A stretch of DNA of 64,000 bases. Source: Hyphomicrobiales bacterium (lineage in GTDB: Bacteria > Pseudomonadota > Alphaproteobacteria > Rhizobiales > Rhizobiaceae). A model generated the notes under the pieces. That model saw only the letters and a list, made by a program, of their open reading frames with translations. It ran no database searches and was not told the origin of the DNA. Below are positions 1 through 64,000 of this stretch, in pieces; the first letter of the stretch is position 1; each line of letters opens with the position of its first letter. Both the position numbers and the translations under genes were made by a program. The DNA is taken from assembly GCA_900473045.1 (NCBI GenBank), contig UCKS01000025.1, positions 62,001-126,000 on the forward strand, read 5' to 3'.

Positions 1-1
1 T

Positions 2-379
2 CCGATGAGACAAAATCTCGATGCCAGCAATTTCAAATGCATCGTTGATCCCGCCGAAGTGACAGGCGTCAGTGTCCATCATTTCAAGACCAGAAGCCAC
101 GGCGACGTCACCGCCAACGATGCGGGGGAGACAGTCTCCAGGCGCAAGAGAAAAGCGAGCGAGTTCTATTCCTCGAAATTCATTCAGCTCAATCACTATT
201 ATGCGCGGTCGCAGCAGGAACTGCGGGAAAAAATCGATCGTGGCTGGTCTTTCGACGGCTCGTCGGAAAAATACAGGCAGAAAGTTTTGTCGACGATCCG
301 GTATATCGAGGACAACGTCATCGAAGACCGCCAGATGGTGGATTTCATCGACGAAAATGCGATCGTTTTGCACAGCTAG
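2..379 (+). CDS. Glycosyltransferase, C-terminal fragment (GT92/DUF23-like), cut by window edge
   Basis: The frame is open to the window edge, so only the last ~125 residues are seen and the start lies upstream; the ATG at 5 is probably internal. The segment FIQLNHYYARSQQELREKID resembles the C-terminal stretch of family-92/DUF23-type glycosyltransferases, where an NHY motif is followed by a charged helix. The nucleotide-binding half and any DxD motif are missing here, so donor and acceptor are unknown. It lies 42 bp before an ELM1-family gene on the same strand and near a second glycosyltransferase, which suggests a surface-glycan role (inference). Confidence 0.55.
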   Translation, partial: PMRQNLDASNFKCIVDPAEVTGVSVHHFKTRSHGDVTANDAGETVSRRKRKASEFYSSKFIQLNHYYARSQQELREKIDRGWSFDGSSEKYRQKVLSTIRYIEDNVIEDRQMVDFIDENAIVLHS

Positions 380-421
380 AAGCGGAAACCGGAAGATGTG
401 TGACCAGGGCGAGGTAATTTC

Positions 422-1402
422 TTGAGTGTGGATCATGATGCGCGCGTGCGCGAACGTACCCCTGACGTCGATTGCATCTGGGCCGTAACGGAAAGCAAGG
501 CGGGAACGCTGACCCAGTGCCTTGGGGTGGCAAAGGAGCTTAACCCTAGCCCGGTGGCGAAGACGATCAGCCGGTCGCGCGGCATCAGGAAATGGTTCGA
601 GCCTCCGCTGTACCGGCGCAAGGAGAAGGAGCCCGCAGTCCTGATATCCTGTGGTTTCCGGTCCGAACCGCCGGTCCTCGATATCAAGGCGGCCTACGGT
701 GGGCGCCCGCTGGCCGTTCATCTCCAACGCCCCCGCATCGAGGGATACGACATGATCTTCGTATCCCGCCATGACTGGGCCCCGGAACTGGATCACCGCC
801 CGAACTACCATTCGATGGTCGGCGTTCCCCATCAGATCACTCCCACGCGTCTTGACGCGCTCAGGGACGATGCCCGCACACGGTTTGCCGGCGACGGGCG
901 ACGGGTTGCGGCGGTGTTTGTCGGCGGATCGAATGGTGCGTATGCGTATGACGGCAACAGCCATAAACACATCGGCGACGCCATCAAGCATCTGGAAGCC
1001 GAAGGCTGGCGCGTCCTGGTTTCGGTTTCACGCAGATCGGAGGAAGAGACGCTGCAGGCGCTTCTGAAGCTGCGTTCTGCCAACATCGATGTCTGGGATC
1101 GGAGCGGCGAAAATCCGTATCTCCATTATATGGCCGCCGCCGACGGATTTCTGATCGCAAAGGATTCCATCACCATGCCCTGCGAGGCGCTCGCGACCGG
1201 CAAGCCGGTTTACGCGCTGGATCTGACGCACATTCCCGGCCCGCGACTGGAAAAGTTCGAATTCTACCACCGCGACCTTGCGCAGAACCTGGGGCTGACC
1301 AGACCGTTCGAGGGCAAGATCGACCTTTATGACTATCAGCCCTTGAACGAAACGCGCCGGATCGGATCGGTCATCCGATCCGCGCTGAAGACGCGGCCTT
1401 GA
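422..1402 (+). CDS. Mitochondrial-fission ELM1 family protein (DUF1022)
   Basis: This 326-residue protein looks like the bacterial ELM1/DUF1022 family, a GT-B-like fold. The family signature GGSNGAYAYDG lies near residue 166, and the loop DSITMPCEALATGKPVYAL near 247-265 resembles the nucleotide-sugar side of GT-B enzymes such as MurG. No transmembrane segment is evident. The start is TTG, chosen because GAGG at 411-414 is spaced 7 bases from it; an in-frame GTG at 428 is the alternative. The bacterial role is not established. Its position between two glycosyltransferase genes supports glycan synthesis (inference). Confidence 0.8.
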   Translation: MSVDHDARVRERTPDVDCIWAVTESKAGTLTQCLGVAKELNPSPVAKTISRSRGIRKWFEPPLYRRKEKEPAVLISCGFRSEPPVLDIKAAYGGRPLAVHLQRPRIEGYDMIFVSRHDWAPELDHRPNYHSMVGVPHQITPTRLDALRDDARTRFAGDGRRVAAVFVGGSNGAYAYDGNSHKHIGDAIKHLEAEGWRVLVSVSRRSEEETLQALLKLRSANIDVWDRSGENPYLHYMAAADGFLIAKDSITMPCEALATGKPVYALDLTHIPGPRLEKFEFYHRDLAQNLGLTRPFEGKIDLYDYQPLNETRRIGSVIRSALKTRP

Positions 1403-1447
1403 TCGAAGTCCTTTGGCGCGCAAAGCCATGCTTGCTGTGGCGGGATG

Positions 1448-2299
1448 TCATTCCCGCCAGTGATCGGCGACCCACGGCGTCGGGCGGATATAGTGGCGCA
1501 GATAACGGAACGGTGCCTTCTTCCGGCGTTGCTTTTTGTCAAACACCGACAGCACGTGCTGCAGCGGCGTCGTCGCAAGGCCCTTTTCGCCATATTTTCC
1601 CTCGATCGCGTGCTGAGGAAGCAGGCCGCGCGGAAAAATGACAACGCGCGCATCCTTGGGCAGACGCGGCGCCAGCAAATAGTTCAATGGAAACGGCCAG
1701 CGGCAGTCCTGGCGGAAGTGGAGGACCCATCGCCGGGGGAAGAAACTGACACCCCCAGGAGCGTTGCGGCTGACAAACCGCTGCTCGTAGCGATACGTAT
1801 CTGCGACACCTTGAGGATCAGCGCGGAATTTCTCCAGCAGCGGCAGAAGTTTTCCGACGGGGAACCGGAACAGCGATGTCTGCCCCAAGCGCTCCAACGG
1901 TGTGGTCTGGTTTTTCGCCATCACGATGTCTTCGGGATCGCCGATTTCAAAGAAATCATCAAGCGACGAAACGATCACCAGATCAAGGTCGAGAAACAGA
2001 ACCGGTCCCTTGAGACTACCAAGTGTCTCGCTCCAGAGCCGGGCCTTGGGCCAGATTCCGCGTGTGTTCACCGGCATGACAACATCAAGCGGCGGCAGGT
2101 CTTCGCAGAGAATTTCCGGGTTAAGCCCGACGCGGCTGTCCGTGAAGCAGGTGAACGTGAAGGGGGGCGTGATATTGCGCTTCACCATCGCGAACAGGCG
2201 ATTGATGAATGGCGCACCGTATTTCATACCCCAACTGATGCAGATGACCTGTTTGACGCCGCCGCTGGCTTCTAAAACTCGTGAGGTCATCTGTAGCAT
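1448..2299 (-). CDS. Glycosyltransferase with DxD motif
   Basis: A 283-residue protein convergent with the ELM1-type gene. Near residues 100-108, FLDLDLVIV carries the hydrophobic-DxD pattern that binds metal and nucleotide-sugar in GT-A enzymes. The N-terminus has ICISWGMKYGAPFINRL, as in a rhizobial family of putative glycosyltransferases. No signal peptide or membrane span is clear, so it is probably cytosolic or peripheral. Two ATGs, four codons apart, follow an AAGGA box; the second (2290) has the more usual spacing. Donor and acceptor cannot be told from sequence. Confidence 0.7.
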   Translation of the reverse strand: MLQMTSRVLEASGGVKQVICISWGMKYGAPFINRLFAMVKRNITPPFTFTCFTDSRVGLNPEILCEDLPPLDVVMPVNTRGIWPKARLWSETLGSLKGPVLFLDLDLVIVSSLDDFFEIGDPEDIVMAKNQTTPLERLGQTSLFRFPVGKLLPLLEKFRADPQGVADTYRYEQRFVSRNAPGGVSFFPRRWVLHFRQDCRWPFPLNYLLAPRLPKDARVVIFPRGLLPQHAIEGKYGEKGLATTPLQHVLSVFDKKQRRKKAPFRYLRHYIRPTPWVADHWRE

Positions 2300-2608
2300 A
2301 TTCCTTTTTGCCCGTTCTCACATGTCTGTCGCACACATAAGTGAGGCCGCGTTTGTTGGAGCCTTTCCCTTCTAATAGACAATCGCCGCCATAAAACAAA
2401 CCCGCTTAGCGGCCGGCCCCGCGTTATATCAGAGGTGATTTGAGAAAGTGGCACGGCGGTGGTTGTTGGGGTTTCTGCCGGCTTTGCCTGAGAGGCGAAA
2501 ACGGTAAAGATCATGACGTAACGACCGCGTGAGAACCACCCGCACAGCGGAAAGTCGCTCTGGGGCCGAAAAACATGGACGGGCTGCGTTTGCAATGACA
2601 ACGCGATA
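2300..2608. other. Intergenic stretch, no gene recognised
   Basis: The 309 bp between the glycosyltransferase start and the ppx stop hold the glycosyltransferase promoter region. Short open frames cross it on the minus strand, but their composition is unlike a protein and they match nothing I know. I see no clear terminator behind ppx and no repeat. Confidence 0.5.
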
Positions 2609-4129
2609 TTATTCGAACCGGAATGCAATCCGCTTGCCCGTCAGCTTGGCAAGCTGCTGCAGGCGGCCGTCGAGGCGTTCGCCGGCAAACTCCGAATAGG
2701 CGGATGGAACGATGAAGTCGAGATCGAAGTCCGGCGACGCCGATGGACGGATATCGAGGTTGCGCACGACACCGGGCATCGAGGCCGACAGCAGGTAGAC
2801 CACTCTCAACAGACCACCCAGCAGTTTGGCCAATTCCCGCATGCGCGGGGTGGTGATGGTGGCCAGCGGCTCGGTGGCGCCGTCGTCGTTCAGGCCTTCG
2901 TAACGGTAATAGTTGGCAAGGGCGATATAGGCCCGGCCGGCATGGGTGATGCCGGAAAAGGTGCTGTGGGCGATGATGTTGAGCGCCTGCAGGCCGCGAT
3001 AGTCGGGATGGGCGCGCCAGCTGATATCGGCAAGCAGGCAGGCTGCCTGGCGGTAGCGCCCCTCTTCCTCGGTCTCATTGATACCGAAATGCGGCACCAT
3101 CTTGCCGCTCCAGTCGGCAAGCTCGCGGGCATGCTCAGGCGAGCGGGCGCGCAGGATGGCGATTTCACGTGCGGCGGCCAGCAGCGGATCGTGCGCCCGC
3201 ACCGTGTCGGATAGCAGCGAATAGAGATATCCCTCGCGAACGCCGAGCGCCGAGAACGAGATCATCGACGGCTTCATCTGGGCGATGACTTCCTGCAGGG
3301 CAACGGCACCGAACGGCAGTAGAGAGCGGCGGCTTTTCGAAATATGCGCGTAAGCCGGCGATTTGACATCTTTCGGCTCGATCACTTCCGGCAGGAAGGC
3401 CATCGCCTCCTCGAAGGAGATTTCATAGCCCTGCATCATGTGCAGCGGATAATCGCGCAATTCCATATGCAGCTTGGCGATCGAGCGCCAGGTGCCGCCG
3501 ACCGCGTAGAACGTGCGGCCGCCGGCATTCTGCAGCACCTGTGCGCCCTTCAGGTAGCGGCGCACATGGGCGCGGGCCTTGACGACCGATCCTTCGGCAT
3601 GTTCCGACAGACGGATACCGCCAAGCGGCAGGGTGATGCCCTTGCCGACCTTGGTGCCGACGACATCGACAAGCTCCAGCGAGCCGCCACCGAAGTCACC
3701 GACGACCCCATCGGGATCGTGATAGCCACTGATGATCCCGAGTGCGGAGAAATAGGCTTCTTCCTCGCCGGTCAGCACGCGGACTTTCTGACCGAGAATG
3801 ATTTCGGCGCGGCGGATAAAGTCTGGGCCGTTCGAGGCGTCACGCGCAGCGGCCGTCGCCAGCACGAAAACCGTGGAGGCGCGCGCCTGCGTCGACAGCG
3901 CCCGGAACCGGTGCAGCGCCTTCAGCGCCCGCTCGACGCTTTCGGCGTCCATCCGGCCGGTCGCATCGATACCCTTGCCGAGGCCACACATGACCTTCTC
4001 ATTGAACAGAATGGCCGGAGACCGGCTCAGCCCCTCATAGATCACCAGTCGAATCGAGTTCGACCCAATGTCCACGACGGAGACCGGGGCAATACCAGGC
4101 AAACGCCCCTGGGCTTCAGACTCTACCAT
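2609..4129 (-). CDS. ppx: Exopolyphosphatase, Ppx/GppA family
   Basis: Hydrolyses terminal phosphates from inorganic polyphosphate; some family members also act on pppGpp. The 506-residue protein has the ASKHA phosphate-1 loop DIGSNSIRLV at residues 20-29, the acidic motif GEEEAYFSALG at 121-131 and the phosphate-2 loop GDFGGGSLELV at 144-154. The remaining ~200 residues match the usual helical C-terminal part. Length is normal for the family. It follows ppk after 12 bp on the same strand, so polymer synthesis and breakdown are probably co-transcribed. Confidence 0.93.
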   Translation of the reverse strand: MVESEAQGRLPGIAPVSVVDIGSNSIRLVIYEGLSRSPAILFNEKVMCGLGKGIDATGRMDAESVERALKALHRFRALSTQARASTVFVLATAAARDASNGPDFIRRAEIILGQKVRVLTGEEEAYFSALGIISGYHDPDGVVGDFGGGSLELVDVVGTKVGKGITLPLGGIRLSEHAEGSVVKARAHVRRYLKGAQVLQNAGGRTFYAVGGTWRSIAKLHMELRDYPLHMMQGYEISFEEAMAFLPEVIEPKDVKSPAYAHISKSRRSLLPFGAVALQEVIAQMKPSMISFSALGVREGYLYSLLSDTVRAHDPLLAAAREIAILRARSPEHARELADWSGKMVPHFGINETEEEGRYRQAACLLADISWRAHPDYRGLQALNIIAHSTFSGITHAGRAYIALANYYRYEGLNDDGATEPLATITTPRMRELAKLLGGLLRVVYLLSASMPGVVRNLDIRPSASPDFDLDFIVPSAYSEFAGERLDGRLQQLAKLTGKRIAFRFE

Positions 4130-4141
4130 GCAATTCCAGTT

Positions 4142-6328
4142 TTATCTTCTGCGGCCGCTATCCCAGCCGGCAATTACCTTCGGCGTGCTGGATTTCAGGG
4201 CCTCACCCCGCCCTGACAGGCTGGGATTGGTCATGAAGTAGACCTGCGCATTGAACGGTTCGGAATCCTTGGCGACTTCCATGCGCCGTGACGTTCCGTC
4301 AGGTAGAATCTCGTAGCTCTGCTGGTTATCGATGAGATTACCCAGCATGATCTGCGACAGAACCTGTTCATGCACAGTCCGGTTGATGAGAGGCACAAGG
4401 GTCTCCACCCGCCGGTCCAGATTACGCGGCATCATGTCCGCTGACCCGATATAGACGAGCGCGTGCTCCGAGGGAAGCCCATGGCCGTTGCCGAAACAGA
4501 AGATGCGGGAATGCTCGAGGAAGCGCCCGACGATCGATTTGACGCGGATACTGTCGGACAGTCCGGGAACCTGCGGCCGCAGACAGCAGATGCCACGCAC
4601 CACCAGATCGATCTGCACCCCGGCGCGGCTGGCGCGATAAAGCGCATCGATGATTTCCGGATCGACCAGCGAATTCATCTTCATCCAGATCGACGCCGGA
4701 CGGCCAGCCTCGGCATGCACGATTTCCTCGCCGATATGCTGCAGGATGCGCGGGCGCAGCGTGTGCGGCGAAATCGCCAGCTTCATGCCCGCTTCCGGTT
4801 CGCCATAGCCGGTGATGAAATTGAAGATATTGGCCATGTCATGGGCGATCTTCGGATTGCAGGTGAAGAACGACAGGTCGGTGTAGATCTTCGCCGTGAC
4901 CGGGTGGTAATTACCGGTGCCGAGATGGCAGTAGGTGCGAAGCTTGCCCTCTTCGCGGCGCACCACCATCGACATCTTGGCATGCGTCTTCAGTTCGATG
5001 AAGCCGAACACGACCTGCACGCCGGCGCGCTCCAGATCGCGCGCCCAGCGGATATTGGCTTCCTCGTCGAACCGGGCCTTCAACTCGACCAGCGCCGTCA
5101 CCGACTTGCCGGCCTCAGCCGCATCGATCAGGGCGCGGACGATCGGGCTGTCATTGGAGGTGCGGTAGAGCGTCTGCTTTATCGCCAGAACGTCAGGATC
5201 GCGCGCAGCCTGCAGCAGAAACTGGACCACCACGTCGAAGCTTTCATAGGGGTGGTGGACGACCATGTCCTTTTCGCGGATGGCGGCGAGGCAGTCTCCG
5301 GCATGTTCGCGGACGCGTTCGGGAAATCGCGCATTGTACGGCTCGAAGCGCAAATCCTCGCGCGGCGCCTTTGTGATCTCGGAGAGCGTGTTGAGCGCCA
5401 GAAGGCCCGGCAGGACGGCGACGCGGTTTTCCGGAACGCCGAGTTCGCCGACGACGAACTGGCGCAGCTCAAACGGCATTTCCGAATCGATCTCGATGCG
5501 AATGACCGAACCACGCCGGCGCCGCTTCAGTGCCGTCTCATAGAACTGTACGAGATCTTCAGCCTCTTCCTCGACCTCGATATCGCTGTCGCGAATGATG
5601 CGGAAGGTACCGGAGCCCTTGACCTCATAGCCCGGAAACAGCCGTTCGATGAACAGGCCGACGACATCCTCCAGCGTGATGTAACGGATCACCGATTTTG
5701 CATCGGGCAGCCGGATGAACCGGTCAAGCGCAACCGGCAGGCGTAACAGCGCCGTCATCGGCTCGCGACCGCGCGTGCTGGTGAGCTGCAGGCCCATGGT
5801 GAAGCCAAGGTTGGGGATAAACGGGAATGGATGGGCGGGATCGATCGATAGCGGCGTCAAGACCGGGAAGATCGACTGCTCGAACTCGGTGGCAAGCCAT
5901 CCGCGATCCTGTACCGACAGCGAGATCGGCCGGACGATCAATATGTCTTCCTTGGCGAGATATTGCTGCAGCACGGCCAGCGATGCCTGCTGCTCCATCT
6001 GCAAATTGTCGATTTCCTTGAGGATATCCTGCAGCTGCTCGACCGGCGTCTTGCCGTCCGGGCTGCGCACGACGACACCCTGGCGCACTTGGCCTTCGAG
6101 ACCGGCAACGCGGACCATGAAGAATTCATCGAGATTGGCGGCCGAAATCGATAGGAAGCGGACGCGCTCCAGCAGCGGATGGGCGGTATTGAGGGTTTCC
6201 TCCAGCACGCGGCGATTGAACTGCAGCCAGGAAAATTCGCGGTTGATGAAGCGCTCAGGGCTGTTCATCAGGTCGATTTCGTCGGCTACCGGCGCGCTTG
6301 CAGTCGTTACAGATGTCACAGTGTCCAT
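4142..6328 (-). CDS. ppk: Polyphosphate kinase 1
   Basis: Makes long-chain polyphosphate reversibly from ATP at the inner face of the membrane. The 728-residue protein starts with the PPK N-terminal domain ([18 protein letters not shown]). The autophosphorylated histidine lies in CHLGTGNYH near residue 468, and the two phospholipase-D-like C-terminal domains follow. Full length. The start ATG has GGGGACA just upstream. A possible Pho box lies at 6377-6394, between hdaA and this gene. It heads a ppk-ppx pair behind hdaA. Confidence 0.95.
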
Positions 6329-6376
6329 TGTCCCCGGTCCGCCTTTTGCTTTTCTCGAAGCAGCTAGCGCAGTTTG

Positions 6377-6394
6377 ACGACCTAACTATGACAG
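6377..6394 (-). promoter_or_regulatory. Candidate Pho box before ppk
   Basis: On the minus strand, a perfect half-site CTGTCAT abuts the hdaA stop codon. After 4 bases it is followed by AGGTCGT, which matches the half-site at 4 of 7 positions. The spacing fits the 11-bp direct-repeat period of PhoB sites. The second half is weak, so this is a candidate only. PhoB control of polyphosphate kinase would make biological sense. Confidence 0.3.
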
Positions 6395-7081
6395 TCAATC
6401 GATTTCGCGTGTCTTTCCAAGGGTGTTGAGCACTTCCAGCGCCAATGCCCGGTTGATGCGGGTGCCCCGTGCCAGCGCCAGATGATCCAGCCGCTCGACG
6501 ATCGTCTGGGCGGATTCGAGCGAACGCTCCATGCGGGCGACGATGTAGCCGATCAGCCGGTCATCGACGGCAAGCTGGCGGTCGGCGAGAAGCTTGACCA
6601 GGACCTGCGCCAGCAATTCGTCGTCCGGCTCGCCGATCTCGACCACTGTCGCCGCCTTCAGGCGCGAGCGCAGGTCGGGCAGCTCGACCGGCCAGGACAT
6701 CGGCCAGAGCCGGCTGGTGATCAACAGGCTGGTGCCGTTTTCGCGCACGCTGTTGATGACATGGAACAGGGCACGATCATCAAAACCAACGCGGTCGGCA
6801 TCCTCGAAAAGCACCGGGCCTGCCGCCGCGATCTCGGCCGCATTGCTGTCCGCCGCCGGATGAATGGACAGGGCTTGGCTGTTTTCGCGCCAGATCGCCG
6901 CGAGGTGCGATTTTCCCGAGCCGACAGGTCCGGCAAGGATCACCACCGGCGACGGCCAGCGCGGCCAGCTGTCGATGATGGTCACGGCCGCCTTCAGCCG
7001 TTCGGACACGAGGAGATCATCACGACCCGTCTGCGGTTCGTGCTCGAAAACGAGCGGCAATTGTTCGAACTTGCGGACCAT
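6395..7081 (-). CDS. hdaA: DnaA-related replication inactivator HdaA
   Basis: A short DnaA-like AAA+ protein of 228 residues without the DnaA C-terminal DNA-binding domain. Hda proteins bind the DNA-loaded sliding clamp and stimulate ATP hydrolysis by DnaA, limiting re-initiation. The Walker A loop GPVGSGKSHL is at residues 51-60 and the Walker B-like LFEDAD at 91-96. The N-terminal QLPLVFEH fits the clamp-binding region expected in Hda, though the exact motif was not tested. It lies 6 bp behind the perM-like gene's stop, in the usual rhizobial order perM-hdaA-ppk-ppx. Confidence 0.85.
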   Translation of the reverse strand: MVRKFEQLPLVFEHEPQTGRDDLLVSERLKAAVTIIDSWPRWPSPVVILAGPVGSGKSHLAAIWRENSQALSIHPAADSNAAEIAAAGPVLFEDADRVGFDDRALFHVINSVRENGTSLLITSRLWPMSWPVELPDLRSRLKAATVVEIGEPDDELLAQVLVKLLADRQLAVDDRLIGYIVARMERSLESAQTIVERLDHLALARGTRINRALALEVLNTLGKTREID

Positions 7082-7087
7082 ACGCTG

Positions 7088-8218
7088 TTACTCTGGAAGC
7101 TTGGGACTTTGGCGGTCTGGCTCGATCGTCAGGATGTGGCGATGACCGTGGTAGAGCGCGCTGTCGAGATAGCGGCCGATGCCGAAGCGGACCAGCACGC
7201 CGATGGCGGCTGCACACGGGACTGCCACCAGCAGACCGACGAACCCGAACAGCGCGCCGAAGGCGAGCAGCGCAAACATCAGCCAGACCGGATGCAGGCC
7301 GACGCTCTTGCCGACCAGCCGCGGCTGAAGGATGTTGCCCTCGAGGAACTGTCCGGCAAAGAAGATCGCCGCGATGATGATGATATTGAGGTACTCCGGC
7401 CAGAACTGGACAAGCGCCACGCCAACGGCCAGCACCAGCCCGACCATTGAGCCGACATAGGGAATGAAGCTGATCATGCCGGCGAACAGGCCGATCAGCA
7501 GGCCGAAATTCAACCCGGCGAAGGTCAGCGAAATTCCGTAGAAGAGGCCGAGAATGATGCAGAGCGAGCCTTGCCCGCGCACGAAGCCGGCAATCGTCGC
7601 ATTCATGTCGCGGGCGATCTGGCGCACAGTCGCAACATGGTCGCGCGGCACCCAGCTATCGACCCGCTCGACCATCCGGTCCCAGTCGAGCAACAGATAG
7701 AAGGCAACGACCGGGGTGATCACGAACAGCGAGATGATGTCGAGCAACGCCACGCCCGAATTCCACAATTGCTGAAACAACGTACCGAGGAAGCCCGCGC
7801 CCTGCTCGAGCAGCTTGGCAGAGTTCTGCTTGATCGTGTCCATCTGGCCGGAAACCCAGTCGGGCAGCCAGGCGGCATCCGGGCTGGTGAGGAATTCCTG
7901 CAGCTTCGAGACATAACCCGGCATCTTCTGAATGAATTCGGATGCCTGAGTGAAGACGATCGGGATAATCACGACCAGCGACAGCGCGAAGACGACGACG
8001 AAGCCGATCAGGATAACGATTGTCGCCATCAGGCGGCTGAGGCCAATTCTTTCCAGCCGGTCGGCGACCGGATCGAGAAAATAGGCCAGCGCCATGCCGG
8101 CAATGAACGGCAGGAGAATGGTGGAGAACACCATCAGGAAAGCGATGAATGCGGCAAGGAAAAGCAGCCAGAAAATGATCTGGCGCTGCAGCCCGCTGCC
8201 GCTCAATTTGTTGACCAT
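7088..8218 (-). CDS. AI-2E family transporter (PerM-like membrane protein)
   Basis: An inner-membrane protein of the PerM/AI-2E exporter family with about eight hydrophobic spans: a pair near the N-terminus, a soluble region of ~100 residues (QASEFIQKMPGYVSKLQEFL onward), then the C-terminal bundle. The proline/glycine-rich LQPRLVGKSVGLHPVWLM segment is typical of the family. Substrate unknown; members have been linked to AI-2 or Na+/H+ transport. An ATG at 8218 (MVNKLSG) is preferred over one 24 codons upstream, because GGAA lies just before it and the upstream extension is not hydrophobic. It is divergent from purM. Confidence 0.85.
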   Translation of the reverse strand: MVNKLSGSGLQRQIIFWLLFLAAFIAFLMVFSTILLPFIAGMALAYFLDPVADRLERIGLSRLMATIVILIGFVVVFALSLVVIIPIVFTQASEFIQKMPGYVSKLQEFLTSPDAAWLPDWVSGQMDTIKQNSAKLLEQGAGFLGTLFQQLWNSGVALLDIISLFVITPVVAFYLLLDWDRMVERVDSWVPRDHVATVRQIARDMNATIAGFVRGQGSLCIILGLFYGISLTFAGLNFGLLIGLFAGMISFIPYVGSMVGLVLAVGVALVQFWPEYLNIIIIAAIFFAGQFLEGNILQPRLVGKSVGLHPVWLMFALLAFGALFGFVGLLVAVPCAAAIGVLVRFGIGRYLDSALYHGHRHILTIEPDRQSPKLPE

Positions 8219-8438
8219 GCCGCTGTTTCCGATGTCTTGCCGCCCGCGCCTCAATGCGCCGCTTCTATGGTTTGAGATAGGATGTGCCACCGACCATGGT
8301 CAAGCCTGTGGTGCAAAAGGGCTGGCAATGGCCGGCAAAACAACAAAAAAGCGGGAGTAACGGGGGCAATATGCTTGCACTTGCGGCACCACCATGCCAA
8401 TCGCAATCCAAATATGACGAGCCGGCGGAGATCAAGCC

Positions 8439-9509
8439 ATGAGCGAGCCAGGAAAGAACGGTCTGACCTACAGCGATGCAGGTGTGGATATCGACGCCGG
8501 AAACCTTTTGGTGGAAAAGATCAAGCCGCATGTGCGCTCGACGCGGCGCCCTGGCGCCGACGGCGAGATCGGCGGTTTCGGCGGTCTGTTCGACCTGAAG
8601 GCGGCCGGGTTCAAGGACCCGGTCCTGGTTGCCGCCAATGACGGCGTCGGTACCAAGCTGAAGATCGCCATCGACGCCAACAAGCACGACACGGTCGGCA
8701 TCGACCTCGTCGCCATGTGCGTCAACGACCTCGTCGTCCAAGGCGCTGAGCCGCTGTTCTTCCTCGACTATTTCGCCACCGGCAAGCTCGATCCCGACCA
8801 GGGTGCGGCCATCGTCGGCGGCATTGCAGCCGGTTGCCGCGAGGCGGGCTGCGCGCTGATCGGCGGCGAGACTGCCGAAATGCCGGGCATGTATGCCGGC
8901 GGCGACTATGATCTCGCAGGCTTTGCCGTGGGTGCGGCCGAGCGTGGCCAGCTGCTGCCGGCCGGCGATATCGCCGAAGGCGACGTCATTCTGGGCCTCG
9001 CCTCCTCCGGCGTCCATTCCAATGGCTATTCGCTGGTGCGCAAGATCGTTTCGCTGTCGGGCCTTGCCTGGGACGCACCTGCCCCGTTCGGCGAAGGCAC
9101 GCTGGCTGACGTTCTGATGACCCCGACGCGCATCTATGTGAAGCCGCTGTTGAAGGCGATCCGCGAAACCGGCAAGCTGAAGGCGCTCGCTCACATCACC
9201 GGCGGCGGTTTTCCGGAAAACATTCCGCGCGTGCTGCCAAAGCATCTGGCCGCTGAAATCGACCTGACCGCCATCCAGGCGCCGGCCGTGTTCTCCTGGC
9301 TTGCCAAAACCGGCGGCGTCGCTGCCAACGAGATGCTGCGCACCTTCAACTGCGGCGTCGGCATGATCGTCGTCGTTGCTGCAGAAGATGCCGATCAGGT
9401 CACCTCGGTGCTGAAGGCCGAAGGCGAGACCGTCTTTGCCCTCGGCCGCATGGTCGCCCGCGACGACGGCGCTGCCGGCACGATCTACAAGGGCACGCTC
9501 ACTCTATGA
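8439..9509 (+). CDS. purM: Phosphoribosylformylglycinamidine cyclo-ligase (AIR synthetase)
   Basis: Closes the imidazole ring of AIR from FGAM with ATP, the fifth step of purine synthesis, in the cytosol. The 356-residue length and motifs fit: the glycine-rich GGFGGLFDL near residue 47, NDGVGTK near 67, [14 protein letters not shown] near 140 and [15 protein letters not shown] near 188. GGAG precedes the ATG at normal distance. Its stop overlaps the purN start by 4 bases, so the two are translationally coupled. The ~220 bp upstream, shared with the divergent PerM-like gene, should hold its promoter. Confidence 0.97.
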
Positions 9510-10159
9510 ACGAGACGGCGAAAGCGGCCCGCAAGCGGGTCGTGGTGTTCATTTCCGGCGGCGGCTCCAACATGCTGGCGCTGGTCAAGGCTGCCTGCGC
9601 GCCGGACTACCCCGCGGAAATTATTGCCGTGATCTCCGACAAGGCGGATGCTGGCGGCCTGGCGAAAGCCACAGCGCTGGGCATCGCCACCTTCTCGTTC
9701 GTGCGCAAGGACTATGACAGCAAGGACGCCCACGAAGCGGCGATCCTCGCGACGCTGAAAAACCTGTCGCCCGACATCATCTGTCTGGCCGGTTACATGC
9801 GGCTGCTCACCGCCACCTTCATCACTGCCTATGAAGGCCGGATCATCAACATCCACCCTTCCCTGCTGCCGCTCTTCCCCGGCCTGCACACCCACCAGCG
9901 CGCCATCGATGCCGGCATGACCGAAGCCGGCTGCACCGTGCATTTCGTCACCGAAGGCATGGACGAAGGGCCGGTTATCCTGCAGGCCAAGGTACCGGTA
10001 TTGCCGGGCGATACCGCAGACGACCTTGCGGCGCGCGTGCTGGTCGAAGAGCACACGTCCTATCCGAAGGCGCTTCGGCTGGTGGCCGAGGGCAAGGTGC
10101 GGATGGATGGTGGGCAGACTTTGCGCGATGAAGACGGCCTCACGGAAGACCTTTCGTAA
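9506..10159 (+). CDS. purN: Phosphoribosylglycinamide formyltransferase
   Basis: Transfers the formyl group of 10-formyl-THF to GAR in purine synthesis. The 217-residue protein has the phosphate loop ISGGGSNM near residue 16, LAGYMRLL near 93, and the active-site block [19 protein letters not shown] near 116-134, which contains the catalytic His. The family Asp lies in the [10 protein letters not shown] segment further on. Its ATG overlaps the purM stop (ATGA). A weak hairpin with a T-run follows at 10164-10185. Confidence 0.96.
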
Positions 10160-10163
10160 TTCC

Positions 10164-10185
10164 GGTCATCACCTTGACCCTTTTT
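10164..10185 (+). terminator. Weak intrinsic terminator after purMN
   Basis: GGTCA and TGACC form a 5-bp stem with a 6-base loop, followed by CTTTTT. It sits 4 bp after the purN stop and before the toxin-antitoxin pair. The stem is short, so termination may be partial. Confidence 0.4.
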
Positions 10186-10237
10186 ACGATCATTCCTATC
10201 CTGTTGAAACCCAAGTCGGCCAACGGTGAGGTGTCCC

Positions 10238-10477
10238 ATGACCATCGAAGTCAAAGTTGCGCATGCCGAGACGCATTTTTCCGAATTGCTTTCCAAAGTT
10301 GAGGCTGGAGAAGACGTTGTAATTTCGCGTGGGAACGAGCCGATTGCCCGCCTTGTGCGCATCGACGCCCGCGATGATCGAATTGCTGCGATTGAAGCGT
10401 TGAAGCTGGAACGTGCGCGTCACAAACCTGTCAGCAGCGAAGAGATCCGCCAATGGCGAGATGAAGGTCGCCGATAA
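10238..10477 (+). CDS. Type II antitoxin, Phd/YefM family
   Basis: A 79-residue protein. Its N-terminus (VAHAETHFSELLSKVEAGED then VVISRGNEPIARLV) has the Phd-type DNA-binding fold pattern, and the charged C-terminal helix is the usual toxin-binding arm. The start at 10238 is chosen over an ATG 12 bases upstream because GGTGAGG at 10225-10231 is well spaced from it. The PIN-domain gene follows after 2 bp, so the pair is surely one operon. Such antitoxins normally repress their own promoter, here within the 78 bp after purN. Confidence 0.85.
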   Translation: MTIEVKVAHAETHFSELLSKVEAGEDVVISRGNEPIARLVRIDARDDRIAAIEALKLERARHKPVSSEEIRQWRDEGRR

Positions 10478-10479
10478 AA

Positions 10480-10881
10480 ATGAGCTTCGTTGTCGATGCG
10501 TCTATCGTTGCCGCCTGGCTTCTTCCGGACGAGAGTAACGAACTTGCAGAGGAAGCGCGCCTAGCAATGAAAAGCGAGGATGCGCTTGCCCCTGAGCTGC
10601 TTTTACATGAAATTCGCAACATCCTTGTGATTTCAGAACGACGAAAGCGCGTCACGGCCGACGGCGCTGTCAGCCTGCTGGTAGGCCTGCGGAAAGTTCC
10701 GCTCATCATTGTCGATATGAAGGACGATTTCAGTATCTTGCAACTGGCCAGAGAACATCGCCTTTCAGGCTATGACGCAACCTATCTTGCCCTTGCAGTT
10801 GCGCAAAACACCGCTCTGGTTACCCTCGACCGCAAGCTCGACGCAGCAGCACGTGTCGCAGGGTTGAAAACGTTTAGTTAG
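10480..10881 (+). CDS. Type II toxin, VapC-like PIN-domain ribonuclease
   Basis: A 133-residue PIN-domain protein expected to cut RNA with Mg2+ when free of its antitoxin. The acidic catalytic set is intact: D6 (VVDAS), E44 (LLHEIRN), D99 (SGYDATYLALA) and D117 (TLDRKL). The toxin therefore looks functional. It starts 2 bp after the antitoxin stop, and its last 4 bases overlap the end of the convergent Nudix gene, which packs the module tightly between purN and nudK. Confidence 0.88.
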   Translation: MSFVVDASIVAAWLLPDESNELAEEARLAMKSEDALAPELLLHEIRNILVISERRKRVTADGAVSLLVGLRKVPLIIVDMKDDFSILQLAREHRLSGYDATYLALAVAQNTALVTLDRKLDAAARVAGLKTFS

Positions 10882-11471
10882 TCGAGCTTTTTCCTGTTCA
10901 GCATCGCCCATTGCAACAGCATGATCGTCTTTCCGTCGCAGATTTCACCGCTGTCGATCATCGCCATGGCGTCGACGAGCGGAACCTCCAGAACTTCGAT
11001 ATCCTCATCCTCGTGGTCGGCACCGCCGCCGTCTTCGGCGCGCACCGTCACGTCGATGATGGCGGCGAAGAAGTGGACGGTTTCGGTTACGGCACCGGGC
11101 GACATGAAGGCCTGGAAGACCGGGCGGACGTCGGTCACCAGATAGCCGGTCTCTTCCATCACCTCGCGCTTGATCGCCTCGGCCGGATGATCGCCGTCGA
11201 GCAGACCGGCAGGGGTTTCCATAAGCCAGCCGGAGTGGCCGTTGAGATAGGCCGGGATGCGCAACTGCCGCACCAGGACCACGCTATCACGCCTGGGATC
11301 GTAGAGCAGGATCGTGGCGCCGTTGCCGCGGTCATAGACCTCCCGCTTCAGCGTCTTGGTGATGCCGTTCGAGCCGGTATAATTGAAGGTGACGTTGCGC
11401 AGGTGGTACCAGTTTTTCGAAAGGGTCTCATCCTTGAGGATCTCGACGCTGGCATTGTCGAACTTCGTCAT
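10878..11471 (-). CDS. Nudix hydrolase, NudK-like (GDP-mannose or ADP-sugar pyrophosphatase)
   Basis: A 197-residue Nudix protein. The Nudix box runs GLLDGDHPAEAIKREVMEET near residues 89-108, with the metal-binding REVMEETG helix intact. The surroundings EVYDRGNGATILLYD and FQAFMSPGAVTETVHFF match GDP-mannose pyrophosphatase NudK as I know it, though ADP-ribose pyrophosphatases are close relatives. It would recycle nucleotide sugars to NMP plus sugar phosphate. The 3' end overlaps the toxin gene by 4 bp; upstream lies a molybdoenzyme gene on the same strand, 6 bp away. Confidence 0.82.
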   Translation of the reverse strand: MTKFDNASVEILKDETLSKNWYHLRNVTFNYTGSNGITKTLKREVYDRGNGATILLYDPRRDSVVLVRQLRIPAYLNGHSGWLMETPAGLLDGDHPAEAIKREVMEETGYLVTDVRPVFQAFMSPGAVTETVHFFAAIIDVTVRAEDGGGADHEDEDIEVLEVPLVDAMAMIDSGEICDGKTIMLLQWAMLNRKKLD

Positions 11472-11477
11472 CTGCTG

Positions 11478-13592
11478 CTATTCCTTGCGCATCCATACGC
11501 GATTGTCGTGAAAGGCCGCACCGCCATAGGGTGCGGCGGCATCGGCGCCGGTGAGCACGTTGATGCCCTCGCCGTCCAGATGCGCATCGTTGGGCCAAAG
11601 GCCTTCGGCGATGACCACACCACGCCGGGCGCCGCCGCCGAGCTTGGCGTGCAGCCGGATCTCGCCACGATCATTGCCGATGCGCACGACCTCGCCGTCG
11701 GCAATGCCAAGAGCCGCAGCGTCCTCCGCATGGATCATCGCTTCCGGACGGACTTCCTTCTGCAGTGAAGACGGCGTTTCAGCAAACGTCGAATTGAGGA
11801 AGGATCGGGCCGGCGATGTTGCCAGGCGGAACGGATGCGTTGGGGTCGCCACCTCGATCAGGTCGACATGGTCGGGAAACTCCGGCAATTGCGCGTGCGG
11901 GCCAAAGACGCCGAGCGCCTTTGGCGGCCGGTTCGGCGCCGGCGTGCCGGTCCAGTCGGCCTTGAAGCGGAATTTTCCATCCGGGTGGCCGAAACCATCG
12001 ACGAAATGCGCGGTGTCGAAATCGGGCTGGACGTCCAGCCATTTCTCGCGCTTCAGCGCGTCGTAGCCGATGCCGTAATTGACCAGGATATGGTCGATAT
12101 GGTCGCGCTCGCTCAAACCGAAACCGGGCTTTTCCGCGACTCCCAGACGCTTTGCCAGTTCCTCGATGACGAACAGATTGGTGCGCACGGTGGATGGCGG
12201 CTCGACCACTTTGGGGCCGAGCAGGATGTGCTGGTGGCCGCCGCCGCGATAGAGATCGTCATGCTCGAGAAACATGGTGGCGGGCAAGACGATGTCGGCG
12301 ACCTTGGCTGTGTCGGTCATGAACTGCTCGTGCACGGCGACGAAAAGATCATCACGCAGGAAACCGCGCTTCACCAGCCGCTGTTCCGGCGCGACATTGA
12401 CGGGGTTGGTGTTCTGGATGAGCATCGCCGTCACCGGGCCGCGATGGCGCAACGCTTCGGCATCGCCGGTCAGCACCCGGCCGATCTGCGACTGGTCGAG
12501 CAAACGGATATCCGGATCGAGCATTTCAGAGCCGACCAGTTCGCGCTTGTCGAGCCGGAAAATATCGTTGTTGGTGTGGAAGGCGCCGCCACCTTCATGC
12601 TGCCAGGATCCGAGCACGGTTGGCACCGAGGCCGCAGCATGGATGGCGACCGCGCCGTTGCGCTGGCGGGTAAAACCGTAGCCGAGCCGGAAATAGGTTT
12701 TGGGCGTGGTGCCGACCAGCCTGCCGAACGCTTCGATCTCTTCGACCGGCAAGCCGGTGATGGCGGAGGCCCATTGCGGGGTGCGCGTCTTCAGGTGCGC
12801 TTCAAGACCAGCCGGATCATCGGCATATCTAGCCAGATAGGCCCGGTCGGCATAACCGTCGCGAAAGGCGATGTGCATGACGGCGCAGGCCAGCGCCGCG
12901 TCGGTGCCGGGCTTCAGCACCAGCCCCATATCGGCCTGCTTGATCGTCGGGTTGTCGTAGATATCGATGACGACAATCTTGGCGCCGCGTTCCTTGCGGG
13001 CCTTGATCGCATGGGTCATCACATTGACCTGCGTCGACACGGCATTGGTGCCCCAGATGACGACGCAATCGGATTTGGCCATCTCGCGCGGATCGGGGCC
13101 GCGCAGCGAACCGGTGGCCATCGCCAGCCCGGTCCAGGCAAGGTTGGTGCAGATCGAGCCGAAGAAGCCGGAATATTTTTTGGCGTGACGCAGCCGGTCG
13201 ATCGAATCGCGCTGCACCTGCCCCATCGTCCCGGCGTAAAAATACGGCCAGACAGCTTCGGAACCATAGTGCTGCTCGGCCTTGACGAAGGCGCCGGCAA
13301 TCTCGTCCAGCGCGTCCTCCCAGGACAACTGCTGCCAGCTGCCATCGCCCTTGGCGCCCTTGCGCCGCTGCGGCACCATCAGGCGTCCGGGGTGATAGAT
13401 GCGCTCGGAATAGCGCGCCACCTTGGCGCAGATGACGCCCGCGGTGTAGGTATTGGCGCCGGCGCCGCGCACCCGGCCGATCCGGCCTTCGGGTGTGATA
13501 TCGACCTCGAGCGCGCAGGCCGAGGGACAGTCGTGCGGACAGACAGTGTGGCCGACGGACTTTTCTGGTTTTATAGGGGTCGCAACGTTCAT
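11478..13592 (-). CDS. Molybdopterin oxidoreductase with N-terminal 4Fe-4S site
   Basis: A 704-residue member of the DMSO reductase/formate dehydrogenase superfamily. The N-terminal cluster ligands are seen as CPHDCPSAC near residue 16 plus a further Cys in GVICAKV about 30 residues on. The middle (VIWGTNAVSTQVNV) and the C-terminal cap with the molybdopterin dinucleotide contacts follow. There is no twin-arginine signal, so it is probably cytosolic. No electron-transfer subunit lies beside it, and its substrate is unknown. The ATG at 13592 is preferred, but one six codons upstream is possible; neither has a strong ribosome site. Confidence 0.85.
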   Translation of the reverse strand: MNVATPIKPEKSVGHTVCPHDCPSACALEVDITPEGRIGRVRGAGANTYTAGVICAKVARYSERIYHPGRLMVPQRRKGAKGDGSWQQLSWEDALDEIAGAFVKAEQHYGSEAVWPYFYAGTMGQVQRDSIDRLRHAKKYSGFFGSICTNLAWTGLAMATGSLRGPDPREMAKSDCVVIWGTNAVSTQVNVMTHAIKARKERGAKIVVIDIYDNPTIKQADMGLVLKPGTDAALACAVMHIAFRDGYADRAYLARYADDPAGLEAHLKTRTPQWASAITGLPVEEIEAFGRLVGTTPKTYFRLGYGFTRQRNGAVAIHAAASVPTVLGSWQHEGGGAFHTNNDIFRLDKRELVGSEMLDPDIRLLDQSQIGRVLTGDAEALRHRGPVTAMLIQNTNPVNVAPEQRLVKRGFLRDDLFVAVHEQFMTDTAKVADIVLPATMFLEHDDLYRGGGHQHILLGPKVVEPPSTVRTNLFVIEELAKRLGVAEKPGFGLSERDHIDHILVNYGIGYDALKREKWLDVQPDFDTAHFVDGFGHPDGKFRFKADWTGTPAPNRPPKALGVFGPHAQLPEFPDHVDLIEVATPTHPFRLATSPARSFLNSTFAETPSSLQKEVRPEAMIHAEDAAALGIADGEVVRIGNDRGEIRLHAKLGGGARRGVVIAEGLWPNDAHLDGEGINVLTGADAAAPYGGAAFHDNRVWMRKE

Positions 13593-13677
13593 GGCTTTTC
13601 TATATTGCATCGCGAAAGGGTGTCACAGTCCCCTTCGCCATACATTCCAATATTTCACGGGACGATAAGGGACGCGA

Positions 13678-14556
13678 ATGAATTACCGTCACATCTACCA
13701 CGCCGGAAACTTCGCCGATGTCCTCAAGCACGCCGTGCTCGCCCGGCTGATCGTCTACATGGCGCAGAAGGACAAGGCGTTTCGCGTGCTCGATACCCAT
13801 GCCGGTATCGGGCTTTACGACCTGTCGAACGAGGAAGCGCAAAAAACCGGCGAATGGGTCGATGGCATCGGCCGCATTCTCGACGCCGACATTCCGGCCA
13901 AGGCGAAAGCGATCCTCGAGCCTTACCTCACGGCCGTGCGCGATCTCAACCCGGATCGAGGTCCGGAAGGCGGCCTGACGCTCTATCCCGGCTCTCCGAA
14001 GTTGACCCGCATGCTGATGCGGCCGCAGGACCGGCTGTCGGCGATGGAACTGCATCCCGACGACTACGAGACGCTGCACCGCCTGTTCGACGGTGATTTT
14101 CAAAGCCGCATCACCGAACTCGATGGCTGGCTGGCGCTCGGTGCCCATCTGCCGCCGAAGGAAAAGCGCGGCATCGTGTTGGTCGATCCGCCGTTCGAAA
14201 TCGCTGGCGAATACGAGCGTCTGGCGGACGGCCTGCACAAGGCCTACCGGCGGTTTTCCGGCGGCACCTTCTGCTTGTGGTATCCGCTCAAGCAGGGCGC
14301 GCCGATTGCCGAATTCCATGCCGCCCTTCAGGCACTGGAAATCCCGAAAATGCTGTGCGCCGAACTCTCGGTCCGCAGCGACCGCGACACGACCGGGCTG
14401 TCGGGCTCCGGCCTGATCATCGTCAACCCGCCGTTTACGCTGAAGAGCGAACTCGACATCCTTCTGCCCTTCCTTAAGGACCGGCTGAAGCAGGATCGCC
14501 ATGCCTCCGCCCGTGCCTTCTGGCTGCGCGGCGAGGACGTCCCCGAACGGGATTGA
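13678..14556 (+). CDS. rlmJ: 23S rRNA (adenine2030-N6)-methyltransferase
   Basis: SAM-dependent enzyme that methylates A2030 of 23S rRNA. The 292-residue protein begins MNYRHIYHAGNFADVLKHAV, the very conserved RlmJ start. It has a SAM site at LDTHAGIGLYDL near residue 38 and the catalytic DPPFE near 168-173. The length is normal. It is divergent from the molybdoenzyme across 85 bp. Confidence 0.93.
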   Translation: MNYRHIYHAGNFADVLKHAVLARLIVYMAQKDKAFRVLDTHAGIGLYDLSNEEAQKTGEWVDGIGRILDADIPAKAKAILEPYLTAVRDLNPDRGPEGGLTLYPGSPKLTRMLMRPQDRLSAMELHPDDYETLHRLFDGDFQSRITELDGWLALGAHLPPKEKRGIVLVDPPFEIAGEYERLADGLHKAYRRFSGGTFCLWYPLKQGAPIAEFHAALQALEIPKMLCAELSVRSDRDTTGLSGSGLIIVNPPFTLKSELDILLPFLKDRLKQDRHASARAFWLRGEDVPERD

Positions 14557-14631
14557 GCACGCACGCGTTGAACGGGGCTTGACGGTCAACCCGCAAGAGA
14601 CGCACTCTGCGGATGGCCGGGGGAGAGGATC

Positions 14632-15066
14632 ATGACAGGACTGTTTGTGCGCACCGTTATTGTCTCGCTCGTCGTGATGGCAAGCGCCGCTATGCCGGTA
14701 AAGGCGTCCGACCATCTTAACTATGGCATGGGGCGCAGCACGGATGCCTGCCGGAGCCCGGAAGTGCTGGGCTTCATTACGTCCGACTTCGGTGCTCGGG
14801 CCGCCGGCTATCTCAAAAGGGACATAGCCATCGCCGAAATCCGCGACGTGCGGCAAAATCGCGTTGTCCTGCGCGACCGGACCCGCCCGGTCCAGCGGGA
14901 ATATTGCCATGCTACCGCCATCACCACCGATGGTGAGAAACGCGCGCTCTGGTATCTGATCGAGCGTGGCTTCGGCTTTGCCGGTATCGGCTCGAACATC
15001 GAGTTCTGCCTGAGCGGCCTCGATCCCTGGTCTGTCTACGGTGCGCAATGCGCGTCGTTGCGGTGA
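14632..15066 (+). CDS. Secreted protein of unknown function
   Basis: A 144-residue protein with a typical Sec signal peptide (hydrophobic stretch at residues 5-20, AMPVKAS cleavage region). The mature part has four cysteines (C40, C92, C126, C140), an even number that could form two disulfides in the periplasm. I recognise no family. It is preceded by GGGGGAGAGG. The stop is only 8 bp before the preferred start of the RNase T2 gene, so the two are likely co-transcribed. Confidence 0.65.
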   Translation: MTGLFVRTVIVSLVVMASAAMPVKASDHLNYGMGRSTDACRSPEVLGFITSDFGARAAGYLKRDIAIAEIRDVRQNRVVLRDRTRPVQREYCHATAITTDGEKRALWYLIERGFGFAGIGSNIEFCLSGLDPWSVYGAQCASLR

Positions 15067-15074
15067 CAGGCGTC

Positions 15075-15833
15075 ATGTCTCGCATCCGCCCTCTGATCCT
15101 TGCCCTAGCCGGCCTTCTGGCGCTTGCAGCGTGCAGCGGCGAGGAAAAGACTCCGCAGACCGGGAAAGACGCGCCCGCCTCCACCACCACGGCCGCCAAC
15201 ACGCCGATCGTCGGCAACCAGGGCACGAGCACGCGTCCGAAAACACCAGCGATCCCGCTGGGCAGCGGTTTTGACTTCTACGTCCTGTCGTTGTCGTGGT
15301 CGCCGAGCTGGTGCCTGGACAACGATCCGGCGGGACGATCGATGCAATGCGATCCGGACAACAATCACGGCTTCATCGTCCACGGACTCTGGCCCCAGAA
15401 CGAACAGGGATACCCGGAATTCTGCCGCACCCGCGAATCCGACCGTGTGCCAGACACGCTCGGCCGGACCCTTTTCGACATCATGCCGTCGATGGGGCTG
15501 ATCGGCCATGAATGGCGCAAGCATGGCTCCTGCTCGGGGCTCAGCCAGAAGAACTATTTCACCGTCCTGCGCACCGCGCGCGAAAAAGTGGTGATACCGC
15601 CGTCCCTGCAATCGGTCGGATCGGACCAGAGGACAAATGCCACACAAATCGAGACAGCGCTGACATCGGCCAATCCGGGCCTGCGTCCCGATGCGCTCGC
15701 TGTCACCTGCGCCTCCGGCCGCGTCGAGGAAGTCCGGATCTGCTTCAACAAGGATCTGAGCTTCCGCGCCTGCGGCGAGATCGATCGCGGCGGCTGCAAG
15801 GTGAAAAGCCTCAGCCTTCCGGCCACCCCCTAG
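15075..15833 (+). CDS. RNase T2 family ribonuclease, putative lipoprotein
   Basis: Endoribonuclease of the acid RNase T2 family, which makes 3'-phosphate ends through 2',3'-cyclic intermediates. Both active-site blocks are present: NNHGFIVHGLWPQ (CAS-1 His) and HEWRKHGSC (CAS-2 His and Lys). The N-terminus has a signal with lipobox LAAC (C20), followed by a Thr/Pro-rich linker, so it is probably anchored in the envelope on the periplasmic side. The preferred start (252 residues) avoids overlapping the previous gene; an ATG 9 codons upstream would overlap it by 19 bp. A role in scavenging RNA is inferred. Confidence 0.88.
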   Translation: MSRIRPLILALAGLLALAACSGEEKTPQTGKDAPASTTTAANTPIVGNQGTSTRPKTPAIPLGSGFDFYVLSLSWSPSWCLDNDPAGRSMQCDPDNNHGFIVHGLWPQNEQGYPEFCRTRESDRVPDTLGRTLFDIMPSMGLIGHEWRKHGSCSGLSQKNYFTVLRTAREKVVIPPSLQSVGSDQRTNATQIETALTSANPGLRPDALAVTCASGRVEEVRICFNKDLSFRACGEIDRGGCKVKSLSLPATP

Positions 15834-15874
15834 ATCACCTCAACACACTGACCATCCAGCGAAAGAAAGCTCTG

Positions 15875-16465
15875 ATGAAGATCTTCTATTCCCCCACATC
15901 CCCCTATTCCAACAAGGTGCGCATGGCCGCACGCTATGCCGGCCTTGCAACCGAAAACGTCTTGACCGACACCAACGGCAACCCGCAGGACCTGATCGCC
16001 AGCAACCCGTTCGGCAAGATCCCGACGCTGGTGACACCCGAAGGCAAGGCGGTCTACGACAGCCGCGTGATCATGAATGTTATCGACCGCGAGACCAAGG
16101 GCAAGCTCTATCCGCGCAACGCTGCCAAGCGCACCGACGTGGAAATACTGGAAGCCCTGTGCGACGGCATCTGCGACTGCCTGCTGGCGATCGTCTATGA
16201 AAAGCGCTTCCATCCGCCGGAAAAGGTCCATCAGCCCTGGATCGACCGTCAGTGGGAAAAGGCCGGGCGTGGTCTCGACCTCCTCAACGCCAACCTGCCG
16301 AAGACCGGCGCCAAGCTGCATGCCGGTCACTTCGCGCTGGCCGCATTGTTGCGCTATCTCGAAGTGCGTTTCGCCGGCGAATGGCAGAAGGGTCGCCCGA
16401 AGCTGAAGAACTGGCCGCAGAAATTCGAAAAGTTCTTCCCGGACTATGCCCAGTTCAAGGTCTGA
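15875..16465 (+). CDS. Glutathione S-transferase family protein
   Basis: A 196-residue GST. The thioredoxin-like half starts MKIFYSPTSPYSNKVRMAAR, where the S/P/Y residues are the likely glutathione contacts. NPFGKIPTLVTPEG carries the cis-proline and DSRVIMNVID the Ser region that binds the gamma-glutamyl group. The all-helical C-terminal half follows. The substrate is unknown. Start chosen at the ATG that begins the thioredoxin strand; frames extending upstream run over the RNase T2 gene. Confidence 0.85.
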   Translation: MKIFYSPTSPYSNKVRMAARYAGLATENVLTDTNGNPQDLIASNPFGKIPTLVTPEGKAVYDSRVIMNVIDRETKGKLYPRNAAKRTDVEILEALCDGICDCLLAIVYEKRFHPPEKVHQPWIDRQWEKAGRGLDLLNANLPKTGAKLHAGHFALAALLRYLEVRFAGEWQKGRPKLKNWPQKFEKFFPDYAQFKV

Positions 16466-16512
16466 TCAGACTGTCATCAGGAGCGCGGCGTTGGCGAAAA
16501 GGATCAATATCA

Positions 16513-17013
16513 ATGGCTGATATCATCCTGGAAACGCCGCGCCTCCGGTTGGTGACATGGGAGGCTGACGACACCGGCCTTGTTCAGGCGCTACACTCTT
16601 CCGTCGATACGACACAGTATTTGTCCGGCGCCGCGCCGTGGAGCCGCGAACGGGCGCAGGAGCGCCTGCAGAAGTGGCTTGATGAGGACGAGCGCGACGG
16701 CACGACCAAATACAAGCTTCTCCGGCGTCAGGACGGCGTTTTCGTCGGCCGCGCAGGATTTTCCCTGCTCGGTCAGACCTATGAACTCGGCTACTCGCTG
16801 TGCCGCGAAGCCTGGGGTAATGGCTATGCGACCGAGATCGCCCGGGCCCTGGCCCAGTGGTTCTTCGAGAAGGATTTTTCGGACCGGTTCACTGCATTTA
16901 CCCATCCGGACAATGTCGCGTCACAGCACGTCCTGACCAAGATCGGCATGCTTCCATGCGCGTCCGTCATCATTGATGACATTCTGTGCCCCACCTTCGA
17001 GATGCGACGGTAA
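16513..17013 (+). CDS. GNAT family N-acetyltransferase (RimJ/RimL-type)
   Basis: A 166-residue acyltransferase. It begins ILETPRLRLVTWEADD, the common RimJ/RimL-like start. It continues with ELGYSLCREAWGNGYATEIA, where the R/Q-x-x-G-x-G/A acetyl-CoA loop appears as WGNGYA, and ends with the HPDNVASQHVLTKIGM helix typical of this group. The acceptor could be a protein N-terminus or a small amine. It lies 47 bp after the GST gene on the same strand and ends at a strong terminator. Confidence 0.85.
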   Translation: MADIILETPRLRLVTWEADDTGLVQALHSSVDTTQYLSGAAPWSRERAQERLQKWLDEDERDGTTKYKLLRRQDGVFVGRAGFSLLGQTYELGYSLCREAWGNGYATEIARALAQWFFEKDFSDRFTAFTHPDNVASQHVLTKIGMLPCASVIIDDILCPTFEMRR

Positions 17014-17031
17014 GCTCACGCGTTGAAACGC

Positions 17032-17061
17032 AAAAAGGCCGGATCGCTCCGGCCTTTTTTT
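17032..17061. terminator. Bidirectional intrinsic terminator
   Basis: AAAAAGGCCGGA-TCGC-TCCGGCCTTTTTTT: a GGCCGGA/TCCGGCC stem with a 4-base loop flanked by A- and T-runs. It can stop transcription from the acetyltransferase gene on the plus strand and from the barrel protein gene on the minus strand. Confidence 0.9.
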
Positions 17062-17079
17062 CATTCACAGTCTGATGGA

Positions 17080-17718
17080 TCAGAACTTGACGCCCATACC
17101 GACGCGGACGCTGTGTTCGTCGTAACCCGAAGAAACCTTGCCACCGCGCAGGTTGAAGTCCTTCGAGCCGTAGTCGGAGTAACGGTACTCGACGCGCGCC
17201 GTGACGTTGTCGGTCACGAAGGCTTCAGCACCCGCACCGGCCGTCCAGCCGAGCAGCGTGTTGGAGTCCGAAGTTCCGCCCTGCGAGGCCTTGACGTTGC
17301 TGGCAGCGACACCGGCCGTACCGTAAACGAGAACCGGGTTGAGATCGACACCGACGCGAGCGCGGACCGAGCCGTTTGCACGCTGCTTCAGGCCGACGCG
17401 CCCATTGCTGCTGTCGTTGTCGCCGTAGTTGACATCGGCTTCACCGCCGTAAACGAGCTGGCCGCTCTGCATGTTGTAGCCACCATAGAGACCGCCACCG
17501 AAGCCAGCAGCTGAACCGTCGCCGTTGCCGTTGAACTTGCCGTGGCCCCAGTTGGCGGTACCACCGACATAGGCGCCCGACCAGTTCTTCACAGCCGGTT
17601 CGTTGTATTCGGCAGCCGGAGCAGCCGGGACTTCGTCGATCGCATCGGCGGCCTGTACGGCGGAGAAGGCGATCAGGGATACGGCGGATGCCATAAGGGT
17701 GGTGATGAGAGTAGGCAT
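17080..17718 (-). CDS. Outer-membrane beta-barrel protein (Omp25/31-like)
   Basis: A 212-residue porin-family protein. A signal peptide ends at AVQAAD, and GAYVGGTANWGHGKFNGNGD is typical of the first strands of Omp25/Omp31-type proteins of Rhizobiales. Alternating strands follow and the chain ends VRVGMGVKF with the terminal Phe that the BAM complex recognises. The start follows a perfect AAGGAG, so expression is probably strong; an open frame 19 codons upstream is discounted. A long AT-rich control region precedes it. Confidence 0.9.
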   Translation of the reverse strand: MPTLITTLMASAVSLIAFSAVQAADAIDEVPAAPAAEYNEPAVKNWSGAYVGGTANWGHGKFNGNGDGSAAGFGGGLYGGYNMQSGQLVYGGEADVNYGDNDSSNGRVGLKQRANGSVRARVGVDLNPVLVYGTAGVAASNVKASQGGTSDSNTLLGWTAGAGAEAFVTDNVTARVEYRYSDYGSKDFNLRGGKVSSGYDEHSVRVGMGVKF

Positions 17719-18089
17719 TAAAGTCTCCTTGTACGAACCGATGTTCCGGACCCTCGCGGTCCCAAACTGATACATCGGGAAATTTCTATTTAACCCCGCC
17801 CGGTTGAGGAGAATTTGACAATCAAATGCGGATTCTCAAGAGCTAAATTGTGAAATTTTAAAGGCAGAAGCATGGCTGTAATGCGATGTTGCTTCAGTGC
17901 CACATGGTATTTATTAACCATGAAACAGTATTAACGGAATATATACTATAACGATGTGAAATAATTCAACTTACCGCTTTTGCATTAATTTTTCTGAAAC
18001 GAATGCACCCGCCCGGTTTCGCAATAACGCCCCTCCTCCTATATCCTTGCCGGATGCACATATACGAATCGCACATCGGCAAAATCAGG
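17719..18089. promoter_or_regulatory. AT-rich divergent control region (barrel protein / reductase)
   Basis: About 370 bp, much poorer in GC than its surroundings, between the barrel gene and the reductase gene. It includes CATGGT and ACCATG arms 8 bases apart (17903-17922), several TTAAC words and an AT-rich track with ATATATACTATAA near 17940. These look like divergent promoters with room for regulators. I cannot assign a specific protein, and I see no gene in it. Confidence 0.45.
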
Positions 18090-18848
18090 ATGCCTCTGAA
18101 AACAGCGCTGGTCACCGGCGGTGCCAGGCGTATTGGCAAGGCTATCGTCGAGGATCTTGCCGCGCACGGCTTTGCAGTGGCCATTCACGCCAACACGTCG
18201 CTGGCGGAAGCGGAAGCGCTTGCAGCCACCATCCGCGCCAACGGCGGTACGGCGTCGGCGATCGTCGCTGACCTTGCCGACACGGCCTCGACGCAAACAC
18301 TGATGCGGAAAGCCGCCGCCGCGCTTGGGCCGATCGGGCTTCTCGTCAACAATGCCTCACTGTTCAAGAAGGATAGCCTGGCCGATTTCGACGAGACGAT
18401 CTGGGACCGCCATTTTGCCCTGCACGTCAAAGCCCCATCGCTGCTTGCCCGTGATTTTGCCGCGCAGTTGCCAGGCGAAAATTCCGGGCTGATCATAAAC
18501 ATCATTGATCAGCGTGTCTGGGCTCCCAATCCGAGATTTTATTCCTATATGTTATCGAAGTCGGCTCTTTTGACGGCGACGAAAACGATGGCCCAGGCCT
18601 TGGCACCGGCAATCCGCGTCAATGGCATCGGCCCCGGCCCGACGCTGCCGAACGAGCGTCAGAACAGCCGGGATTTTGACAGGCAGATCGAGGCACTGAT
18701 CCTGAAGCATGGACCGCAGCTTGACGAATTCGGCCGGGCGATCCGGTTCCTATTCGAGACGCCGTCGATCACCGGGCAGATGATCGCCCTTGACGGCGGC
18801 CAGCATCTGGCCTGGGAAACGCCGGATATTTTGGAGATTGTGGAATGA
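18090..18848 (+). CDS. SDR family oxidoreductase (pteridine reductase/FolM-like)
   Basis: A short-chain dehydrogenase of 252 residues. The NADP-binding [14 protein letters not shown] is near the N-terminus, VNNASLF in the middle, and the active-site Tyr-x3-Lys in [11 protein letters not shown]. The double-arginine glycine loop and the ASLF motif are typical of pteridine/dihydrofolate reductase-like SDRs, so reduction of a pterin is possible (inference). An ATG at 18054 is an alternative start; neither has a strong ribosome site. The 3' end overlaps uvrC by 4 bases (ATGA), so the two are coupled. Confidence 0.8.
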
Positions 18849-20872
18849 ACGGGCGCGTGCCCAATGACGGCGGCATTCTCTATGATGAAAATGCCAGCGA
18901 CGAGGAAGACCTGATCGAAGTGCCGGATGCGAGCGCGCCGGCACCGATCCTCGACTGGGCAGAAACCAGTGCCATCCCCGACGGTTTGCGCGGTGCCGAC
19001 CTGATCCAGGCCTTCGTCAAGCTTTTGCCCAACAGCCCCGGCGTCTACCGCATGTTCAACGAAGCGGGCGACGTGCTGTATGTCGGCAAGGCGCGAAGCC
19101 TGAAGAAGCGCGTCAGCAACTATGCGCAAGGGCGGCTGCATTCCAACCGGCTGACCAAGATGGTGCGCGAAACCGCCAATATGGAATTCGTCACGACGCG
19201 CACCGAGATCGAGGCGCTGCTGCTCGAAGCCAACCTGATCAAGCGCCTGCGGCCGCGTTTCAACGTGCTTCTGCGCGACGACAAGTCATTTCCCTATATC
19301 CTGGTAACCGGAGATTCACGCGCACCGGCACTGTACAAGCATCGCGGTGCCCGCAGCCGCAAGGGCGATTTCTTCGGCCCCTTCGCTTCGGCCGGTGCCG
19401 TCGGCCGCACCATCAATTCGTTGCAGCGCGCCTTTCTGCTGCGCACCTGCACCGACAGCGTCTTTGAAAGCCGCACCCGCCCCTGCCTGCTGCACCAGAT
19501 CAAGCGCTGTGCCGCCCCCTGCACCCATGAGGTCAGCGACGCCGACTATGCCGAACTGGTGACCGAGGCGAAGGATTTCCTGTCCGGCAAGAGCCAGGCT
19601 GTCAAGGCGACGATTTCGGCGGCGATGAGCGAGGCCTCGGAAAACCTCGATTTCGAACGGGCAGCGCTTTATCGCGACCGGCTGGCGGCGCTGTCACATG
19701 TCCAGAGCCACCAGGGCATCAATCCGTCCGGGGTCGAGGAAGCCGACGTCTTCGCCATCCATCACGAGGGCGGCGTCTCCTGCATCCAGGTATTTTTCTT
19801 CCGCACCGGCCAGAACTGGGGCAACCGCGCCTATTTCCCCAAGGCCGACCCGACGCTGACATCAGCCGAAGTGCTCAGCGCCTTTCTGGCCCAGTTCTAT
19901 GACGACAAGCCCTGTCCCCGGCAACTCCTGCTTTGCGAGACGGTCGAGGAGCAGGAGCTGCTCGGCGAGGCGCTCACCGAAAAATCCGGCTACAAGGTCG
20001 CCATTCTTGTGCCGCAGCGTGGCGAGAAGAAGGATCTGGTCGATCACGCCGTCGCCAATGCCCGCGAGGCGCATGGCCGCAAGCTGGCCGAAACGGCTTC
20101 GCAATCGCGCCTGCTCGAAGGTTTTGCCACGACGTTCAAGCTTGAGCGGACGCCGCGCCGCATCGAGATCTACGACAACTCCCACATCATGGGCACCAAT
20201 GCCGTCGGCGGCATGGTGGTGGCGGGACCGGAAGGCTTCGTCAAAGGCCAGTACCGCAAGTTCAACATCAAATCGACCGACATCACCCCCGGTGACGATT
20301 TCGGCATGATGAAGGAAGTGATGACCCGGCGGTTTTCGCGCCTGTTGAAGGAAGAGGGAAAACCGGACCGCAGCATCGAGACCAATGAGGATGCCGCCTT
20401 CCCGGCCTGGCCGGATGTAATCCTGATCGACGGCGGTCAGGGCCAGATGACGGCGGTGCGCGCCATTCTCAAAGAGTTGGATATTGAGGATTGTGTCATC
20501 GCTATCGGCGTCGCCAAGGGCGTTGACCGCGAGGCCGGCCGCGAGCGGTTCTTTCCGCCGGCCGGCAGCCGCGACGGGTTTTCGCTGCCGCCGCGCGATC
20601 CCGTGCTCTATTTCATTCAGCGCATGCGCGACGAGGCACACCGCTTTGCCATCGGCTCGCACCGCGCACGGCGCAAGAAGGAAATGGTCAAGAACCCGCT
20701 CGACGAGATCGGCGGTATCGGCCCGACGCGCAAACGGGCGTTGCTCCACCATTTCGGCACCGCCAAGGCCGTGTCCCGCGCCGGGATCAACGACCTGATC
20801 GCCGTCGAGGGCATTTCGGAAGCCGTGGCGCGGCTGGTCTACGATCACTTCCATGAGGATGGGACAAAATAG
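18845..20872 (+). CDS. uvrC: Excinuclease ABC subunit C
   Basis: Makes the two cuts beside UvrB-bound lesions in nucleotide excision repair. The 675-residue protein shows the GIY-YIG nuclease ([20 protein letters not shown] near residues 66-85), a cysteine set ([13 protein letters not shown]), the UVR helix that binds UvrB near 250-285, the RNase H-like 5'-cutting domain ([21 protein letters not shown]), and a C-terminal helix-hairpin-helix pair. An acidic ~50-residue N-terminal extension precedes the nuclease. It is coupled to the upstream SDR gene. Confidence 0.97.
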
Positions 20873-20971
20873 CCAATGGCCGCGGGGCATCATTGCCCGG
20901 CGACCATGCCGTTATCATCCCCATCTCGCACTGAAAAACCCCACTTCTGTGACCCTATTGGGGCTTTGCAA

Positions 20972-22063
20972 TCACGTCGCCAACCGCCCCAAACCAGAGA
21001 GCATGCGGGTCAACTCCGCCTGACGCCGTGTCCCGGTTTTAAGGAAAATGCGTTTCAGGTAGGTGCGCACGGTTTCGAGCTTGAGACCGAGTTTGAGCGC
21101 GACGGTCTCCAGGTTTGCGCCGGACGCAAGTTCACGCGCCACCCGCGCCTCGCCGGGTGTCAAATCGAACAGTCCACTGAGGACCCGCATATCGGGCGGT
21201 CCGGCCGCTCCAACCGGTGTTGCGATCAACACGGCAAGGCCTCCTGAAAAAATATCGCGCGCATGTCTTCGAACCGGCATCAGATGCAGGATCAAAGGCG
21301 GCACGTTTTCTTCCGCCGTCAGCGGAATGGATTGCACAGTGGACGCCCCGGCAGAACTCAATTGCTCCAGTGCGGCCAGAACCAGCCCGTTCGCTGCCGG
21401 GTTTTTCAGGGAAATCCTGTTGGTAGCGCCGGTGCGGATGCGCGGCGCAAGCGCCTCCATTTCCTCGTTCATGGCAAGAACCCGGTTGTCTTCGCTGAGG
21501 ACCGCTGCGGGAAGCCCGATCAAGGACAGCGCCGACGTGATGTTCTGCGCCTGGCGAAAGATCATCCGCGACGCGATCAGCGTGGCGCGGGCCAGATCCC
21601 CCTTCAGACTGTTGGCGCGATCCAGAGCCGCTTGCGAGAAGGGCCCGTCGCTGCTGCGACCGATCATGTCGAAGATTAAAGTGTGCCCCGAAGGCTCGGC
21701 CAACACCGCACCCATGCTCCAGCCGAGACCAACCGGCCGCAGAAATGTGTTATAAACGGGATCAGCTGCAATCTCTTCGGCCGTCATCAGATCGACGTCA
21801 CGGGCAAAAGCCATCGGCGATAACTGCATCGAGCGTTCAGGCCGCGGGTTCGGCAATTTCAAATCGCTCGTCGCATACCGCTCCATTTGTTCGGCAATGT
21901 TCGGGGAACACACCCATCGCATCGCGGAATCGGTGCCCATGGTCAAGATGCCGGCAGAATAACCGCCGACCTCTTCCGCCAGACTGACGCAGACATCCGG
22001 CCAAAGCTCAGGGATAACCGCAGCTTCGTAGATTCGATCGATCAACGTCATGGCATCGGACAT
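20972..22063 (-). CDS. LuxR-type helix-turn-helix transcriptional regulator
   Basis: A 363-residue regulator. The last ~60 residues form a LuxR/GerE-type HTH (LTPGEARVARELASGANLET with VALKLGLKLETVRTYLKRIF). The ~290-residue N-terminal part has no acyl-homoserine-lactone domain that I can recognise and may be a PAS-like sensor. The ATG at 22063 (MSDAMTLIDR) is preferred over a longer frame whose extra 27 residues look non-native. It is alone on its strand, between uvrC and pgsA, and its targets are unknown. Confidence 0.78.
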   Translation of the reverse strand: MSDAMTLIDRIYEAAVIPELWPDVCVSLAEEVGGYSAGILTMGTDSAMRWVCSPNIAEQMERYATSDLKLPNPRPERSMQLSPMAFARDVDLMTAEEIAADPVYNTFLRPVGLGWSMGAVLAEPSGHTLIFDMIGRSSDGPFSQAALDRANSLKGDLARATLIASRMIFRQAQNITSALSLIGLPAAVLSEDNRVLAMNEEMEALAPRIRTGATNRISLKNPAANGLVLAALEQLSSAGASTVQSIPLTAEENVPPLILHLMPVRRHARDIFSGGLAVLIATPVGAAGPPDMRVLSGLFDLTPGEARVARELASGANLETVALKLGLKLETVRTYLKRIFLKTGTRRQAELTRMLSGLGRLAT

Positions 22064-22277
22064 TATTTGCTCTGCGTTGGAGCATTTACCCGATAGTGCC
22101 CCAAGGAGGCAGGTTTTGCCAAGCGCAATGCGTGATCCCACCAAAAATGGGGGGATTAGTTCACCCTGCGTTCAGACGAATTCCGCCATAATTCAGGCCG
22201 ATCTCTAATGACTGGTTGACGCCGCTGTCACAAAGTCTTTCATCTGTCGTCAAAGAACTCGCAGAGAACCCGAATCG

Positions 22278-22865
22278 ATGTCCACCACGCCTGCCGCCTA
22301 CAACATCCCCAATCTCCTGACGTATGCCCGTATTCTGGCCGTGCCGTTGATCGTCCTGTGTTTCTTTATCGAAGGCAGGCTGCAGAGTTCGGACTTCGCC
22401 CGCTGGACGGCGCTGGGGCTGTTTGCTGTCGCCTCGATCACCGATTTCTTTGATGGCTATCTGGCGCGCATTTGGAAGCAGACATCCAATATCGGCCGCA
22501 TGCTCGATCCGATCGCTGACAAGCTGCTGGTCGCCTCCGTCCTGCTGCTTGTTGCCGCCGATGGCACGATTGCCGGCTGGTCGATCTGGGCTGCGATCAT
22601 CATTCTGTGCCGCGAGATCCTGGTTTCCGGCCTGCGCGAATATCTCGCCGCCCTGAAAGTCAGTGTGCCGGTGACGCGCATCGCCAAGTGGAAGACGACC
22701 ATCCAGATGGTTGCCATTGCCTTCCTTTTGGCCGGCCCTGCCGGTGACAAGGTGCTGCCCTACACGACCGAAATGGGCATCGGCCTGCTCTGGCTTGCCG
22801 CCGCGATCACGCTCTACACCGGCTACGACTATTTTCGCGCCGGCTTGAAGCACATGGTCGACTGA
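22278..22865 (+). CDS. pgsA: CDP-diacylglycerol-glycerol-3-phosphate 3-phosphatidyltransferase
   Basis: Makes phosphatidylglycerolphosphate, the first committed step to phosphatidylglycerol and cardiolipin, in the inner membrane. The 195-residue protein carries the CDP-alcohol phosphatidyltransferase signature starting DFFDGYLARIWKQTSNIG near residue 56 and continuing RMLDPIADK, with all Asp residues in place. Several hydrophobic spans flank it. The TGATG junction gives a 1-base overlap with moaD. Confidence 0.94.
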   Translation: MSTTPAAYNIPNLLTYARILAVPLIVLCFFIEGRLQSSDFARWTALGLFAVASITDFFDGYLARIWKQTSNIGRMLDPIADKLLVASVLLLVAADGTIAGWSIWAAIIILCREILVSGLREYLAALKVSVPVTRIAKWKTTIQMVAIAFLLAGPAGDKVLPYTTEMGIGLLWLAAAITLYTGYDYFRAGLKHMVD

Positions 22866-23125
22866 TGGCGAGCGTCAACCTCGTCTATTTCGCCTGGGTG
22901 CGCGAGCGGATCGGCAGAGGCGAGGAAACGCTGGAGCTTCCAGATAGCGTTGTGACGGCAGGCGACCTGCTTGCCCATCTGAAGACGCTGGGCGATGAAT
23001 ACGAAGCGGCGCTGGAGCATGAAAATGTCATCCGCGTCGCCATCAACCAGGAACATGTCGATCACGACGAGACAATTACCGGCGCGCGGGAAATCGCTCT
23101 TTTCCCGCCGATGACCGGGGGCTGA
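22865..23125 (+). CDS. moaD: Molybdopterin synthase small subunit
   Basis: Ubiquitin-like sulfur carrier of 86 residues ending in the essential PPMTGG tail, which is thiocarboxylated to donate sulfur to precursor Z. The start VNLVYFAWVRERIG is characteristic. It overlaps the pgsA stop by one base and is followed by moaE after 4 bp, so the two subunits of molybdopterin synthase are made together. Confidence 0.94.
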   Translation: MASVNLVYFAWVRERIGRGEETLELPDSVVTAGDLLAHLKTLGDEYEAALEHENVIRVAINQEHVDHDETITGAREIALFPPMTGG

Positions 23126-23129
23126 GACG

Positions 23130-23600
23130 GTGACTGCCGCTCCCGTCACGGTTCGCGTCCAGCGCGGCGATTTCGATCTTGCATCCGAAGTCCGGACGTT
23201 GTCGGCCGGCCGCCACGATATCGGTGCAGTCGTCACCTTCTCCGGGCTTTGCCGCGATGAAGCCGGGACGCTGGGCGCCCTTGAGCTCGAACATTATCCC
23301 GGCATGGCCGAGGCTGAAATCACCCGCATCTGCGACGAAGCCATCACCCGGTTCGCATTGCAGGCGGTGACCACCATCCATCGCTACGGCAAGATCGCGC
23401 CCGGCGAAAACATCGTCCTCGTTATCACCGCCTCGCCGCACCGGCAGGCGGCCTTTGACGGCGCCAATTTCATCATGGATTTCCTCAAGACCGCAGCACC
23501 GTTCTGGAAGAAGGAACATGGTGCGGATGGCACTGCGGGCGGCTGGGTCAGCGCCAAGGACGAGGACGACAGCGCCCGCGGCCGCTGGTCAAGGGATTGA
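23130..23600 (+). CDS. moaE: Molybdopterin synthase catalytic subunit
   Basis: Large subunit of molybdopterin synthase, 156 residues, GTG start 4 bp after moaD. Signature segments are VTFSGLCRDE, LELEHYPGMAE, HRYGKIAPGE and the catalytic stretch PFWKKE with its lysines. The cofactor product would serve molybdoenzymes such as the oxidoreductase at 11.5-13.6 kb. Confidence 0.95.
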   Translation: MTAAPVTVRVQRGDFDLASEVRTLSAGRHDIGAVVTFSGLCRDEAGTLGALELEHYPGMAEAEITRICDEAITRFALQAVTTIHRYGKIAPGENIVLVITASPHRQAAFDGANFIMDFLKTAAPFWKKEHGADGTAGGWVSAKDEDDSARGRWSRD

Positions 23601-23613
23601 TCAGCCTGGCCAT

Positions 23614-24510
23614 TCAAGGCTGAAACTGCTCCTTGCGCGTCAGCACCAGCAGCAGTACCAGGAACGAGAAGATGGCAAAGTCCCGCCAGAGCATCGGCCC
23701 GTAGGCGCTCCACAACGTCTCGCTCAACCCCATCGCCGCAGCCCCCACAGCCGCCAGCAACGGCGCCGTCTGGCCGCCGATCGCGGCGATGAACAGCACC
23801 TTGACCCCGAACACGATACCGGCGCCAAAATCCATCGTGCCGTAATAGGCGGTCGCCAAAATGCCAGCGATCGCCGCCAGAAAGGCGGAAAACCCGTAGG
23901 CGGCAATAAAGATGCGCCTGCCGTCCACGCCGCACAGGGCCGCCGCGCCCGCATCGTCCGACACCGCCCGCCAGGCCCGGCCCCAGGCCGAGCGCAACAG
24001 GAACAGATGTGCCGCGCCGACAATCGCCAGCATCAGGCCGGTGTTCAAAAGCTGCACCACCGTCAGCGTCACCGGAAAGTGCGGATCCGGCCAGAGCGTC
24101 AGCGGCGTGTTGAGGAACGGCGGCAGCCACAGGCTGCGCGTCTCAGCCGCGATCCGGGACAGCTCCATCAGAACCAGCGCGATGCCGAGCGAGACGACCA
24201 CCACCGTATTGGCCGAGGTTGCCGTCAGCCGCTGCATGACCGAACGGCCGATCAACAGTCCGGCACCGAGCGTATAGACCAGTGCCGACACCGCGCCGAC
24301 GGCCAGCGCCGCGGGCAAGACCAGCCACAGGCGGTTCCAGGCAAAATCGGAAAACAGCAGGAACATCTGCCCGGCAAAGCCGAACAGTGCGCCATAGGTC
24401 AGATCCGCCCGCCGGGTGACGGAAAAAGCAATGGAATAACCAAAGGCCAGCAGCGCATAGAGGGCTGCGATAGGCAGGGCGCTGGCAAGCTGCTGCAGAA
24501 AATAGGCCAT
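23614..24510 (-). CDS. Branched-chain amino acid-type ABC permease (LivH family), orphan
   Basis: A 298-residue inner-membrane protein with about eight hydrophobic spans and the LivH pattern (ALYALLAFGYSIAFSVTRRADLTYGA at the start; RAVSDDAGAAALCGVDGRR before the coupling region). LivH normally works with LivM, two ATPases and a binding protein; none lies in this window, so it may pair with parts encoded elsewhere or have a changed role. The ATG at 24510 begins the first span. It is divergent from the CGNR gene, with a palindrome between them. Confidence 0.82.
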   Translation of the reverse strand: MAYFLQQLASALPIAALYALLAFGYSIAFSVTRRADLTYGALFGFAGQMFLLFSDFAWNRLWLVLPAALAVGAVSALVYTLGAGLLIGRSVMQRLTATSANTVVVVSLGIALVLMELSRIAAETRSLWLPPFLNTPLTLWPDPHFPVTLTVVQLLNTGLMLAIVGAAHLFLLRSAWGRAWRAVSDDAGAAALCGVDGRRIFIAAYGFSAFLAAIAGILATAYYGTMDFGAGIVFGVKVLFIAAIGGQTAPLLAAVGAAAMGLSETLWSAYGPMLWRDFAIFSFLVLLLVLTRKEQFQP

Positions 24511-24538
24511 GGCACATCCACTGATGACAAAGGCATTA

Positions 24539-24566
24539 TAACTGCTAAAATGCGTTTTACCAGTTA
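24539..24566. promoter_or_regulatory. Palindromic operator candidate between permease and CGNR gene
   Basis: An inverted repeat with 12-base arms, TAACTGCTAAAA and TTTTACCAGTTA, one mismatch and a TGCG centre, lies in the 66 bp between the two divergent start codons. It is the right size for a dimeric regulator. The CGNR protein encoded alongside is the obvious candidate (inference). Confidence 0.6.
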
Positions 24567-24576
24567 GGATATTGCC

Positions 24577-25137
24577 ATGACGTTTGCCTGGACACAGCAC
24601 CGGTTTTCCGGCGGGGCGCTCGCTCTCGATGTCGCCAATTCGGTGATCCTGCGCTTCGACGCCGGGCGGCGGATCGACCGCTATGCTGACCCCGTTGCCA
24701 TGAGCGGCTTTGCCGCTGCCGCAAACCGGTTTTCCGCCGAAAGGGAACTGTTCGGGCCGCTGGAACCGGTGGCGCATGAAAACCGCGATGCGTTTCTGGA
24801 CTTGCGCGAGGCAACCGACCGGTATTTTCGAGCCACCGTGCTCGATGCCTCCACCGGAGAAGACCTCGCCGATCTGCTGGATGCAGCATCCGTCATCCTT
24901 CGCAGGCACCCAGCAAAAACCGCACGCACGCCGCTCGATGCCGCTACTGCCCGATCGGCGCTGGCGCTTGCGACATTCAACGAGCCGGAGCGGCTGAAAA
25001 TCTGCCCGAATTGCCAATGGCTGTTTCTCGACCGCAGCCGCAATCGCAGCCGCACCTGGTGCGACATGACGGTCTGCGGCAACCGCGCCAAGGCCAACCG
25101 CCACTACCAGCGCCAGAAGAAGGAGTTGACCGCATGA
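24577..25137 (+). CDS. CGNR zinc-finger protein (ABATE domain), putative regulator
   Basis: A 186-residue protein with an N-terminal ABATE-type domain (SGGALALDVANSV start) and a C-terminal CGNR zinc finger. C143 and C146 pair with C162 and C167 in CPNCQWLF...WCDMTVCGNR, followed by a basic tail. These proteins are thought to be DNA-binding stress or metabolic regulators. GGA lies near the ATG. It is divergent from a LivH-like permease with a palindrome between, and its stop overlaps the next gene's ATG, which suggests local control of both. Confidence 0.85.
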   Translation: MTFAWTQHRFSGGALALDVANSVILRFDAGRRIDRYADPVAMSGFAAAANRFSAERELFGPLEPVAHENRDAFLDLREATDRYFRATVLDASTGEDLADLLDAASVILRRHPAKTARTPLDAATARSALALATFNEPERLKICPNCQWLFLDRSRNRSRTWCDMTVCGNRAKANRHYQRQKKELTA

Positions 25138-25643
25138 GAGCAACGCCCCTCGCCGCCGTCCTTCTCGCCACGATCACCGGCCTTTCCGCCTGCCAGCGCG
25201 AGACAGGCCCGGACCCTCTCGAACTCACCGGCAAGATGTTCGTCTTCAACTACCGCCTCGCCTATGCCACCTACATGATCACGCTGACCAAGACACAGCC
25301 GGTGGCGGATGGCAGCACCGTTACCGCCACCTTCGAAGATCCGTCCGGCGGCCCGCCCCTGACGCTCGACCGCAAGCTGTTTCCAAAGCTTGAAAAAGTG
25401 GTTCTCGAAAGCCCCGACGTCACTTGCGTCAAGAAGCAGAAGCCCTATGCGGTGACGATCGAGGTCAAAGGACCCGACGGCGCCGTCCTGCAGACGCTGA
25501 AGACCTCGGTCATTTCCAATCTCGACCAGGACATCATGCCGGCAGAGGCACTGGTGGTCGGCCCGGCCTACGACAAGAACCCCGACGTCTTCAGGAACGG
25601 CAGGGCACCGGAGCATTTCCCGACTGCGGTCTGTCCGACATGA
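25134..25643 (+). CDS. Putative lipoprotein, unknown function
   Basis: A 169-residue protein with a signal ending in the lipobox LSAC. The rest is soluble, beta-rich by appearance, with two further cysteines (DVTC and AVC near the end). The start ATG overlaps the CGNR stop (ATGA), with AAGGAG 8 bases before it; longer frames upstream are discounted. I do not recognise a family. The coupling to the CGNR gene suggests a shared function at the cell envelope. Confidence 0.7.
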   Translation: MRATPLAAVLLATITGLSACQRETGPDPLELTGKMFVFNYRLAYATYMITLTKTQPVADGSTVTATFEDPSGGPPLTLDRKLFPKLEKVVLESPDVTCVKKQKPYAVTIEVKGPDGAVLQTLKTSVISNLDQDIMPAEALVVGPAYDKNPDVFRNGRAPEHFPTAVCPT

Positions 25644-25656
25644 GCCGCCATAGCGG

Positions 25657-25690
25657 AAAAAGCCGGAGCGTTGCCGCCCCGGCCTTTTTT
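25657..25690. terminator. Bidirectional intrinsic terminator
   Basis: GCCGGAGCG-TTGC-CGCCCCGGC forms a 9-bp stem with one mismatch, preceded by five A and followed by six T. It serves the lipoprotein gene on the plus strand and ndk on the minus strand, which converge here. Confidence 0.85.
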
Positions 25691-25733
25691 GAGTCTTTTC
25701 AAATCCTTCGGGCCAAAACCCTCAAGAGTTGAT

Positions 25734-26156
25734 TCAGCCGACGATTTCGGTGTCGGAGAACCAGTACTTGATTTCCTGGGCAGCGGTTTCCGGAGCATCC
25801 GAACCGTGAACCGAATTTTCGCCGATCGACAAAGCGTGGGTCTTGCGGATCGTACCTTCGTCGGCGTTGGCCGGGTTGGTCGCACCCATGATTTCGCGGT
25901 TCTTCAGGATGGCGCCTTCGCCTTCCAGAACCTGAACGATGGTCGGGCCGGAAGTCATGCCTTCAACCAGTTCACCGAAGAAAGGACGTTCCTTGTGAAC
26001 GGCGTAGAAACCTTCGGCTTCGCGTGTGCTCATCCAGACGCGCTTGGAAGCGATGACGCGCAGACCTGCGTCTTCGAGCATCTTGGTGATGGCGCCCGTC
26101 AGGTTACGCTTGGTTGCGTCCGGCTTGATCATCGAAAATGTGCGTTCAATCGCCAT
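25734..26156 (-). CDS. ndk: Nucleoside diphosphate kinase
   Basis: Balances NTP and dNTP pools by a phospho-histidine relay. The 140-residue protein has [18 protein letters not shown] near the start and the catalytic H117 in [10 protein letters not shown]. Length and all signature residues are normal. It is a single gene with its own terminator. Confidence 0.97.
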
Positions 26157-26257
26157 TGTCTCAATTCCCTTTGCTTACATAAATCGGGGGTTTTTCCGCG
26201 AATTTTGCGGTTCAATAGCCGCCAATTCCGTGCAAAACAAGGGGGAGCGCAGAAGTT

Positions 26258-26947
26258 TCACGCCGCTGTCACGCAGCGCCCGGCACCGTCATGGAGATCG
26301 AGGCAACGCTCGAACCATTCGATCACGGGATCGCCCGGCTCAAGAATCCGCTTCGGCGAGACGATGCGGGCCCATTGCAGCGGCCCGAAGACGATATAGT
26401 CGGCAAACAGCGGCGTCTCGCCGCCGATGAACGGCTGCTTCTTCAGCATTGTGCGCAACGGCTCGATCTTTGCAGCAAAGGTCTTCTGTTCCTCTATCCC
26501 GGTTTCTGCCACCGCCTCGAGGCTCATGCCGAAGCGGGCTTCGCGTGCGGTGCGGAAATAGGCCTGATCGACCGGCTCCAGGCTGTCGTGAATATCCATG
26601 AGGATGATGCGGACCAGCGATGTGTGCAGTGTCATCAGCGACCAGCTCTCGATGAACCGTGCCATCGCCGTGCCGCCCTCGCCGCCAAACAGCGATGGAC
26701 GATCCGGATAGGTCTTCTCCAGGTAAAGCGCGATCTCGAAACTGTCACTGATCAGTTGCTCGCCATCGCGCAGCAGGGGTACGATCTTGGTTGCGGCGTT
26801 CTCGATTACCGGGATCTGGGTGAAGCCCACCGGTTTGGTTTGGTGATCCAGGCCCTTATGGGCAAGCGACAGGACCGTCTTCCATGCATGCGGCGAAAAC
26901 GGGCGGCTCCGGTCTGCACCGCAGAGCGTATAGAGAGTGCGGGTCAT
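26258..26947 (-). CDS. Glutathione S-transferase family protein
   Basis: A 229-residue GST-like protein. The N-terminal half, TLYTLCGADRSRPFSPHAWK, puts a Ser/Pro pair where the glutathione-activating residue is expected, and IPVIENAATKIVPLLRDGEQ carries a cis-proline-like site. The C-terminal helical domain follows. The shape resembles bacterial beta-etherase-like GSTs, but the substrate is unknown. The ATG at 26947 follows AAGGAG; a longer frame upstream adds 34 unlikely residues. Confidence 0.8.
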   Translation of the reverse strand: MTRTLYTLCGADRSRPFSPHAWKTVLSLAHKGLDHQTKPVGFTQIPVIENAATKIVPLLRDGEQLISDSFEIALYLEKTYPDRPSLFGGEGGTAMARFIESWSLMTLHTSLVRIILMDIHDSLEPVDQAYFRTAREARFGMSLEAVAETGIEEQKTFAAKIEPLRTMLKKQPFIGGETPLFADYIVFGPLQWARIVSPKRILEPGDPVIEWFERCLDLHDGAGRCVTAA

Positions 26948-27099
26948 GTCGTCTCCTTCAAGGGCATGGCAACCAAAAGCATGGCACGTGGACATTCGAG
27001 ACCAGAGCCCGCCAACAATCAAATCAGTAAATTTCATGGATCGCATCACCCACCGCGATGCGATTTGGCGCTAGACTGCGCAAAACCCTGGGGAATACC

Positions 27100-27618
27100 A
27101 TGATGCTCGATCACTACCGGATGTTTGCCGATTACAACCTCTGGGCCAACCGGCTCGTCTATGAGGCCGCCGGCAGACTCGACGATGCGCAATATCGCCA
27201 AAACAAGGGCGCCTTTTTCGGCTCGCTGCACGCGACGCTCAACCACGTGCTGGCCGCCGACCGGATTTGGATGAAGCGCTTTACCGGCACAGGCGAAGCG
27301 CCGGCAACGCTCGACGGCACCCTGTTCGATAATTTCACCGAACTCGCCACCGCACGGGCAGCAGAAGACGCACGCATCGTCACTTTTGTCGCCAGCCTCT
27401 CCGAAAATGCTCTCGCTGGCCGCTTCACCTATACGCCGGTCAGCAATCCCACCCCGGTCACCCAGCGCCTCGCCCCGCCGCTCGCCCATTTCTTCAACCA
27501 TCAGACCCATCATCGCGGCCAATGCCACATGACCCTGACGGCGCTGGGCGGACCGAGCCTTGCCCTGGACATGAGCTATTTTCTGCGAGCGCCGGAGTAC
27601 CGGCATTATGCCGAGTGA
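27100..27618 (+). CDS. DinB family protein
   Basis: A 172-residue four-helix-bundle protein. The metal-binding histidines are seen as LNHVLAADRIW near residue 50 and HFFNHQTHHRGQ in the third helix. DinB-like enzymes are usually metal-dependent thiol-related transferases or stress proteins; this one's substrate is unknown. GGGGA precedes the ATG at 27100; an earlier ATG at 27058 lacks this. Confidence 0.85.
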   Translation: MMLDHYRMFADYNLWANRLVYEAAGRLDDAQYRQNKGAFFGSLHATLNHVLAADRIWMKRFTGTGEAPATLDGTLFDNFTELATARAAEDARIVTFVASLSENALAGRFTYTPVSNPTPVTQRLAPPLAHFFNHQTHHRGQCHMTLTALGGPSLALDMSYFLRAPEYRHYAE

Positions 27619-27734
27619 CTCAAGCACCGGAAATCATTTGGTTCTTCGCGGAAGTCACATTCCTGTCACAAGCTTTGAGCAAGAAAGCCACGTCATAGTC
27701 CGCTCATATTTTAAGAATGGAGCAGGACGACACC

Positions 27735-27956
27735 ATGGAATGGTATCCCATCGAAGCGCTTGAGGCCGGCAAGCTTGCCGTCCTGCATTTTGAAAACCAG
27801 GACGAACAGCGCTGGGTCGGATATATCCATGGCGACGGCATCTGCCATTGGCCGGAGAATGTTTCGGGACGCCGCCCCGATGGCTGGCAGGATCTGTCCG
27901 CCCTGTTCTCGGCGCTGCCCGATAGCGCAAAGCAGATTGTCTCGGCGTCGTTCTGA
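27735..27956 (+). CDS. Small conserved-looking hypothetical protein
   Basis: A 73-residue protein rich in tryptophan and acidic residues (MEWYPIEALEAGKLAVLHFE then RWVGYIHGDGICHWPENVSG). It has no signal or membrane segment. GGAGCAGGA is 9-17 bases before the ATG at 27735; the ATG at 27717 overlaps that ribosome site and is less likely. I do not know its function. Confidence 0.6.
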   Translation: MEWYPIEALEAGKLAVLHFENQDEQRWVGYIHGDGICHWPENVSGRRPDGWQDLSALFSALPDSAKQIVSASF

Positions 27957-27967
27957 CGCCTGGCCGG

Positions 27968-29146
27968 TTATGCGGCCGCGCCTGCGGCGGGCCGCAAAGC
28001 CCAATATTCCCAGACTGCGACAACGAACAGCACTGCGGTGGCGGTGATCTGGATGACATAATTGCTGCTGAACGGCACCAGCACGGCGGTTGCCGCAAGC
28101 AGAACCAGCCCGGCCAGATGTGACACCGGGATTTTCCGGGCGACTGCCATCTTCACCCAGACATTGCCGGCGAGAAACAGCATCGGCCCACCGATCATCG
28201 CCAGCGCGTTTTTCAGCGAACTGTCCTCCTGCGCATGCGACAGGCTGAAATCCTCGCCGACCGCCGTCAGGATGATGCCGGCAATGATCGGCAGGTGGCC
28301 GTAGGTGAACAGGTTGTGGGCGACACTCTCGGGACGGGAGGTGTTTTCCGCCTTGTCGGCCGCATCTGCCTGTCCATGATGGAAATAGATCCACCACATG
28401 AAACCGGTGCTGAGGAATGCGGCGCAGAACACCGCGAAGGTGGTGTTCGAATTCATATGATCGGCGGCGTTCTTGCCGGTCGTCAGGATGGTTTCGCCCA
28501 GGCAGATGATGACGAACAGGGCGCAGCGCTCGGCCATATGCTCGCCCGACACATCCAGCGTTTCCGGGGGCGATTTTCCAAGCCCCGGCACCGCGTAGCG
28601 CAATGCGGGGGACGCATAGTCGATGACGAGCGCCAGGCTCCACAGTACGATTCGCCCCTCCAGCTCCATCATCGCCCCGGCCAGCCAGAAGACGGCGGAG
28701 GCGAGTGACCAGAGTGTGATTCTCACGAACGTTGTGAACGAGGCATCGTCAACGCCGCGATAGGCATAGAGCGTGAACAGCGAACGGCCGACCTGCATGG
28801 CGCAGTAGATCAGCGCGAACATCAGCCCGTGCTCGCCGAACGCCTCCGGTAAGGCGAGTGCCAGAAGCACGCCGCCGAACATCAGGCAGAACAGCATCAG
28901 CCGCACGGCTTCCCTGCCGGTGTGCAAAAGGTTGGTGACCCAGGTCGTATTGATCCACACCCACCAGATCGCCAGAACGAGCAGCGCGGATTCCAACGCC
29001 GCCGTTGGCCCGAAATCGGAGGCGAGCGTATGCGACAGCTGCACCAGCGCGAAGACGAAGACCAGATCGAAGAACAGTTCCGGAAAACTGGCGCTGGTCT
29101 GATCGGGCTCTTCGGTGCGCAGCCAGTTTGAGCGTTTAAACGGCAT
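27968..29146 (-). CDS. Low temperature requirement protein A (LtrA) family
   Basis: A 392-residue inner-membrane protein with about 11-12 hydrophobic spans. The family start is clear: ASFPELFFDLVFVFALVQLS. Further conserved parts are MAERCALFVIICLGETILTT in the middle and YFHHGQADAAD before the last spans. The name comes from a Listeria gene needed for growth in the cold; transport activity is unproven. It is convergent with the small gene at 27.7 kb, 11 bp apart. Confidence 0.88.
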   Translation of the reverse strand: MPFKRSNWLRTEEPDQTSASFPELFFDLVFVFALVQLSHTLASDFGPTAALESALLVLAIWWVWINTTWVTNLLHTGREAVRLMLFCLMFGGVLLALALPEAFGEHGLMFALIYCAMQVGRSLFTLYAYRGVDDASFTTFVRITLWSLASAVFWLAGAMMELEGRIVLWSLALVIDYASPALRYAVPGLGKSPPETLDVSGEHMAERCALFVIICLGETILTTGKNAADHMNSNTTFAVFCAAFLSTGFMWWIYFHHGQADAADKAENTSRPESVAHNLFTYGHLPIIAGIILTAVGEDFSLSHAQEDSSLKNALAMIGGPMLFLAGNVWVKMAVARKIPVSHLAGLVLLAATAVLVPFSSNYVIQITATAVLFVVAVWEYWALRPAAGAAA

Positions 29147-29356
29147 GGCATGCCCCGTTTTGAAGGCTGGCGCCGATATGTTTCACTAGGCCGTCTCTGC
29201 GCATGATGTTTCCCCGCTTGATTTTGCGGGAATATAGGGCGCGGCCCGTCGTGAGCAACGGTGCCGCTGACAGGCAATAATGGACAATCCGTTGCCCGCA
29301 TTGGCCCTCCTCCTGTAAGCTTACCGCAATGCCTGATCCCCTGATGGAGACGCCGC

Positions 29357-29752
29357 ATGAAGAGACTGATGCTTGCGATGACAGCCGGTCTGATGTTTGC
29401 CTCGGTGAGCCAGGCGCAGTTCATGGATGCGGACGACCTCAACACGTTCTGCCAGCAAAAACATCCGGTCGCCTTCGGTTATGTCGCCGGCGTGCTCGAC
29501 CGCTGGTCGCGTGACCTGCATCACGCCGAAATGTCGGATGTCGTCGACAAGGAGAACAACCGTCCGGAGAGTAAGGTTCCGGTAACGGAGAAGATCCGTG
29601 CCAATGTCTGCGATCCCGACACCATCACGCTTGAGGAGCAAGTGCGGATCGTCTGCGCCTTCGTCGCGGCCCATCCGAAGGAACACGGCCGCAGCGCCGA
29701 TATGCTGGTGCAGCTGGCGATGCAGGCGAAATGGCCCTGCCCGGCGAAATAA
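29357..29752 (+). CDS. Secreted protein, Rap1a/Tai immunity-like fold
   Basis: A 131-residue protein with a signal peptide ending ASVSQAQ. The mature part has the spacing of Rap1a/Tai family proteins: FCQQKHPVAFGYVAGVLDRW, then VCDPDTITLEEQVRIVCAFV, HPKEHGRSADMLVQLAM and a final WPCP with paired cysteines. Some family members neutralise type VI amidase effectors in the periplasm, but most are of unknown role. No type VI genes are seen here, so an immunity function cannot be claimed. Confidence 0.65.
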   Translation: MKRLMLAMTAGLMFASVSQAQFMDADDLNTFCQQKHPVAFGYVAGVLDRWSRDLHHAEMSDVVDKENNRPESKVPVTEKIRANVCDPDTITLEEQVRIVCAFVAAHPKEHGRSADMLVQLAMQAKWPCPAK

Positions 29753-29880
29753 CCGGCGTCGTCCAGACACAGCAAGTGCGCCCGTTGAAACCCGCATTTT
29801 TGACAGTCTTTTAATCCCAATGGTTTATCAGCATTGTCTTGCAACCACCGCGCATCAAGCGGTTTTGTAAGGGATACGCG

Positions 29881-30960
29881 ATGACCGACAAGCCCCAGAA
29901 CGATGGCAATCAGGCGCACAATGCCGCGATCCTGCTGAAGGTCGCCCAGACCATGGCCAAGCTTGGCGTTGCCGCCTTCCCGCGCAATTACGAACTGTTC
30001 TACGAGGCCCTGTCCGGCAGCCATCCGCAATTGACCCGCGACGTGGCGGCGCTCGGCGCCCACCCGGCGCAAAACCAGATCGAGCTGGTCGGCATCAAAT
30101 ATCACCTTTCCGGCTTTGCCGCGATCGAGGCCGATACCATCCGCGCCGATACCGCCCGCTCGATCTCCTCGGCCAGCCATGCGCTGAAGGACAGCATCGC
30201 CAAGAAGGAAGTCTTTGCCGCGATGCTGCGCAGCTTCATCACCCGGCTGGAAACCGATCCGGTCGCGGGCATGTCCGATTTCGCCGAGGATGCCGCCCGG
30301 CTGCGCGATGCTGTCGCCGTGTTCGAGCGCGAGGAAAAGGCTTTTGCCGCTGTCATGAACGAGACGGTGATACAGCTCGGCGGCATAGACAGCGATATCG
30401 AGACGATGCGCAAGGCTTCAACCCGCGATCCCGTTACCGGCCTGCCGAACCGCATCGCCTTTTCCGCCAAGCTCACCGCACTCTATGACGACGGCACGGC
30501 TGTCGGTCCGGCAGCGCTGGCGCTGGTCACCGTCGAGGGCCTGCGCGACATGGGCGAGCGGCATGGCGCAACGACGGTCGAAAAGGCGCTGAAGAAACTG
30601 GCGCCGGAATTCCGCAAATCCGTCAAGAAGAACGATTTCGTCGCCCGCATCGGCACCGACGAGTTTGCCTTCATCTTCCACGACGTCTCGGCCGACAACG
30701 CCGAAGCGATTGCGCAACGCATCTGCACATCGGTCGAAGGCGTCCAGGTGGCCTTGCCCAACCGGGCGTTTACGACGCAAACCCTGTCGCTCTCCACCGG
30801 CATCGCCATGGCGTTTACTGCATCCGGCGGGGTCGATCTTTTCACCCAGGCGGAGCTTGCGCTTCGGGCCGTGCGCAGCGGCGGCAAGCCGGGAACGCTG
30901 GTGTTTTCCGCCGCAATCGGCGGCCGGACGAAAAAAACCTACTCTCCGCACGCCGCCTGA
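29881..30960 (+). CDS. GGDEF domain protein with altered active site
   Basis: A 359-residue cytosolic protein. The N-terminal ~170 residues form a helical domain seen in other alphaproteobacterial GGDEF proteins (LGVAAFPRNYELFYEALSG). The GGDEF domain begins DPVTGLPNRIAF. Its signature reads GTDEF at residues 258-262, with Thr in place of the second Gly, and the inhibitory-site position reads KKND instead of RxxD. It may be a weak cyclase, a c-di-GMP or GTP sensor, or inactive. The start is an ATG at 29881 after AAGGG. Confidence 0.85.
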   Translation: MTDKPQNDGNQAHNAAILLKVAQTMAKLGVAAFPRNYELFYEALSGSHPQLTRDVAALGAHPAQNQIELVGIKYHLSGFAAIEADTIRADTARSISSASHALKDSIAKKEVFAAMLRSFITRLETDPVAGMSDFAEDAARLRDAVAVFEREEKAFAAVMNETVIQLGGIDSDIETMRKASTRDPVTGLPNRIAFSAKLTALYDDGTAVGPAALALVTVEGLRDMGERHGATTVEKALKKLAPEFRKSVKKNDFVARIGTDEFAFIFHDVSADNAEAIAQRICTSVEGVQVALPNRAFTTQTLSLSTGIAMAFTASGGVDLFTQAELALRAVRSGGKPGTLVFSAAIGGRTKKTYSPHAA

Positions 30961-31018
30961 CCCTGTTGCACTGCGGCAAACCCTTGCCTTCTCGGCCGAG
31001 TTCGGCCAAAACGCCGCC

Positions 31019-32914
31019 ATGATCACGCTCAATAATCTTTCGGCCCGCATTGTCGGACGCCTTCTCATCGACCAGGCCAGCGTTGCGCTTCCGGCCGGCA
31101 TCAAGGCTGGCCTCGTCGGCAAGAACGGCGCCGGCAAGTCGACCCTGTTCAAAATCATCACCGGCGACATGGAGGCCGAGACCGGTTCGGTCTCGATCCC
31201 GAAGAATGCCCGCATCGGCCAGGTGGCGCAGGAAGCCCCCGGCACCGAGGAGCCGCTGATCGAGATCGTGCTCAAGGCCGACAAGGAGCGCGAGGCGCTG
31301 CTGGCCGAAGCCGAGACCGCCACCGACCCGCACCGGATCGCCGATATTCATATGCGGCTTGCCGATATCCAGGCGCATTCGGCTGAATCGCGCGCCGCCA
31401 GCATCCTCGCCGGCCTCGGTTTCGATGCCGCCGCGCAGTTGCGCCCGGCCTCGTCCTTCTCCGGCGGCTGGCGCATGCGCGTGGCTTTGGCTGCGGTGCT
31501 GTTTTCCGAGCCGGATCTGCTTCTGCTCGACGAGCCGACCAACTATCTCGACTTGGAAGGCACGTTGTGGCTGGAAGATTATATCAGCAAGTACCCGCAC
31601 ACGGTCATCATCATCAGCCATGACCGCGACCTTCTGAACACCGCCGTCAATGCCATCGTCCATCTCGACCAGCAGAAGCTGACCTTCTATCGCGGTTCCT
31701 ACGACCAGTTCGAGCGCCAGCGCGCCGAGGCGATGGAACTGCAGACCAAGGCCAAGGTCAAGAACGATGCGGCGCGCAAGCATCTGCAGGCGTTCATCGA
31801 CCGCTTCAAGGCCAAGGCCTCTAAGGCCCGCCAGGCGCAGAGCCGCGTGAAGGCGCTGGAGCGCATGGGTACGGTCTCGTCCGTCATCGAGGATCACGTT
31901 CAGGGCTTCAAGTTCCCGGATCCTGAGAAGGAAGCCGCATCGCCGATCATCGCTCTGGAAAACGGCACCGTCGGCTATACGCCGGGCAAGCCAATCCTGC
32001 AGCACATGTCGCTGCGCATCGATACCGACGACCGCATCGCCCTGCTCGGCTCGAACGGCAATGGTAAATCGACCTTTGCCAAGCTGATCTCCGGCCGCCT
32101 GCCCGCCACCGGCGGTTCCGTGCAGACGGCGCCCGGCCTGAAGATCGGTTTCTTCGCCCAGCATCAGCTGGATGACCTGATCCCCGAACACGATGCCGTC
32201 GAGCATGTGCGCCAGCGCATGCCCGGTGCCACCGAAGGCAAGGTGCGCGCTCGCGTCGCCCAGATGGGTCTTGCGACCGCCAAGATGAGCACGCCGGCCA
32301 AGGACCTCTCCGGCGGCGAAAAGGCGCGCCTTTTGATGGGCCTTGCCGCCTTCGATGCGCCGAACCTGTTGATCCTCGATGAGCCGACCAACCATCTGGA
32401 TATCGACAGCCGCAACGCGCTGATCCAGGCGCTAAACGAATATACCGGCGCCGTCATCCTGATCTCGCACGATCGTCACCTGATCGAGGCGACGGCCGAC
32501 CGGCTGTGGCTGGTGAAGGACGGCACCGTCTCCAACTATGACGGCGACCTTGAGGACTACCGCGCAACCATCGTCCAGAGCTCCAAGGGCAAGGGCGGCA
32601 AGAGCAAGGGCAATGGCAATGGCGGCGAGGAGCAGCTGAGCAAGGCCGAGCAGCGCAAGGCCAATGCCGACAAGCGCGCCACCTTCGCGCCGCTGAAGAA
32701 AAAGATCAACGATGTCGAATCCTTGACGGCAAAACTGCAGAAACAGATTCAAGCCCTCGACAAGGAGCTTGAAGACCAGGACCTCTACGACAAGTTCCCG
32801 GAAAAGGCAGCCGCCAAGGTCAAGGAACTCGCCGAAGTCGTCGCCAAGCTTGCCAAGGCCGAGGAGCATTGGATGACATTGTCCGACGAATACGAACAGG
32901 CAATGGCAAGCTGA
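31019..32914 (+). CDS. ABC-F family ATPase
   Basis: A soluble 631-residue protein with two ABC domains and no membrane part, as in ABC-F ribosome-associated translation factors. The first has GLVGKNGAGKSTL at residues 31-43, SGGWRMRVAL near 148 and LLLDEPTNYLD near 168. The second has LLGSNGNGKST near 342-352, LSGGEKARLL near 424 and DEPTNHLD. The linker between them is the long charged helical ABC-tran-extension, and a Lys/Glu-rich coiled coil ends the chain. Which ABC-F subgroup it belongs to is not settled. Confidence 0.92.
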   Translation: MITLNNLSARIVGRLLIDQASVALPAGIKAGLVGKNGAGKSTLFKIITGDMEAETGSVSIPKNARIGQVAQEAPGTEEPLIEIVLKADKEREALLAEAETATDPHRIADIHMRLADIQAHSAESRAASILAGLGFDAAAQLRPASSFSGGWRMRVALAAVLFSEPDLLLLDEPTNYLDLEGTLWLEDYISKYPHTVIIISHDRDLLNTAVNAIVHLDQQKLTFYRGSYDQFERQRAEAMELQTKAKVKNDAARKHLQAFIDRFKAKASKARQAQSRVKALERMGTVSSVIEDHVQGFKFPDPEKEAASPIIALENGTVGYTPGKPILQHMSLRIDTDDRIALLGSNGNGKSTFAKLISGRLPATGGSVQTAPGLKIGFFAQHQLDDLIPEHDAVEHVRQRMPGATEGKVRARVAQMGLATAKMSTPAKDLSGGEKARLLMGLAAFDAPNLLILDEPTNHLDIDSRNALIQALNEYTGAVILISHDRHLIEATADRLWLVKDGTVSNYDGDLEDYRATIVQSSKGKGGKSKGNGNGGEEQLSKAEQRKANADKRATFAPLKKKINDVESLTAKLQKQIQALDKELEDQDLYDKFPEKAAAKVKELAEVVAKLAKAEEHWMTLSDEYEQAMAS

Positions 32915-33002
32915 TCGCTTGTAACGTCGCCGACCGGACGTGGTGTACGACCGGTCGGCGCAAGCGCCCTACCTTGCGCGCAATTGAATTGCCATACTGA
33001 AC

Positions 33003-34217
33003 TCAGAACGGTTGCGGCTGCCCGGCCGCCGTTTCCTCCGTGCCGAAAATGCCGCGCGGGGAAAGCGGGATCGTCAGAACCGACAGCACCGCGACGATGT
33101 AGAAGACGGACAACAGATCGATCCGCTCGGAAAACAAGCCGACAAGGATCGGACCGGCGATCGTCGCCAACGACAGCACGACGAACACGGCCCCGGTCCC
33201 TGCCGAAGGCCGTTCGCGGAACAGCGATATCCCCCAGACCAGAAAACCATTTCCCGGTGCGATCGACGACACACCGAACAGGATAGCAGAGATCAGAACG
33301 ACGGTCTGATTTCCGGGCGCCACTGCCAGCAAGGCATAGGAGAGGCCGCAGACCGGCAGGCTTACGGCCAAAAGCCCCCGGACGCCAAACCTGCTGACGG
33401 CTTTGCCGGTGAACATCGCCGGCAGGCCGGCGAGGCCGAGAAGCACCCAGAACAGCCGGTCAGCCGGAAACACCAAGCCTCCAGTCGAGAGGATCAGATC
33501 GACGGCGAAGGTCAGATAGGTGCTGAACAGCAATCCGTAGACGAACAGCGACAAATAGAGTGGCATGCACTCAGCCCGCAGAAAGAGCCCGGGGCGAAGT
33601 GGCAGTTTCGGTTTCGCGTGCGCCTGGGCAAGCCGCCGGTCCGGAAGCAGCCACGCGTTCCAGAGTGTGACGGCCAGACCGATGCCGGCCATGGCGATCC
33701 ACGCCTGCTGCCAGGACGACTGCAACCAATAGGCCGCCAGACCGGTAAGAATGAGACCGGGAGCGGCCCCTGCGTTCACAACGGCGATCGCACGGCCCTT
33801 CCAGCGCGCCGATAACCAGGCTTCGATTGCTTCGAACATCGCCGGCGACAGGATGCCGCCGCCAGCGCCCGCAAGAATGATGCCACCTGCGGCAACGGGA
33901 AAACTTGCCGCCAGTCCGGCGATGAGAAGACCCGATGTCGTGACGATGCCTGCCAGCACGATCAATGTGCGGGGGCGGAAATAGATGGCAACGCCCGAGG
34001 CGATCACGGTGGCCAGCAGATAGACCGCCGTGTTGAGGCTGGCGATCAGGGCAAGATCGAAAGTGCTGAGATGAAACGCCTGCCGGATGGACGGCAGGAA
34101 CAGGCCATAGGCATAGCGCCCCATGCCGTAGGTGACGCTGGCCATCGCAACGCAGGCGGCTGTAAACGCCCATGAGAAACCATCCGAGCCGCGTGCCTGC
34201 ATGCTGACCTCTGTCAA
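33003..34217 (-). CDS. MFS transporter (YbfB/YjiJ-like)
   Basis: A 404-residue major-facilitator protein with about 12 hydrophobic spans. The first span carries AMASVTYGMGRYAYGLFLPS, typical of the YbfB/YjiJ group, and SARWKGRAIAVVNAG marks a cytosolic loop. The substrate is unknown. It is divergent from a LysR regulator across ~120 bp, so it is probably that regulator's target. Confidence 0.85.
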   Translation of the reverse strand: MTEVSMQARGSDGFSWAFTAACVAMASVTYGMGRYAYGLFLPSIRQAFHLSTFDLALIASLNTAVYLLATVIASGVAIYFRPRTLIVLAGIVTTSGLLIAGLAASFPVAAGGIILAGAGGGILSPAMFEAIEAWLSARWKGRAIAVVNAGAAPGLILTGLAAYWLQSSWQQAWIAMAGIGLAVTLWNAWLLPDRRLAQAHAKPKLPLRPGLFLRAECMPLYLSLFVYGLLFSTYLTFAVDLILSTGGLVFPADRLFWVLLGLAGLPAMFTGKAVSRFGVRGLLAVSLPVCGLSYALLAVAPGNQTVVLISAILFGVSSIAPGNGFLVWGISLFRERPSAGTGAVFVVLSLATIAGPILVGLFSERIDLLSVFYIVAVLSVLTIPLSPRGIFGTEETAAGQPQPF

Positions 34218-34294
34218 AGAAAATTTGAAATTCTGCCGGGCGCAGTGCTGTTCGCCCTTGACCAGCTATTGGCCATTGCGCGCACGTGCGGAAG

Positions 34295-34329
34295 CAAATA
34301 ATTCTAGTGCCATCTGTTAGTTTTATTTG
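34295..34329. promoter_or_regulatory. Possible LysR operator between MFS and LysR genes
   Basis: CAAATAA and TTATTTG, 21 bases apart, form an inverted pair just before the LysR start codon. The spacing is large for a classic T-N11-A site, so this is only a candidate for autoregulation and control of the MFS gene. Confidence 0.25.
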
Positions 34330-34340
34330 AAGATCGCACC

Positions 34341-35267
34341 ATGACCCGACACATTCCCGGCACACGGTCCCTGCAGGTGCTCGAGGCTGCCGGGCGGCAT
34401 CTCAACTTTACCCGTGCAGCAGTGGAATTGAACCTGACCCCGGCCGCAGTCAGCCATCAGATCAAGGAATTCGAGTCGCAGCTCGGCGTCACGCTGTTCG
34501 TCCGCAAGGGTCGCTCGCTGCAACTGACGCCGGGCGGAGACATCCTGCATGAGGCGGCGTCGGACGCCTTGGCGGCGCTGCGCCATGCCGCTGCCCGCGC
34601 AAGACGGAGCCAGGGGCAAACGACGGTTCGGCTGAATGTCAACGCATCGACCTCGATCGCCGCCAAATGGCTGGTGCCGCGGCTCGACCAGTTCTTGAAG
34701 AAGGAGCCGCATGCCGATGTCCGGCTGATTGTCTCCTGCGGCATGCAGGACTTCGATCGGAACGAGATCGATGTGGCCATCCAATTCGGCCCGGGCCTCT
34801 ATCCCGGCCTGTCGACGGAGCGGCTGTTTAATCATGTCATCTACCCGGTCTGCAGCCCCAGGCTGCTTGGGGGCGAGCATCCGCTAACCGCGCCGGAAGA
34901 CCTTCTCCGGCACACGCTCATTCAACAATCATGGAGCGGACAGGGTGTCGTCTGGCCGGACTGGCATATGTGGATGCTGGCGGCCGGTATCGACGGCTTT
35001 GAGCCGAAGCCGGGGCTGCATTACACCGACACCCACCTTGCCATTCAGGCGGCGATCGACGGGCACGGCATCGCGCTGGGAGACGAGGCCCTTGTGGCTG
35101 ACGACCTGGCCGCCGGACGGCTTGTCCGGCCGTTTGCCCTGTCGATCGGCGGGCCGCCGAACTTTGCCTATTTTGCCATCTTTCCACCCGGCATGATGCA
35201 AAATCCACTGGCGGCGAGTTTCATCCGCTGGCTGCACACAGAGGCCGAAACAGGCGGCACCGCCTGA
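34341..35267 (+). CDS. LysR-type transcriptional regulator (GcvA-like)
   Basis: A 308-residue regulator. The N-terminal winged HTH reads SLQVLEAAGRHLNFTRAAVE then LNLTPAAVSHQIKEFESQLG, and the effector-binding domain follows with RLIVSCGMQDFDRNEIDVAI typical of the GcvA-like branch. The ligand is unknown. The divergent MFS gene is the likely target. Its stop abuts the end of the convergent EamA gene with no gap. Confidence 0.92.
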   Translation: MTRHIPGTRSLQVLEAAGRHLNFTRAAVELNLTPAAVSHQIKEFESQLGVTLFVRKGRSLQLTPGGDILHEAASDALAALRHAAARARRSQGQTTVRLNVNASTSIAAKWLVPRLDQFLKKEPHADVRLIVSCGMQDFDRNEIDVAIQFGPGLYPGLSTERLFNHVIYPVCSPRLLGGEHPLTAPEDLLRHTLIQQSWSGQGVVWPDWHMWMLAAGIDGFEPKPGLHYTDTHLAIQAAIDGHGIALGDEALVADDLAAGRLVRPFALSIGGPPNFAYFAIFPPGMMQNPLAASFIRWLHTEAETGGTA

Positions 35268-36170
35268 TCAGGCAGGAACACGCTTGCGGGCCGGGATGGT
35301 CATGGCCATGACGCCGGTGATGACGCAGGCAAGCCCCACCAGAGCGGTGCTGCTGATGCTTTCCCCGAGAAAAATGACGCCGATCACCACGCCGATGGGC
35401 ACGCGCAGATAGGCCTGCGCCGTCGTGCCGACGGAACCCAGCGTGTGCACCAGCCGGAAATAGATGACGAAGGCGAGTGCTGTCGAAAATACCGAGAGGC
35501 CCAGCAAGGCGAGGATCGAGGCGGTGGACGGCGCCAATGTCCAAGGCTGTTCGACCGCCAGGCTGAGCGGCATCAGGATGACAGCGCCGCAGATCAGCGA
35601 CCCCGCCGCCGGCATCATCGGATCGAGCGATTTGAAACCACGCCCGAAAATCGCGGCACCTGCGTAGCAGATCGTCGCGGCGACGATGGCGAGCTGCGCC
35701 GGCAGCTGCTCACCGGCACCGTTCAATGCTTCCAGGCCAACGACAAGGGTAATTCCGGCAATGCCGGCGACAACACCGAACAGCTTGCGACCCGTCACCG
35801 GTTCGTGGCGGGTGAGAACCGCAGTGAGCAGAAAGGCAAAGATCGGCGTCGTCGAGTTGAGGATGGCAGCAAGTCCGGCATCGACGGTTTGTTCCGCCCA
35901 GGCGATCAGGGTGAAGGGGATGGCGCTGTTCAGGCAGGCCTGAAACAGAAACCGTCCCCACGTCGCTTTATCCTTCGGCAGGGAAAGCCCCCGGATGCGC
36001 AGAACTGCCAGCAGCAGCAGGCCGGCGATCAGCGTGCGCGTGGCAATCAGCGTAATCGGCGGAATGGTCTCCACGCCGATCTTGATGAAGGTATAGGAAG
36101 CGCCCCAGAGCGTGGCGAGCGCCAACAGCAGCGCCAGTTCTCGTTTCAGGTTTATCGTGTCCGGTATCAT
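35268..36170 (-). CDS. EamA/DMT family transporter
   Basis: A 300-residue membrane protein with ten spans in two EamA repeats (start LLLALATLWGASYTFIKIGV; second repeat from AIVAATICYAGAAIFGRGF). Such proteins export amino acids or other metabolites; the substrate is unknown. The gene converges on the LysR gene, stop codons touching. Confidence 0.87.
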   Translation of the reverse strand: MIPDTINLKRELALLLALATLWGASYTFIKIGVETIPPITLIATRTLIAGLLLLAVLRIRGLSLPKDKATWGRFLFQACLNSAIPFTLIAWAEQTVDAGLAAILNSTTPIFAFLLTAVLTRHEPVTGRKLFGVVAGIAGITLVVGLEALNGAGEQLPAQLAIVAATICYAGAAIFGRGFKSLDPMMPAAGSLICGAVILMPLSLAVEQPWTLAPSTASILALLGLSVFSTALAFVIYFRLVHTLGSVGTTAQAYLRVPIGVVIGVIFLGESISSTALVGLACVITGVMAMTIPARKRVPA

Positions 36171-36366
36171 GATCGTCCCGCGTCAAAAGGATTGCCAAAT
36201 TCCATCCTGCTATAGCGAGCTTGCCGCCGGAATGCTTCGATGAAGACCGAAGTAAGGACGTTTCTCTTCCTGCCAGGCAAAAACGTCCCGGTGACCGCTT
36301 CATCCATCCCCGCCCCCGGGCGGCAGACGGCTTTCGGATCGACAGGCCAGGGATCGCGACGGCATT

Positions 36367-37875
36367 TCAGTCCGGCAGACCCGCCTTGCGGTAGCCATCG
36401 ATAAAATGCTCCAGCGTCGCTGCATCCCGGAACGGTTCGGTCTCGGCCCAGTGGCGGGTGGTAAAGTGCGGATTGCCGACAAGGAACAGCTCGGCTTCGG
36501 CGCGTGCCTCGTCAAGGCGGCCCAGTTGCGCCAGACTTGCCGCCAGAAAACGGCGGGAGCTTGTGCTGTAGGTCTCGTCCCGGCGCAGGGTCTCGACGGC
36601 GGCATGGTAGTCGCGGGCCGCATAATGTGCCTGCCCGAGCGTCAGATAATACCAGCTTGCTGGATAAGGGTTCAGCCGGAACGCCTTGGCAATGTGTTCA
36701 AGGCCCTCCTCGATCCGCCCGGCAAGGACCATGATGTCGGACAAGGCCGCAAAGGTATCGGCTTCGTTCGGGTCGAGCACGATAGCCCTGGCGAATTCCG
36801 CATCGGCCTCCGCAAAGCTGCGCTCATAGGCCAGCAGGTAGGCCAGGACCCAGCGGCAGCCTGCATCGTTGGGATCCAGCGCGACCGCTTTGCGCGCCAG
36901 TTCCAGGGCGATGCTGCGGTCAGGTTTCGTCGGCCCGCCGCTATGGACCCTGCCCATCCAGTGGTTCATGGCAAGCCAGCGATAGGCCTCGGCGTAGTCA
37001 GGATCGAGCAAAATCGCCCGCGTCAGCATCAAGTGCGCTTCGCGGGCGCTCTGCGGCGTGTCGTCCATCAGCTTGCGCGCCCGCACGCACAGATCGTAGG
37101 CCTCGATATTGCTCGGCCGGTTGCGCGGCAGCGGCGCGCGCAGATGCCCGAGCAGCGCCTCGACGATCCTGCCCGTCACCTCGTCCTGAACGGCAAAGAT
37201 ATCATCCAGCGCGCGATCGAAGCGTTCCGCCCACAGATGATCTCCACTCACGGCATCGACCAGCTGGGCGTTGATGCGCACGCGGCCTGCAGCACGCCGG
37301 GCGCTGCCGGTGAGCAGGTAGCGCACGCCAAGATCCGCGGCGATCGCCCGCACATCCGTCGGCTTTCCCCTGTATGAAAAGGCCGAATTCCGGGCGATGA
37401 CGAACAGGCCCGCCGTCCTGGACAGGTCGGTGATCAGGTCCTCGGTCAAGCCGTCCGCGAATGATTCTTGCCCGGGATCGTTGCCGATATTGGCAAAGGG
37501 CAGCACGGCGATCGATGGTTTATCGGGCAGCGGCAAAGGTTTGCGCGTCGCGTCGCCGCGCTTTTCGACGCTACCCAGAAAACGATAGCCGATGCGCGGA
37601 ACGGTGACGATCCATTCGCCACCGCCGGCGGCCGGACCGAGCAGCTTGCGCAGCTGCGAAATCTGCACCGTCAGGTTGCCCTCCTCGACGGCCATGCCCG
37701 GCCACGCCGCATCCATCAGGTCGCCCTTGCCGAGGATTTCGCCGGGCCGTCCGACAAGCGCCTCAAGCAGCTTCATTCCGCGATAGCCAACGGCAACGGG
37801 ATCATCGCCCCGAAGGAGCGTTCCGGCACCCGGATCAAGCACGAACGGACCAAAGGCAAAGCGCAATTCCTGCAT
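36367..37875 (-). CDS. Winged-helix regulator with TolB-like and TPR domains
   Basis: A 502-residue protein. Residues 1-100 form an OmpR/CadC-type winged helix (EALVGRPGEILGKGDLMDAA, then the wing IVTVPRIGYRFLG). A TolB-N-like module follows (SIAVLPFANIGNDPGQESFA; LLTGSARRAAGRVRINAQLV), then TPR-like helical repeats from about residue 270 to the end. There is no transmembrane span, unlike CadC. This architecture is common in rhizobia, often joined to adenylate cyclase domains, which are absent here. Its ligand and targets are unknown. Confidence 0.83.
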   Translation of the reverse strand: MQELRFAFGPFVLDPGAGTLLRGDDPVAVGYRGMKLLEALVGRPGEILGKGDLMDAAWPGMAVEEGNLTVQISQLRKLLGPAAGGGEWIVTVPRIGYRFLGSVEKRGDATRKPLPLPDKPSIAVLPFANIGNDPGQESFADGLTEDLITDLSRTAGLFVIARNSAFSYRGKPTDVRAIAADLGVRYLLTGSARRAAGRVRINAQLVDAVSGDHLWAERFDRALDDIFAVQDEVTGRIVEALLGHLRAPLPRNRPSNIEAYDLCVRARKLMDDTPQSAREAHLMLTRAILLDPDYAEAYRWLAMNHWMGRVHSGGPTKPDRSIALELARKAVALDPNDAGCRWVLAYLLAYERSFAEADAEFARAIVLDPNEADTFAALSDIMVLAGRIEEGLEHIAKAFRLNPYPASWYYLTLGQAHYAARDYHAAVETLRRDETYSTSSRRFLAASLAQLGRLDEARAEAELFLVGNPHFTTRHWAETEPFRDAATLEHFIDGYRKAGLPD

Positions 37876-38010
37876 GGGGCGAATCTATAGTCCGTTTGGA
37901 AGTTTTTGCGAACTTTTTGGCAGGGCTTAACGACGGCGCGGCTGACATGCTGCACCATCATCTTCATCGGGCCGGGGATCTTTTGACCCTCAAATCCCAT
38001 GGAGGTTGCC

Positions 38011-38265
38011 ATGAACAAGACCATCACCTTTGTTTCGACCCGCCACTGTGTGGCGCGGCAGGGTTTCGCCATGAGGCCGGCTTCGGCGTCACGCCGCTAC
38101 ACCCTGTCCAGCGTCCGGCAGCTTATCTCGGTCTGGCGCGCGCGAAGACGCTTCCGTTGGGACCTCGAGCAGATAGCGCAAAACAATCCGCACCTGATCG
38201 ACGATATCGGTCTGAGACGATGGCAGATCGAGGCGGAAATCGCCAAACGATTCTGGGAGGCATAG
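38011..38265 (+). CDS. Small DUF1127 family protein
   Basis: An 84-residue basic protein. The C-terminal half, RRRFRWDLEQIAQNNPHLID then DIGLRRWQIEAE, is the DUF1127 motif (YjiS-like). Some short DUF1127 proteins in Agrobacterium bind RNA and affect phosphate and carbon metabolism. GGAGG lies 6 bases before the ATG at 38011, and an ATG 12 bases upstream overlaps it. The MFS gene starts 10 bp after its stop, so they may share a transcript. Confidence 0.85.
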   Translation: MNKTITFVSTRHCVARQGFAMRPASASRRYTLSSVRQLISVWRARRRFRWDLEQIAQNNPHLIDDIGLRRWQIEAEIAKRFWEA

Positions 38266-38275
38266 GGAAACGCCG

Positions 38276-39466
38276 ATGACCGCAGAAAGCACGACATCAT
38301 CACCGCAGGATCGGGTCCCATGGGCCGCCATGGCCGGCATCATTGCGACGGTCACGGTGTTCGCCGTGGCGCAGGGGCTGACTTATCCGCTGCTGAGCTT
38401 GATCCTCGAGCGGAAGGGAACCCCCTCCGGCCTGATCGGCGTGTCGGCGGCGATGACACCTTTGGGCTTTGTCGTATCGGCGCCGTTCATTCCGGTACTG
38501 GCGCGCAAAGGCGGCGGAGCGCGGCTGGCCCTCCTGTGTTCGGTCCTTGCGGCCGCCACGCTTGCCGCGATCGCCGGGACCCAAGACGTCTGGGCCTGGA
38601 TGCCGCTGCGTTTCCTGCTCGGCGTCTTTGCCAATCCGCTTTCCGTCATCAGCGAAACCTGGCTGATGTCGATCACACCGGCCGCGCGCCGGGCCCGCAT
38701 CATGGGCCTCTATTCGTCACTCGTATCAGGTGGCTTTGCCATCGGCCCGATTTCCCTCGGGCTGGCCGGCACGGAGGGGTGGGCGCCCTTCATGGTTGGC
38801 ATCGTCGCCTTCCTGCTGTGCGGGTTGATCGTGCTTGCGGTCGTGCCGCGATTGCCGACACTCTCGTATGACGGCAAGGCAACATCCGTTGGCGGCTTTT
38901 TCGCCCTGGCGCCGCTGCTGCTGTTTGCGGTTTTCACCGCTGCCGCCTTCGAGCAGATTATGGTTTCCCTGTTTGCGGTCTATGGCGCAGCACTCGATAG
39001 CACCGAGGCGCAGATTGTTGCGCTCATCACCTGCTTCATTGCCGGCAATGCCATGCTGCAGATTTTGCTCGGGCGCTTAGCCGAGACGTTTGGCTCGGCG
39101 CGAACCATGCTGATGTGCGCCATGGTGTCGCTGGCGGGCTGTCTATTGTTGCCGCTGGTCTTCGGTTCGTGGCTGGTCTGGCCGCTGGTTTTTGGCCTCG
39201 GCGGGGTCTCGTTCGGGATCTACACCCTGTCGCTGGTCCAACTCGGCGAGCGTTTTAGTGGCCAGGCCCTGATCGCCGGCAACGCCGCCTTTGCGGCGAT
39301 GTGGGGTATCGGCGGCATCATCGGCTCGCCGACGGCAGGGCTGGCCATGCAGCTCTTCGGGCACCAGGGGCTACCATTCTCCCTTGGCCTGCCGTGTGGC
39401 GTACTGGCCCTGCTGCTGATCGGTGCGAAATGGCGGGCTGATCGGAGAACAAGGGGCAGCCCATGA
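38276..39466 (+). CDS. MFS transporter
   Basis: A 396-residue major-facilitator protein with about 12 spans. The loop between spans 4 and 5 has SETWLMSITPAARRARIMGL, a segment seen in YcaD/MdtG-like sugar or drug exporters. The substrate is unknown. It lies 10 bp after a DUF1127 gene, and the next gene converges 15 bp downstream. Confidence 0.86.
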   Translation: MTAESTTSSPQDRVPWAAMAGIIATVTVFAVAQGLTYPLLSLILERKGTPSGLIGVSAAMTPLGFVVSAPFIPVLARKGGGARLALLCSVLAAATLAAIAGTQDVWAWMPLRFLLGVFANPLSVISETWLMSITPAARRARIMGLYSSLVSGGFAIGPISLGLAGTEGWAPFMVGIVAFLLCGLIVLAVVPRLPTLSYDGKATSVGGFFALAPLLLFAVFTAAAFEQIMVSLFAVYGAALDSTEAQIVALITCFIAGNAMLQILLGRLAETFGSARTMLMCAMVSLAGCLLLPLVFGSWLVWPLVFGLGGVSFGIYTLSLVQLGERFSGQALIAGNAAFAAMWGIGGIIGSPTAGLAMQLFGHQGLPFSLGLPCGVLALLLIGAKWRADRRTRGSP

Positions 39467-39481
39467 GGCTGGTCCTCGCTT

Positions 39482-40345
39482 CTACCGGGCAAACCGTCGC
39501 GCGCCTGCGACGCAGAGGATGACGGCCACGGTGACGGCCAGCATGGTCCAGCTCACCGGTTCATGCAACAGGGTTGCCGCCAGCGCCAGCCCGAAGAAGG
39601 GTTGCAGCAATTGCAGCTGGCCGACGGCGGCGATGCCGCCCTGCACGAGGCCGCGATACCAGAAGATGAAGCCGATCAGCATGCTGAACAGCGACACATA
39701 GGCAAGGCTCAGCCAGGTGGGCAGCGCAACGCCGGAAAAGGTCGGTGGCATCAAGGCAAGCGACAGCACGATCATCATCGGCAGCGACAGGACCAGCGCC
39801 CAGCAGATCACCTGCCACCCACCGAGCGTGCGCGACAACCTTGCCCCTTCGGCATAACCTAGCCCGCAGACGATGATCGCAGCAAGCATCAACGCGTCGC
39901 CGATGGGGGAAGCCGCCCCACCCTGCAGCAGGGCAAAACCGGCCACCAGCGCACTGCCGAGCGAGGAAAATATCCAGAACGCCGGCTTTGGCCGCTCGCC
40001 GCCACGCAGCACGCCAAAAATCGCCGTCGCCAGCGGCAGCAGGCCGACGAAAACGATGGAATGCGCCGAAGTGACATGCTGCAGCGCCAACGCCGTCAAA
40101 AGCGGAAAACCGACGACGACCCCCAGGGCGACGACCACGAGCGAGACGATATCACTGCGCGAGGGCCGCCTCTGCCGGAAGACGAAAAGCAGGCAAAGCG
40201 CCAAGAGACCGGCAATCGCCGCGCGCGCCACCGTCAAAAACAACGGATCCAGCTGCATCACCGCCACCCGCGTTGCCGGCAGCGAACCGCTGAAGATCAC
40301 CACGCCGATCAATCCGTTGATAAATCCGCTCGCCATCCGGTCCAT
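39482..40345 (-). CDS. EamA/DMT family transporter
   Basis: A 287-residue, ten-span exporter-like protein (start GLIGVVIFSGSLPATRVAVM; second half with EGARLSRTLGGWQVICWALV). The ATG at 40345 follows GAAGGAG; a longer frame adds 18 unlikely residues. It is divergent from a MocR-type regulator with a strong palindrome between them. Regulated export of an amino acid or vitamin-related compound is plausible (inference). Confidence 0.86.
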   Translation of the reverse strand: MDRMASGFINGLIGVVIFSGSLPATRVAVMQLDPLFLTVARAAIAGLLALCLLFVFRQRRPSRSDIVSLVVVALGVVVGFPLLTALALQHVTSAHSIVFVGLLPLATAIFGVLRGGERPKPAFWIFSSLGSALVAGFALLQGGAASPIGDALMLAAIIVCGLGYAEGARLSRTLGGWQVICWALVLSLPMMIVLSLALMPPTFSGVALPTWLSLAYVSLFSMLIGFIFWYRGLVQGGIAAVGQLQLLQPFFGLALAATLLHEPVSWTMLAVTVAVILCVAGARRFAR

Positions 40346-40402
40346 TCGACGCTCCTTCGTTGCGCTCTTATCGGCGGCGGCGGCTGGCAATACCAGCAAC
40401 AG

Positions 40403-40431
40403 TCATATACAGTTTGGCGAAACTGTTATGA
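40403..40431. promoter_or_regulatory. Palindromic operator candidate, MocR/EamA intergenic region
   Basis: The arms TCATATACAGTTT and AAACTGTTATGA are inverted copies apart from one extra base, with a GGCG centre. The site lies between the two divergent genes, and its right arm covers the first possible start codon of the regulator (40428-40430). A dimeric MocR protein binding here could shut off both genes. Confidence 0.65.
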
Positions 40432-41846
40432 TATCGGATCACGTACAGATGCTCGATGAAACGAAGAGTGGCACGCGGATCGCCACGGTCATCGCCGCGA
40501 TCAGGCAGCGCATTGCCGGCCGCAGCCTGACTTCAGGCGACAAATTGCCCTCGATCCGGGCGTTTGCACGGACCCTGCAGGTCTCCACATCCACTGTCGT
40601 CGAAGCCTATGACCGCCTTGCCGCCGAAGGCGTGATCCAGCCGCGTCCCGGCTCAGGATTCTATGTGGCAAGCCAGGCCGCGCCGCTCGCCTTGTCGGAA
40701 ATCGGACCGAAACTGGACCGGGCGGTCGATCCCTTCTGGGTATCGCGCCAGTCACTGGATGCGGGCAGCGACGGCTTGAAACCGGGATGCGGCTGGCTTC
40801 CGCCTTCCTGGCTGCCGGATGACGGCGTGCGCCGCGCCCTGCGAGCCCTGTCGCGCGCCGAAAGTCCGTCGCTCGCCGAATATGGCGCGCCACTCGGGCT
40901 GCCACCGCTGCGCCAGTTGATTGCGCGCCGGATGGGCGATCATGGCATCGACGCATCGCCGGACCAGATCATGCTGACGGAATCGGGAACGCAGGCGCTT
41001 GATCTGATGTGCCGGTTCCTGCTTGAGCCAGGCGACACCGTCCTGATCGACGATCCCTGCTATTTCAATTTCCATGCGCTGTTGCGCGCCCATCGCGCCC
41101 GCATCGTCAGCGTTGCCTATACGCCCACCGGCCCGGATATCGAGCAGTTCGCCAAGGCGCTGCAGGAGCACAGGCCGCGGCTCTACATCACCAATTCGGC
41201 CATTCACAACCCGACCGGGGCGACGCTCTCGCCGGTGACGGCGCACCGCGTGCTGAAGCTGGCCGAACAGGCGGGGCTGACCATCATCGAGGACGATATC
41301 TTCGCCGATTTCGAGCATGTTGCAGCCCCAAGGCTTGCCGCCTTCGACGGGCTTGAGCGCGTCATCCATATCGGCAGCTTTTCCAAAACCCTGTCGGCAT
41401 CGGCGCGCTGCGGCTTTATCGCCACCCGTGCGGACTGGATCGAGGGCCTGATCGACCTGAAGATCGCCACCACATTTGGCGGCGGCCCCCTCACCGCCGA
41501 ACTGGTGCTGAATGTGCTGCGCGACGGCAGCTACCGCAAACACATGGAAGGCTTACGCCTGCGCCTCTCCCGCGCCATGACTGAGGTCAACGCCCAGCTG
41601 AAAAACCTCGGGCTCGTGCCATGGATCGAGCCGCAGGCAGGGATGTTTGTGTGGAGCCGGCTGCCGGACGGGCTTGATTCGGCGGATATTGCCCGGGAAG
41701 CACTGGCAGACAATATCGTCCTTGCCCCCGGCAACGTCTTCAGCCTGTCGCAATCGGCGACCAGCTTTTTGCGGTTCAATGTCTCGCAGTCGCAGGACGA
41801 GCGTGTCTTTGCAGCACTGCGCAAGGCCATGGCGCGAAAGCGATAA
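40428..41846 (+). CDS. MocR-type regulator (GntR HTH fused to aminotransferase fold)
   Basis: A 472-residue protein. Residues ~15-85 are a GntR-type winged HTH (SGDKLPSIRAFARTLQVSTS and VVEAYDRLAAEGVIQPRPGS). A class I/II aminotransferase-like domain follows, with ESGTQALDLM, NPTGATLSP and the PLP-lysine in SFSKTLSASARCG near residue 320. Such proteins usually sense PLP plus an amine and act as regulators. The ATG at 40428 lies inside the operator-like palindrome; the ATG at 40449 is a credible alternative. The divergent EamA exporter is the likely target. Confidence 0.9.
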   Translation: MISDHVQMLDETKSGTRIATVIAAIRQRIAGRSLTSGDKLPSIRAFARTLQVSTSTVVEAYDRLAAEGVIQPRPGSGFYVASQAAPLALSEIGPKLDRAVDPFWVSRQSLDAGSDGLKPGCGWLPPSWLPDDGVRRALRALSRAESPSLAEYGAPLGLPPLRQLIARRMGDHGIDASPDQIMLTESGTQALDLMCRFLLEPGDTVLIDDPCYFNFHALLRAHRARIVSVAYTPTGPDIEQFAKALQEHRPRLYITNSAIHNPTGATLSPVTAHRVLKLAEQAGLTIIEDDIFADFEHVAAPRLAAFDGLERVIHIGSFSKTLSASARCGFIATRADWIEGLIDLKIATTFGGGPLTAELVLNVLRDGSYRKHMEGLRLRLSRAMTEVNAQLKNLGLVPWIEPQAGMFVWSRLPDGLDSADIAREALADNIVLAPGNVFSLSQSATSFLRFNVSQSQDERVFAALRKAMARKR

Positions 41847-41955
41847 CCGGTTGATGCTGATTTTTGCCGGCGCCGCACCACTCCACAAGCAAACGCTAAA
41901 ATTTTACCAAAACCTTTAAGCCACCGTTCAAATCGAGGCTTTAACTTTCCGCTCC

Positions 41956-42174
41956 ATGAAGAACGAAACCCAGAATGCCTTCCGGTTCCGGCGCGTCAAA
42001 TGGGGCGATCCCAGGCACGCGATGAACGCGTTGCGCAACAAGGAACCGGTTTTCGTCGACGAGGCTGAGACATCCGGCCGCCTGTTCTGGGGGCTGGTCG
42101 TGCTTCTGGTGATCGCCGTCTTCGTCAGCATCGTCGTCTTCGGCAGTCATCGCCAGCTGCCCTTCTGGAACTGA
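41956..42174 (+). CDS. Small single-span membrane protein
   Basis: A 72-residue protein with a basic N-terminal half (RFRRVKWGDPRHAMNAL) and one hydrophobic span (LFWGLVVLLVIAVFVSIVVF) near the C-terminus. By charge the N-terminus should stay inside. I do not recognise the family. It starts ~110 bp after the MocR gene and may be independent. Confidence 0.6.
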   Translation: MKNETQNAFRFRRVKWGDPRHAMNALRNKEPVFVDEAETSGRLFWGLVVLLVIAVFVSIVVFGSHRQLPFWN

Positions 42175-42183
42175 TCCCAACCT

Positions 42184-43026
42184 TTATCCCAGCTCGAACG
42201 TGGTAATGCCGTAAATCTGCCCGAGCGGCAGGTCCGGCACCGGACCGCGATACATCCGCGCCGTTTCGAATACCGGCTTCAGATTGTAGCGATCGCACAG
42301 CGCGCGGGCTGCGGCGTTCGGCTCGGGAATATCGAGATAGACCTGGCCGCCGCCAACGCTGGTCACCAGCTTGCGGAAAATCAGGTCGGCATTGGTTTCG
42401 CTGTCGGCAAACAGCGGACCGATCTTGTGGCCCTCGCGGCAGGCGCGGATGGTGCCGTAGCCGGCAATTTCGGAATTGCGCAGCAGGGCAAAGCTTTCGC
42501 GCGTCTCCATCGCCTTTAGCCATTCGCGCAAAAAGGCATCGCGCCGGGCCGGATTGAACCGCGCATCATAATCGGCCAGCATCGGCACAAGAACGGGAGA
42601 GACCGAGACCAGTTCGGTGCCGGGCGGCTCGGTGCACTGAACCTCGCCGCCATAGCGGAAGTTGGCATGGGCATAGACGAAGCCCGACTTGCGGTAATTG
42701 TCCTGCTGGGCGACCACGCCATCCAGCCCGACCGTGCGGCCGCCCACCTCCGCCAGTGCCCGTTGCCAGAGTGTTAGACCGATCCCCTGCCCGCGATAAT
42801 CCGGATGCGCCAGGTAGAACCCGAGAAACGCATAGGTCTCGCCGTAGCGCACCAGCGACAGCGCCGCGGCCATGGTGCCATCCTCCTCGGCAATCCAGTA
42901 GCCGTCCGGATCTGCTGCCCAGAAGGCCGGCGCATCGTCGAGACCGGGGTTCCAGCCCTCTGTGGCCGCCCAGTCGATCAGGACATCGAGATCGGCGCGG
43001 CTGGCTTTTCGGATCATCGGGGGCAT
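42184..43026 (-). CDS. GNAT family N-acetyltransferase
   Basis: A 280-residue protein. The N-terminal ~140 residues form a GNAT domain with the acetyl-CoA loop in LAHPDYRGQGIGLTLWQRAL. The extra C-terminal domain of similar size resembles the second domain of YitH/HolE-type acetyltransferases. The substrate is unknown. AGGAG is 5 bases before the ATG at 43026. It is convergent with the small membrane protein gene. Confidence 0.83.
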   Translation of the reverse strand: MPPMIRKASRADLDVLIDWAATEGWNPGLDDAPAFWAADPDGYWIAEEDGTMAAALSLVRYGETYAFLGFYLAHPDYRGQGIGLTLWQRALAEVGGRTVGLDGVVAQQDNYRKSGFVYAHANFRYGGEVQCTEPPGTELVSVSPVLVPMLADYDARFNPARRDAFLREWLKAMETRESFALLRNSEIAGYGTIRACREGHKIGPLFADSETNADLIFRKLVTSVGGGQVYLDIPEPNAAARALCDRYNLKPVFETARMYRGPVPDLPLGQIYGITTFELG

Positions 43027-43203
43027 GGAGACTCCTGTTTGAAAATGCAGACTACCCAAATAGCGCAGCTTGGCTATTGTCCACCAGCCGCAATGACGAT
43101 TGTCGGCAGGTCATCGTTGACAGGCAGTGACAGGCGCTTGCCCGGGATTGTCTTTCTGATACAAAAGCCCACCGTAAAAGTCATACAAATCGAGCGACAC
43201 ACC

Positions 43204-44130
43204 ATGAGCCCCATCCATATTTCGATCGTCGGCGTCGGCAAGATCGTCCGCGACCAGCATCTTCCTTCCATCGCCAAGAATGCGGATTACAAGCTGATCG
43301 CCGCCGCCAGCCGCCATGGCGTCGTCGATGGCATCGATAATTTCAAGTCGATCGAAGCCATGCTCGACGCGGTTCCGGCCATCGATGCCGTGTCGCTCTG
43401 CATGCCGCCGCAGTTCCGCTATGCTGCTGCCCGCACGGCGCTTGAGGCCGGCAAGCACGTCTTCCTCGAAAAGCCGCCGGGCGCGACGCTGAGCGAAGTC
43501 GCCGATCTCCAGGCGCTGGCTGACGAAAAGGGCCTGTCGCTGTTTGCCAGCTGGCATTCACGCTATGCGCCCGCCGTCGAAGCCGCAAAGGCTTTTCTCG
43601 CCTCGACGAAGATCAACGACGTCAAGGTGATCTGGAAGGAAGACGTGCGCCACTGGCATCCGAACCAGGACTGGATCTGGGCTGCCGGCGGCCTCGGCGT
43701 CTTCGATCCCGGCATCAACGCCCTGTCGATTGTCACACATATCCTGCCGAACCCGCTGTTCATCACTTCGGCAACGCTGGAATTCCCGGAAAACCGCGAT
43801 GCGCCGATCGCCGCCTCGATCGTCTTCAGCGATGCCAACAACCTGCCGGTTTCGGCCGAATTCGACTGGCGCCAGACCGGCCACCAGAGCTGGGACATCG
43901 TCGCCGAGACAGATGCCGGGATGATGGTGCTGGCCGAAGGCGGCGCCAAGCTTTCGATCGACGGCAAACTGGTGCATGACGAGCCGGAACAGGAATACCC
44001 GGCCCTCTACGCCCGCTTCGCAGAGATCATCAAGGCCAAGACTTCGGACGTCGATCTGGCGCCGCTGCGTCACGTGGCCGATGCCTTCATGCTCGGACGG
44101 CGCAAGTTCGTGGATGCGTTCTTCGATTGA
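43204..44130 (+). CDS. D-galactose 1-dehydrogenase (Gfo/Idh/MocA family)
   Basis: A 308-residue NAD(P)-dependent oxidoreductase. It has the nucleotide site ISIVGVGKIVRDQHLPSI, the EKPPG motif near residue 94 and the active-site region WKEDVRHWHPNQDWIW with GLGVFDPGINALSI after it. The whole chain resembles Pseudomonas-type galactose 1-dehydrogenase, which oxidises D-galactose (and often L-arabinose) to the lactone in the non-phosphorylating DeLey-Doudoroff route. The partner genes of that route are not in this window. Confidence 0.82.
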   Translation: MSPIHISIVGVGKIVRDQHLPSIAKNADYKLIAAASRHGVVDGIDNFKSIEAMLDAVPAIDAVSLCMPPQFRYAAARTALEAGKHVFLEKPPGATLSEVADLQALADEKGLSLFASWHSRYAPAVEAAKAFLASTKINDVKVIWKEDVRHWHPNQDWIWAAGGLGVFDPGINALSIVTHILPNPLFITSATLEFPENRDAPIAASIVFSDANNLPVSAEFDWRQTGHQSWDIVAETDAGMMVLAEGGAKLSIDGKLVHDEPEQEYPALYARFAEIIKAKTSDVDLAPLRHVADAFMLGRRKFVDAFFD

Positions 44131-44146
44131 GCTTGTGTATCGGACA

Positions 44147-44181
44147 TTCAATGCCGCGCATGTTTCATTCGCGGCATTGAA
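44147..44181. repeat. Perfect 12-bp inverted repeat after galactose dehydrogenase
   Basis: TTCAATGCCGCG and CGCGGCATTGAA flank an 11-base loop, 17 bp after the dehydrogenase stop. It could end transcription, but no T-run follows, so the type of function is open. Confidence 0.6.
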
Positions 44182-44238
44182 GCTGCTGACAAAACTTGAA
44201 TTAGATTGTCTGATGAAAGCGATACCCCACTTTCCGTC

Positions 44239-44286
44239 ATCCTCGCCCTCGTGGCGGGGATCCAGTGATCCGACGTCTGTCGGATC
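44239..44286. repeat. Two adjacent short palindromes
   Basis: The first stem is ATCCTCGCC/GGCGGGGAT around CTCGT (44239-44262, imperfect). The second is GATCCGAC/GTCGGATC with a GTCT loop (44267-44286), followed by an AT-rich tract. The first resembles the short interspersed palindromes common between alphaproteobacterial genes. They fill part of the ~260 bp between the dehydrogenase and the next small gene, in which I see no other feature. Confidence 0.5.
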
Positions 44287-44392
44287 AAAAGATTATTTTA
44301 TCTCAATAACTTGAGCCATCTAGATTTCCGTCACAAGCACAGAAATGACAAGATGAGGCTCTTGAAAAAAACAAAAAATGATCGGTGAGTGC

Positions 44393-44731
44393 GTGAAAAA
44401 CATCCAGATGATAGATGGAGCAGCCAACGCCACGTTCAGCGTTTTTCAGGTGACCAACGACGAATTTTCGTTGATCTTCCCTTCTCCGGGGCAGGATATG
44501 GAGATTGTAGAAGATTTCATCGGCAGGCTCGGCAAGAAGGCGGCCGGGATGATTTTGGAACCCATTTGGGAACGCCCAATTTTAAAGCGAGATGCAAACG
44601 GCATTCACGGCACACTGTTCTATGACAATAATAACCGACGTGAACATTTCCCAGCGACAAAACGCGAAGTCGATTGGGACAGATGTAACCTGAACGCAGC
44701 TCAGCAGCATCTGTTTTCACTAAACAGATAG
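44393..44731 (+). CDS. Hypothetical protein
   Basis: A ~112-residue soluble protein with a Phe-rich acidic start (NATFSVFQVTNDEFSLIFPS) and the segment GIHGTLFYDNNNRREHFPAT. No family is recognised. The GTG at 44393 is favoured because GGTGAG sits 5 bases before it; an ATG at 44378 has no ribosome site nearby. The base composition is poorer in GC than the flanking genes, so recent acquisition is possible. It ends 17 bp before the holC-tail remnant. Confidence 0.55.
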   Translation: MKNIQMIDGAANATFSVFQVTNDEFSLIFPSPGQDMEIVEDFIGRLGKKAAGMILEPIWERPILKRDANGIHGTLFYDNNNRREHFPATKREVDWDRCNLNAAQQHLFSLNR

Positions 44732-44748
44732 TCCGGCAAACGAGGCGA

Positions 44749-44776
44749 TTAAACCTTCTTCACCCAGCGCCCATCC
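44749..44776 (-). pseudogene. Displaced 3' end of holC (direct repeat copy 1)
   Basis: Read on the minus strand, these bases encode PDGRWVKKV then a stop. The core at 44754-44776 is an exact 23-base copy of 46314-46336, the end of intact holC (QDGRWVKKA). The two copies lie in the same orientation 1,560 bp apart. This is the pattern left when an element inserts at the 3' end of a gene and restores the reading frame. Confidence 0.7.
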
Positions 44777-44860
44777 GGTATCCTTCGCACTTGTCGTCGA
44801 ATACTGATTTTTCGACAATGGCACGGCGTCCGCTTTCGTCCCTTTGCGGTCAATCCGCAG

Positions 44861-45358
44861 CTAACTCTGAAATCCAGAACTTCGTTCATATATGAAGCGC
44901 GTGTATGATAATTGACATTCAACTCGCTCTGAAGTGGAAATCGAGAACTCATCTTCAGGTAACAATGGGAAAAAGCGGTCGCCACCGAATGTAGTGTCCA
45001 GCACAGTCAGATGAATTCGTTTGGCGAGCGGAAGGAAGAGTTCATAAATCTCCTGACCACCGCCGACAGTTATCTCTGAACCCGGCAATTCCGACGCAAC
45101 TGAAAGAGCTTCATCGAGCGATGTAGCCAAGAGAGCACCAGTAGTCGGAGAAGCGAACGAACGAGATAGCACGATACAATGCCGCCCCGACAACGGACGG
45201 GGTAGGGAGAGATAAGTCATGCGCCCCATAATAAGGGCATTCCCCATTGTCAGTTCCCTGAAAAAATTCTGCTCGCCGGGGATATGCCATGGAATATCGT
45301 TGCCTCTGCCGATGACACGGCCCGCATCCATAGCTGCGATCAGAACAATGGGTTTCAT
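44861..45358 (-). CDS. Dihydrofolate reductase, DfrA-like
   Basis: A 165-residue NADPH-dependent DHFR, which makes tetrahydrofolate. Seen motifs are VLIAAMDAGRVIGRGNDIPW at the N-terminus, IPGEQNFFREL with the active-site acid E29, MGRMTYLSL, and the cofactor loop ITVGGGQEIYELFLP near residues 96-110. The GEQ segment recalls mobile trimethoprim-tolerant DfrA enzymes more than typical chromosomal FolA. No thyA lies next to it. GAAGG precedes the ATG at 45358; an open frame 31 codons upstream is discounted. It lies within the DNA bounded by the two holC-end repeats, 118 bp behind the HNH gene. Confidence 0.85.
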   Translation of the reverse strand: MKPIVLIAAMDAGRVIGRGNDIPWHIPGEQNFFRELTMGNALIMGRMTYLSLPRPLSGRHCIVLSRSFASPTTGALLATSLDEALSVASELPGSEITVGGGQEIYELFLPLAKRIHLTVLDTTFGGDRFFPLLPEDEFSISTSERVECQLSYTRFIYERSSGFQS

Positions 45359-45476
45359 GCCTGCCTTCTGCTGACTGGTTATGACACTACTCGGCTGATC
45401 CCGTAATTGGGTGGATAGTAGTGGGATCGGAGAGGATCGCAATGACCGCAATTGGGCGCAAACCTGCCGTTGCCCG

Positions 45477-45833
45477 TTAAGGCTTGCGCCCCCTGCCTCG
45501 ACCCGACGACTGTCGTGATTCCTTCGCCGAATCCGAAAAACCTGGAGGCTTATTTTTTACCCAGGCAACGAATGTTTGCACCGCAGGGTCTTGAAGAATG
45601 GCCTCGATCGTGGAGAACTTCTTGGCGAGTTGGGCATCAGTAAAAATCGCATGTATCTGGTCGTGGCAGATGCGGTGCAGGCAAACGGTTTTCTTGCCGC
45701 CTTTGCTCTTGGGGACGAGATGATGTTCGTCTTGCTGATCATCCGGGATCACGCGCTCGCACATTGGACACAGCACCAGCTCCGGCACCGCCACGTCCCA
45801 TGAAGCCAATTCATCTCTGTTTTTGCGGGCCAT
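45477..45833 (-). CDS. Small HNH endonuclease
   Basis: A 118-residue protein with a compact HNH/treble-clef nuclease. C22 and C25 (CPMC) pair with a later Cys set in CLHRICHDQIH, and the catalytic His is in DEHHLVPKSKGG near residue 37. A basic Ser/Arg/Gly tail follows. Similar short HNH proteins are widespread in Proteobacteria, with unknown targets. It is upstream of the DHFR on the same strand, inside the repeat-bounded segment. Confidence 0.82.
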   Translation of the reverse strand: MARKNRDELASWDVAVPELVLCPMCERVIPDDQQDEHHLVPKSKGGKKTVCLHRICHDQIHAIFTDAQLAKKFSTIEAILQDPAVQTFVAWVKNKPPGFSDSAKESRQSSGRGRGRKP

Positions 45834-45955
45834 CGGTCCATCATCCTAAGCGCTGCCGGCCTTGCTTCCATTTTGCTTGGATCGATGCAGGCCCTTACCC
45901 GCAGGTAACGCGTCTCATCAGGCGGAGCAATGCTGTTCTAAATCAAAGTGGGGCC

Positions 45956-46303
45956 ATGGATGGAAGCAATTCTGGACCACCTGATCTGAGCAGCATGATG
46001 ATCGCCACTATTCGCACCAGTGCCACTTCCCGATATTCGCGACCAAGAGATTGGCAGTCTGGGTGTACCTTTTGCATTTGTTCAGTTTTCGACCACTGGT
46101 GGACGCAGGCTGAGTGTATGGCGACGAATTTGTTCGCCGATAGAAATGCCTTTAAGGCCAATCAACTTCACGATTATTTTGGCGCACAGCTGACGTTGTG
46201 TCACAAACGGTGGCCGCATAAATTCGAATTTCACAACCGTTTCCTGCAGCAACACGCTTCCACATCATGGAGTGATCGTTGGCTTTCTTCGATTGATGCG
46301 TGA
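45956..46303 (+). CDS. Possible unassigned protein inside repeat-bounded segment
   Basis: An open frame of ~115 residues, rich in Trp, His and Cys (WQSGCTFCICSVFDHWW; HKFEFHNRFLQQHA). GGGG lies just before the ATG. The frame continues upstream to 45764, but that part covers the HNH gene start and is discounted. Composition is unusual and nothing is recognised; it may be non-coding. It fills most of the ~475 bp between the HNH gene and holC, where I see no other gene. Confidence 0.25.
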   Translation: MDGSNSGPPDLSSMMIATIRTSATSRYSRPRDWQSGCTFCICSVFDHWWTQAECMATNLFADRNAFKANQLHDYFGAQLTLCHKRWPHKFEFHNRFLQQHASTSWSDRWLSSIDA

Positions 46304-46308
46304 AAGCA

Positions 46309-46758
46309 TCACGCCTTCTTCACCCAGCGCCCATCCTGATTCTGCTGCCAGTAGGTCAGCGCATGCCCCTCCCCCTTCAACACCTTCCAGTGCGCCCGCG
46401 CGCCTTCCAGCTGGGACTGATCATAGCCGTCGAACATGAACACCACCCGCTCGTAAGTCCCAACCGGCGGCGGCGCGGCGCCGTCGATGATGAAGCGGAC
46501 GGTGGCACTGTTGGCGTTGCCGTCACCGGCGGTCAGCAGGATCGGCTGGTCATCGGAAAACTCCGTCGCATCGGTGCCGTGCGGCAAAAAGCTGTCGTCG
46601 CGATAGGTCCAGAGATGGTTGTCGAGCATGTCGCGGCGCTCGTCGGTCATCGTCTGGACGACGACGCGCCAGCCGCGCTCGACACAGCGGTCAAGCAGCG
46701 GCGGCAGCGCGTCTTCGAGCTTGGATTCCGTCAGGTGGTAGAACAGGATTTCGGTCAC
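46309..46758 (-). CDS. holC: DNA polymerase III subunit chi
   Basis: A 149-residue clamp-loader accessory subunit that links the replicase to single-strand binding protein. The start EILFYHLTESKLEDALPPLL, the middle WRVVVQTMTDERRDMLDNHL and VVFMFDG near the end are the HolC pattern. The last residues GRWVKKA are encoded by the right copy of the 23-bp repeat. It starts 8 bp after the pepA stop, probably as one operon. Confidence 0.9.
   Translation of the reverse strand: MTEILFYHLTESKLEDALPPLLDRCVERGWRVVVQTMTDERRDMLDNHLWTYRDDSFLPHGTDATEFSDDQPILLTAGDGNANSATVRFIIDGAAPPPVGTYERVVFMFDGYDQSQLEGARAHWKVLKGEGHALTYWQQNQDGRWVKKA
46314..46336 (+). repeat. 23-bp direct repeat, copy 2 (inside holC 3' end)
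   Basis: Exact match to 44754-44776. This copy ends the intact holC gene. With copy 1 it frames 1,537 bp holding the DHFR, the HNH gene and the unassigned stretch. It behaves as an attachment-site candidate, although no integrase gene is present. Confidence 0.75.
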
Positions 46759-46766
46759 GTCGCCGG

Positions 46767-48263
46767 TCAGCTCTCGTAATTGGAGCGAACGAGTTCATCC
46801 AGCAGACGAACACCAAAACCGGAAGCCCAGGACTGGTTGATCTCGTCGGTCGGCGAGCCCATCGCGGTGCCGGCAATGTCGAGATGCGCCCAGGGCGTGT
46901 CCTTGACGAAGCGCTTGAGAAACTGGGCCGCCGTGATCGAACCGGCATAACGGCCGCCGGTGTTTTTCATGTCGGCGAACTTGCTGTCGATCATCTTGTC
47001 ATATTCCTTGCCGAGCGGCAGGCGCCACAGGCGCTCCTGCGTCGTCAGCCCGGCCGCGGTCAGCTGGCCGGCCAGCCGGTCGTCATTGGTGAACAGGCCC
47101 GCGTGGTGACTGCCGAGCGCCACCATGACGGCACCGGTCAGGGTCGCGAGGTTGATCATGAACTGCGGCTTGAAGCGGTCGTTGCAATACCAGAGCGCAT
47201 CGCACAGCACGAGCCGGCCCTCGGCATCGGTGTTGATGATCTCGATGGTCTGGCCGGACATCGAGGTGACGATATCGCCCGGACGCTGGGCGTTACCATC
47301 AGGCATGTTTTCCACCAGGCCGATGATCCCGACGACATTGGCCTTGGCCTTGCGGGTTGCGAGCACATGCATCAGGCCGGTGACGGCGGCTGCGCCGCCC
47401 ATATCGCCCTTCATCTCCTCCATGCCTGCACCCGGCTTGATCGAGATGCCGCCACTGTCGAACACCACGCCCTTGCCGACAAATGCGACCGGCCGGTCTT
47501 TTGGCTTGCCGCCCTTCCACTGCATGATCGCCAGCCGTGGCGGCCGCACCGACCCCTGCGCCACGCCCAATAGCGCGCCCATGCCGAGCTTCTTCATTTC
47601 CCGTTCGGTGAGGATTTCGACTTCGACGCCGAGCTTTTCCAGCTCCTTTGCCTTGGCGGCGAATTCGACAGGACCGAGAATGTTGGCAGGTTCGTTGACC
47701 AGGTCACGCGCAATGAACACACCCTCGGCGATCGCCTGCGAATAAACCGCAGCCTTCTTGGCGGCGATAACGGCGCCGGTGACGATGGTCACCTTGACCG
47801 GTTTCGGCAGGCTCTTCTGGTCGTCATCGTCCTTCTTGGTCGTCTTGTAGGTATCGAAGCTATAGGCATTCATCTCCATGCCGAGGGCAAAATCGGCCGC
47901 CGCCTTGCCGGAGACCTCGACGCCGGGCGCATCGAGAAAAATCGCCACCTTTTCGGCACCACGAACTTTCGATGCCGCAGCGCCGCCGGCCTTCAGCCAG
48001 TCATGCGCCGTCAGATCGGCGCCATCGCCGATGCCGAGCACCAGGATACGATCGACAGGCGCGCCCTGCGGGGCAACGATGTCGAGGACGCGCAGCGATT
48101 TCGCCTTGAACTTGGCGATTCGCGCGGCCTTGGCAATGATCGCATCCGGGTCGGCTTCCGCAGCACCGGCCGCCTCTTTTCCGTCAAGAGTCTTGAGCAA
48201 GATCGCCAGGCCGCCCGACAGGCGGGCCGACTTGCTGAAACCGATTTCGAATTTCGATGACAT
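46767..48263 (-). CDS. pepA: Leucyl aminopeptidase (M17)
   Basis: A two-zinc aminopeptidase that removes N-terminal residues from peptides. The 498-residue protein has the M17 signature [15 protein letters not shown] near residue 342 and the metal-binding [10 protein letters not shown] and [11 protein letters not shown] upstream of it. Length is normal. GGAG lies 8 bases before the ATG. holC follows after 8 bp, the pairing common in alphaproteobacteria. Confidence 0.96.
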
Positions 48264-48586
48264 TAAGAAACTCCAGAATTGCCGTGGGCCGAAGCCAGTC
48301 TGTTACATGGGGGTTACAGTGGCAAACATTCGCCATCAACCGCAAGCCCGGAAACAGGTTCATGCACCGTTGTTGGTTTCGATGACCTTGGCAAGGCGTC
48401 ACCTTATGTTTACATGCTGTTAACCATCATTCTTTGCCGAGCCTTAGCCCTGCTCTTTTACAATTTCGTTATCGTGGAAAACATGCAAACCGGTTCATTA
48501 AACGCGATAGGGACATCAAGCTCGGCCATGTCCAGACTGGCAAGAGGCAACTGGACGGACGGCAGGAAGATGGGCCAGGACCCCGC
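48264..48586. other. Intergenic region between pepA and lptF
   Basis: The 323 bp between two divergent starts should hold promoters for pepA-holC and for the lpt run. A GTTTACATGCTGTTAACCAT stretch near 48410-48430 is AT-rich and contains a TTAACCAT word, a possible CtrA half-site, but no full site is clear. An open frame in front of lptF adds nothing recognisable. Confidence 0.4.
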
Positions 48587-49762
48587 ATGAAGTTGATCGA
48601 ACGCTATATCCTGAAGCGGGCAACGGGCATGTTCTTTGCCACGCTTTTGCCGCTGATGGCGATTGTCTGGACGACGCAGGCCCTGACCAGCGTCAATCTG
48701 GTCACCGATAGCGGCCAGTCGACGCTGGCCTTCATGCGCCTGGCAACGCTGATCCTGCCCTCGATCATTCCGCTTATTCTTCCCTTCGCGCTGGTGATCG
48801 GCGTGGCGCAGACGCTGACAGCGATGAATGCCGATTCGGAGCTGACCGTGCTGAATGCGGCCGGCAGTTCGCGCATGACCATCATCCGCCCAGTGATCTA
48901 TCTCGGCCTTGCCCTGAGCGCCGTGTCGTTCACCGTCGATAACTTCGTCGAGCCCTATTCACGCATGGCCGTGCGCAAGATGATCGCCACCGCCCATGCC
49001 GACCTTCTGTCTTCGGTCGTCCAGGAAAATACCTTCCGCAAGATTACCGATGGCCTTTATGTGCAGGTTGCCTCGCGGCGCAACGGCGGCGTCCTGCACG
49101 GCATCTTCGTCGCCGATTCGCGCGATCCCGCCTATGAACTCGTCTATTACGCCCGCGAAGGCGCCGTCGACGACAGCGGCTCGGCGCTGGTGATGAAGAA
49201 TGGCGAGGTACACCGCAAGCTGCCGGATGGCAACGTCTCGATCATCAAGTTCGACAGCTACGCCTTCGACCTGACCGACATGACCAAATCGGCCGGCCAG
49301 GCAACGATCCGCGCCAAGGATCGCGACCTGCCCTTCCTGATCAACCCCGATCCGAAGGATCCGGTTTATGTGAAAAATCCGGAAGCCTTCACCGCCGAGC
49401 TGCACCGCCGCTTCACCGAATGGACATATCCGCTGCTGTTTGCCCTGATCGCGCTGGTTTTCAGCAGCGATGCCCGGTCTCACCGGGAGGCCCGCGTCCA
49501 TCCGATGATCACGGCGCTTTTGACCTGCCTGTTCATCCGCTGGACGACATTCTATGCGGCCAACAGTGCCGAGGAATCGCGTTTCTTCATCCCGATCATG
49601 TATCTGATCCCGCTTGGCACCGGCTATCTGACGATACGCCAGCTGATGGGCAACAGGCGGCTTGAAATTCCGCTCACACTGGAGCAGAAGGTCAAGGAGA
49701 TTCTGGTTCGCCTGCGCCTGACCAAGGCCACCCCGGCATCTGACGGGAACCAGGTGCAATGA
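48587..49762 (+). CDS. lptF: LPS export permease LptF
   Basis: One of two permeases of the LptBFG inner-membrane complex that pulls lipopolysaccharide from the membrane toward LptA. The 391-residue protein has the expected layout: three spans, a ~200-residue periplasmic beta-jellyroll, three spans. It starts MKLIERYILKRATGMFFATL, and ALNA-like coupling residues lie in ADSELTVLNAAGSSR. CCAGGA precedes the ATG. lptG overlaps by 4 bases. Confidence 0.93.
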   Translation: MKLIERYILKRATGMFFATLLPLMAIVWTTQALTSVNLVTDSGQSTLAFMRLATLILPSIIPLILPFALVIGVAQTLTAMNADSELTVLNAAGSSRMTIIRPVIYLGLALSAVSFTVDNFVEPYSRMAVRKMIATAHADLLSSVVQENTFRKITDGLYVQVASRRNGGVLHGIFVADSRDPAYELVYYAREGAVDDSGSALVMKNGEVHRKLPDGNVSIIKFDSYAFDLTDMTKSAGQATIRAKDRDLPFLINPDPKDPVYVKNPEAFTAELHRRFTEWTYPLLFALIALVFSSDARSHREARVHPMITALLTCLFIRWTTFYAANSAEESRFFIPIMYLIPLGTGYLTIRQLMGNRRLEIPLTLEQKVKEILVRLRLTKATPASDGNQVQ

Positions 49763-50844
49763 TCTTCACGACGCTCGGGCGTTATTTTTTGAAGCGATAC
49801 GCGATCACCACATTCTGGTTCCTCGCCGGTATCTTCGCGTTGATTTTCATCATCGACTTCAGCGAGCTGTCCAACCGGATGTCGCAGCTGCCCCGCTATT
49901 CGGTCGCCGGCGCGCTGTTGATGACGACATTCCGCATCCCGATGATCCTGCAGCAGACGGTGCCGTTCGTCGCGCTGTTTGCCGGCATGGCGTCGCTGAT
50001 TTCGCTCAATCGCCGCTATGAACTGGTGGTGACGCGCGCCGCCGGGATTTCCGCCTGGCAGTTCCTGCAGCCCTTCGTGATCGGCGCGTTCCTGTTTGGG
50101 ATCGGAACGGTGGTGGCACTCAATCCGATCGCATCCTGGGGAACCAAACAGGCAGAATCGCTCGAGGCCGAATGGGGCAGCTCGTCCTCGTCCGTATCGG
50201 CGATCTCCATCCCGTGGCTGCGCCAGATCTACGGGAAAGACGATACCATCATCGGCGCCCGGTCCGTCCAGGACGAAGGCAAGACACTGGTCAACGTGAC
50301 GGTGATCCATTTCGATCCGCTCGGCACGATCGTTTCGAGACAGGACGCCGCCTCGGCAAAACTGGAAGATGGTTACTGGCTTCTTAACAACGTCACGGAA
50401 ACCCGCAACGGGGAACTGCCGCGCCGCCTCGCAACGGTACAACTGCCGACGCACCTGAAGCCGGAGTTCGTTCAGGAAACGCTGACGAAGGCTGATTCTA
50501 TTCAATTTTTCGACTTGAGACGGAAAATTGAGGTGGCGAAGTCCTTTGGCTTCCCGACCAACGCGATGGAAACCCAATTCCATTCCATGCTGGCGCTTCC
50601 ACTGCTTCTGGTCGCAATGACTCTGATCGCTGCAAGCGTCTCATTAAAATTTAGCCGGTTTAACCAATCGAGGCCGGTAATTCTCGGTGGAATCCTGTCG
50701 GGCTTCGTGCTTTATGTCGTCACCGTGCTTGTCAAAGCATTCGGGAGCAGCGGCATAGTGCCTCCGTTCGTTGCAGCCTGGTTGCCAGTTGTTGTAGCGA
50801 TGGCGTTGGGCTCGACGATTCTATTGCATGAGGAGGATGGCTAG
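49759..50844 (+). CDS. lptG: LPS export permease LptG
   Basis: Partner permease of LptF. The 361-residue protein shows the same three-plus-three span layout (TLGRYFLKRYAITTFWFLAG at the start; YELVVTRAAGISAWQFLQP as the coupling region). It is coupled to lptF by ATGA and to lptD by an overlapping stop and GTG start. Confidence 0.93.
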   Translation: MIFTTLGRYFLKRYAITTFWFLAGIFALIFIIDFSELSNRMSQLPRYSVAGALLMTTFRIPMILQQTVPFVALFAGMASLISLNRRYELVVTRAAGISAWQFLQPFVIGAFLFGIGTVVALNPIASWGTKQAESLEAEWGSSSSSVSAISIPWLRQIYGKDDTIIGARSVQDEGKTLVNVTVIHFDPLGTIVSRQDAASAKLEDGYWLLNNVTETRNGELPRRLATVQLPTHLKPEFVQETLTKADSIQFFDLRRKIEVAKSFGFPTNAMETQFHSMLALPLLLVAMTLIAASVSLKFSRFNQSRPVILGGILSGFVLYVVTVLVKAFGSSGIVPPFVAAWLPVVVAMALGSTILLHEEDG

Positions 50845-53174
50845 TGGCGGCAAGCAACCGCAAACATATCAGGCTGCTGGCGGCCATTCTGCTTTCCGGT
50901 GTCGCGTTCCAGGCGCTGACCCCGATCGCACCCGCGTGGGCACAAGAAACCAAGATCGATTCGTTCAATCCCAAGATGCCTGACGATGCCAAGATGCTTC
51001 TGTCGGCCAATGAACTTGTCTACAACAAGGACGCCGAGCGCGTGATCGTGCGCGGCGCAGTCCAGATCAATTATGGCGGCTACCAGATGGTCGCCCAGCA
51101 GGTCGAATACAGCCAGAAGACCGGGCGCATCATTGCGACCGGTGAAATCGAGCTGATCGAACCCGGCGGCAACAAGGTCTATGCCGACCAGATGGACGTG
51201 ACCGATGATTTCGGCAACGGCTTCATCGAGCGTCTGCGGGTGGAAACCACCGACCTGACCAAGCTCGCAGCCGTTACCGGCGAGCGGCGCAATGGCGAGG
51301 AGATGATCCTCAACAACGCCGTCTATACCGCCTGCACGCCCTGCGCGACCAATCCCGACTACAAGTCGCTCTGGCACGTCAAGGCGCAGCGCATCGTCCA
51401 GAATGGCAAGACCCATACGATCCGTATGGAGAACGCCCGGTTCGAGCTGTTCGGCAAACCGATCCTGTACCTGCCGGTGCTCGAAGTTCCCGACCAGACG
51501 ATCAAGCGCAAGAGCGGCTTCCTGTTTCCGAAATTCAGCTATACCCAGAAGCTCGGAGCGGGCGTCAGCGTTCCCTACTACTGGGCGATTTCGCCCTATA
51601 TGGATGCGACCGTTACCGGGACCGGCCTGACCCGTCAGGGTTTTCTGCTGCAGGGTGAGTTCCGCCAGCGCTTTGCAAATGGCGAACATATTCTCAGCAT
51701 GGCCGGCATCAGCCAGCTGAACCGCAGCAGCTTCACCGGCAACACCGTCGATGCCCAGGAAACCAACCGTGGCATGATCGGCTCCAAGGGCACGTTCGAG
51801 ATCAATCCGCGATGGGCTTTCGGCTGGGATGTTCTCGTTCAGAGCGACAACAACTTCGCCAAGACCTACGAGCTTTCGACCTTTGACGGAACGACGTTTA
51901 CAAACCAGGTCTATCTGTCCGGTCTCGGCAAGCGCAATTCCTTCGATGCGCGCGCCTTCTATTTCGACATCCAGGATGCGGATCCCAACAGCCTTGCCGA
52001 AAACAAGCAGGCCGTGGCCCAGGTTCTCGACTACTCCTACACGTACCCGGAGGCGGTGCTCGGCGGCGAACTGACGGCGGATATCAATCTGACCAACGTC
52101 AATCGCAATCGCGAGGACGATCTGATCATACCCGGCATCGTCGACCGCTTTCGCGGTCTTGAGGGCACCTATCAACGCCTGACGGCCGACCTTGAGTGGA
52201 AGCGCAACTTCATCGTTCCAGGCGGCCTGTCGCTGACGCCGATTCTCGCAGCCCGCGGTGATCTGATCGGATCGTCGATGGCCGATCCGGTCGGCTATAC
52301 CGGAAACTTCGACAGTGACGACGCGGCGACACGGCGGATGCTGACGGCCGGTATCGACGCGCGATACCCGATCCTGTTGACGACGCAATACAGCAGCCAC
52401 ATCATCGAGCCGATCGCGCAGATTTTCGCCCGGCCGAACGAGGAATATGCCGGCGGCCTGCCGAACGAGGATGCGCAAAGCTTCGTGTTCGACGCAACAT
52501 CGCTGTTCGACCGCGACAAGTTCTCGGGCTATGACCGCATCGAAGGCGGTACACGCGCCAATCTGGGTATCCGCTACACCGGCGCTCTCGGCAACGGCTA
52601 TGCCCTGCGTGCCATTGCCGGACAATCGTTCCATCTCGGTGGCGTCAATTCGTTTGCAAGCGACGATCTTGTCAAGGCCGGCGCCAATTCCGGTCTGGAA
52701 ACCGACCGCTCCGACTACGTTGCCATGGTCGGCATCGATGCCCCTTCCGGCATCACGGCAAGTTTCAGCAGCCGCTTCGACGAGCGTGATCTGGACCTGC
52801 GCCGCGCCGATGCGACGCTTGGCTACCAGGGCATCCTTTGGCAGACGGCGGTGACCTATACCAGCATCCAGGCACAGCCGCTCTACGGATCGACCAGGGA
52901 CCAGGATGAAATCCAGACGGCGGCGGCCTACAAATTCGCCGATTACTGGTCGGTATTCGGCTCGGTCACCTACGATCTGAACAGCAATGTCGTCACCCGC
53001 AATGGCGTCGGCATCACCTATGACGACCGGGATACGATCTTCTCGCTGGTCTACAAGGAAGAGCGCGACAGCGATCAATCTGTCGCCAACGACTGGTCGA
53101 TCGGCGCACGCATCAGCTTCCGCACACTCGGCGATATCAACGTTGGCGACGCGAAGTTCGACGCACTGAACTGA
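50844..53174 (+). CDS. lptD: LPS-assembly protein LptD
   Basis: Outer-membrane translocon that puts LPS into the outer leaflet. The 776-residue protein begins at a GTG overlapping the lptG stop. A signal peptide (to PAWAQE) is followed by an OstA/LptA-like jellyroll (NELVYNKDAERVIVRGAVQI), then a large beta-barrel with VYTACTPCATNP and strand-rich sequence to the end (INVGDAKFDALN). Cysteines C-x2-C in the N-terminal part may form the disulfides that mature LptD needs. The length is normal for alphaproteobacteria. Confidence 0.94.
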   Translation: MAASNRKHIRLLAAILLSGVAFQALTPIAPAWAQETKIDSFNPKMPDDAKMLLSANELVYNKDAERVIVRGAVQINYGGYQMVAQQVEYSQKTGRIIATGEIELIEPGGNKVYADQMDVTDDFGNGFIERLRVETTDLTKLAAVTGERRNGEEMILNNAVYTACTPCATNPDYKSLWHVKAQRIVQNGKTHTIRMENARFELFGKPILYLPVLEVPDQTIKRKSGFLFPKFSYTQKLGAGVSVPYYWAISPYMDATVTGTGLTRQGFLLQGEFRQRFANGEHILSMAGISQLNRSSFTGNTVDAQETNRGMIGSKGTFEINPRWAFGWDVLVQSDNNFAKTYELSTFDGTTFTNQVYLSGLGKRNSFDARAFYFDIQDADPNSLAENKQAVAQVLDYSYTYPEAVLGGELTADINLTNVNRNREDDLIIPGIVDRFRGLEGTYQRLTADLEWKRNFIVPGGLSLTPILAARGDLIGSSMADPVGYTGNFDSDDAATRRMLTAGIDARYPILLTTQYSSHIIEPIAQIFARPNEEYAGGLPNEDAQSFVFDATSLFDRDKFSGYDRIEGGTRANLGIRYTGALGNGYALRAIAGQSFHLGGVNSFASDDLVKAGANSGLETDRSDYVAMVGIDAPSGITASFSSRFDERDLDLRRADATLGYQGILWQTAVTYTSIQAQPLYGSTRDQDEIQTAAAYKFADYWSVFGSVTYDLNSNVVTRNGVGITYDDRDTIFSLVYKEERDSDQSVANDWSIGARISFRTLGDINVGDAKFDALN

Positions 53175-53406
53175 GACACGCCGTCCTGACGACGCTTGCG
53201 TCCTGTCTGAGGCCGTCGTGCCGCAGACGGAATGCCGGGTTTTTGGCAGAAGGATGGCACTTTTTGCGGTGAACGGCAGGTCTTGTCATTGTTCGGCCGC
53301 ATGTATTATGCATTTGTTGCGCAGAAATGCGCAGGATGATGGCGCTTGGCATGAAGATCATGGCCCCGGATACGCGATGTCCGGTGGAAAATGAAAAGGA
53401 CACAGA

Positions 53407-54348
53407 ATGGGCGGGAAGCTTTCGATCACGCGCACGGTTTCGGCAATGATCCTTGCCTGCGGCCTGGCACTTTCCTCCGCGCCGGTCACATATGCCGCGA
53501 GCAAGGTTGTTGCTGTCGTCAACGGTGCACCGATCACATCCGGCGACATTGCCAAGCGCGCCGCGTTCATGCGCCTGCAGAAGCAGGGCGGTGGCGCAGG
53601 TGCAGCCCGTCAGCAAATGATCGATGAAGCCCTCAAGCGCGAGGAAGTCCTGCGCGTCGGCGCCTCCGTCAGCACCACCGAAGTCGAAGGCGCCGTCGGG
53701 CGTTTCGCCGCCGGCAACAAGCTCTCCGTTCAGCAGCTGTCGCAGGTCCTCGACCAGGCCGGCGTTGGCATCGATCACTTCAGAAATTATGTCGCCGTTG
53801 CGATGAGTTGGCCGCGTGTCGTCAACGCCCGCTTTGGCGGCGGCGGCGGCGGACGCCTGTCGAACGAGGATCTCGTCCGGCGCATGCAGGAAGCCGGCGG
53901 AACCAAGCCGGTAACGACGGAATATTTCCTGCAGCAGGTGATCTTCGTCGTGCCCGCTTCCAAGCGCAATGCCATCATCGGCAAGCGCCAGGCCGAAGCC
54001 AATGCGTCACGCTCGAAATATCCGGGCTGCGAGCAGGCAAAGGTCTTTGCCGCCACGATGCGCGACGTATCGATCCGCAACCTTGGCCGGATGATGGCGC
54101 AGGAACTTCCGGGTGACTGGAAGCCGCTGATCGAGAAGGCTGGCGACAGCAGCACGACCGCAACCCGCGTCACCGAACGCGGCGTCGAATATCTCGCCAT
54201 CTGCAAGAAGCGCGAAGTGTCCGACGATCTGGCGGCCGAAATCGTGTTCCGCGCCGAAGATCTCGGCAAGAAGTCCGAGGGTGAAGAGCCGAACAGCAAG
54301 CGTTACATCGAGGAACTGCGCAAGCGCGCGCAGATCATCGAAAAGTAA
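53407..54348 (+). CDS. SurA-like periplasmic chaperone
   Basis: A 313-residue periplasmic protein. A signal peptide (to VTYAAS) precedes the SurA N-terminal chaperone domain ([20 protein letters not shown], then [15 protein letters not shown]). The region after residue ~165 sits where SurA has a parvulin-type prolyl isomerase, but the usual catalytic His/Cys pattern is not evident, so it may act only as a chaperone for barrels such as LptD just upstream. AAGGA precedes the ATG. pdxA follows after 10 bp. Confidence 0.82.
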
Positions 54349-54358
54349 CTTAAGCAGC

Positions 54359-55387
54359 ATGAGCCCGACGCGCGACAGGCCGCTCGCCCTGACCATGGGC
54401 GATCCAGCCGGGATTGGCCTCGACATCAGCCTTGACGTGTGGATGAACAGGCAGAGCTTGCAGACGCCGCCGTTCCTTCTGATCGGCGATCCCGCAGTGC
54501 TGCAGCAGCGCGCCCGGGCTCTCGGCCACGACATCGCGATCCGCGAGACGAGTTGCGCCGAGGCTTCCACCATTTTTCAAAGCGCGCTGCCGGTTCTGCC
54601 GGTGACTTGTGCCGCCCCGGTCACCCCGGGCGAGCCGGATTCCGCTAATGCCGGTGCGATCACCGGCGCCATCGAAACCGCCGTGCGGCTGACGATGGAC
54701 GGCTCGACCTCTGCCATCGTCACCAATCCGATCGCCAAGTCGGTGCTCTACGACGCCGGCTTCACATTTCCCGGCCATACCGAATTTCTTGCCGATCTTG
54801 GCGAGCGCCTGACGGGCCAGCCGCTGCTGCCGGTGATGATGCTTGCCGGACCGAAACTGATGGCCGTTCCCGTCACCATCCATATCCCGCTGAAGGATGT
54901 GCCTGAACAGTTGACCGCCGACCTGATCTACCGGACCTGCGTCATCACCGTGCGCGACCTCCAGGAGCGCTTCGGTCTTGCTTCGCCACGTGTCGCCGTT
55001 GCCGGTCTCAATCCGCATGCCGGTGAAAACGGCGCACTGGGGCTGGAAGACGATGCCGTCATCCGTCCGGTCATCGAGCGGCTGAAGGCCGAAGGTGTCG
55101 ACATTACCGGCCCCCTGCCCGCCGACACCATGTTCCACGACCGCGCCCGCGCCACCTATGACGTGGCGATCTGCATGTATCACGATCAGGCATTGATCCC
55201 CGCCAAGGCGCTCGGCTTCGACGACAGCGTCAATGTCACGCTTGGTCTGCCATTCATCCGTACATCGCCGGATCACGGCACGGCCTTCAGCCTTGCCGGC
55301 AAGGGCATTGCCCGCGCCGACAGTCTGCTGGCAGCGCTCAGAATGGCCCGGCAATTGGCCGATAATGCCGCACGAGGGGAAAACTGA
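54359..55387 (+). CDS. pdxA: 4-hydroxythreonine-4-phosphate dehydrogenase
   Basis: NAD-dependent step in pyridoxal phosphate synthesis. The 342-residue protein has [14 protein letters not shown] at the N-terminus, [15 protein letters not shown] near residue 138, [10 protein letters not shown] in the middle, and the metal-binding [11 protein letters not shown] near 272. Length is normal. The start is the ATG 10 bp after the SurA-like gene; an in-frame ATG upstream overlaps it. TGATG joins it to rsmA. Confidence 0.95.
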
Positions 55388-56214
55388 TGGCGGCGATCGA
55401 CGGCCTGCCGCCGCTGCGCGATGTCATAACGCGCCATGGGCTCGACGCAAAAAAAGCGCTCGGCCAGAATTTTCTGCTCGATCTCAACCTCACCCAGAAG
55501 ATCGCCCGCACGGCCGGTCCGCTGGAGGGCGTGACGGTGATCGAAGTCGGGCCCGGCCCCGGCGGCCTCACCCGCGCCATCCTGTCGCTGGGCGCCAGCA
55601 AGGTCATTGCCATCGAGCGCGACGCCCGCTGCCTGCCGGCGCTTGCCGAAATCGCCGATTTCTATCCCGGCCGTCTTGAGGTGATCGAGGGCGATGCGCT
55701 GAAGACATCGTTCGAGGACCTTGCCACCGAAGGCCCCGTCAAGATCATCGCCAACCTGCCCTACAATGTCGGCACGCAGCTTCTGGTGAACTGGCTCCTA
55801 CCGAAGACATGGCCGCCGTTCTACCAGTCGATGACGCTGATGTTCCAGCGCGAGGTGGGGCTCAGGATCGTTGCCGATGCCGACGACGACCATTATGGCC
55901 GCCTCGGCGTTCTCTGCGGCTGGCGCACCAATGCCCGCATGGCCTTCGACGTGCCGCCACAGGCCTTCTCGCCGCCGCCGAAGGTCACATCCTCCGTGGT
56001 TCATCTGGAACCGATTGAAAACCCGATCCCCTGCCTGGCCGAAGACCTCGAGAAAGTGACGATGGCTGCCTTTGGCCAACGCCGCAAGATGCTGCGCCAG
56101 AGCGTCAAGTCGATCGGCGGCGAGGCCTTGCTGGCCAAGGCGGAGATCGACCCGAAGCGCCGCGCCGAAACGTTGTCGGTGGAGGAATTCTGCAGGCTGG
56201 CGAACTGCCTTTGA
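55387..56214 (+). CDS. rsmA: 16S rRNA (adenine1518/1519-N6,N6)-dimethyltransferase
   Basis: Also called KsgA. It dimethylates the two adjacent adenines near the 3' end of 16S rRNA during 30S assembly. The 275-residue protein has [14 protein letters not shown] at residues 22-35, the SAM loop [12 protein letters not shown] at 51-62 and the catalytic NLPYNVGTQ near 123-131. It overlaps the pdxA stop by one base. A large intergenic palindrome follows. Confidence 0.96.
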
Positions 56215-56307
56215 TGGCGGTTTGAAGAGCGAGCCGCTGGGGACAACCCTGCTGACTTCACTGCGAGTGCGGTTTTAACCTATGGATTTGTTGCGCCGGC
56301 GCCGATT

Positions 56308-56440
56308 TCCCTCTTCTCCCCAGCGGGGAGAAGTGCCGAGCGGCTGCGAGGCGATGAGGGGGCGGTTCGGCACATTCTGAGTGTTTGGCCCCCTCATCCG
56401 GCCCCGCGGGCCACCTTCTCCCCGCTGGGGAGAAGAGGGA
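56308..56440. repeat. Long intergenic palindrome (26-bp perfect arms, nested inner arms)
   Basis: Perfect inverted arms lie at 56308-56333 and 56415-56440 (each built around CTTCTCCCC..GGGGAGAAG, itself a palindrome). Nested inside, GATGAGGGGGC (56353-56363) pairs with GCCCCCTCATC (56388-56398). The design is that of interspersed palindromic elements common between rhizobial genes. It lies between the convergent rsmA and gmk genes and could end transcription from both. Confidence 0.85.
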
Positions 56441-56485
56441 GTGCGCGGCACACTCTTGGCAAGTTCCAGCTTGGCCTATGCCTGA

Positions 56486-57154
56486 TTACGCCAGTTTCGG
56501 CGTTTCCGTCAAAAGCCCGTTGACGAATTCGAACAGCCCAGGGCGGCGGTCGCGGCGCAGGCGTTCGGCCTCTACGATCGCCTGGACAGAGGCAAACGCG
56601 CTGTCGAGGTCCTCATTGACGACGATATAGTCGTATTCCAGCCAGTGCTCGATCTCGGAGCGCGAATTGGCCAGGCGCGTGGCGATGACCTCTTCGCTGT
56701 CTTCGGCACGGCGGTGCAGGCGCGACTGCAGTTCGGCCATCGTCGGCGGCAGGATGAAGATCGAGACGACATCGCCGCCCATCTTTTCCTGCAACTGCTG
56801 GGCGCCCTGCCAGTCGATATCGAACAGCATGTCCTGCCCTTCCGACATGGCGGCTTCGACGGCGTCGCGCGGCGTGCCGTAGAAATTGCCGTGGACCTCG
56901 GCCCATTCCAACAGGGCGTCGGTCTGGCGCAATCCCTCGAACTCGCGGATCGACTTGAAGAAGTAATGCCGGCCGTCGATCTCGCTCGGGCGGCGCTTGC
57001 GCGTCGTCACGCTGACCGAGATGCTCATGTGCGGATCGGATTCCAGCAGGTTGCGCGCGATCGTCGACTTGCCCGCCCCCGAAGGCGACGAGATCACCAG
57101 CATGAGACCGCGGCGCTGAATGGCTTTGGTAGGGGTTTGGCTCGCGGGGCTCAT
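56486..57154 (-). CDS. gmk: Guanylate kinase
   Basis: Phosphorylates GMP to GDP. The 222-residue protein has the P-loop [13 protein letters not shown] at residues 19-31 and the GMP-binding [19 protein letters not shown] with its Arg and Tyr. The ATG at 57154 is preferred: the GTG two codons upstream lies inside the GGAG ribosome site. It lies 2 bp after the yicC stop. Confidence 0.96.
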
Positions 57155-57156
57155 GG

Positions 57157-58044
57157 TCACTCCAGATTTTGGACCTGTTCACGGAACTGGTCGATGACGA
57201 CCTTCAGTTCGATACCGGCGGCGGTGACCGCAGCGGAGTTCGACTTGGAACAGATGGTATTTGATTCGCGGTTAAACTCCTGAGAAAGGAAATCGAGTTT
57301 GCGGCCGACCGGTCCGCCTTTTTTCAAAAGCTCGCGGGCAGCCGTGACATGGGTGCGCAGCCGGTCGATCTCCTCGCGGATATCGGCCTTGGCCGCCAGC
57401 AGTGCCACTTCGGCATAGAGACGCTCCGGATCGATCTTCGAGCCGCCGTCCATCACCAGAGAGATCTGGCTGGCAAGGCGGGCCGTGATCACGGCCACGC
57501 TGCGTGATGGATCCGCCTCGATCTCGCCGGTCAGCATCTCGATCCTGTCGATCTGCTCCAGCAACACCCGGTAGAGTGCAACACCCTCGCCCTCGCGCAT
57601 CGATGTCAAGCCCGCGAGCGCCTGCCGCAGCCCGGCGAGGATATCGCCGTCACGCGCTGCACGCTCGCCCTCCTGCTCCTCCGGCTCGCGAAAATCGACG
57701 ATGCCGCGGATCGAAAGAAGTGTGTCGAGGCGCAGCGGTGACGGATCGATGACATCGCGCAACTGCTCGCGCAGCGACAGGACAGCGGACAGGGCACCCT
57801 GGTTGATCACCGGCTCGACGCCGGCCTCGCTGGCGCTGACACTGAGATTGACCTGCATGTTGCCGCGCGAAAAGCAATCGCCCGCCAGCTTGCGGACGTC
57901 GGCCTCGAGATGCTCGGTACCCGTCGGCAGCCGCAGCCGCAGATCAAGGCCCTTGCCATTGACCGAGCGCAGTTCCCACGCCCAGCGATAGCGTCCGCAA
58001 GTGCCCTCGCGGCGGGCAAATCCGGTCATGGATTGCAGCGGCAT
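57157..58044 (-). CDS. yicC: YicC/YloC family endoribonuclease
   Basis: A 295-residue protein starting [13 protein letters not shown], the constant YicC start, and ending [20 protein letters not shown] then [17 protein letters not shown], the constant end. Family members are hexameric RNases thought to degrade some small RNAs. It precedes gmk by 2 bp, an order often seen in bacteria. Confidence 0.93.
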
Positions 58045-58212
58045 CGTCTTGTCCTCCGGCCCCAGCGGGCTCGGCGCTCAACGACGCGAAACCGGCTGTG
58101 GAACTTTGAATTGATGATGAATGTGTACGGCCCCGGCACGGTCAACCGCAAGGGTCAAGCGTACCGGAGCCGTGTCATCCACAAGCCTGATGGAAGCCTG
58201 AGTGAGGCTCGA

Positions 58213-59424
58213 TTATTGCTGGGCTGGTGCCGGATCAGCCGCTTTCGCAGCAGCGGCCTTGTCAGCCTCGATCTTGCGCCAGCGGCGAACATTGTTGTTG
58301 TGCTCGTCAAGCGTGGTGGCAAACACATGCCCGCCCGTGCCGTCGGCGACGAAATAAAGGTCCGATGTGCGCGACGGGTTCGACACCGCTTCAAGCGCTG
58401 CCCGGCCCGGATTGGCGATCGGCGTCGGTGGCAGCCCCTTGATCAGGTAGGTGTTGTAGGGCGTGTCCTTCTCGAGATCCGACTTCAGGATCGGCCGGTC
58501 AGCCGGTTTGCCATCGCCGCCGAAGATGCCGTAGATGATCGTCGGATCGGACTGCAGCCGCATGCCTTTTTCCAGGCGATTGATAAAGACGGAAGCGACC
58601 CGCGAGCGTTCGTCGGCAATGCCGGTTTCCTTCTCGACGATCGAGGCCAAGGTGACGAATTCGTCGCGGCTGGCGATCGGCAGGTCCGGATCGCGCTTCT
58701 CCCAAATCTGATCGACAAGCTGCTTTTGCGCCGCTGCCATCTGCGCGACGATTTCCGCCCGTTTGGTGCCACGCGAGAACTTGTAGGTATCCGGGCGCAG
58801 CGTGCCTTCCGCCGGCACCTGCGCAGGCAGGTCGCCTTCCAGAACCGGATCGGCGCCGAGCTTTGCGAACATCTGCTTGACGGTGAGGCCTTCCGGCAGC
58901 GACACCGAGTAGAGGATCGACTTGCCCGATTTCAGGAGCTGCATGATCTCCTGCATCGAGGAGCCGGCCTTGATCTCGTACTCGCCGGCCTTCAGCGTAT
59001 CGTTGTCCTCGAGATAGGCTTCCGACATGAAGCGGAAGACGCGGCCGTCGGAGACGATATTGTTGCGCTCGAGGCTACTGGCGATCTCCTGGATGCCGGC
59101 ACCGTTGCGCACGATGAAATTGGTATTGGCCGTCAGCGGGCCGTTGTCCTCATAGGCGGACATTGCATAATAAACTGCTCCGGCTGCTGCGATGGTCAGG
59201 CAGACGATCACGGTCATCAGGAAATTCAGAAAGATAACGACCTGGCTTTTTGCCTTGCGCGACCGTCTGGGCGGCTGGGGCACCTTTTCCGGACGAAGAG
59301 CTTCGCTCGCCGATTTCGGGATGATCGGGCCATTATTGCCCGCCTCGTTGCGGCCGAAAGGCGCTGCGTTGTTTTCGTTTGCGTCGTTCACTGGTGTCCT
59401 GGGTCTGGAATTCGCATCATGCAC
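58213..59424 (-). CDS. mltG: Endolytic transglycosylase MltG
   Basis: Cuts growing glycan strands of peptidoglycan at the membrane. The 403-residue protein has a Pro/Arg/Lys-rich cytosolic tail of ~60 residues, one span (VIFLNFLMTVIVCLTIAAAG), a LysM-like part and the YceG domain with the catalytic Glu in LASIVEKETGIADERSRVAS near residue 265. Downstream RLQSDPTIIYGI is also conserved. The start is GTG with GGAG 6 bases upstream. An Ala/Pro-rich tail ends the chain. Confidence 0.94.
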   Translation of the reverse strand: MHDANSRPRTPVNDANENNAAPFGRNEAGNNGPIIPKSASEALRPEKVPQPPRRSRKAKSQVVIFLNFLMTVIVCLTIAAAGAVYYAMSAYEDNGPLTANTNFIVRNGAGIQEIASSLERNNIVSDGRVFRFMSEAYLEDNDTLKAGEYEIKAGSSMQEIMQLLKSGKSILYSVSLPEGLTVKQMFAKLGADPVLEGDLPAQVPAEGTLRPDTYKFSRGTKRAEIVAQMAAAQKQLVDQIWEKRDPDLPIASRDEFVTLASIVEKETGIADERSRVASVFINRLEKGMRLQSDPTIIYGIFGGDGKPADRPILKSDLEKDTPYNTYLIKGLPPTPIANPGRAALEAVSNPSRTSDLYFVADGTGGHVFATTLDEHNNNVRRWRKIEADKAAAAKAADPAPAQQ

Positions 59425-59498
59425 GTCTCCATCCCTGATGCGAACTCCAGAAGAGAAACAGGAATGAGAATCACCTTGTCACGATTATAGCGGCGATA

Positions 59499-59540
59499 CA
59501 CCCTTGGCCTTGTGTCAGCATGGTCACAAAGCCAAGGGTG
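59499..59540. repeat. Strong hairpin between mltG and fabF
   Basis: Arms CACCCTTGGCCTTGTG and CACAAAGCCAAGGGTG form a 16-bp stem with one mismatch and a 10-base loop. A second hairpin lies at 59662-59685 (ACGGGCTGCC/GGCAGGCCCGT, one bulge). Neither has a T-run on the minus strand, where both genes lie. Together they fill the 271 bp between fabF and mltG, which otherwise holds only the mltG promoter. Confidence 0.7.
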
Positions 59541-59695
59541 ACGATACCGGCGCAATCGCAATCGTCCGTATGCCATGTTTGAACCGAGCAATGCGGCAAA
59601 AGCACGATAGTGGGAGAATTTTCGTGCTTGCGGGATACGCCAGCCCCTGCCGGCGTTGATGACGGGCTGCCACCGGCAGGCCCGTTGCGTCCAAA

Positions 59696-60955
59696 TCAGG
59701 CGTAGCGGCGCAGGATCAGCGAGGCGTTGGTGCCGCCGAAACCGAACGAATTCGACAGGGCGACGTTGATCTCGCGCTTGCGCGCCACATGCGGCACCAG
59801 GTCGATCTTGGTTTCCACCGAGGGATTGTCGAGATTGAGCGTCGGCGGCGCGACGTTATCGCGGATCGCCAGGGCGCAGAAAATCGCCTCGACAGCACCG
59901 GCAGCGCCGAGCAGGTGACCGATCGCCGACTTGGTCGATGACATCGACACCTTGCCGGCATGATCGCCCATGATGCGCTCGACAGCGCCGAGCTCGATCG
60001 TATCGGCCATGGTCGAGGTGCCGTGGGCATTGACGTAATCGACGTCGGATGCCGAAAGGCCGGCGCGCTTCAGGGCCATCTGCATGCAACGATAGGCACC
60101 GTCGCCATCTTCGGCCGGTGCGGTGATGTGGTGGGCATCGCCGGACAGGCCATAACCGACCACTTCGGCATAGATCTTGGCGCCACGCGCCTTGGCATGT
60201 TCCAACTCTTCGAGGACGACGATACCGGCGCCCTCGCCCATGACGAAGCCGTCACGATCCTGGTCGTAGGGGCGCGATGCCTTGGTCGGATCGTCGTTGT
60301 GCTGCGTCGAAAGCGCCTTGCAGGCGGCAAAGCCGGCCAGCGCGATGCGCGAAATCGGTGATTCCGTGCCGCCGGCAACCATCACATCGGCATCGCCCAT
60401 GATGATGAAGCGGGCCGCATCGCCGATGGCGTGGGCGCCTGTCGAACAGGCGGTGACGACGGAATGATTGGGGCCGCGCAGCTTGTGGCGGATGGATACC
60501 TGGCCGGAAGCAAGGTTGATCAGGCGGCCGGGAATGAAGAAGGGAGACACCCGGCGCGGGCCGCGGTCGCGCAGCGTGATGCCGCCTTCGACGATGCCTT
60601 CGAGACCGCCGATACCCGAACCGATCATCACGCCGGTGGCGATCTGGTCTTCGTCGGTCTTCGGATGCCAGTCAGCATCGGCAAGCGCCATGTCGGCGGC
60701 GGCCATGGCATAGATGATGAAACTGTCGACCTTGCGCTGTTCCTTCAGTTCCATCCAGTCGTCGGGATTGAAGGTGCCATTGGTGCCATCGCCGAATGGC
60801 AGACGGCAGGCGATCTTTGCGGGGAGATCTTCGACTTCGAATTCAGTGACCTTGCGGGCCGCGTTGTCGCCGGCGATCAGCCGCGACCAGGATATCTCGG
60901 TTCCGCAGCCCAAGGGAGATACCATGCCGGTACCGGTGATAACGACACGTCTCAT
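59696..60955 (-). CDS. fabF: 3-oxoacyl-ACP synthase II
   Basis: Condenses malonyl-ACP with acyl-ACP in fatty-acid elongation. The 419-residue protein begins RRVVITGTGMVSPLGCG and has catalytic C170 (VVTACSTGAH) with the two His in NAHGTSTMADTIELGA and SAIGHLLGAAGAVEA. The ATG at 60955 starts the conserved first strand; a frame 24 codons longer is discounted. It follows acpP on the same strand. Confidence 0.95.
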   Translation of the reverse strand: MRRVVITGTGMVSPLGCGTEISWSRLIAGDNAARKVTEFEVEDLPAKIACRLPFGDGTNGTFNPDDWMELKEQRKVDSFIIYAMAAADMALADADWHPKTDEDQIATGVMIGSGIGGLEGIVEGGITLRDRGPRRVSPFFIPGRLINLASGQVSIRHKLRGPNHSVVTACSTGAHAIGDAARFIIMGDADVMVAGGTESPISRIALAGFAACKALSTQHNDDPTKASRPYDQDRDGFVMGEGAGIVVLEELEHAKARGAKIYAEVVGYGLSGDAHHITAPAEDGDGAYRCMQMALKRAGLSASDVDYVNAHGTSTMADTIELGAVERIMGDHAGKVSMSSTKSAIGHLLGAAGAVEAIFCALAIRDNVAPPTLNLDNPSVETKIDLVPHVARKREINVALSNSFGFGGTNASLILRRYA

Positions 60956-61137
60956 GCCCGTGATCCATCCTGCCTGTTCGTTCCAGAACCGGACCGGACC
61001 CTTAAGCAAAAAACCGGATCCGTACATCCTTTTCCGTGATGCTGTACTGCGCGATCTCAGGTACGGAAGCCATCAGGCTTTCCTCGATCCCGCTTTTCTC
61101 TCCCGAAATGGGGAGGCCGTCCCTGAGAGGGACGAAA

Positions 61138-61160
61138 GGCGGGCCGCAAAGCGCCCCGCC
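61138..61160 (-). terminator. Hairpin after acpP
   Basis: On the minus strand, GGCGGGGCGC and GCGGCCCGCC pair around TTT with a mismatch, and TTTCGT follows. The site lies 17 bp after the acpP stop. The T-run is weak, so it may attenuate rather than end transcription into fabF. A smaller CGTCCCT/AGGGACG hairpin lies just beyond. Confidence 0.45.
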
Positions 61161-61176
61161 CCAACACGGCCTGATA

Positions 61177-61413
61177 TCAGGCCTGTGCCTTTTCGATGAA
61201 CTTGACAGCGTCGCCGACCGTCAGGATCGAATCCGCTGCATCGTCGGGAATTTCGACGCCGAACTCTTCTTCGAATGCCATGACCAGTTCGACGGTGTCG
61301 AGCGAGTCAGCGCCCAGATCGTCGATAAAGCTTGCGCCTTCCGAAACCTTTTCGGCATCGACGCCAAGATGATCAATAACAATTTTCTTTACGCGTTCTG
61401 CTACGTCGCTCAT
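61177..61413 (-). CDS. acpP: Acyl carrier protein
   Basis: A 78-residue acidic carrier. S37 in [20 protein letters not shown] receives the phosphopantetheine arm. GAGGA lies 8 bases before the ATG at 61413; the frame 10 codons longer upstream is discounted. It stands between fabG and fabF, the usual order, with 324 bp upstream for its own promoter. Confidence 0.97.
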
Positions 61414-61737
61414 GTCGGATTCCTCGACCTTTGTTTTTCTCAACGATGCCGTTCTGACATCGGTACCCTATTAACGCCTGAAAGATCAAGACGATCTGCC
61501 CGGCAATTCCTTCAATCGAAAGCGGGCAAACCACGCCTGCCTAAGCCAGCGTATACCGCATATCTTCCGATCGACTGCGCACAGTCATGGCCCGCTTAAC
61601 ACGGTTTAAGTCTGTCGCAAAGTCCGAAAATCTCCGGCAATGGCTTGGTCAACATGCAATTCCCGGTATTTCGCCCCCACGTCTCCGATTGATGTGAAAA
61701 CGTGGCGGCACAGGCCTTTGACGGCCAGTGCCAAGTA
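61414..61737. other. Intergenic region between fabG and acpP
   Basis: The 324 bp should hold the promoter of acpP, which is usually highly expressed. I see no clear terminator for fabG, no repeat and no gene. The stretch close to acpP (61420-61480) is AT-richer with GTTAATAGGGT on the minus strand, a possible -10 region, without a convincing -35 at the right distance. Confidence 0.4.
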
Positions 61738-62475
61738 TTAGATCATCGCCATGCCGCCGTTGACGTGAATGGTCTGTCCGGTGACATAACCGGCCTCATT
61801 CGAAGCCAGATAAGCAACTGCCGAGGCCACTTCGCCGCCGGTGCCCATCCGCTTCATCGGGATGGCGCCCATGATGGCGTCCTTCTGCTTGTCGTTCAGC
61901 TTGCCGGTCATGGCGCTTTCGATAAAGCCCGGAGCGACACAGTTGACCGTGACGTTGCGGGTGGCGATCTCCTGGGCGAGCGACTTGGAAAATCCGATCA
62001 TGCCGGCCTTGGCGGCACAGTAGTTGGCCTGCCCCGGATTGCCGGTGACGCCGACGATCGAGGTGATGTTGATGATGCGGCCATGGCGGCGGCGCATCAT
62101 CGGATGGGTCAGCTCGCGGGTCAGCCGGAAGACCGAGGTCAGGTTGACTTCGATAACGGCATCCCAATCCGCGTCGCTCATGCGCACGAACAGGCCGTCC
62201 TTGGTGATGCCGGCATTGTTGACGAGGATATCGACGCCGCCGAGTTCGGCCTCCGCCTTTTCGCCCAGCGCCTTGACGGCATCGCGGTCGGCCAGGTTAG
62301 CCGGGAACAGGTGGACGCGCTCGCCGAGCGAATTGGCAAGTTCCTCCAGCTTTTCGACGCGGGTGCCGTGCAGGCCGACAATGGCGCCCTGCGCGTGCAG
62401 GATGCGGGCAATCTCTTCGCCGATGCCGCCGGATGCGCCGGTAACGAGGGCCTTGCGGCCAGACAGATCGAACAT
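61738..62475 (-). CDS. fabG: 3-oxoacyl-ACP reductase
   Basis: NADPH-dependent reductase of fatty-acid elongation. The 245-residue SDR has the cofactor loop VTGASGGIGEEIA at residues 11-23, ILVNNAGITKD near 83, S139, and Y152-x3-K156 (NYCAAKAG). The C-terminus TGQTIHVNGGMAMI is typical. fabD lies upstream on the same strand, separated by the heptamer repeat. Confidence 0.96.
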   Translation of the reverse strand: MFDLSGRKALVTGASGGIGEEIARILHAQGAIVGLHGTRVEKLEELANSLGERVHLFPANLADRDAVKALGEKAEAELGGVDILVNNAGITKDGLFVRMSDADWDAVIEVNLTSVFRLTRELTHPMMRRRHGRIINITSIVGVTGNPGQANYCAAKAGMIGFSKSLAQEIATRNVTVNCVAPGFIESAMTGKLNDKQKDAIMGAIPMKRMGTGGEVASAVAYLASNEAGYVTGQTIHVNGGMAMI

Positions 62476-62510
62476 GGTTGGTTTCCTCTTTTAGAGCGAA
62501 TGGGCCGTGG

Positions 62511-62621
62511 CGAATAGAGAATAGCGAATAGTGAGTAGTGAGTAGTGAGCAGGGAAGAACAATCGTCGCGTCAGCTTTTCTATTCGCTATTCGCTATTCC
62601 CTAATCACTATCCACTCTCCC
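62511..62621. repeat. Inverted arrays of heptamer repeats between fabG and fabD
   Basis: Six tandem heptamers at 62511-62552 (CGAATAG, AGAATAG, CGAATAG, TGAGTAG twice, TGAGCAG) face an opposite array at 62580-62621 (CTATTCG twice, CTATTCC, CTAATCA, CTATCCA, CTCTCCC). A ~27-base spacer lies between. The best units are exact reverse complements, so a long imperfect hairpin can form in RNA or DNA. Confidence 0.85.
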
Positions 62622-62625
62622 CAAC

Positions 62626-63570
62626 TCACCCCAGCAAAATTTCAATCGCCGCGTCGATGTCGGCGGGAGAATTGACGGCAATGCCGGTGACAGTCTTGTC
62701 GATGCGGCGCGCAAGACCGGTCAGCACCTTGCCGGAACCGATCTCGTACAGCGCCGTCACATCATGTGCGGCAAACCACTCGACGGTTTCACGCCAACGA
62801 ACCTGGCCGGTGACCTGTTCGACCAGCAGCGCGGCGATTTCGCCGGCATCGGTGACCGGGGCTGCGCGCACATTGGCGATCAGCGGCACGGCGGGATCGT
62901 GCTTGGCGACCGTTGCCAGCGCCTCGCGCATGGCGTCGGCTGCCGGGCCCATCAGCGTCGAATGGAAGGGGGCGGAAACCGGCAGCAGGATGGCGCGCTT
63001 GGCGCCTTTCTCCGTGGCCAGAGCAGCAGCCTTTTCGACAGCCGCCTTCTCGCCCGAAATCACCAGCTGGCCGCCGCCATTGTCATTGGCGATCTGGCAG
63101 GAACCGATCTCGCCGACGCCATCGCAGATCGTCTGCACATCGCTGTGTTCCAGTCCGATGATCGCCGCCATCGCGCCTTTACCAACGGGAACGGCCGCCT
63201 GCATGGCATTGCCGCGAATGCGCAACAGCCGCGCCGTATCGGCCAGCGAAAACGTGCCGGCGGCGCAGAGCGCGGAATATTCGCCAAGCGAATGACCGGC
63301 GACATAGGAAATCTTGGACTTCAGGTCGAGCCCCTTGGCTTCCAGGACCCGCAGGGCCGCGATCGACACCGCCATCAGCGCCGGCTGGGCGTTGGCCGTC
63401 AGCGTCAGCGTTTCTTCCGGGCCATTCCACATGATGTCGGAGAGCTTTTCGCCGAGCGCGTCATCGACTTCGGCAAAGACGGCGGCGGCCTCGGGAAAGG
63501 CATCGGCCAGATCCTTGCCCATGCCGAGCGCCTGGCTGCCCTGTCCTGGAAATGTGAATGCAACTGCCAT
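62626..63570 (-). CDS. fabD: Malonyl-CoA-ACP transacylase
   Basis: Loads malonyl groups on ACP. The 314-residue protein has FTFPGQGSQALGMG at residues 5-18 and the catalytic S94 in AGHSLGEYSALCAAG, with the active-site His in VSAPFHSTLMGPA near 200. Full length. It begins the fabD-fabG-acpP-fabF run on the minus strand. Confidence 0.96.
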   Translation of the reverse strand: MAVAFTFPGQGSQALGMGKDLADAFPEAAAVFAEVDDALGEKLSDIMWNGPEETLTLTANAQPALMAVSIAALRVLEAKGLDLKSKISYVAGHSLGEYSALCAAGTFSLADTARLLRIRGNAMQAAVPVGKGAMAAIIGLEHSDVQTICDGVGEIGSCQIANDNGGGQLVISGEKAAVEKAAALATEKGAKRAILLPVSAPFHSTLMGPAADAMREALATVAKHDPAVPLIANVRAAPVTDAGEIAALLVEQVTGQVRWRETVEWFAAHDVTALYEIGSGKVLTGLARRIDKTVTGIAVNSPADIDAAIEILLG

Positions 63571-63800
63571 GAGGTTTTTTCCTCGTCATGCGCGGTCCAG
63601 CCACGCCGTTTCATTCCAACTCTTTGCCGGCAAACATAAGGCAGGCATAGGCTTTTTCCTCTCCATTCACATTCCTGCGCTTCGAGTCAAGCTTTTGAGC
63701 CCCAAAGCCGCCACCTGTGCACGGCAACCGCTTTTCCCTTGCACCGCAGCAAACAGCCTCTACATTCGCCGCCGAACAAGTTTGAGGCACGTTGAGCACC

Positions 63801-64000
63801 ATGAAATACAACACACTCGGCCGCACCGGCATCACGGTTTCGGAAATCTGCCTGGGTACCATGACCTGGGGCACGCAGAACAGCGAAGCGGAAGCGCATG
63901 AGCAGATGGATTATGCCGTCAGCCAGGGCGTCAATTTCTTCGACACCGCCGAGCTCTATCCCGTTACCCCGGCCGGGCCTGAAAGCATGGGTCTGACCGA
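63801..64000 (+). CDS. Aldo/keto reductase, N-terminal fragment cut by window edge
   Basis: Only the first ~66 residues are seen. MKYNTLGRTGITVSEICLGT then MTWGTQNSEAEAHEQMDYAV and FFDTAELYP are the aldo/keto reductase start, with the catalytic Asp and Tyr of FDTAELY in place. It looks like the Tas/YghZ-type NADPH-dependent reductases. It is divergent from fabD across 230 bp, in which I see no other feature. The rest lies beyond the window. Confidence 0.85.
   Translation, partial: MKYNTLGRTGITVSEICLGTMTWGTQNSEAEAHEQMDYAVSQGVNFFDTAELYPVTPAGPESMGLT

Follow-up and report, generated by a model that had tools for sequence, protein, structure and literature searches.

How the end of a gene can come to be duplicated some distance from a copy of that gene that remains intact is the question raised by the window, the whole 64,000-nucleotide stretch of DNA analysed here. 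Exact duplicates of gene ends beside foreign cargo are easily mistaken for attachment sites, and the initial annotation of this DNA had drawn attention to one at holC, the gene for the chi subunit of DNA polymerase III. It claimed that an exact, same-orientation 23-bp duplicate of the holC end lies 1,560 bp away and that this copy still reads DGRWVKK before a stop, and both statements are borne out. The two copies (44754-44776 and 46314-46336) are 100% identical; at up to three mismatches the pattern has two sites in the 64-kb window, against none in any of 100 dinucleotide shuffles, and across the whole 6.78-Mb assembly it is confined to those same two sites. With its own stop codon the remnant (44749-44776) reads DGRWVKKV and a stop, against DGRWVKKA and a stop in holC. 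The duplicate is probably the scar of two stacked versions of a variable gap, in whichever direction the stacking occurred. Stacking by recombination, a generally known process, is most likely, and a new mobile element is not favoured.

The anomalous region is larger than the 1,560 bp between the copies, reaching from 44130, where a GFO-family gene ends, to the stop of holC at 46309, and the two genes that border it are convergent, holC on the minus strand and the GFO gene on the plus strand. Read from the holC side, the region contains segment L, a 220-bp stretch, an HNH gene, a DHFR gene, segment R, the holC remnant, an open reading frame on the opposite strand (ORF117), and a repeat of about 165 bp. 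With both borders, the features are as follows.

46309..46758, minus strand: intact holC (DNA polymerase III chi; PF04364, 4.1e-35; NCBIfam NF004347 above cut-off), whose 3' end serves as the reference for the repeat (46314-46336)
46180..46308, no strand: gap segment L, which follows holC immediately and has related sequence in genomes G014, G007, and G006
45960..46179, no strand: 220-bp stretch, by sequence match 91% identical to contig C111 of G002 (L184), overlapping the start of a 158-aa ORF there
45477..45833, minus strand: small HNH protein, 118 aa, HlpB-like below cut-off (HNH_5, 6.8e-5, below the Pfam cut-off)
44861..45358, minus strand: accessory DHFR, 165 aa (PF00186, 2.4e-40)
44788..44855, no strand: start of gap segment R (46-49-bp matches at 78-82% identity to G006, G007, and G014)
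44772..44787, no strand: putative illegitimate junction between R and the holC tail, with GATG possibly shared at 44772-44775 (from the alignment with G014)
44749..44776, minus strand: holC 3'-end remnant, in which sequence comparison shows 23 bp equal to holC (44754-44776), the final bases and stop codon being its own
44378..44731, plus strand: ORF117, 117 aa (precomputed PF26665 on relatives)
44182..44349, no strand: intergenic repeat of about 165 bp, found by sequence search in many copies in the window's own genome and in many genomes of the genus
42805..44130, plus strand: GFO_IDH_MocA-family oxidoreductase gene (GFO), the other conserved border of the gap (listed ORF, profile match, relatives)

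Matches in relatives suggest that the true start of GFO is nearer 43200 than the listed 42805. The gap has a G+C content of 51%; in the adjoining 500-bp windows the fraction is mostly 0.58-0.67, falling to 0.53-0.56 around 48.0-48.7 kb. The cargo had been described as a DfrA-like DHFR, a small HNH protein, and about 475 bp of odd sequence. The first of these is a DHFR, but "DfrA-like" is too strong, as its best NCBIfam model, DfrA12/A21, yields 145 bits against a cut-off of 330. Its nearest named relatives are the DHFRs of Rhizobium tibeticum (85%) and Ensifer sp. M14 (81%), and a second DHFR in the same genome, on contig C47, is 40% identical to it. The HNH assignment corresponds to a match that falls short of the Pfam cut-off. 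As for the odd sequence, it consists mainly of 130 bp related to other species at this same site and of the 220 bp that are 91% identical to a sequence elsewhere in G002.

Relatives of the HNH protein occur in 19 of 150 other genomes, within the genus mostly away from holC (L185 on contig C3 of G015, at 92% identity; L136; L187; L189), so that HNH seems mobile on its own; in G014 the HNH gene adjoins holC, with 79% DNA identity to the window over 478 columns. ORF117 has no relatives in 150 other genomes (its own genome being the one of 151), and Pfam scans in this analysis reported no PF26665 in ORF117 itself. A protein collection holds 464 relatives of ORF117, mostly at 60-69% identity among the 120 listed, where the organism names include Sphingomonas, Bradyrhizobium, and Aminobacter. 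The intergenic repeat may belong to a rhizobial mosaic or palindromic repeat family.

Between holC and GFO lies a chromosomal hotspot, its variable content enclosed by conserved flanks. A holC match is present in 97 of 101 genomes, the window's own counted. Across 26 genomes of the genus, again counting its own, the holC-GFO gap varies from 64 to 3,488 bp and the cargo changes with it; 18 of these gaps exceed 400 bp and 8 are short, including gaps of 64-67 bp in G019, G023, and G013 and of 182 and 153 bp in G010 and G025. In a comparison of 15 loci anchored by ORFs of the window (for holC, an antisense ORF), the gap spans 51-3,474 bp in the 14 measurable loci, and six other nearby junctions are nearly constant over 14-15 loci (168-274 bp, 559-627 bp, and four at -20 to +6 bp). 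Among 80 named loci, at least 14 of which apparently represent the same genomes as the genus set, GFO was found in 71, with gaps of 36-234 bp in the loci titled Ensifer or Sinorhizobium.

The cargo carried in relatives' gaps is varied, comprising barstar, Imm50-like (below cut-off), DUF4279, DUF695, DUF2442, ParE/ParD, and TetR as well as AraC-type, isochorismatase, metallo-beta-lactamase-fold, DUF1254, solute-binding, and Tle1-like phospholipase genes. In the gap of G009, one ORF (L037, 2017-3663) has a T6SS Tle1-like phospholipase domain (PF09994, 9e-82). Of the 110 ORFs of at least 70 aa in the 26 gaps, overlapping ORFs counted, 33 were scanned and none belonged to an integrase or transposase family, in agreement with the initial annotation, which had reported no integrase and had looked to relatives for empty sites; short, single-copy sites do exist there.

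Several relatives have peculiarities of their own at these loci. In G014 (L025, L039, L072), pepA and GFO match piecewise in different frames, reflecting sequencing errors or decay. Contig C74 of G023 (L186, L190) gives matches at mirror-image coordinates on opposite strands and thus seems to be a reverse complement of itself, which probably reflects an artefact of assembly. In G005 (L036), the last ~130 nt of GFO and a hairpin are duplicated about 3,138-3,317 after the holC stop, in copies 98% identical; considered as a mirror scar, this duplicate was rejected because the GFO end and its hairpin have simply been duplicated locally, in tandem.

Segments L and R relate the window to the gaps of particular species. 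The sequence preceding the remnant starts and finishes with short stretches (71-82% identity) common to the gap of G006, G007, and G014. L matches the sequence after holC at 71.5% over 144 columns in G014, 71% over 100 in G007, and 86% over 35 bp in G006, and R matches the GFO-side end of all three gaps over the 46-49 bp listed above; these short matches support the view that L and R are part of a gap version found in these three genomes. Beyond L and R, G006 and G007 have no cargo in common with the window, and G014 has HNH in addition. A 160-bp R query matched 6 of the 26 genomes, at the holC-GFO gap in the window, G006, G007, and G014 and weakly in G020 and G002, where, as elsewhere in the window's own genome, the matches are just 20-25 bp. 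The R of G006, G007, and G014 runs on as far as GFO, but that of the window is cut short by the holC remnant, a difference that, over matches of 46-49 bp, argues for a non-homologous join at that border. The alignment of the window with G014 extends to a GATG that both share where the remnant starts; this possible microhomology is seen in one distant alignment to a genome with broken pepA and GFO frames. L and R were also considered as the conserved termini of an element and rejected as such, since R runs to GFO in the three relatives and, bar the 20-25-bp matches, is found only at this gap.

These observations can be brought together in a model in which related species would exchange whole versions of the holC-GFO gap by recombination, with two such versions now standing in tandem in the window. 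The version on the holC side, consisting of L, a gene fragment, HNH, DHFR, and R, would be joined within R to the terminal 28 nt of a different holC, and that holC's own gap, with ORF117 and the repeat, would follow and lead into GFO. Incoming DNA would have undergone a homologous crossover at one end, most simply in holC, and its other end would have been joined illegitimately, perhaps at a few shared bases, leaving the displaced holC end as the duplicate. In the favoured direction, the newcomer would be the part from L to R. Double homologous exchange can account for turnover of the gap; the duplicate scar requires one border to be homologous and the other illegitimate. The crossover in holC, the illegitimate join with microhomology, and the direction are steps that we infer within this model. 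The identities of the holC tail point to no particular donor and no breakpoint was placed in holC, and neither an intact gap with the right half of the window (ORF117) nor one with its exact left half was present in the genomes examined.

The model rests on two scars, the second of which is in G001. Among 29 gaps, 26 from the genus and 3 from other genera, a holC-end duplicate occurs in the window and in G001, so that 2 of the 26 genus genomes have the repeat and 24 do not. In G001 the order is holC, a barstar gene, a holC-end remnant of about 93 nt, an Imm50-like gene, and GFO, which bears out the expectation, raised in the initial annotation, of other cargo between two copies. From 59 nt before the stop of the remnant into GFO, G001 is 91.5% identical to G020 and 90.8% identical to G011, in which the matching stretch is contiguous and runs from within the sole intact holC into GFO; in G001, therefore, an added barstar segment is followed by an entire gap of a different type. 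The remnant is 84% identical to the holC tail of G001 itself over 94 nt. In a search of 121 genomes, the barstar turned up in G001 and, at 49%, in a single genome from another family. G001 is thus an independent instance of stacking, in which the latter half corresponds to a gap version that two other species carry intact, and the remnants begin at different points, -28 in the window and about -93 in G001, marking two events.

Whether gap versions have moved between lineages can be judged from trees of the flanking genes. Approximately unbiased (AU) tests reject a single clade for the Imm50 carriers (p 1e-28 on pepA, 3e-37 on GFO), for the ParDE carriers (7e-7 and 9e-8), for G006, G007, and G014 (2e-4 and 0.010), and for these three together with the window (3e-3 and 1e-5); for the DUF2442 carriers a single clade is not rejected on pepA (p 0.128), making four of five groups rejected on pepA and four of four on GFO. 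Several gap versions are therefore incongruent with both flank trees, yet the versions are clustered overall: nine changes on the pepA tree compare with a shuffled mean of 13.4, a value as low being reached in 0 of 200 shuffles, and versions A (short), B, and E each form one pepA clade. Well-supported pepA branches force only two changes per scattered version, and pepA and GFO, both of which adjoin the gap, may have recombined themselves.

The same trees bear on the direction of stacking. Possible, though less favoured, is the mirror version of the model, whose probability is counted within that assigned above to stacking in either direction. Here the part from L to R would be the resident, and the remnant, ORF117, and GFO would have been added by a crossover in GFO and an illegitimate join in R, giving the same final structure. 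All four carriers of L and R (G006, G007, G014, and the window) lie within one 9-species pepA clade (99/99), so that L and R may be old there, having descended within the clade with later losses, and the lineage of the window may already have carried them; the remnant, moreover, is about as near to the holC ends of several species as to the local one. The rejection of these carriers as one clade on both flanks speaks against such residence, as does the position of the window, which groups with G024 on GFO (97/88) and loosely with G024, G010, and G025 on pepA (82/73). The GFO-side stretch of the window likewise resembles G010 and G025, a match that is partly the dispersed repeat.

Stacking could also be part of a larger pattern. 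It is conceivable, if doubtful, that in this genus the holC-GFO gap acts as a permanent site of accumulation for small protective and conflict genes, amounting to a recombinase-free cassette array. New genes would then be added ahead of older ones by one-sided recombination, always anchored at holC, and the barstar, Imm50-like, DUF4279, ParDE, Tle1-like phospholipase, and accessory DHFR genes would be its cargo.

A quite different origin would have the 3' end of holC serve as the attachment site of an integrase-type element or gene cassette, the gene end being restored on insertion and the integrase acting in trans. Duplication of a gene's 3' end while holC stays intact, cargo without its own recombinase, and a second example with other cargo in G001 all fit such an origin, which is nonetheless improbable. 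Remnants that start at -28 and at about -93 have no common attachment core, the copies in G001 have diverged to 84% over 94 nt, and the codons of the putative core vary between species. The 33 gap ORFs scanned lack integrase and transposase families, and only 2 of the 26 genus genomes have the repeat although 18 have gaps above 400 bp. Synonymous-site conservation of the holC tail gave no clear signal in 25 of the 26 genomes (G014 left out), and no second holC end was found downstream in any of the 80 named loci (within 8 kb, using the last 150 nt of holC at an ungapped score of at least 15). A search with a related pattern for close pairs of holC ends in 394 genomes of the family returned no other, a weak test in that just 122 matched at all. 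Of the insertion at the holC 3' end proposed in the initial annotation, what stands is that DNA was added beside holC; a role of holC as a cassette or integrase site is not supported, given the differing starts and the 33 scanned ORFs without an integrase family, and the missing core and the 24 of 26 genus genomes without the repeat speak against the suggested new gene cassette using holC. A transposon-like insertion with a 23-bp target-site duplication at the holC end, which the exact direct repeat around a lower-GC segment might suggest, is more improbable still, as no terminal inverted repeats join the two segment ends, no transposase family was found among the gap ORFs scanned, both ends of the segment consist of stretches with relatives in the gaps of other species at this locus, and the repeat in G001 is much longer and diverged.

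Within the literature on holC integration sites and genomic islands and on Pararhizobium islands and hotspots, no description of this site was found. Papers on homology-facilitated illegitimate recombination reportedly exist for Acinetobacter, Streptococcus, and Pseudomonas. At the present locus, relatives with other gap versions make it possible to interpret the scar as one gap in two versions, stacked, and the holC-GFO gap is a site where such stacking events could be counted.

Oliveira et al. (2017, PMC5635113) describe chromosomal hotspots of horizontal transfer in which mobile elements are lacking and the core genes on either side recombine. The holC-GFO gap resembles these in its variable content between conserved flanks and in that no recombinase was found, and several of its versions are incongruent with both flank trees. 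The model outlined in that work is a double homologous exchange, which leaves no duplicate, whereas a duplicate is present here. Work on E. coli conjugation (PMC3240628) describes one-sided integration in bacteria, where homology is present at a single end, and papers on homology-facilitated illegitimate recombination are cited in an account of small variable segments (PMC2884548). Compared with the process as treated for E. coli (PMC3240628), the one proposed here is one that we infer from scars alone.

The orphan immunity-gene arrays of the Vibrio cholerae T6SS provide a further comparison. A process akin to homology-facilitated illegitimate recombination is proposed for them, in which a conserved upstream stretch is thought to anchor the incoming DNA, a new module is added, and older genes are moved downstream; the 3' end of the older effector gene can be shifted along too (Kirchberger et al. 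2017, PMC5361080). As in those arrays, immunity-type genes (barstar; Imm50-like, below cut-off) are present in relatives' cargo here. Unlike them, the window carries DHFR, HNH, and ORF117, which are not established as immunity genes, and the border genes are holC and GFO in place of a T6SS effector cluster (PMC5361080). Read as a stack, the locus would illustrate how genes can be gained in nature by one-sided addition at a housekeeping locus that is not part of a secretion cluster.
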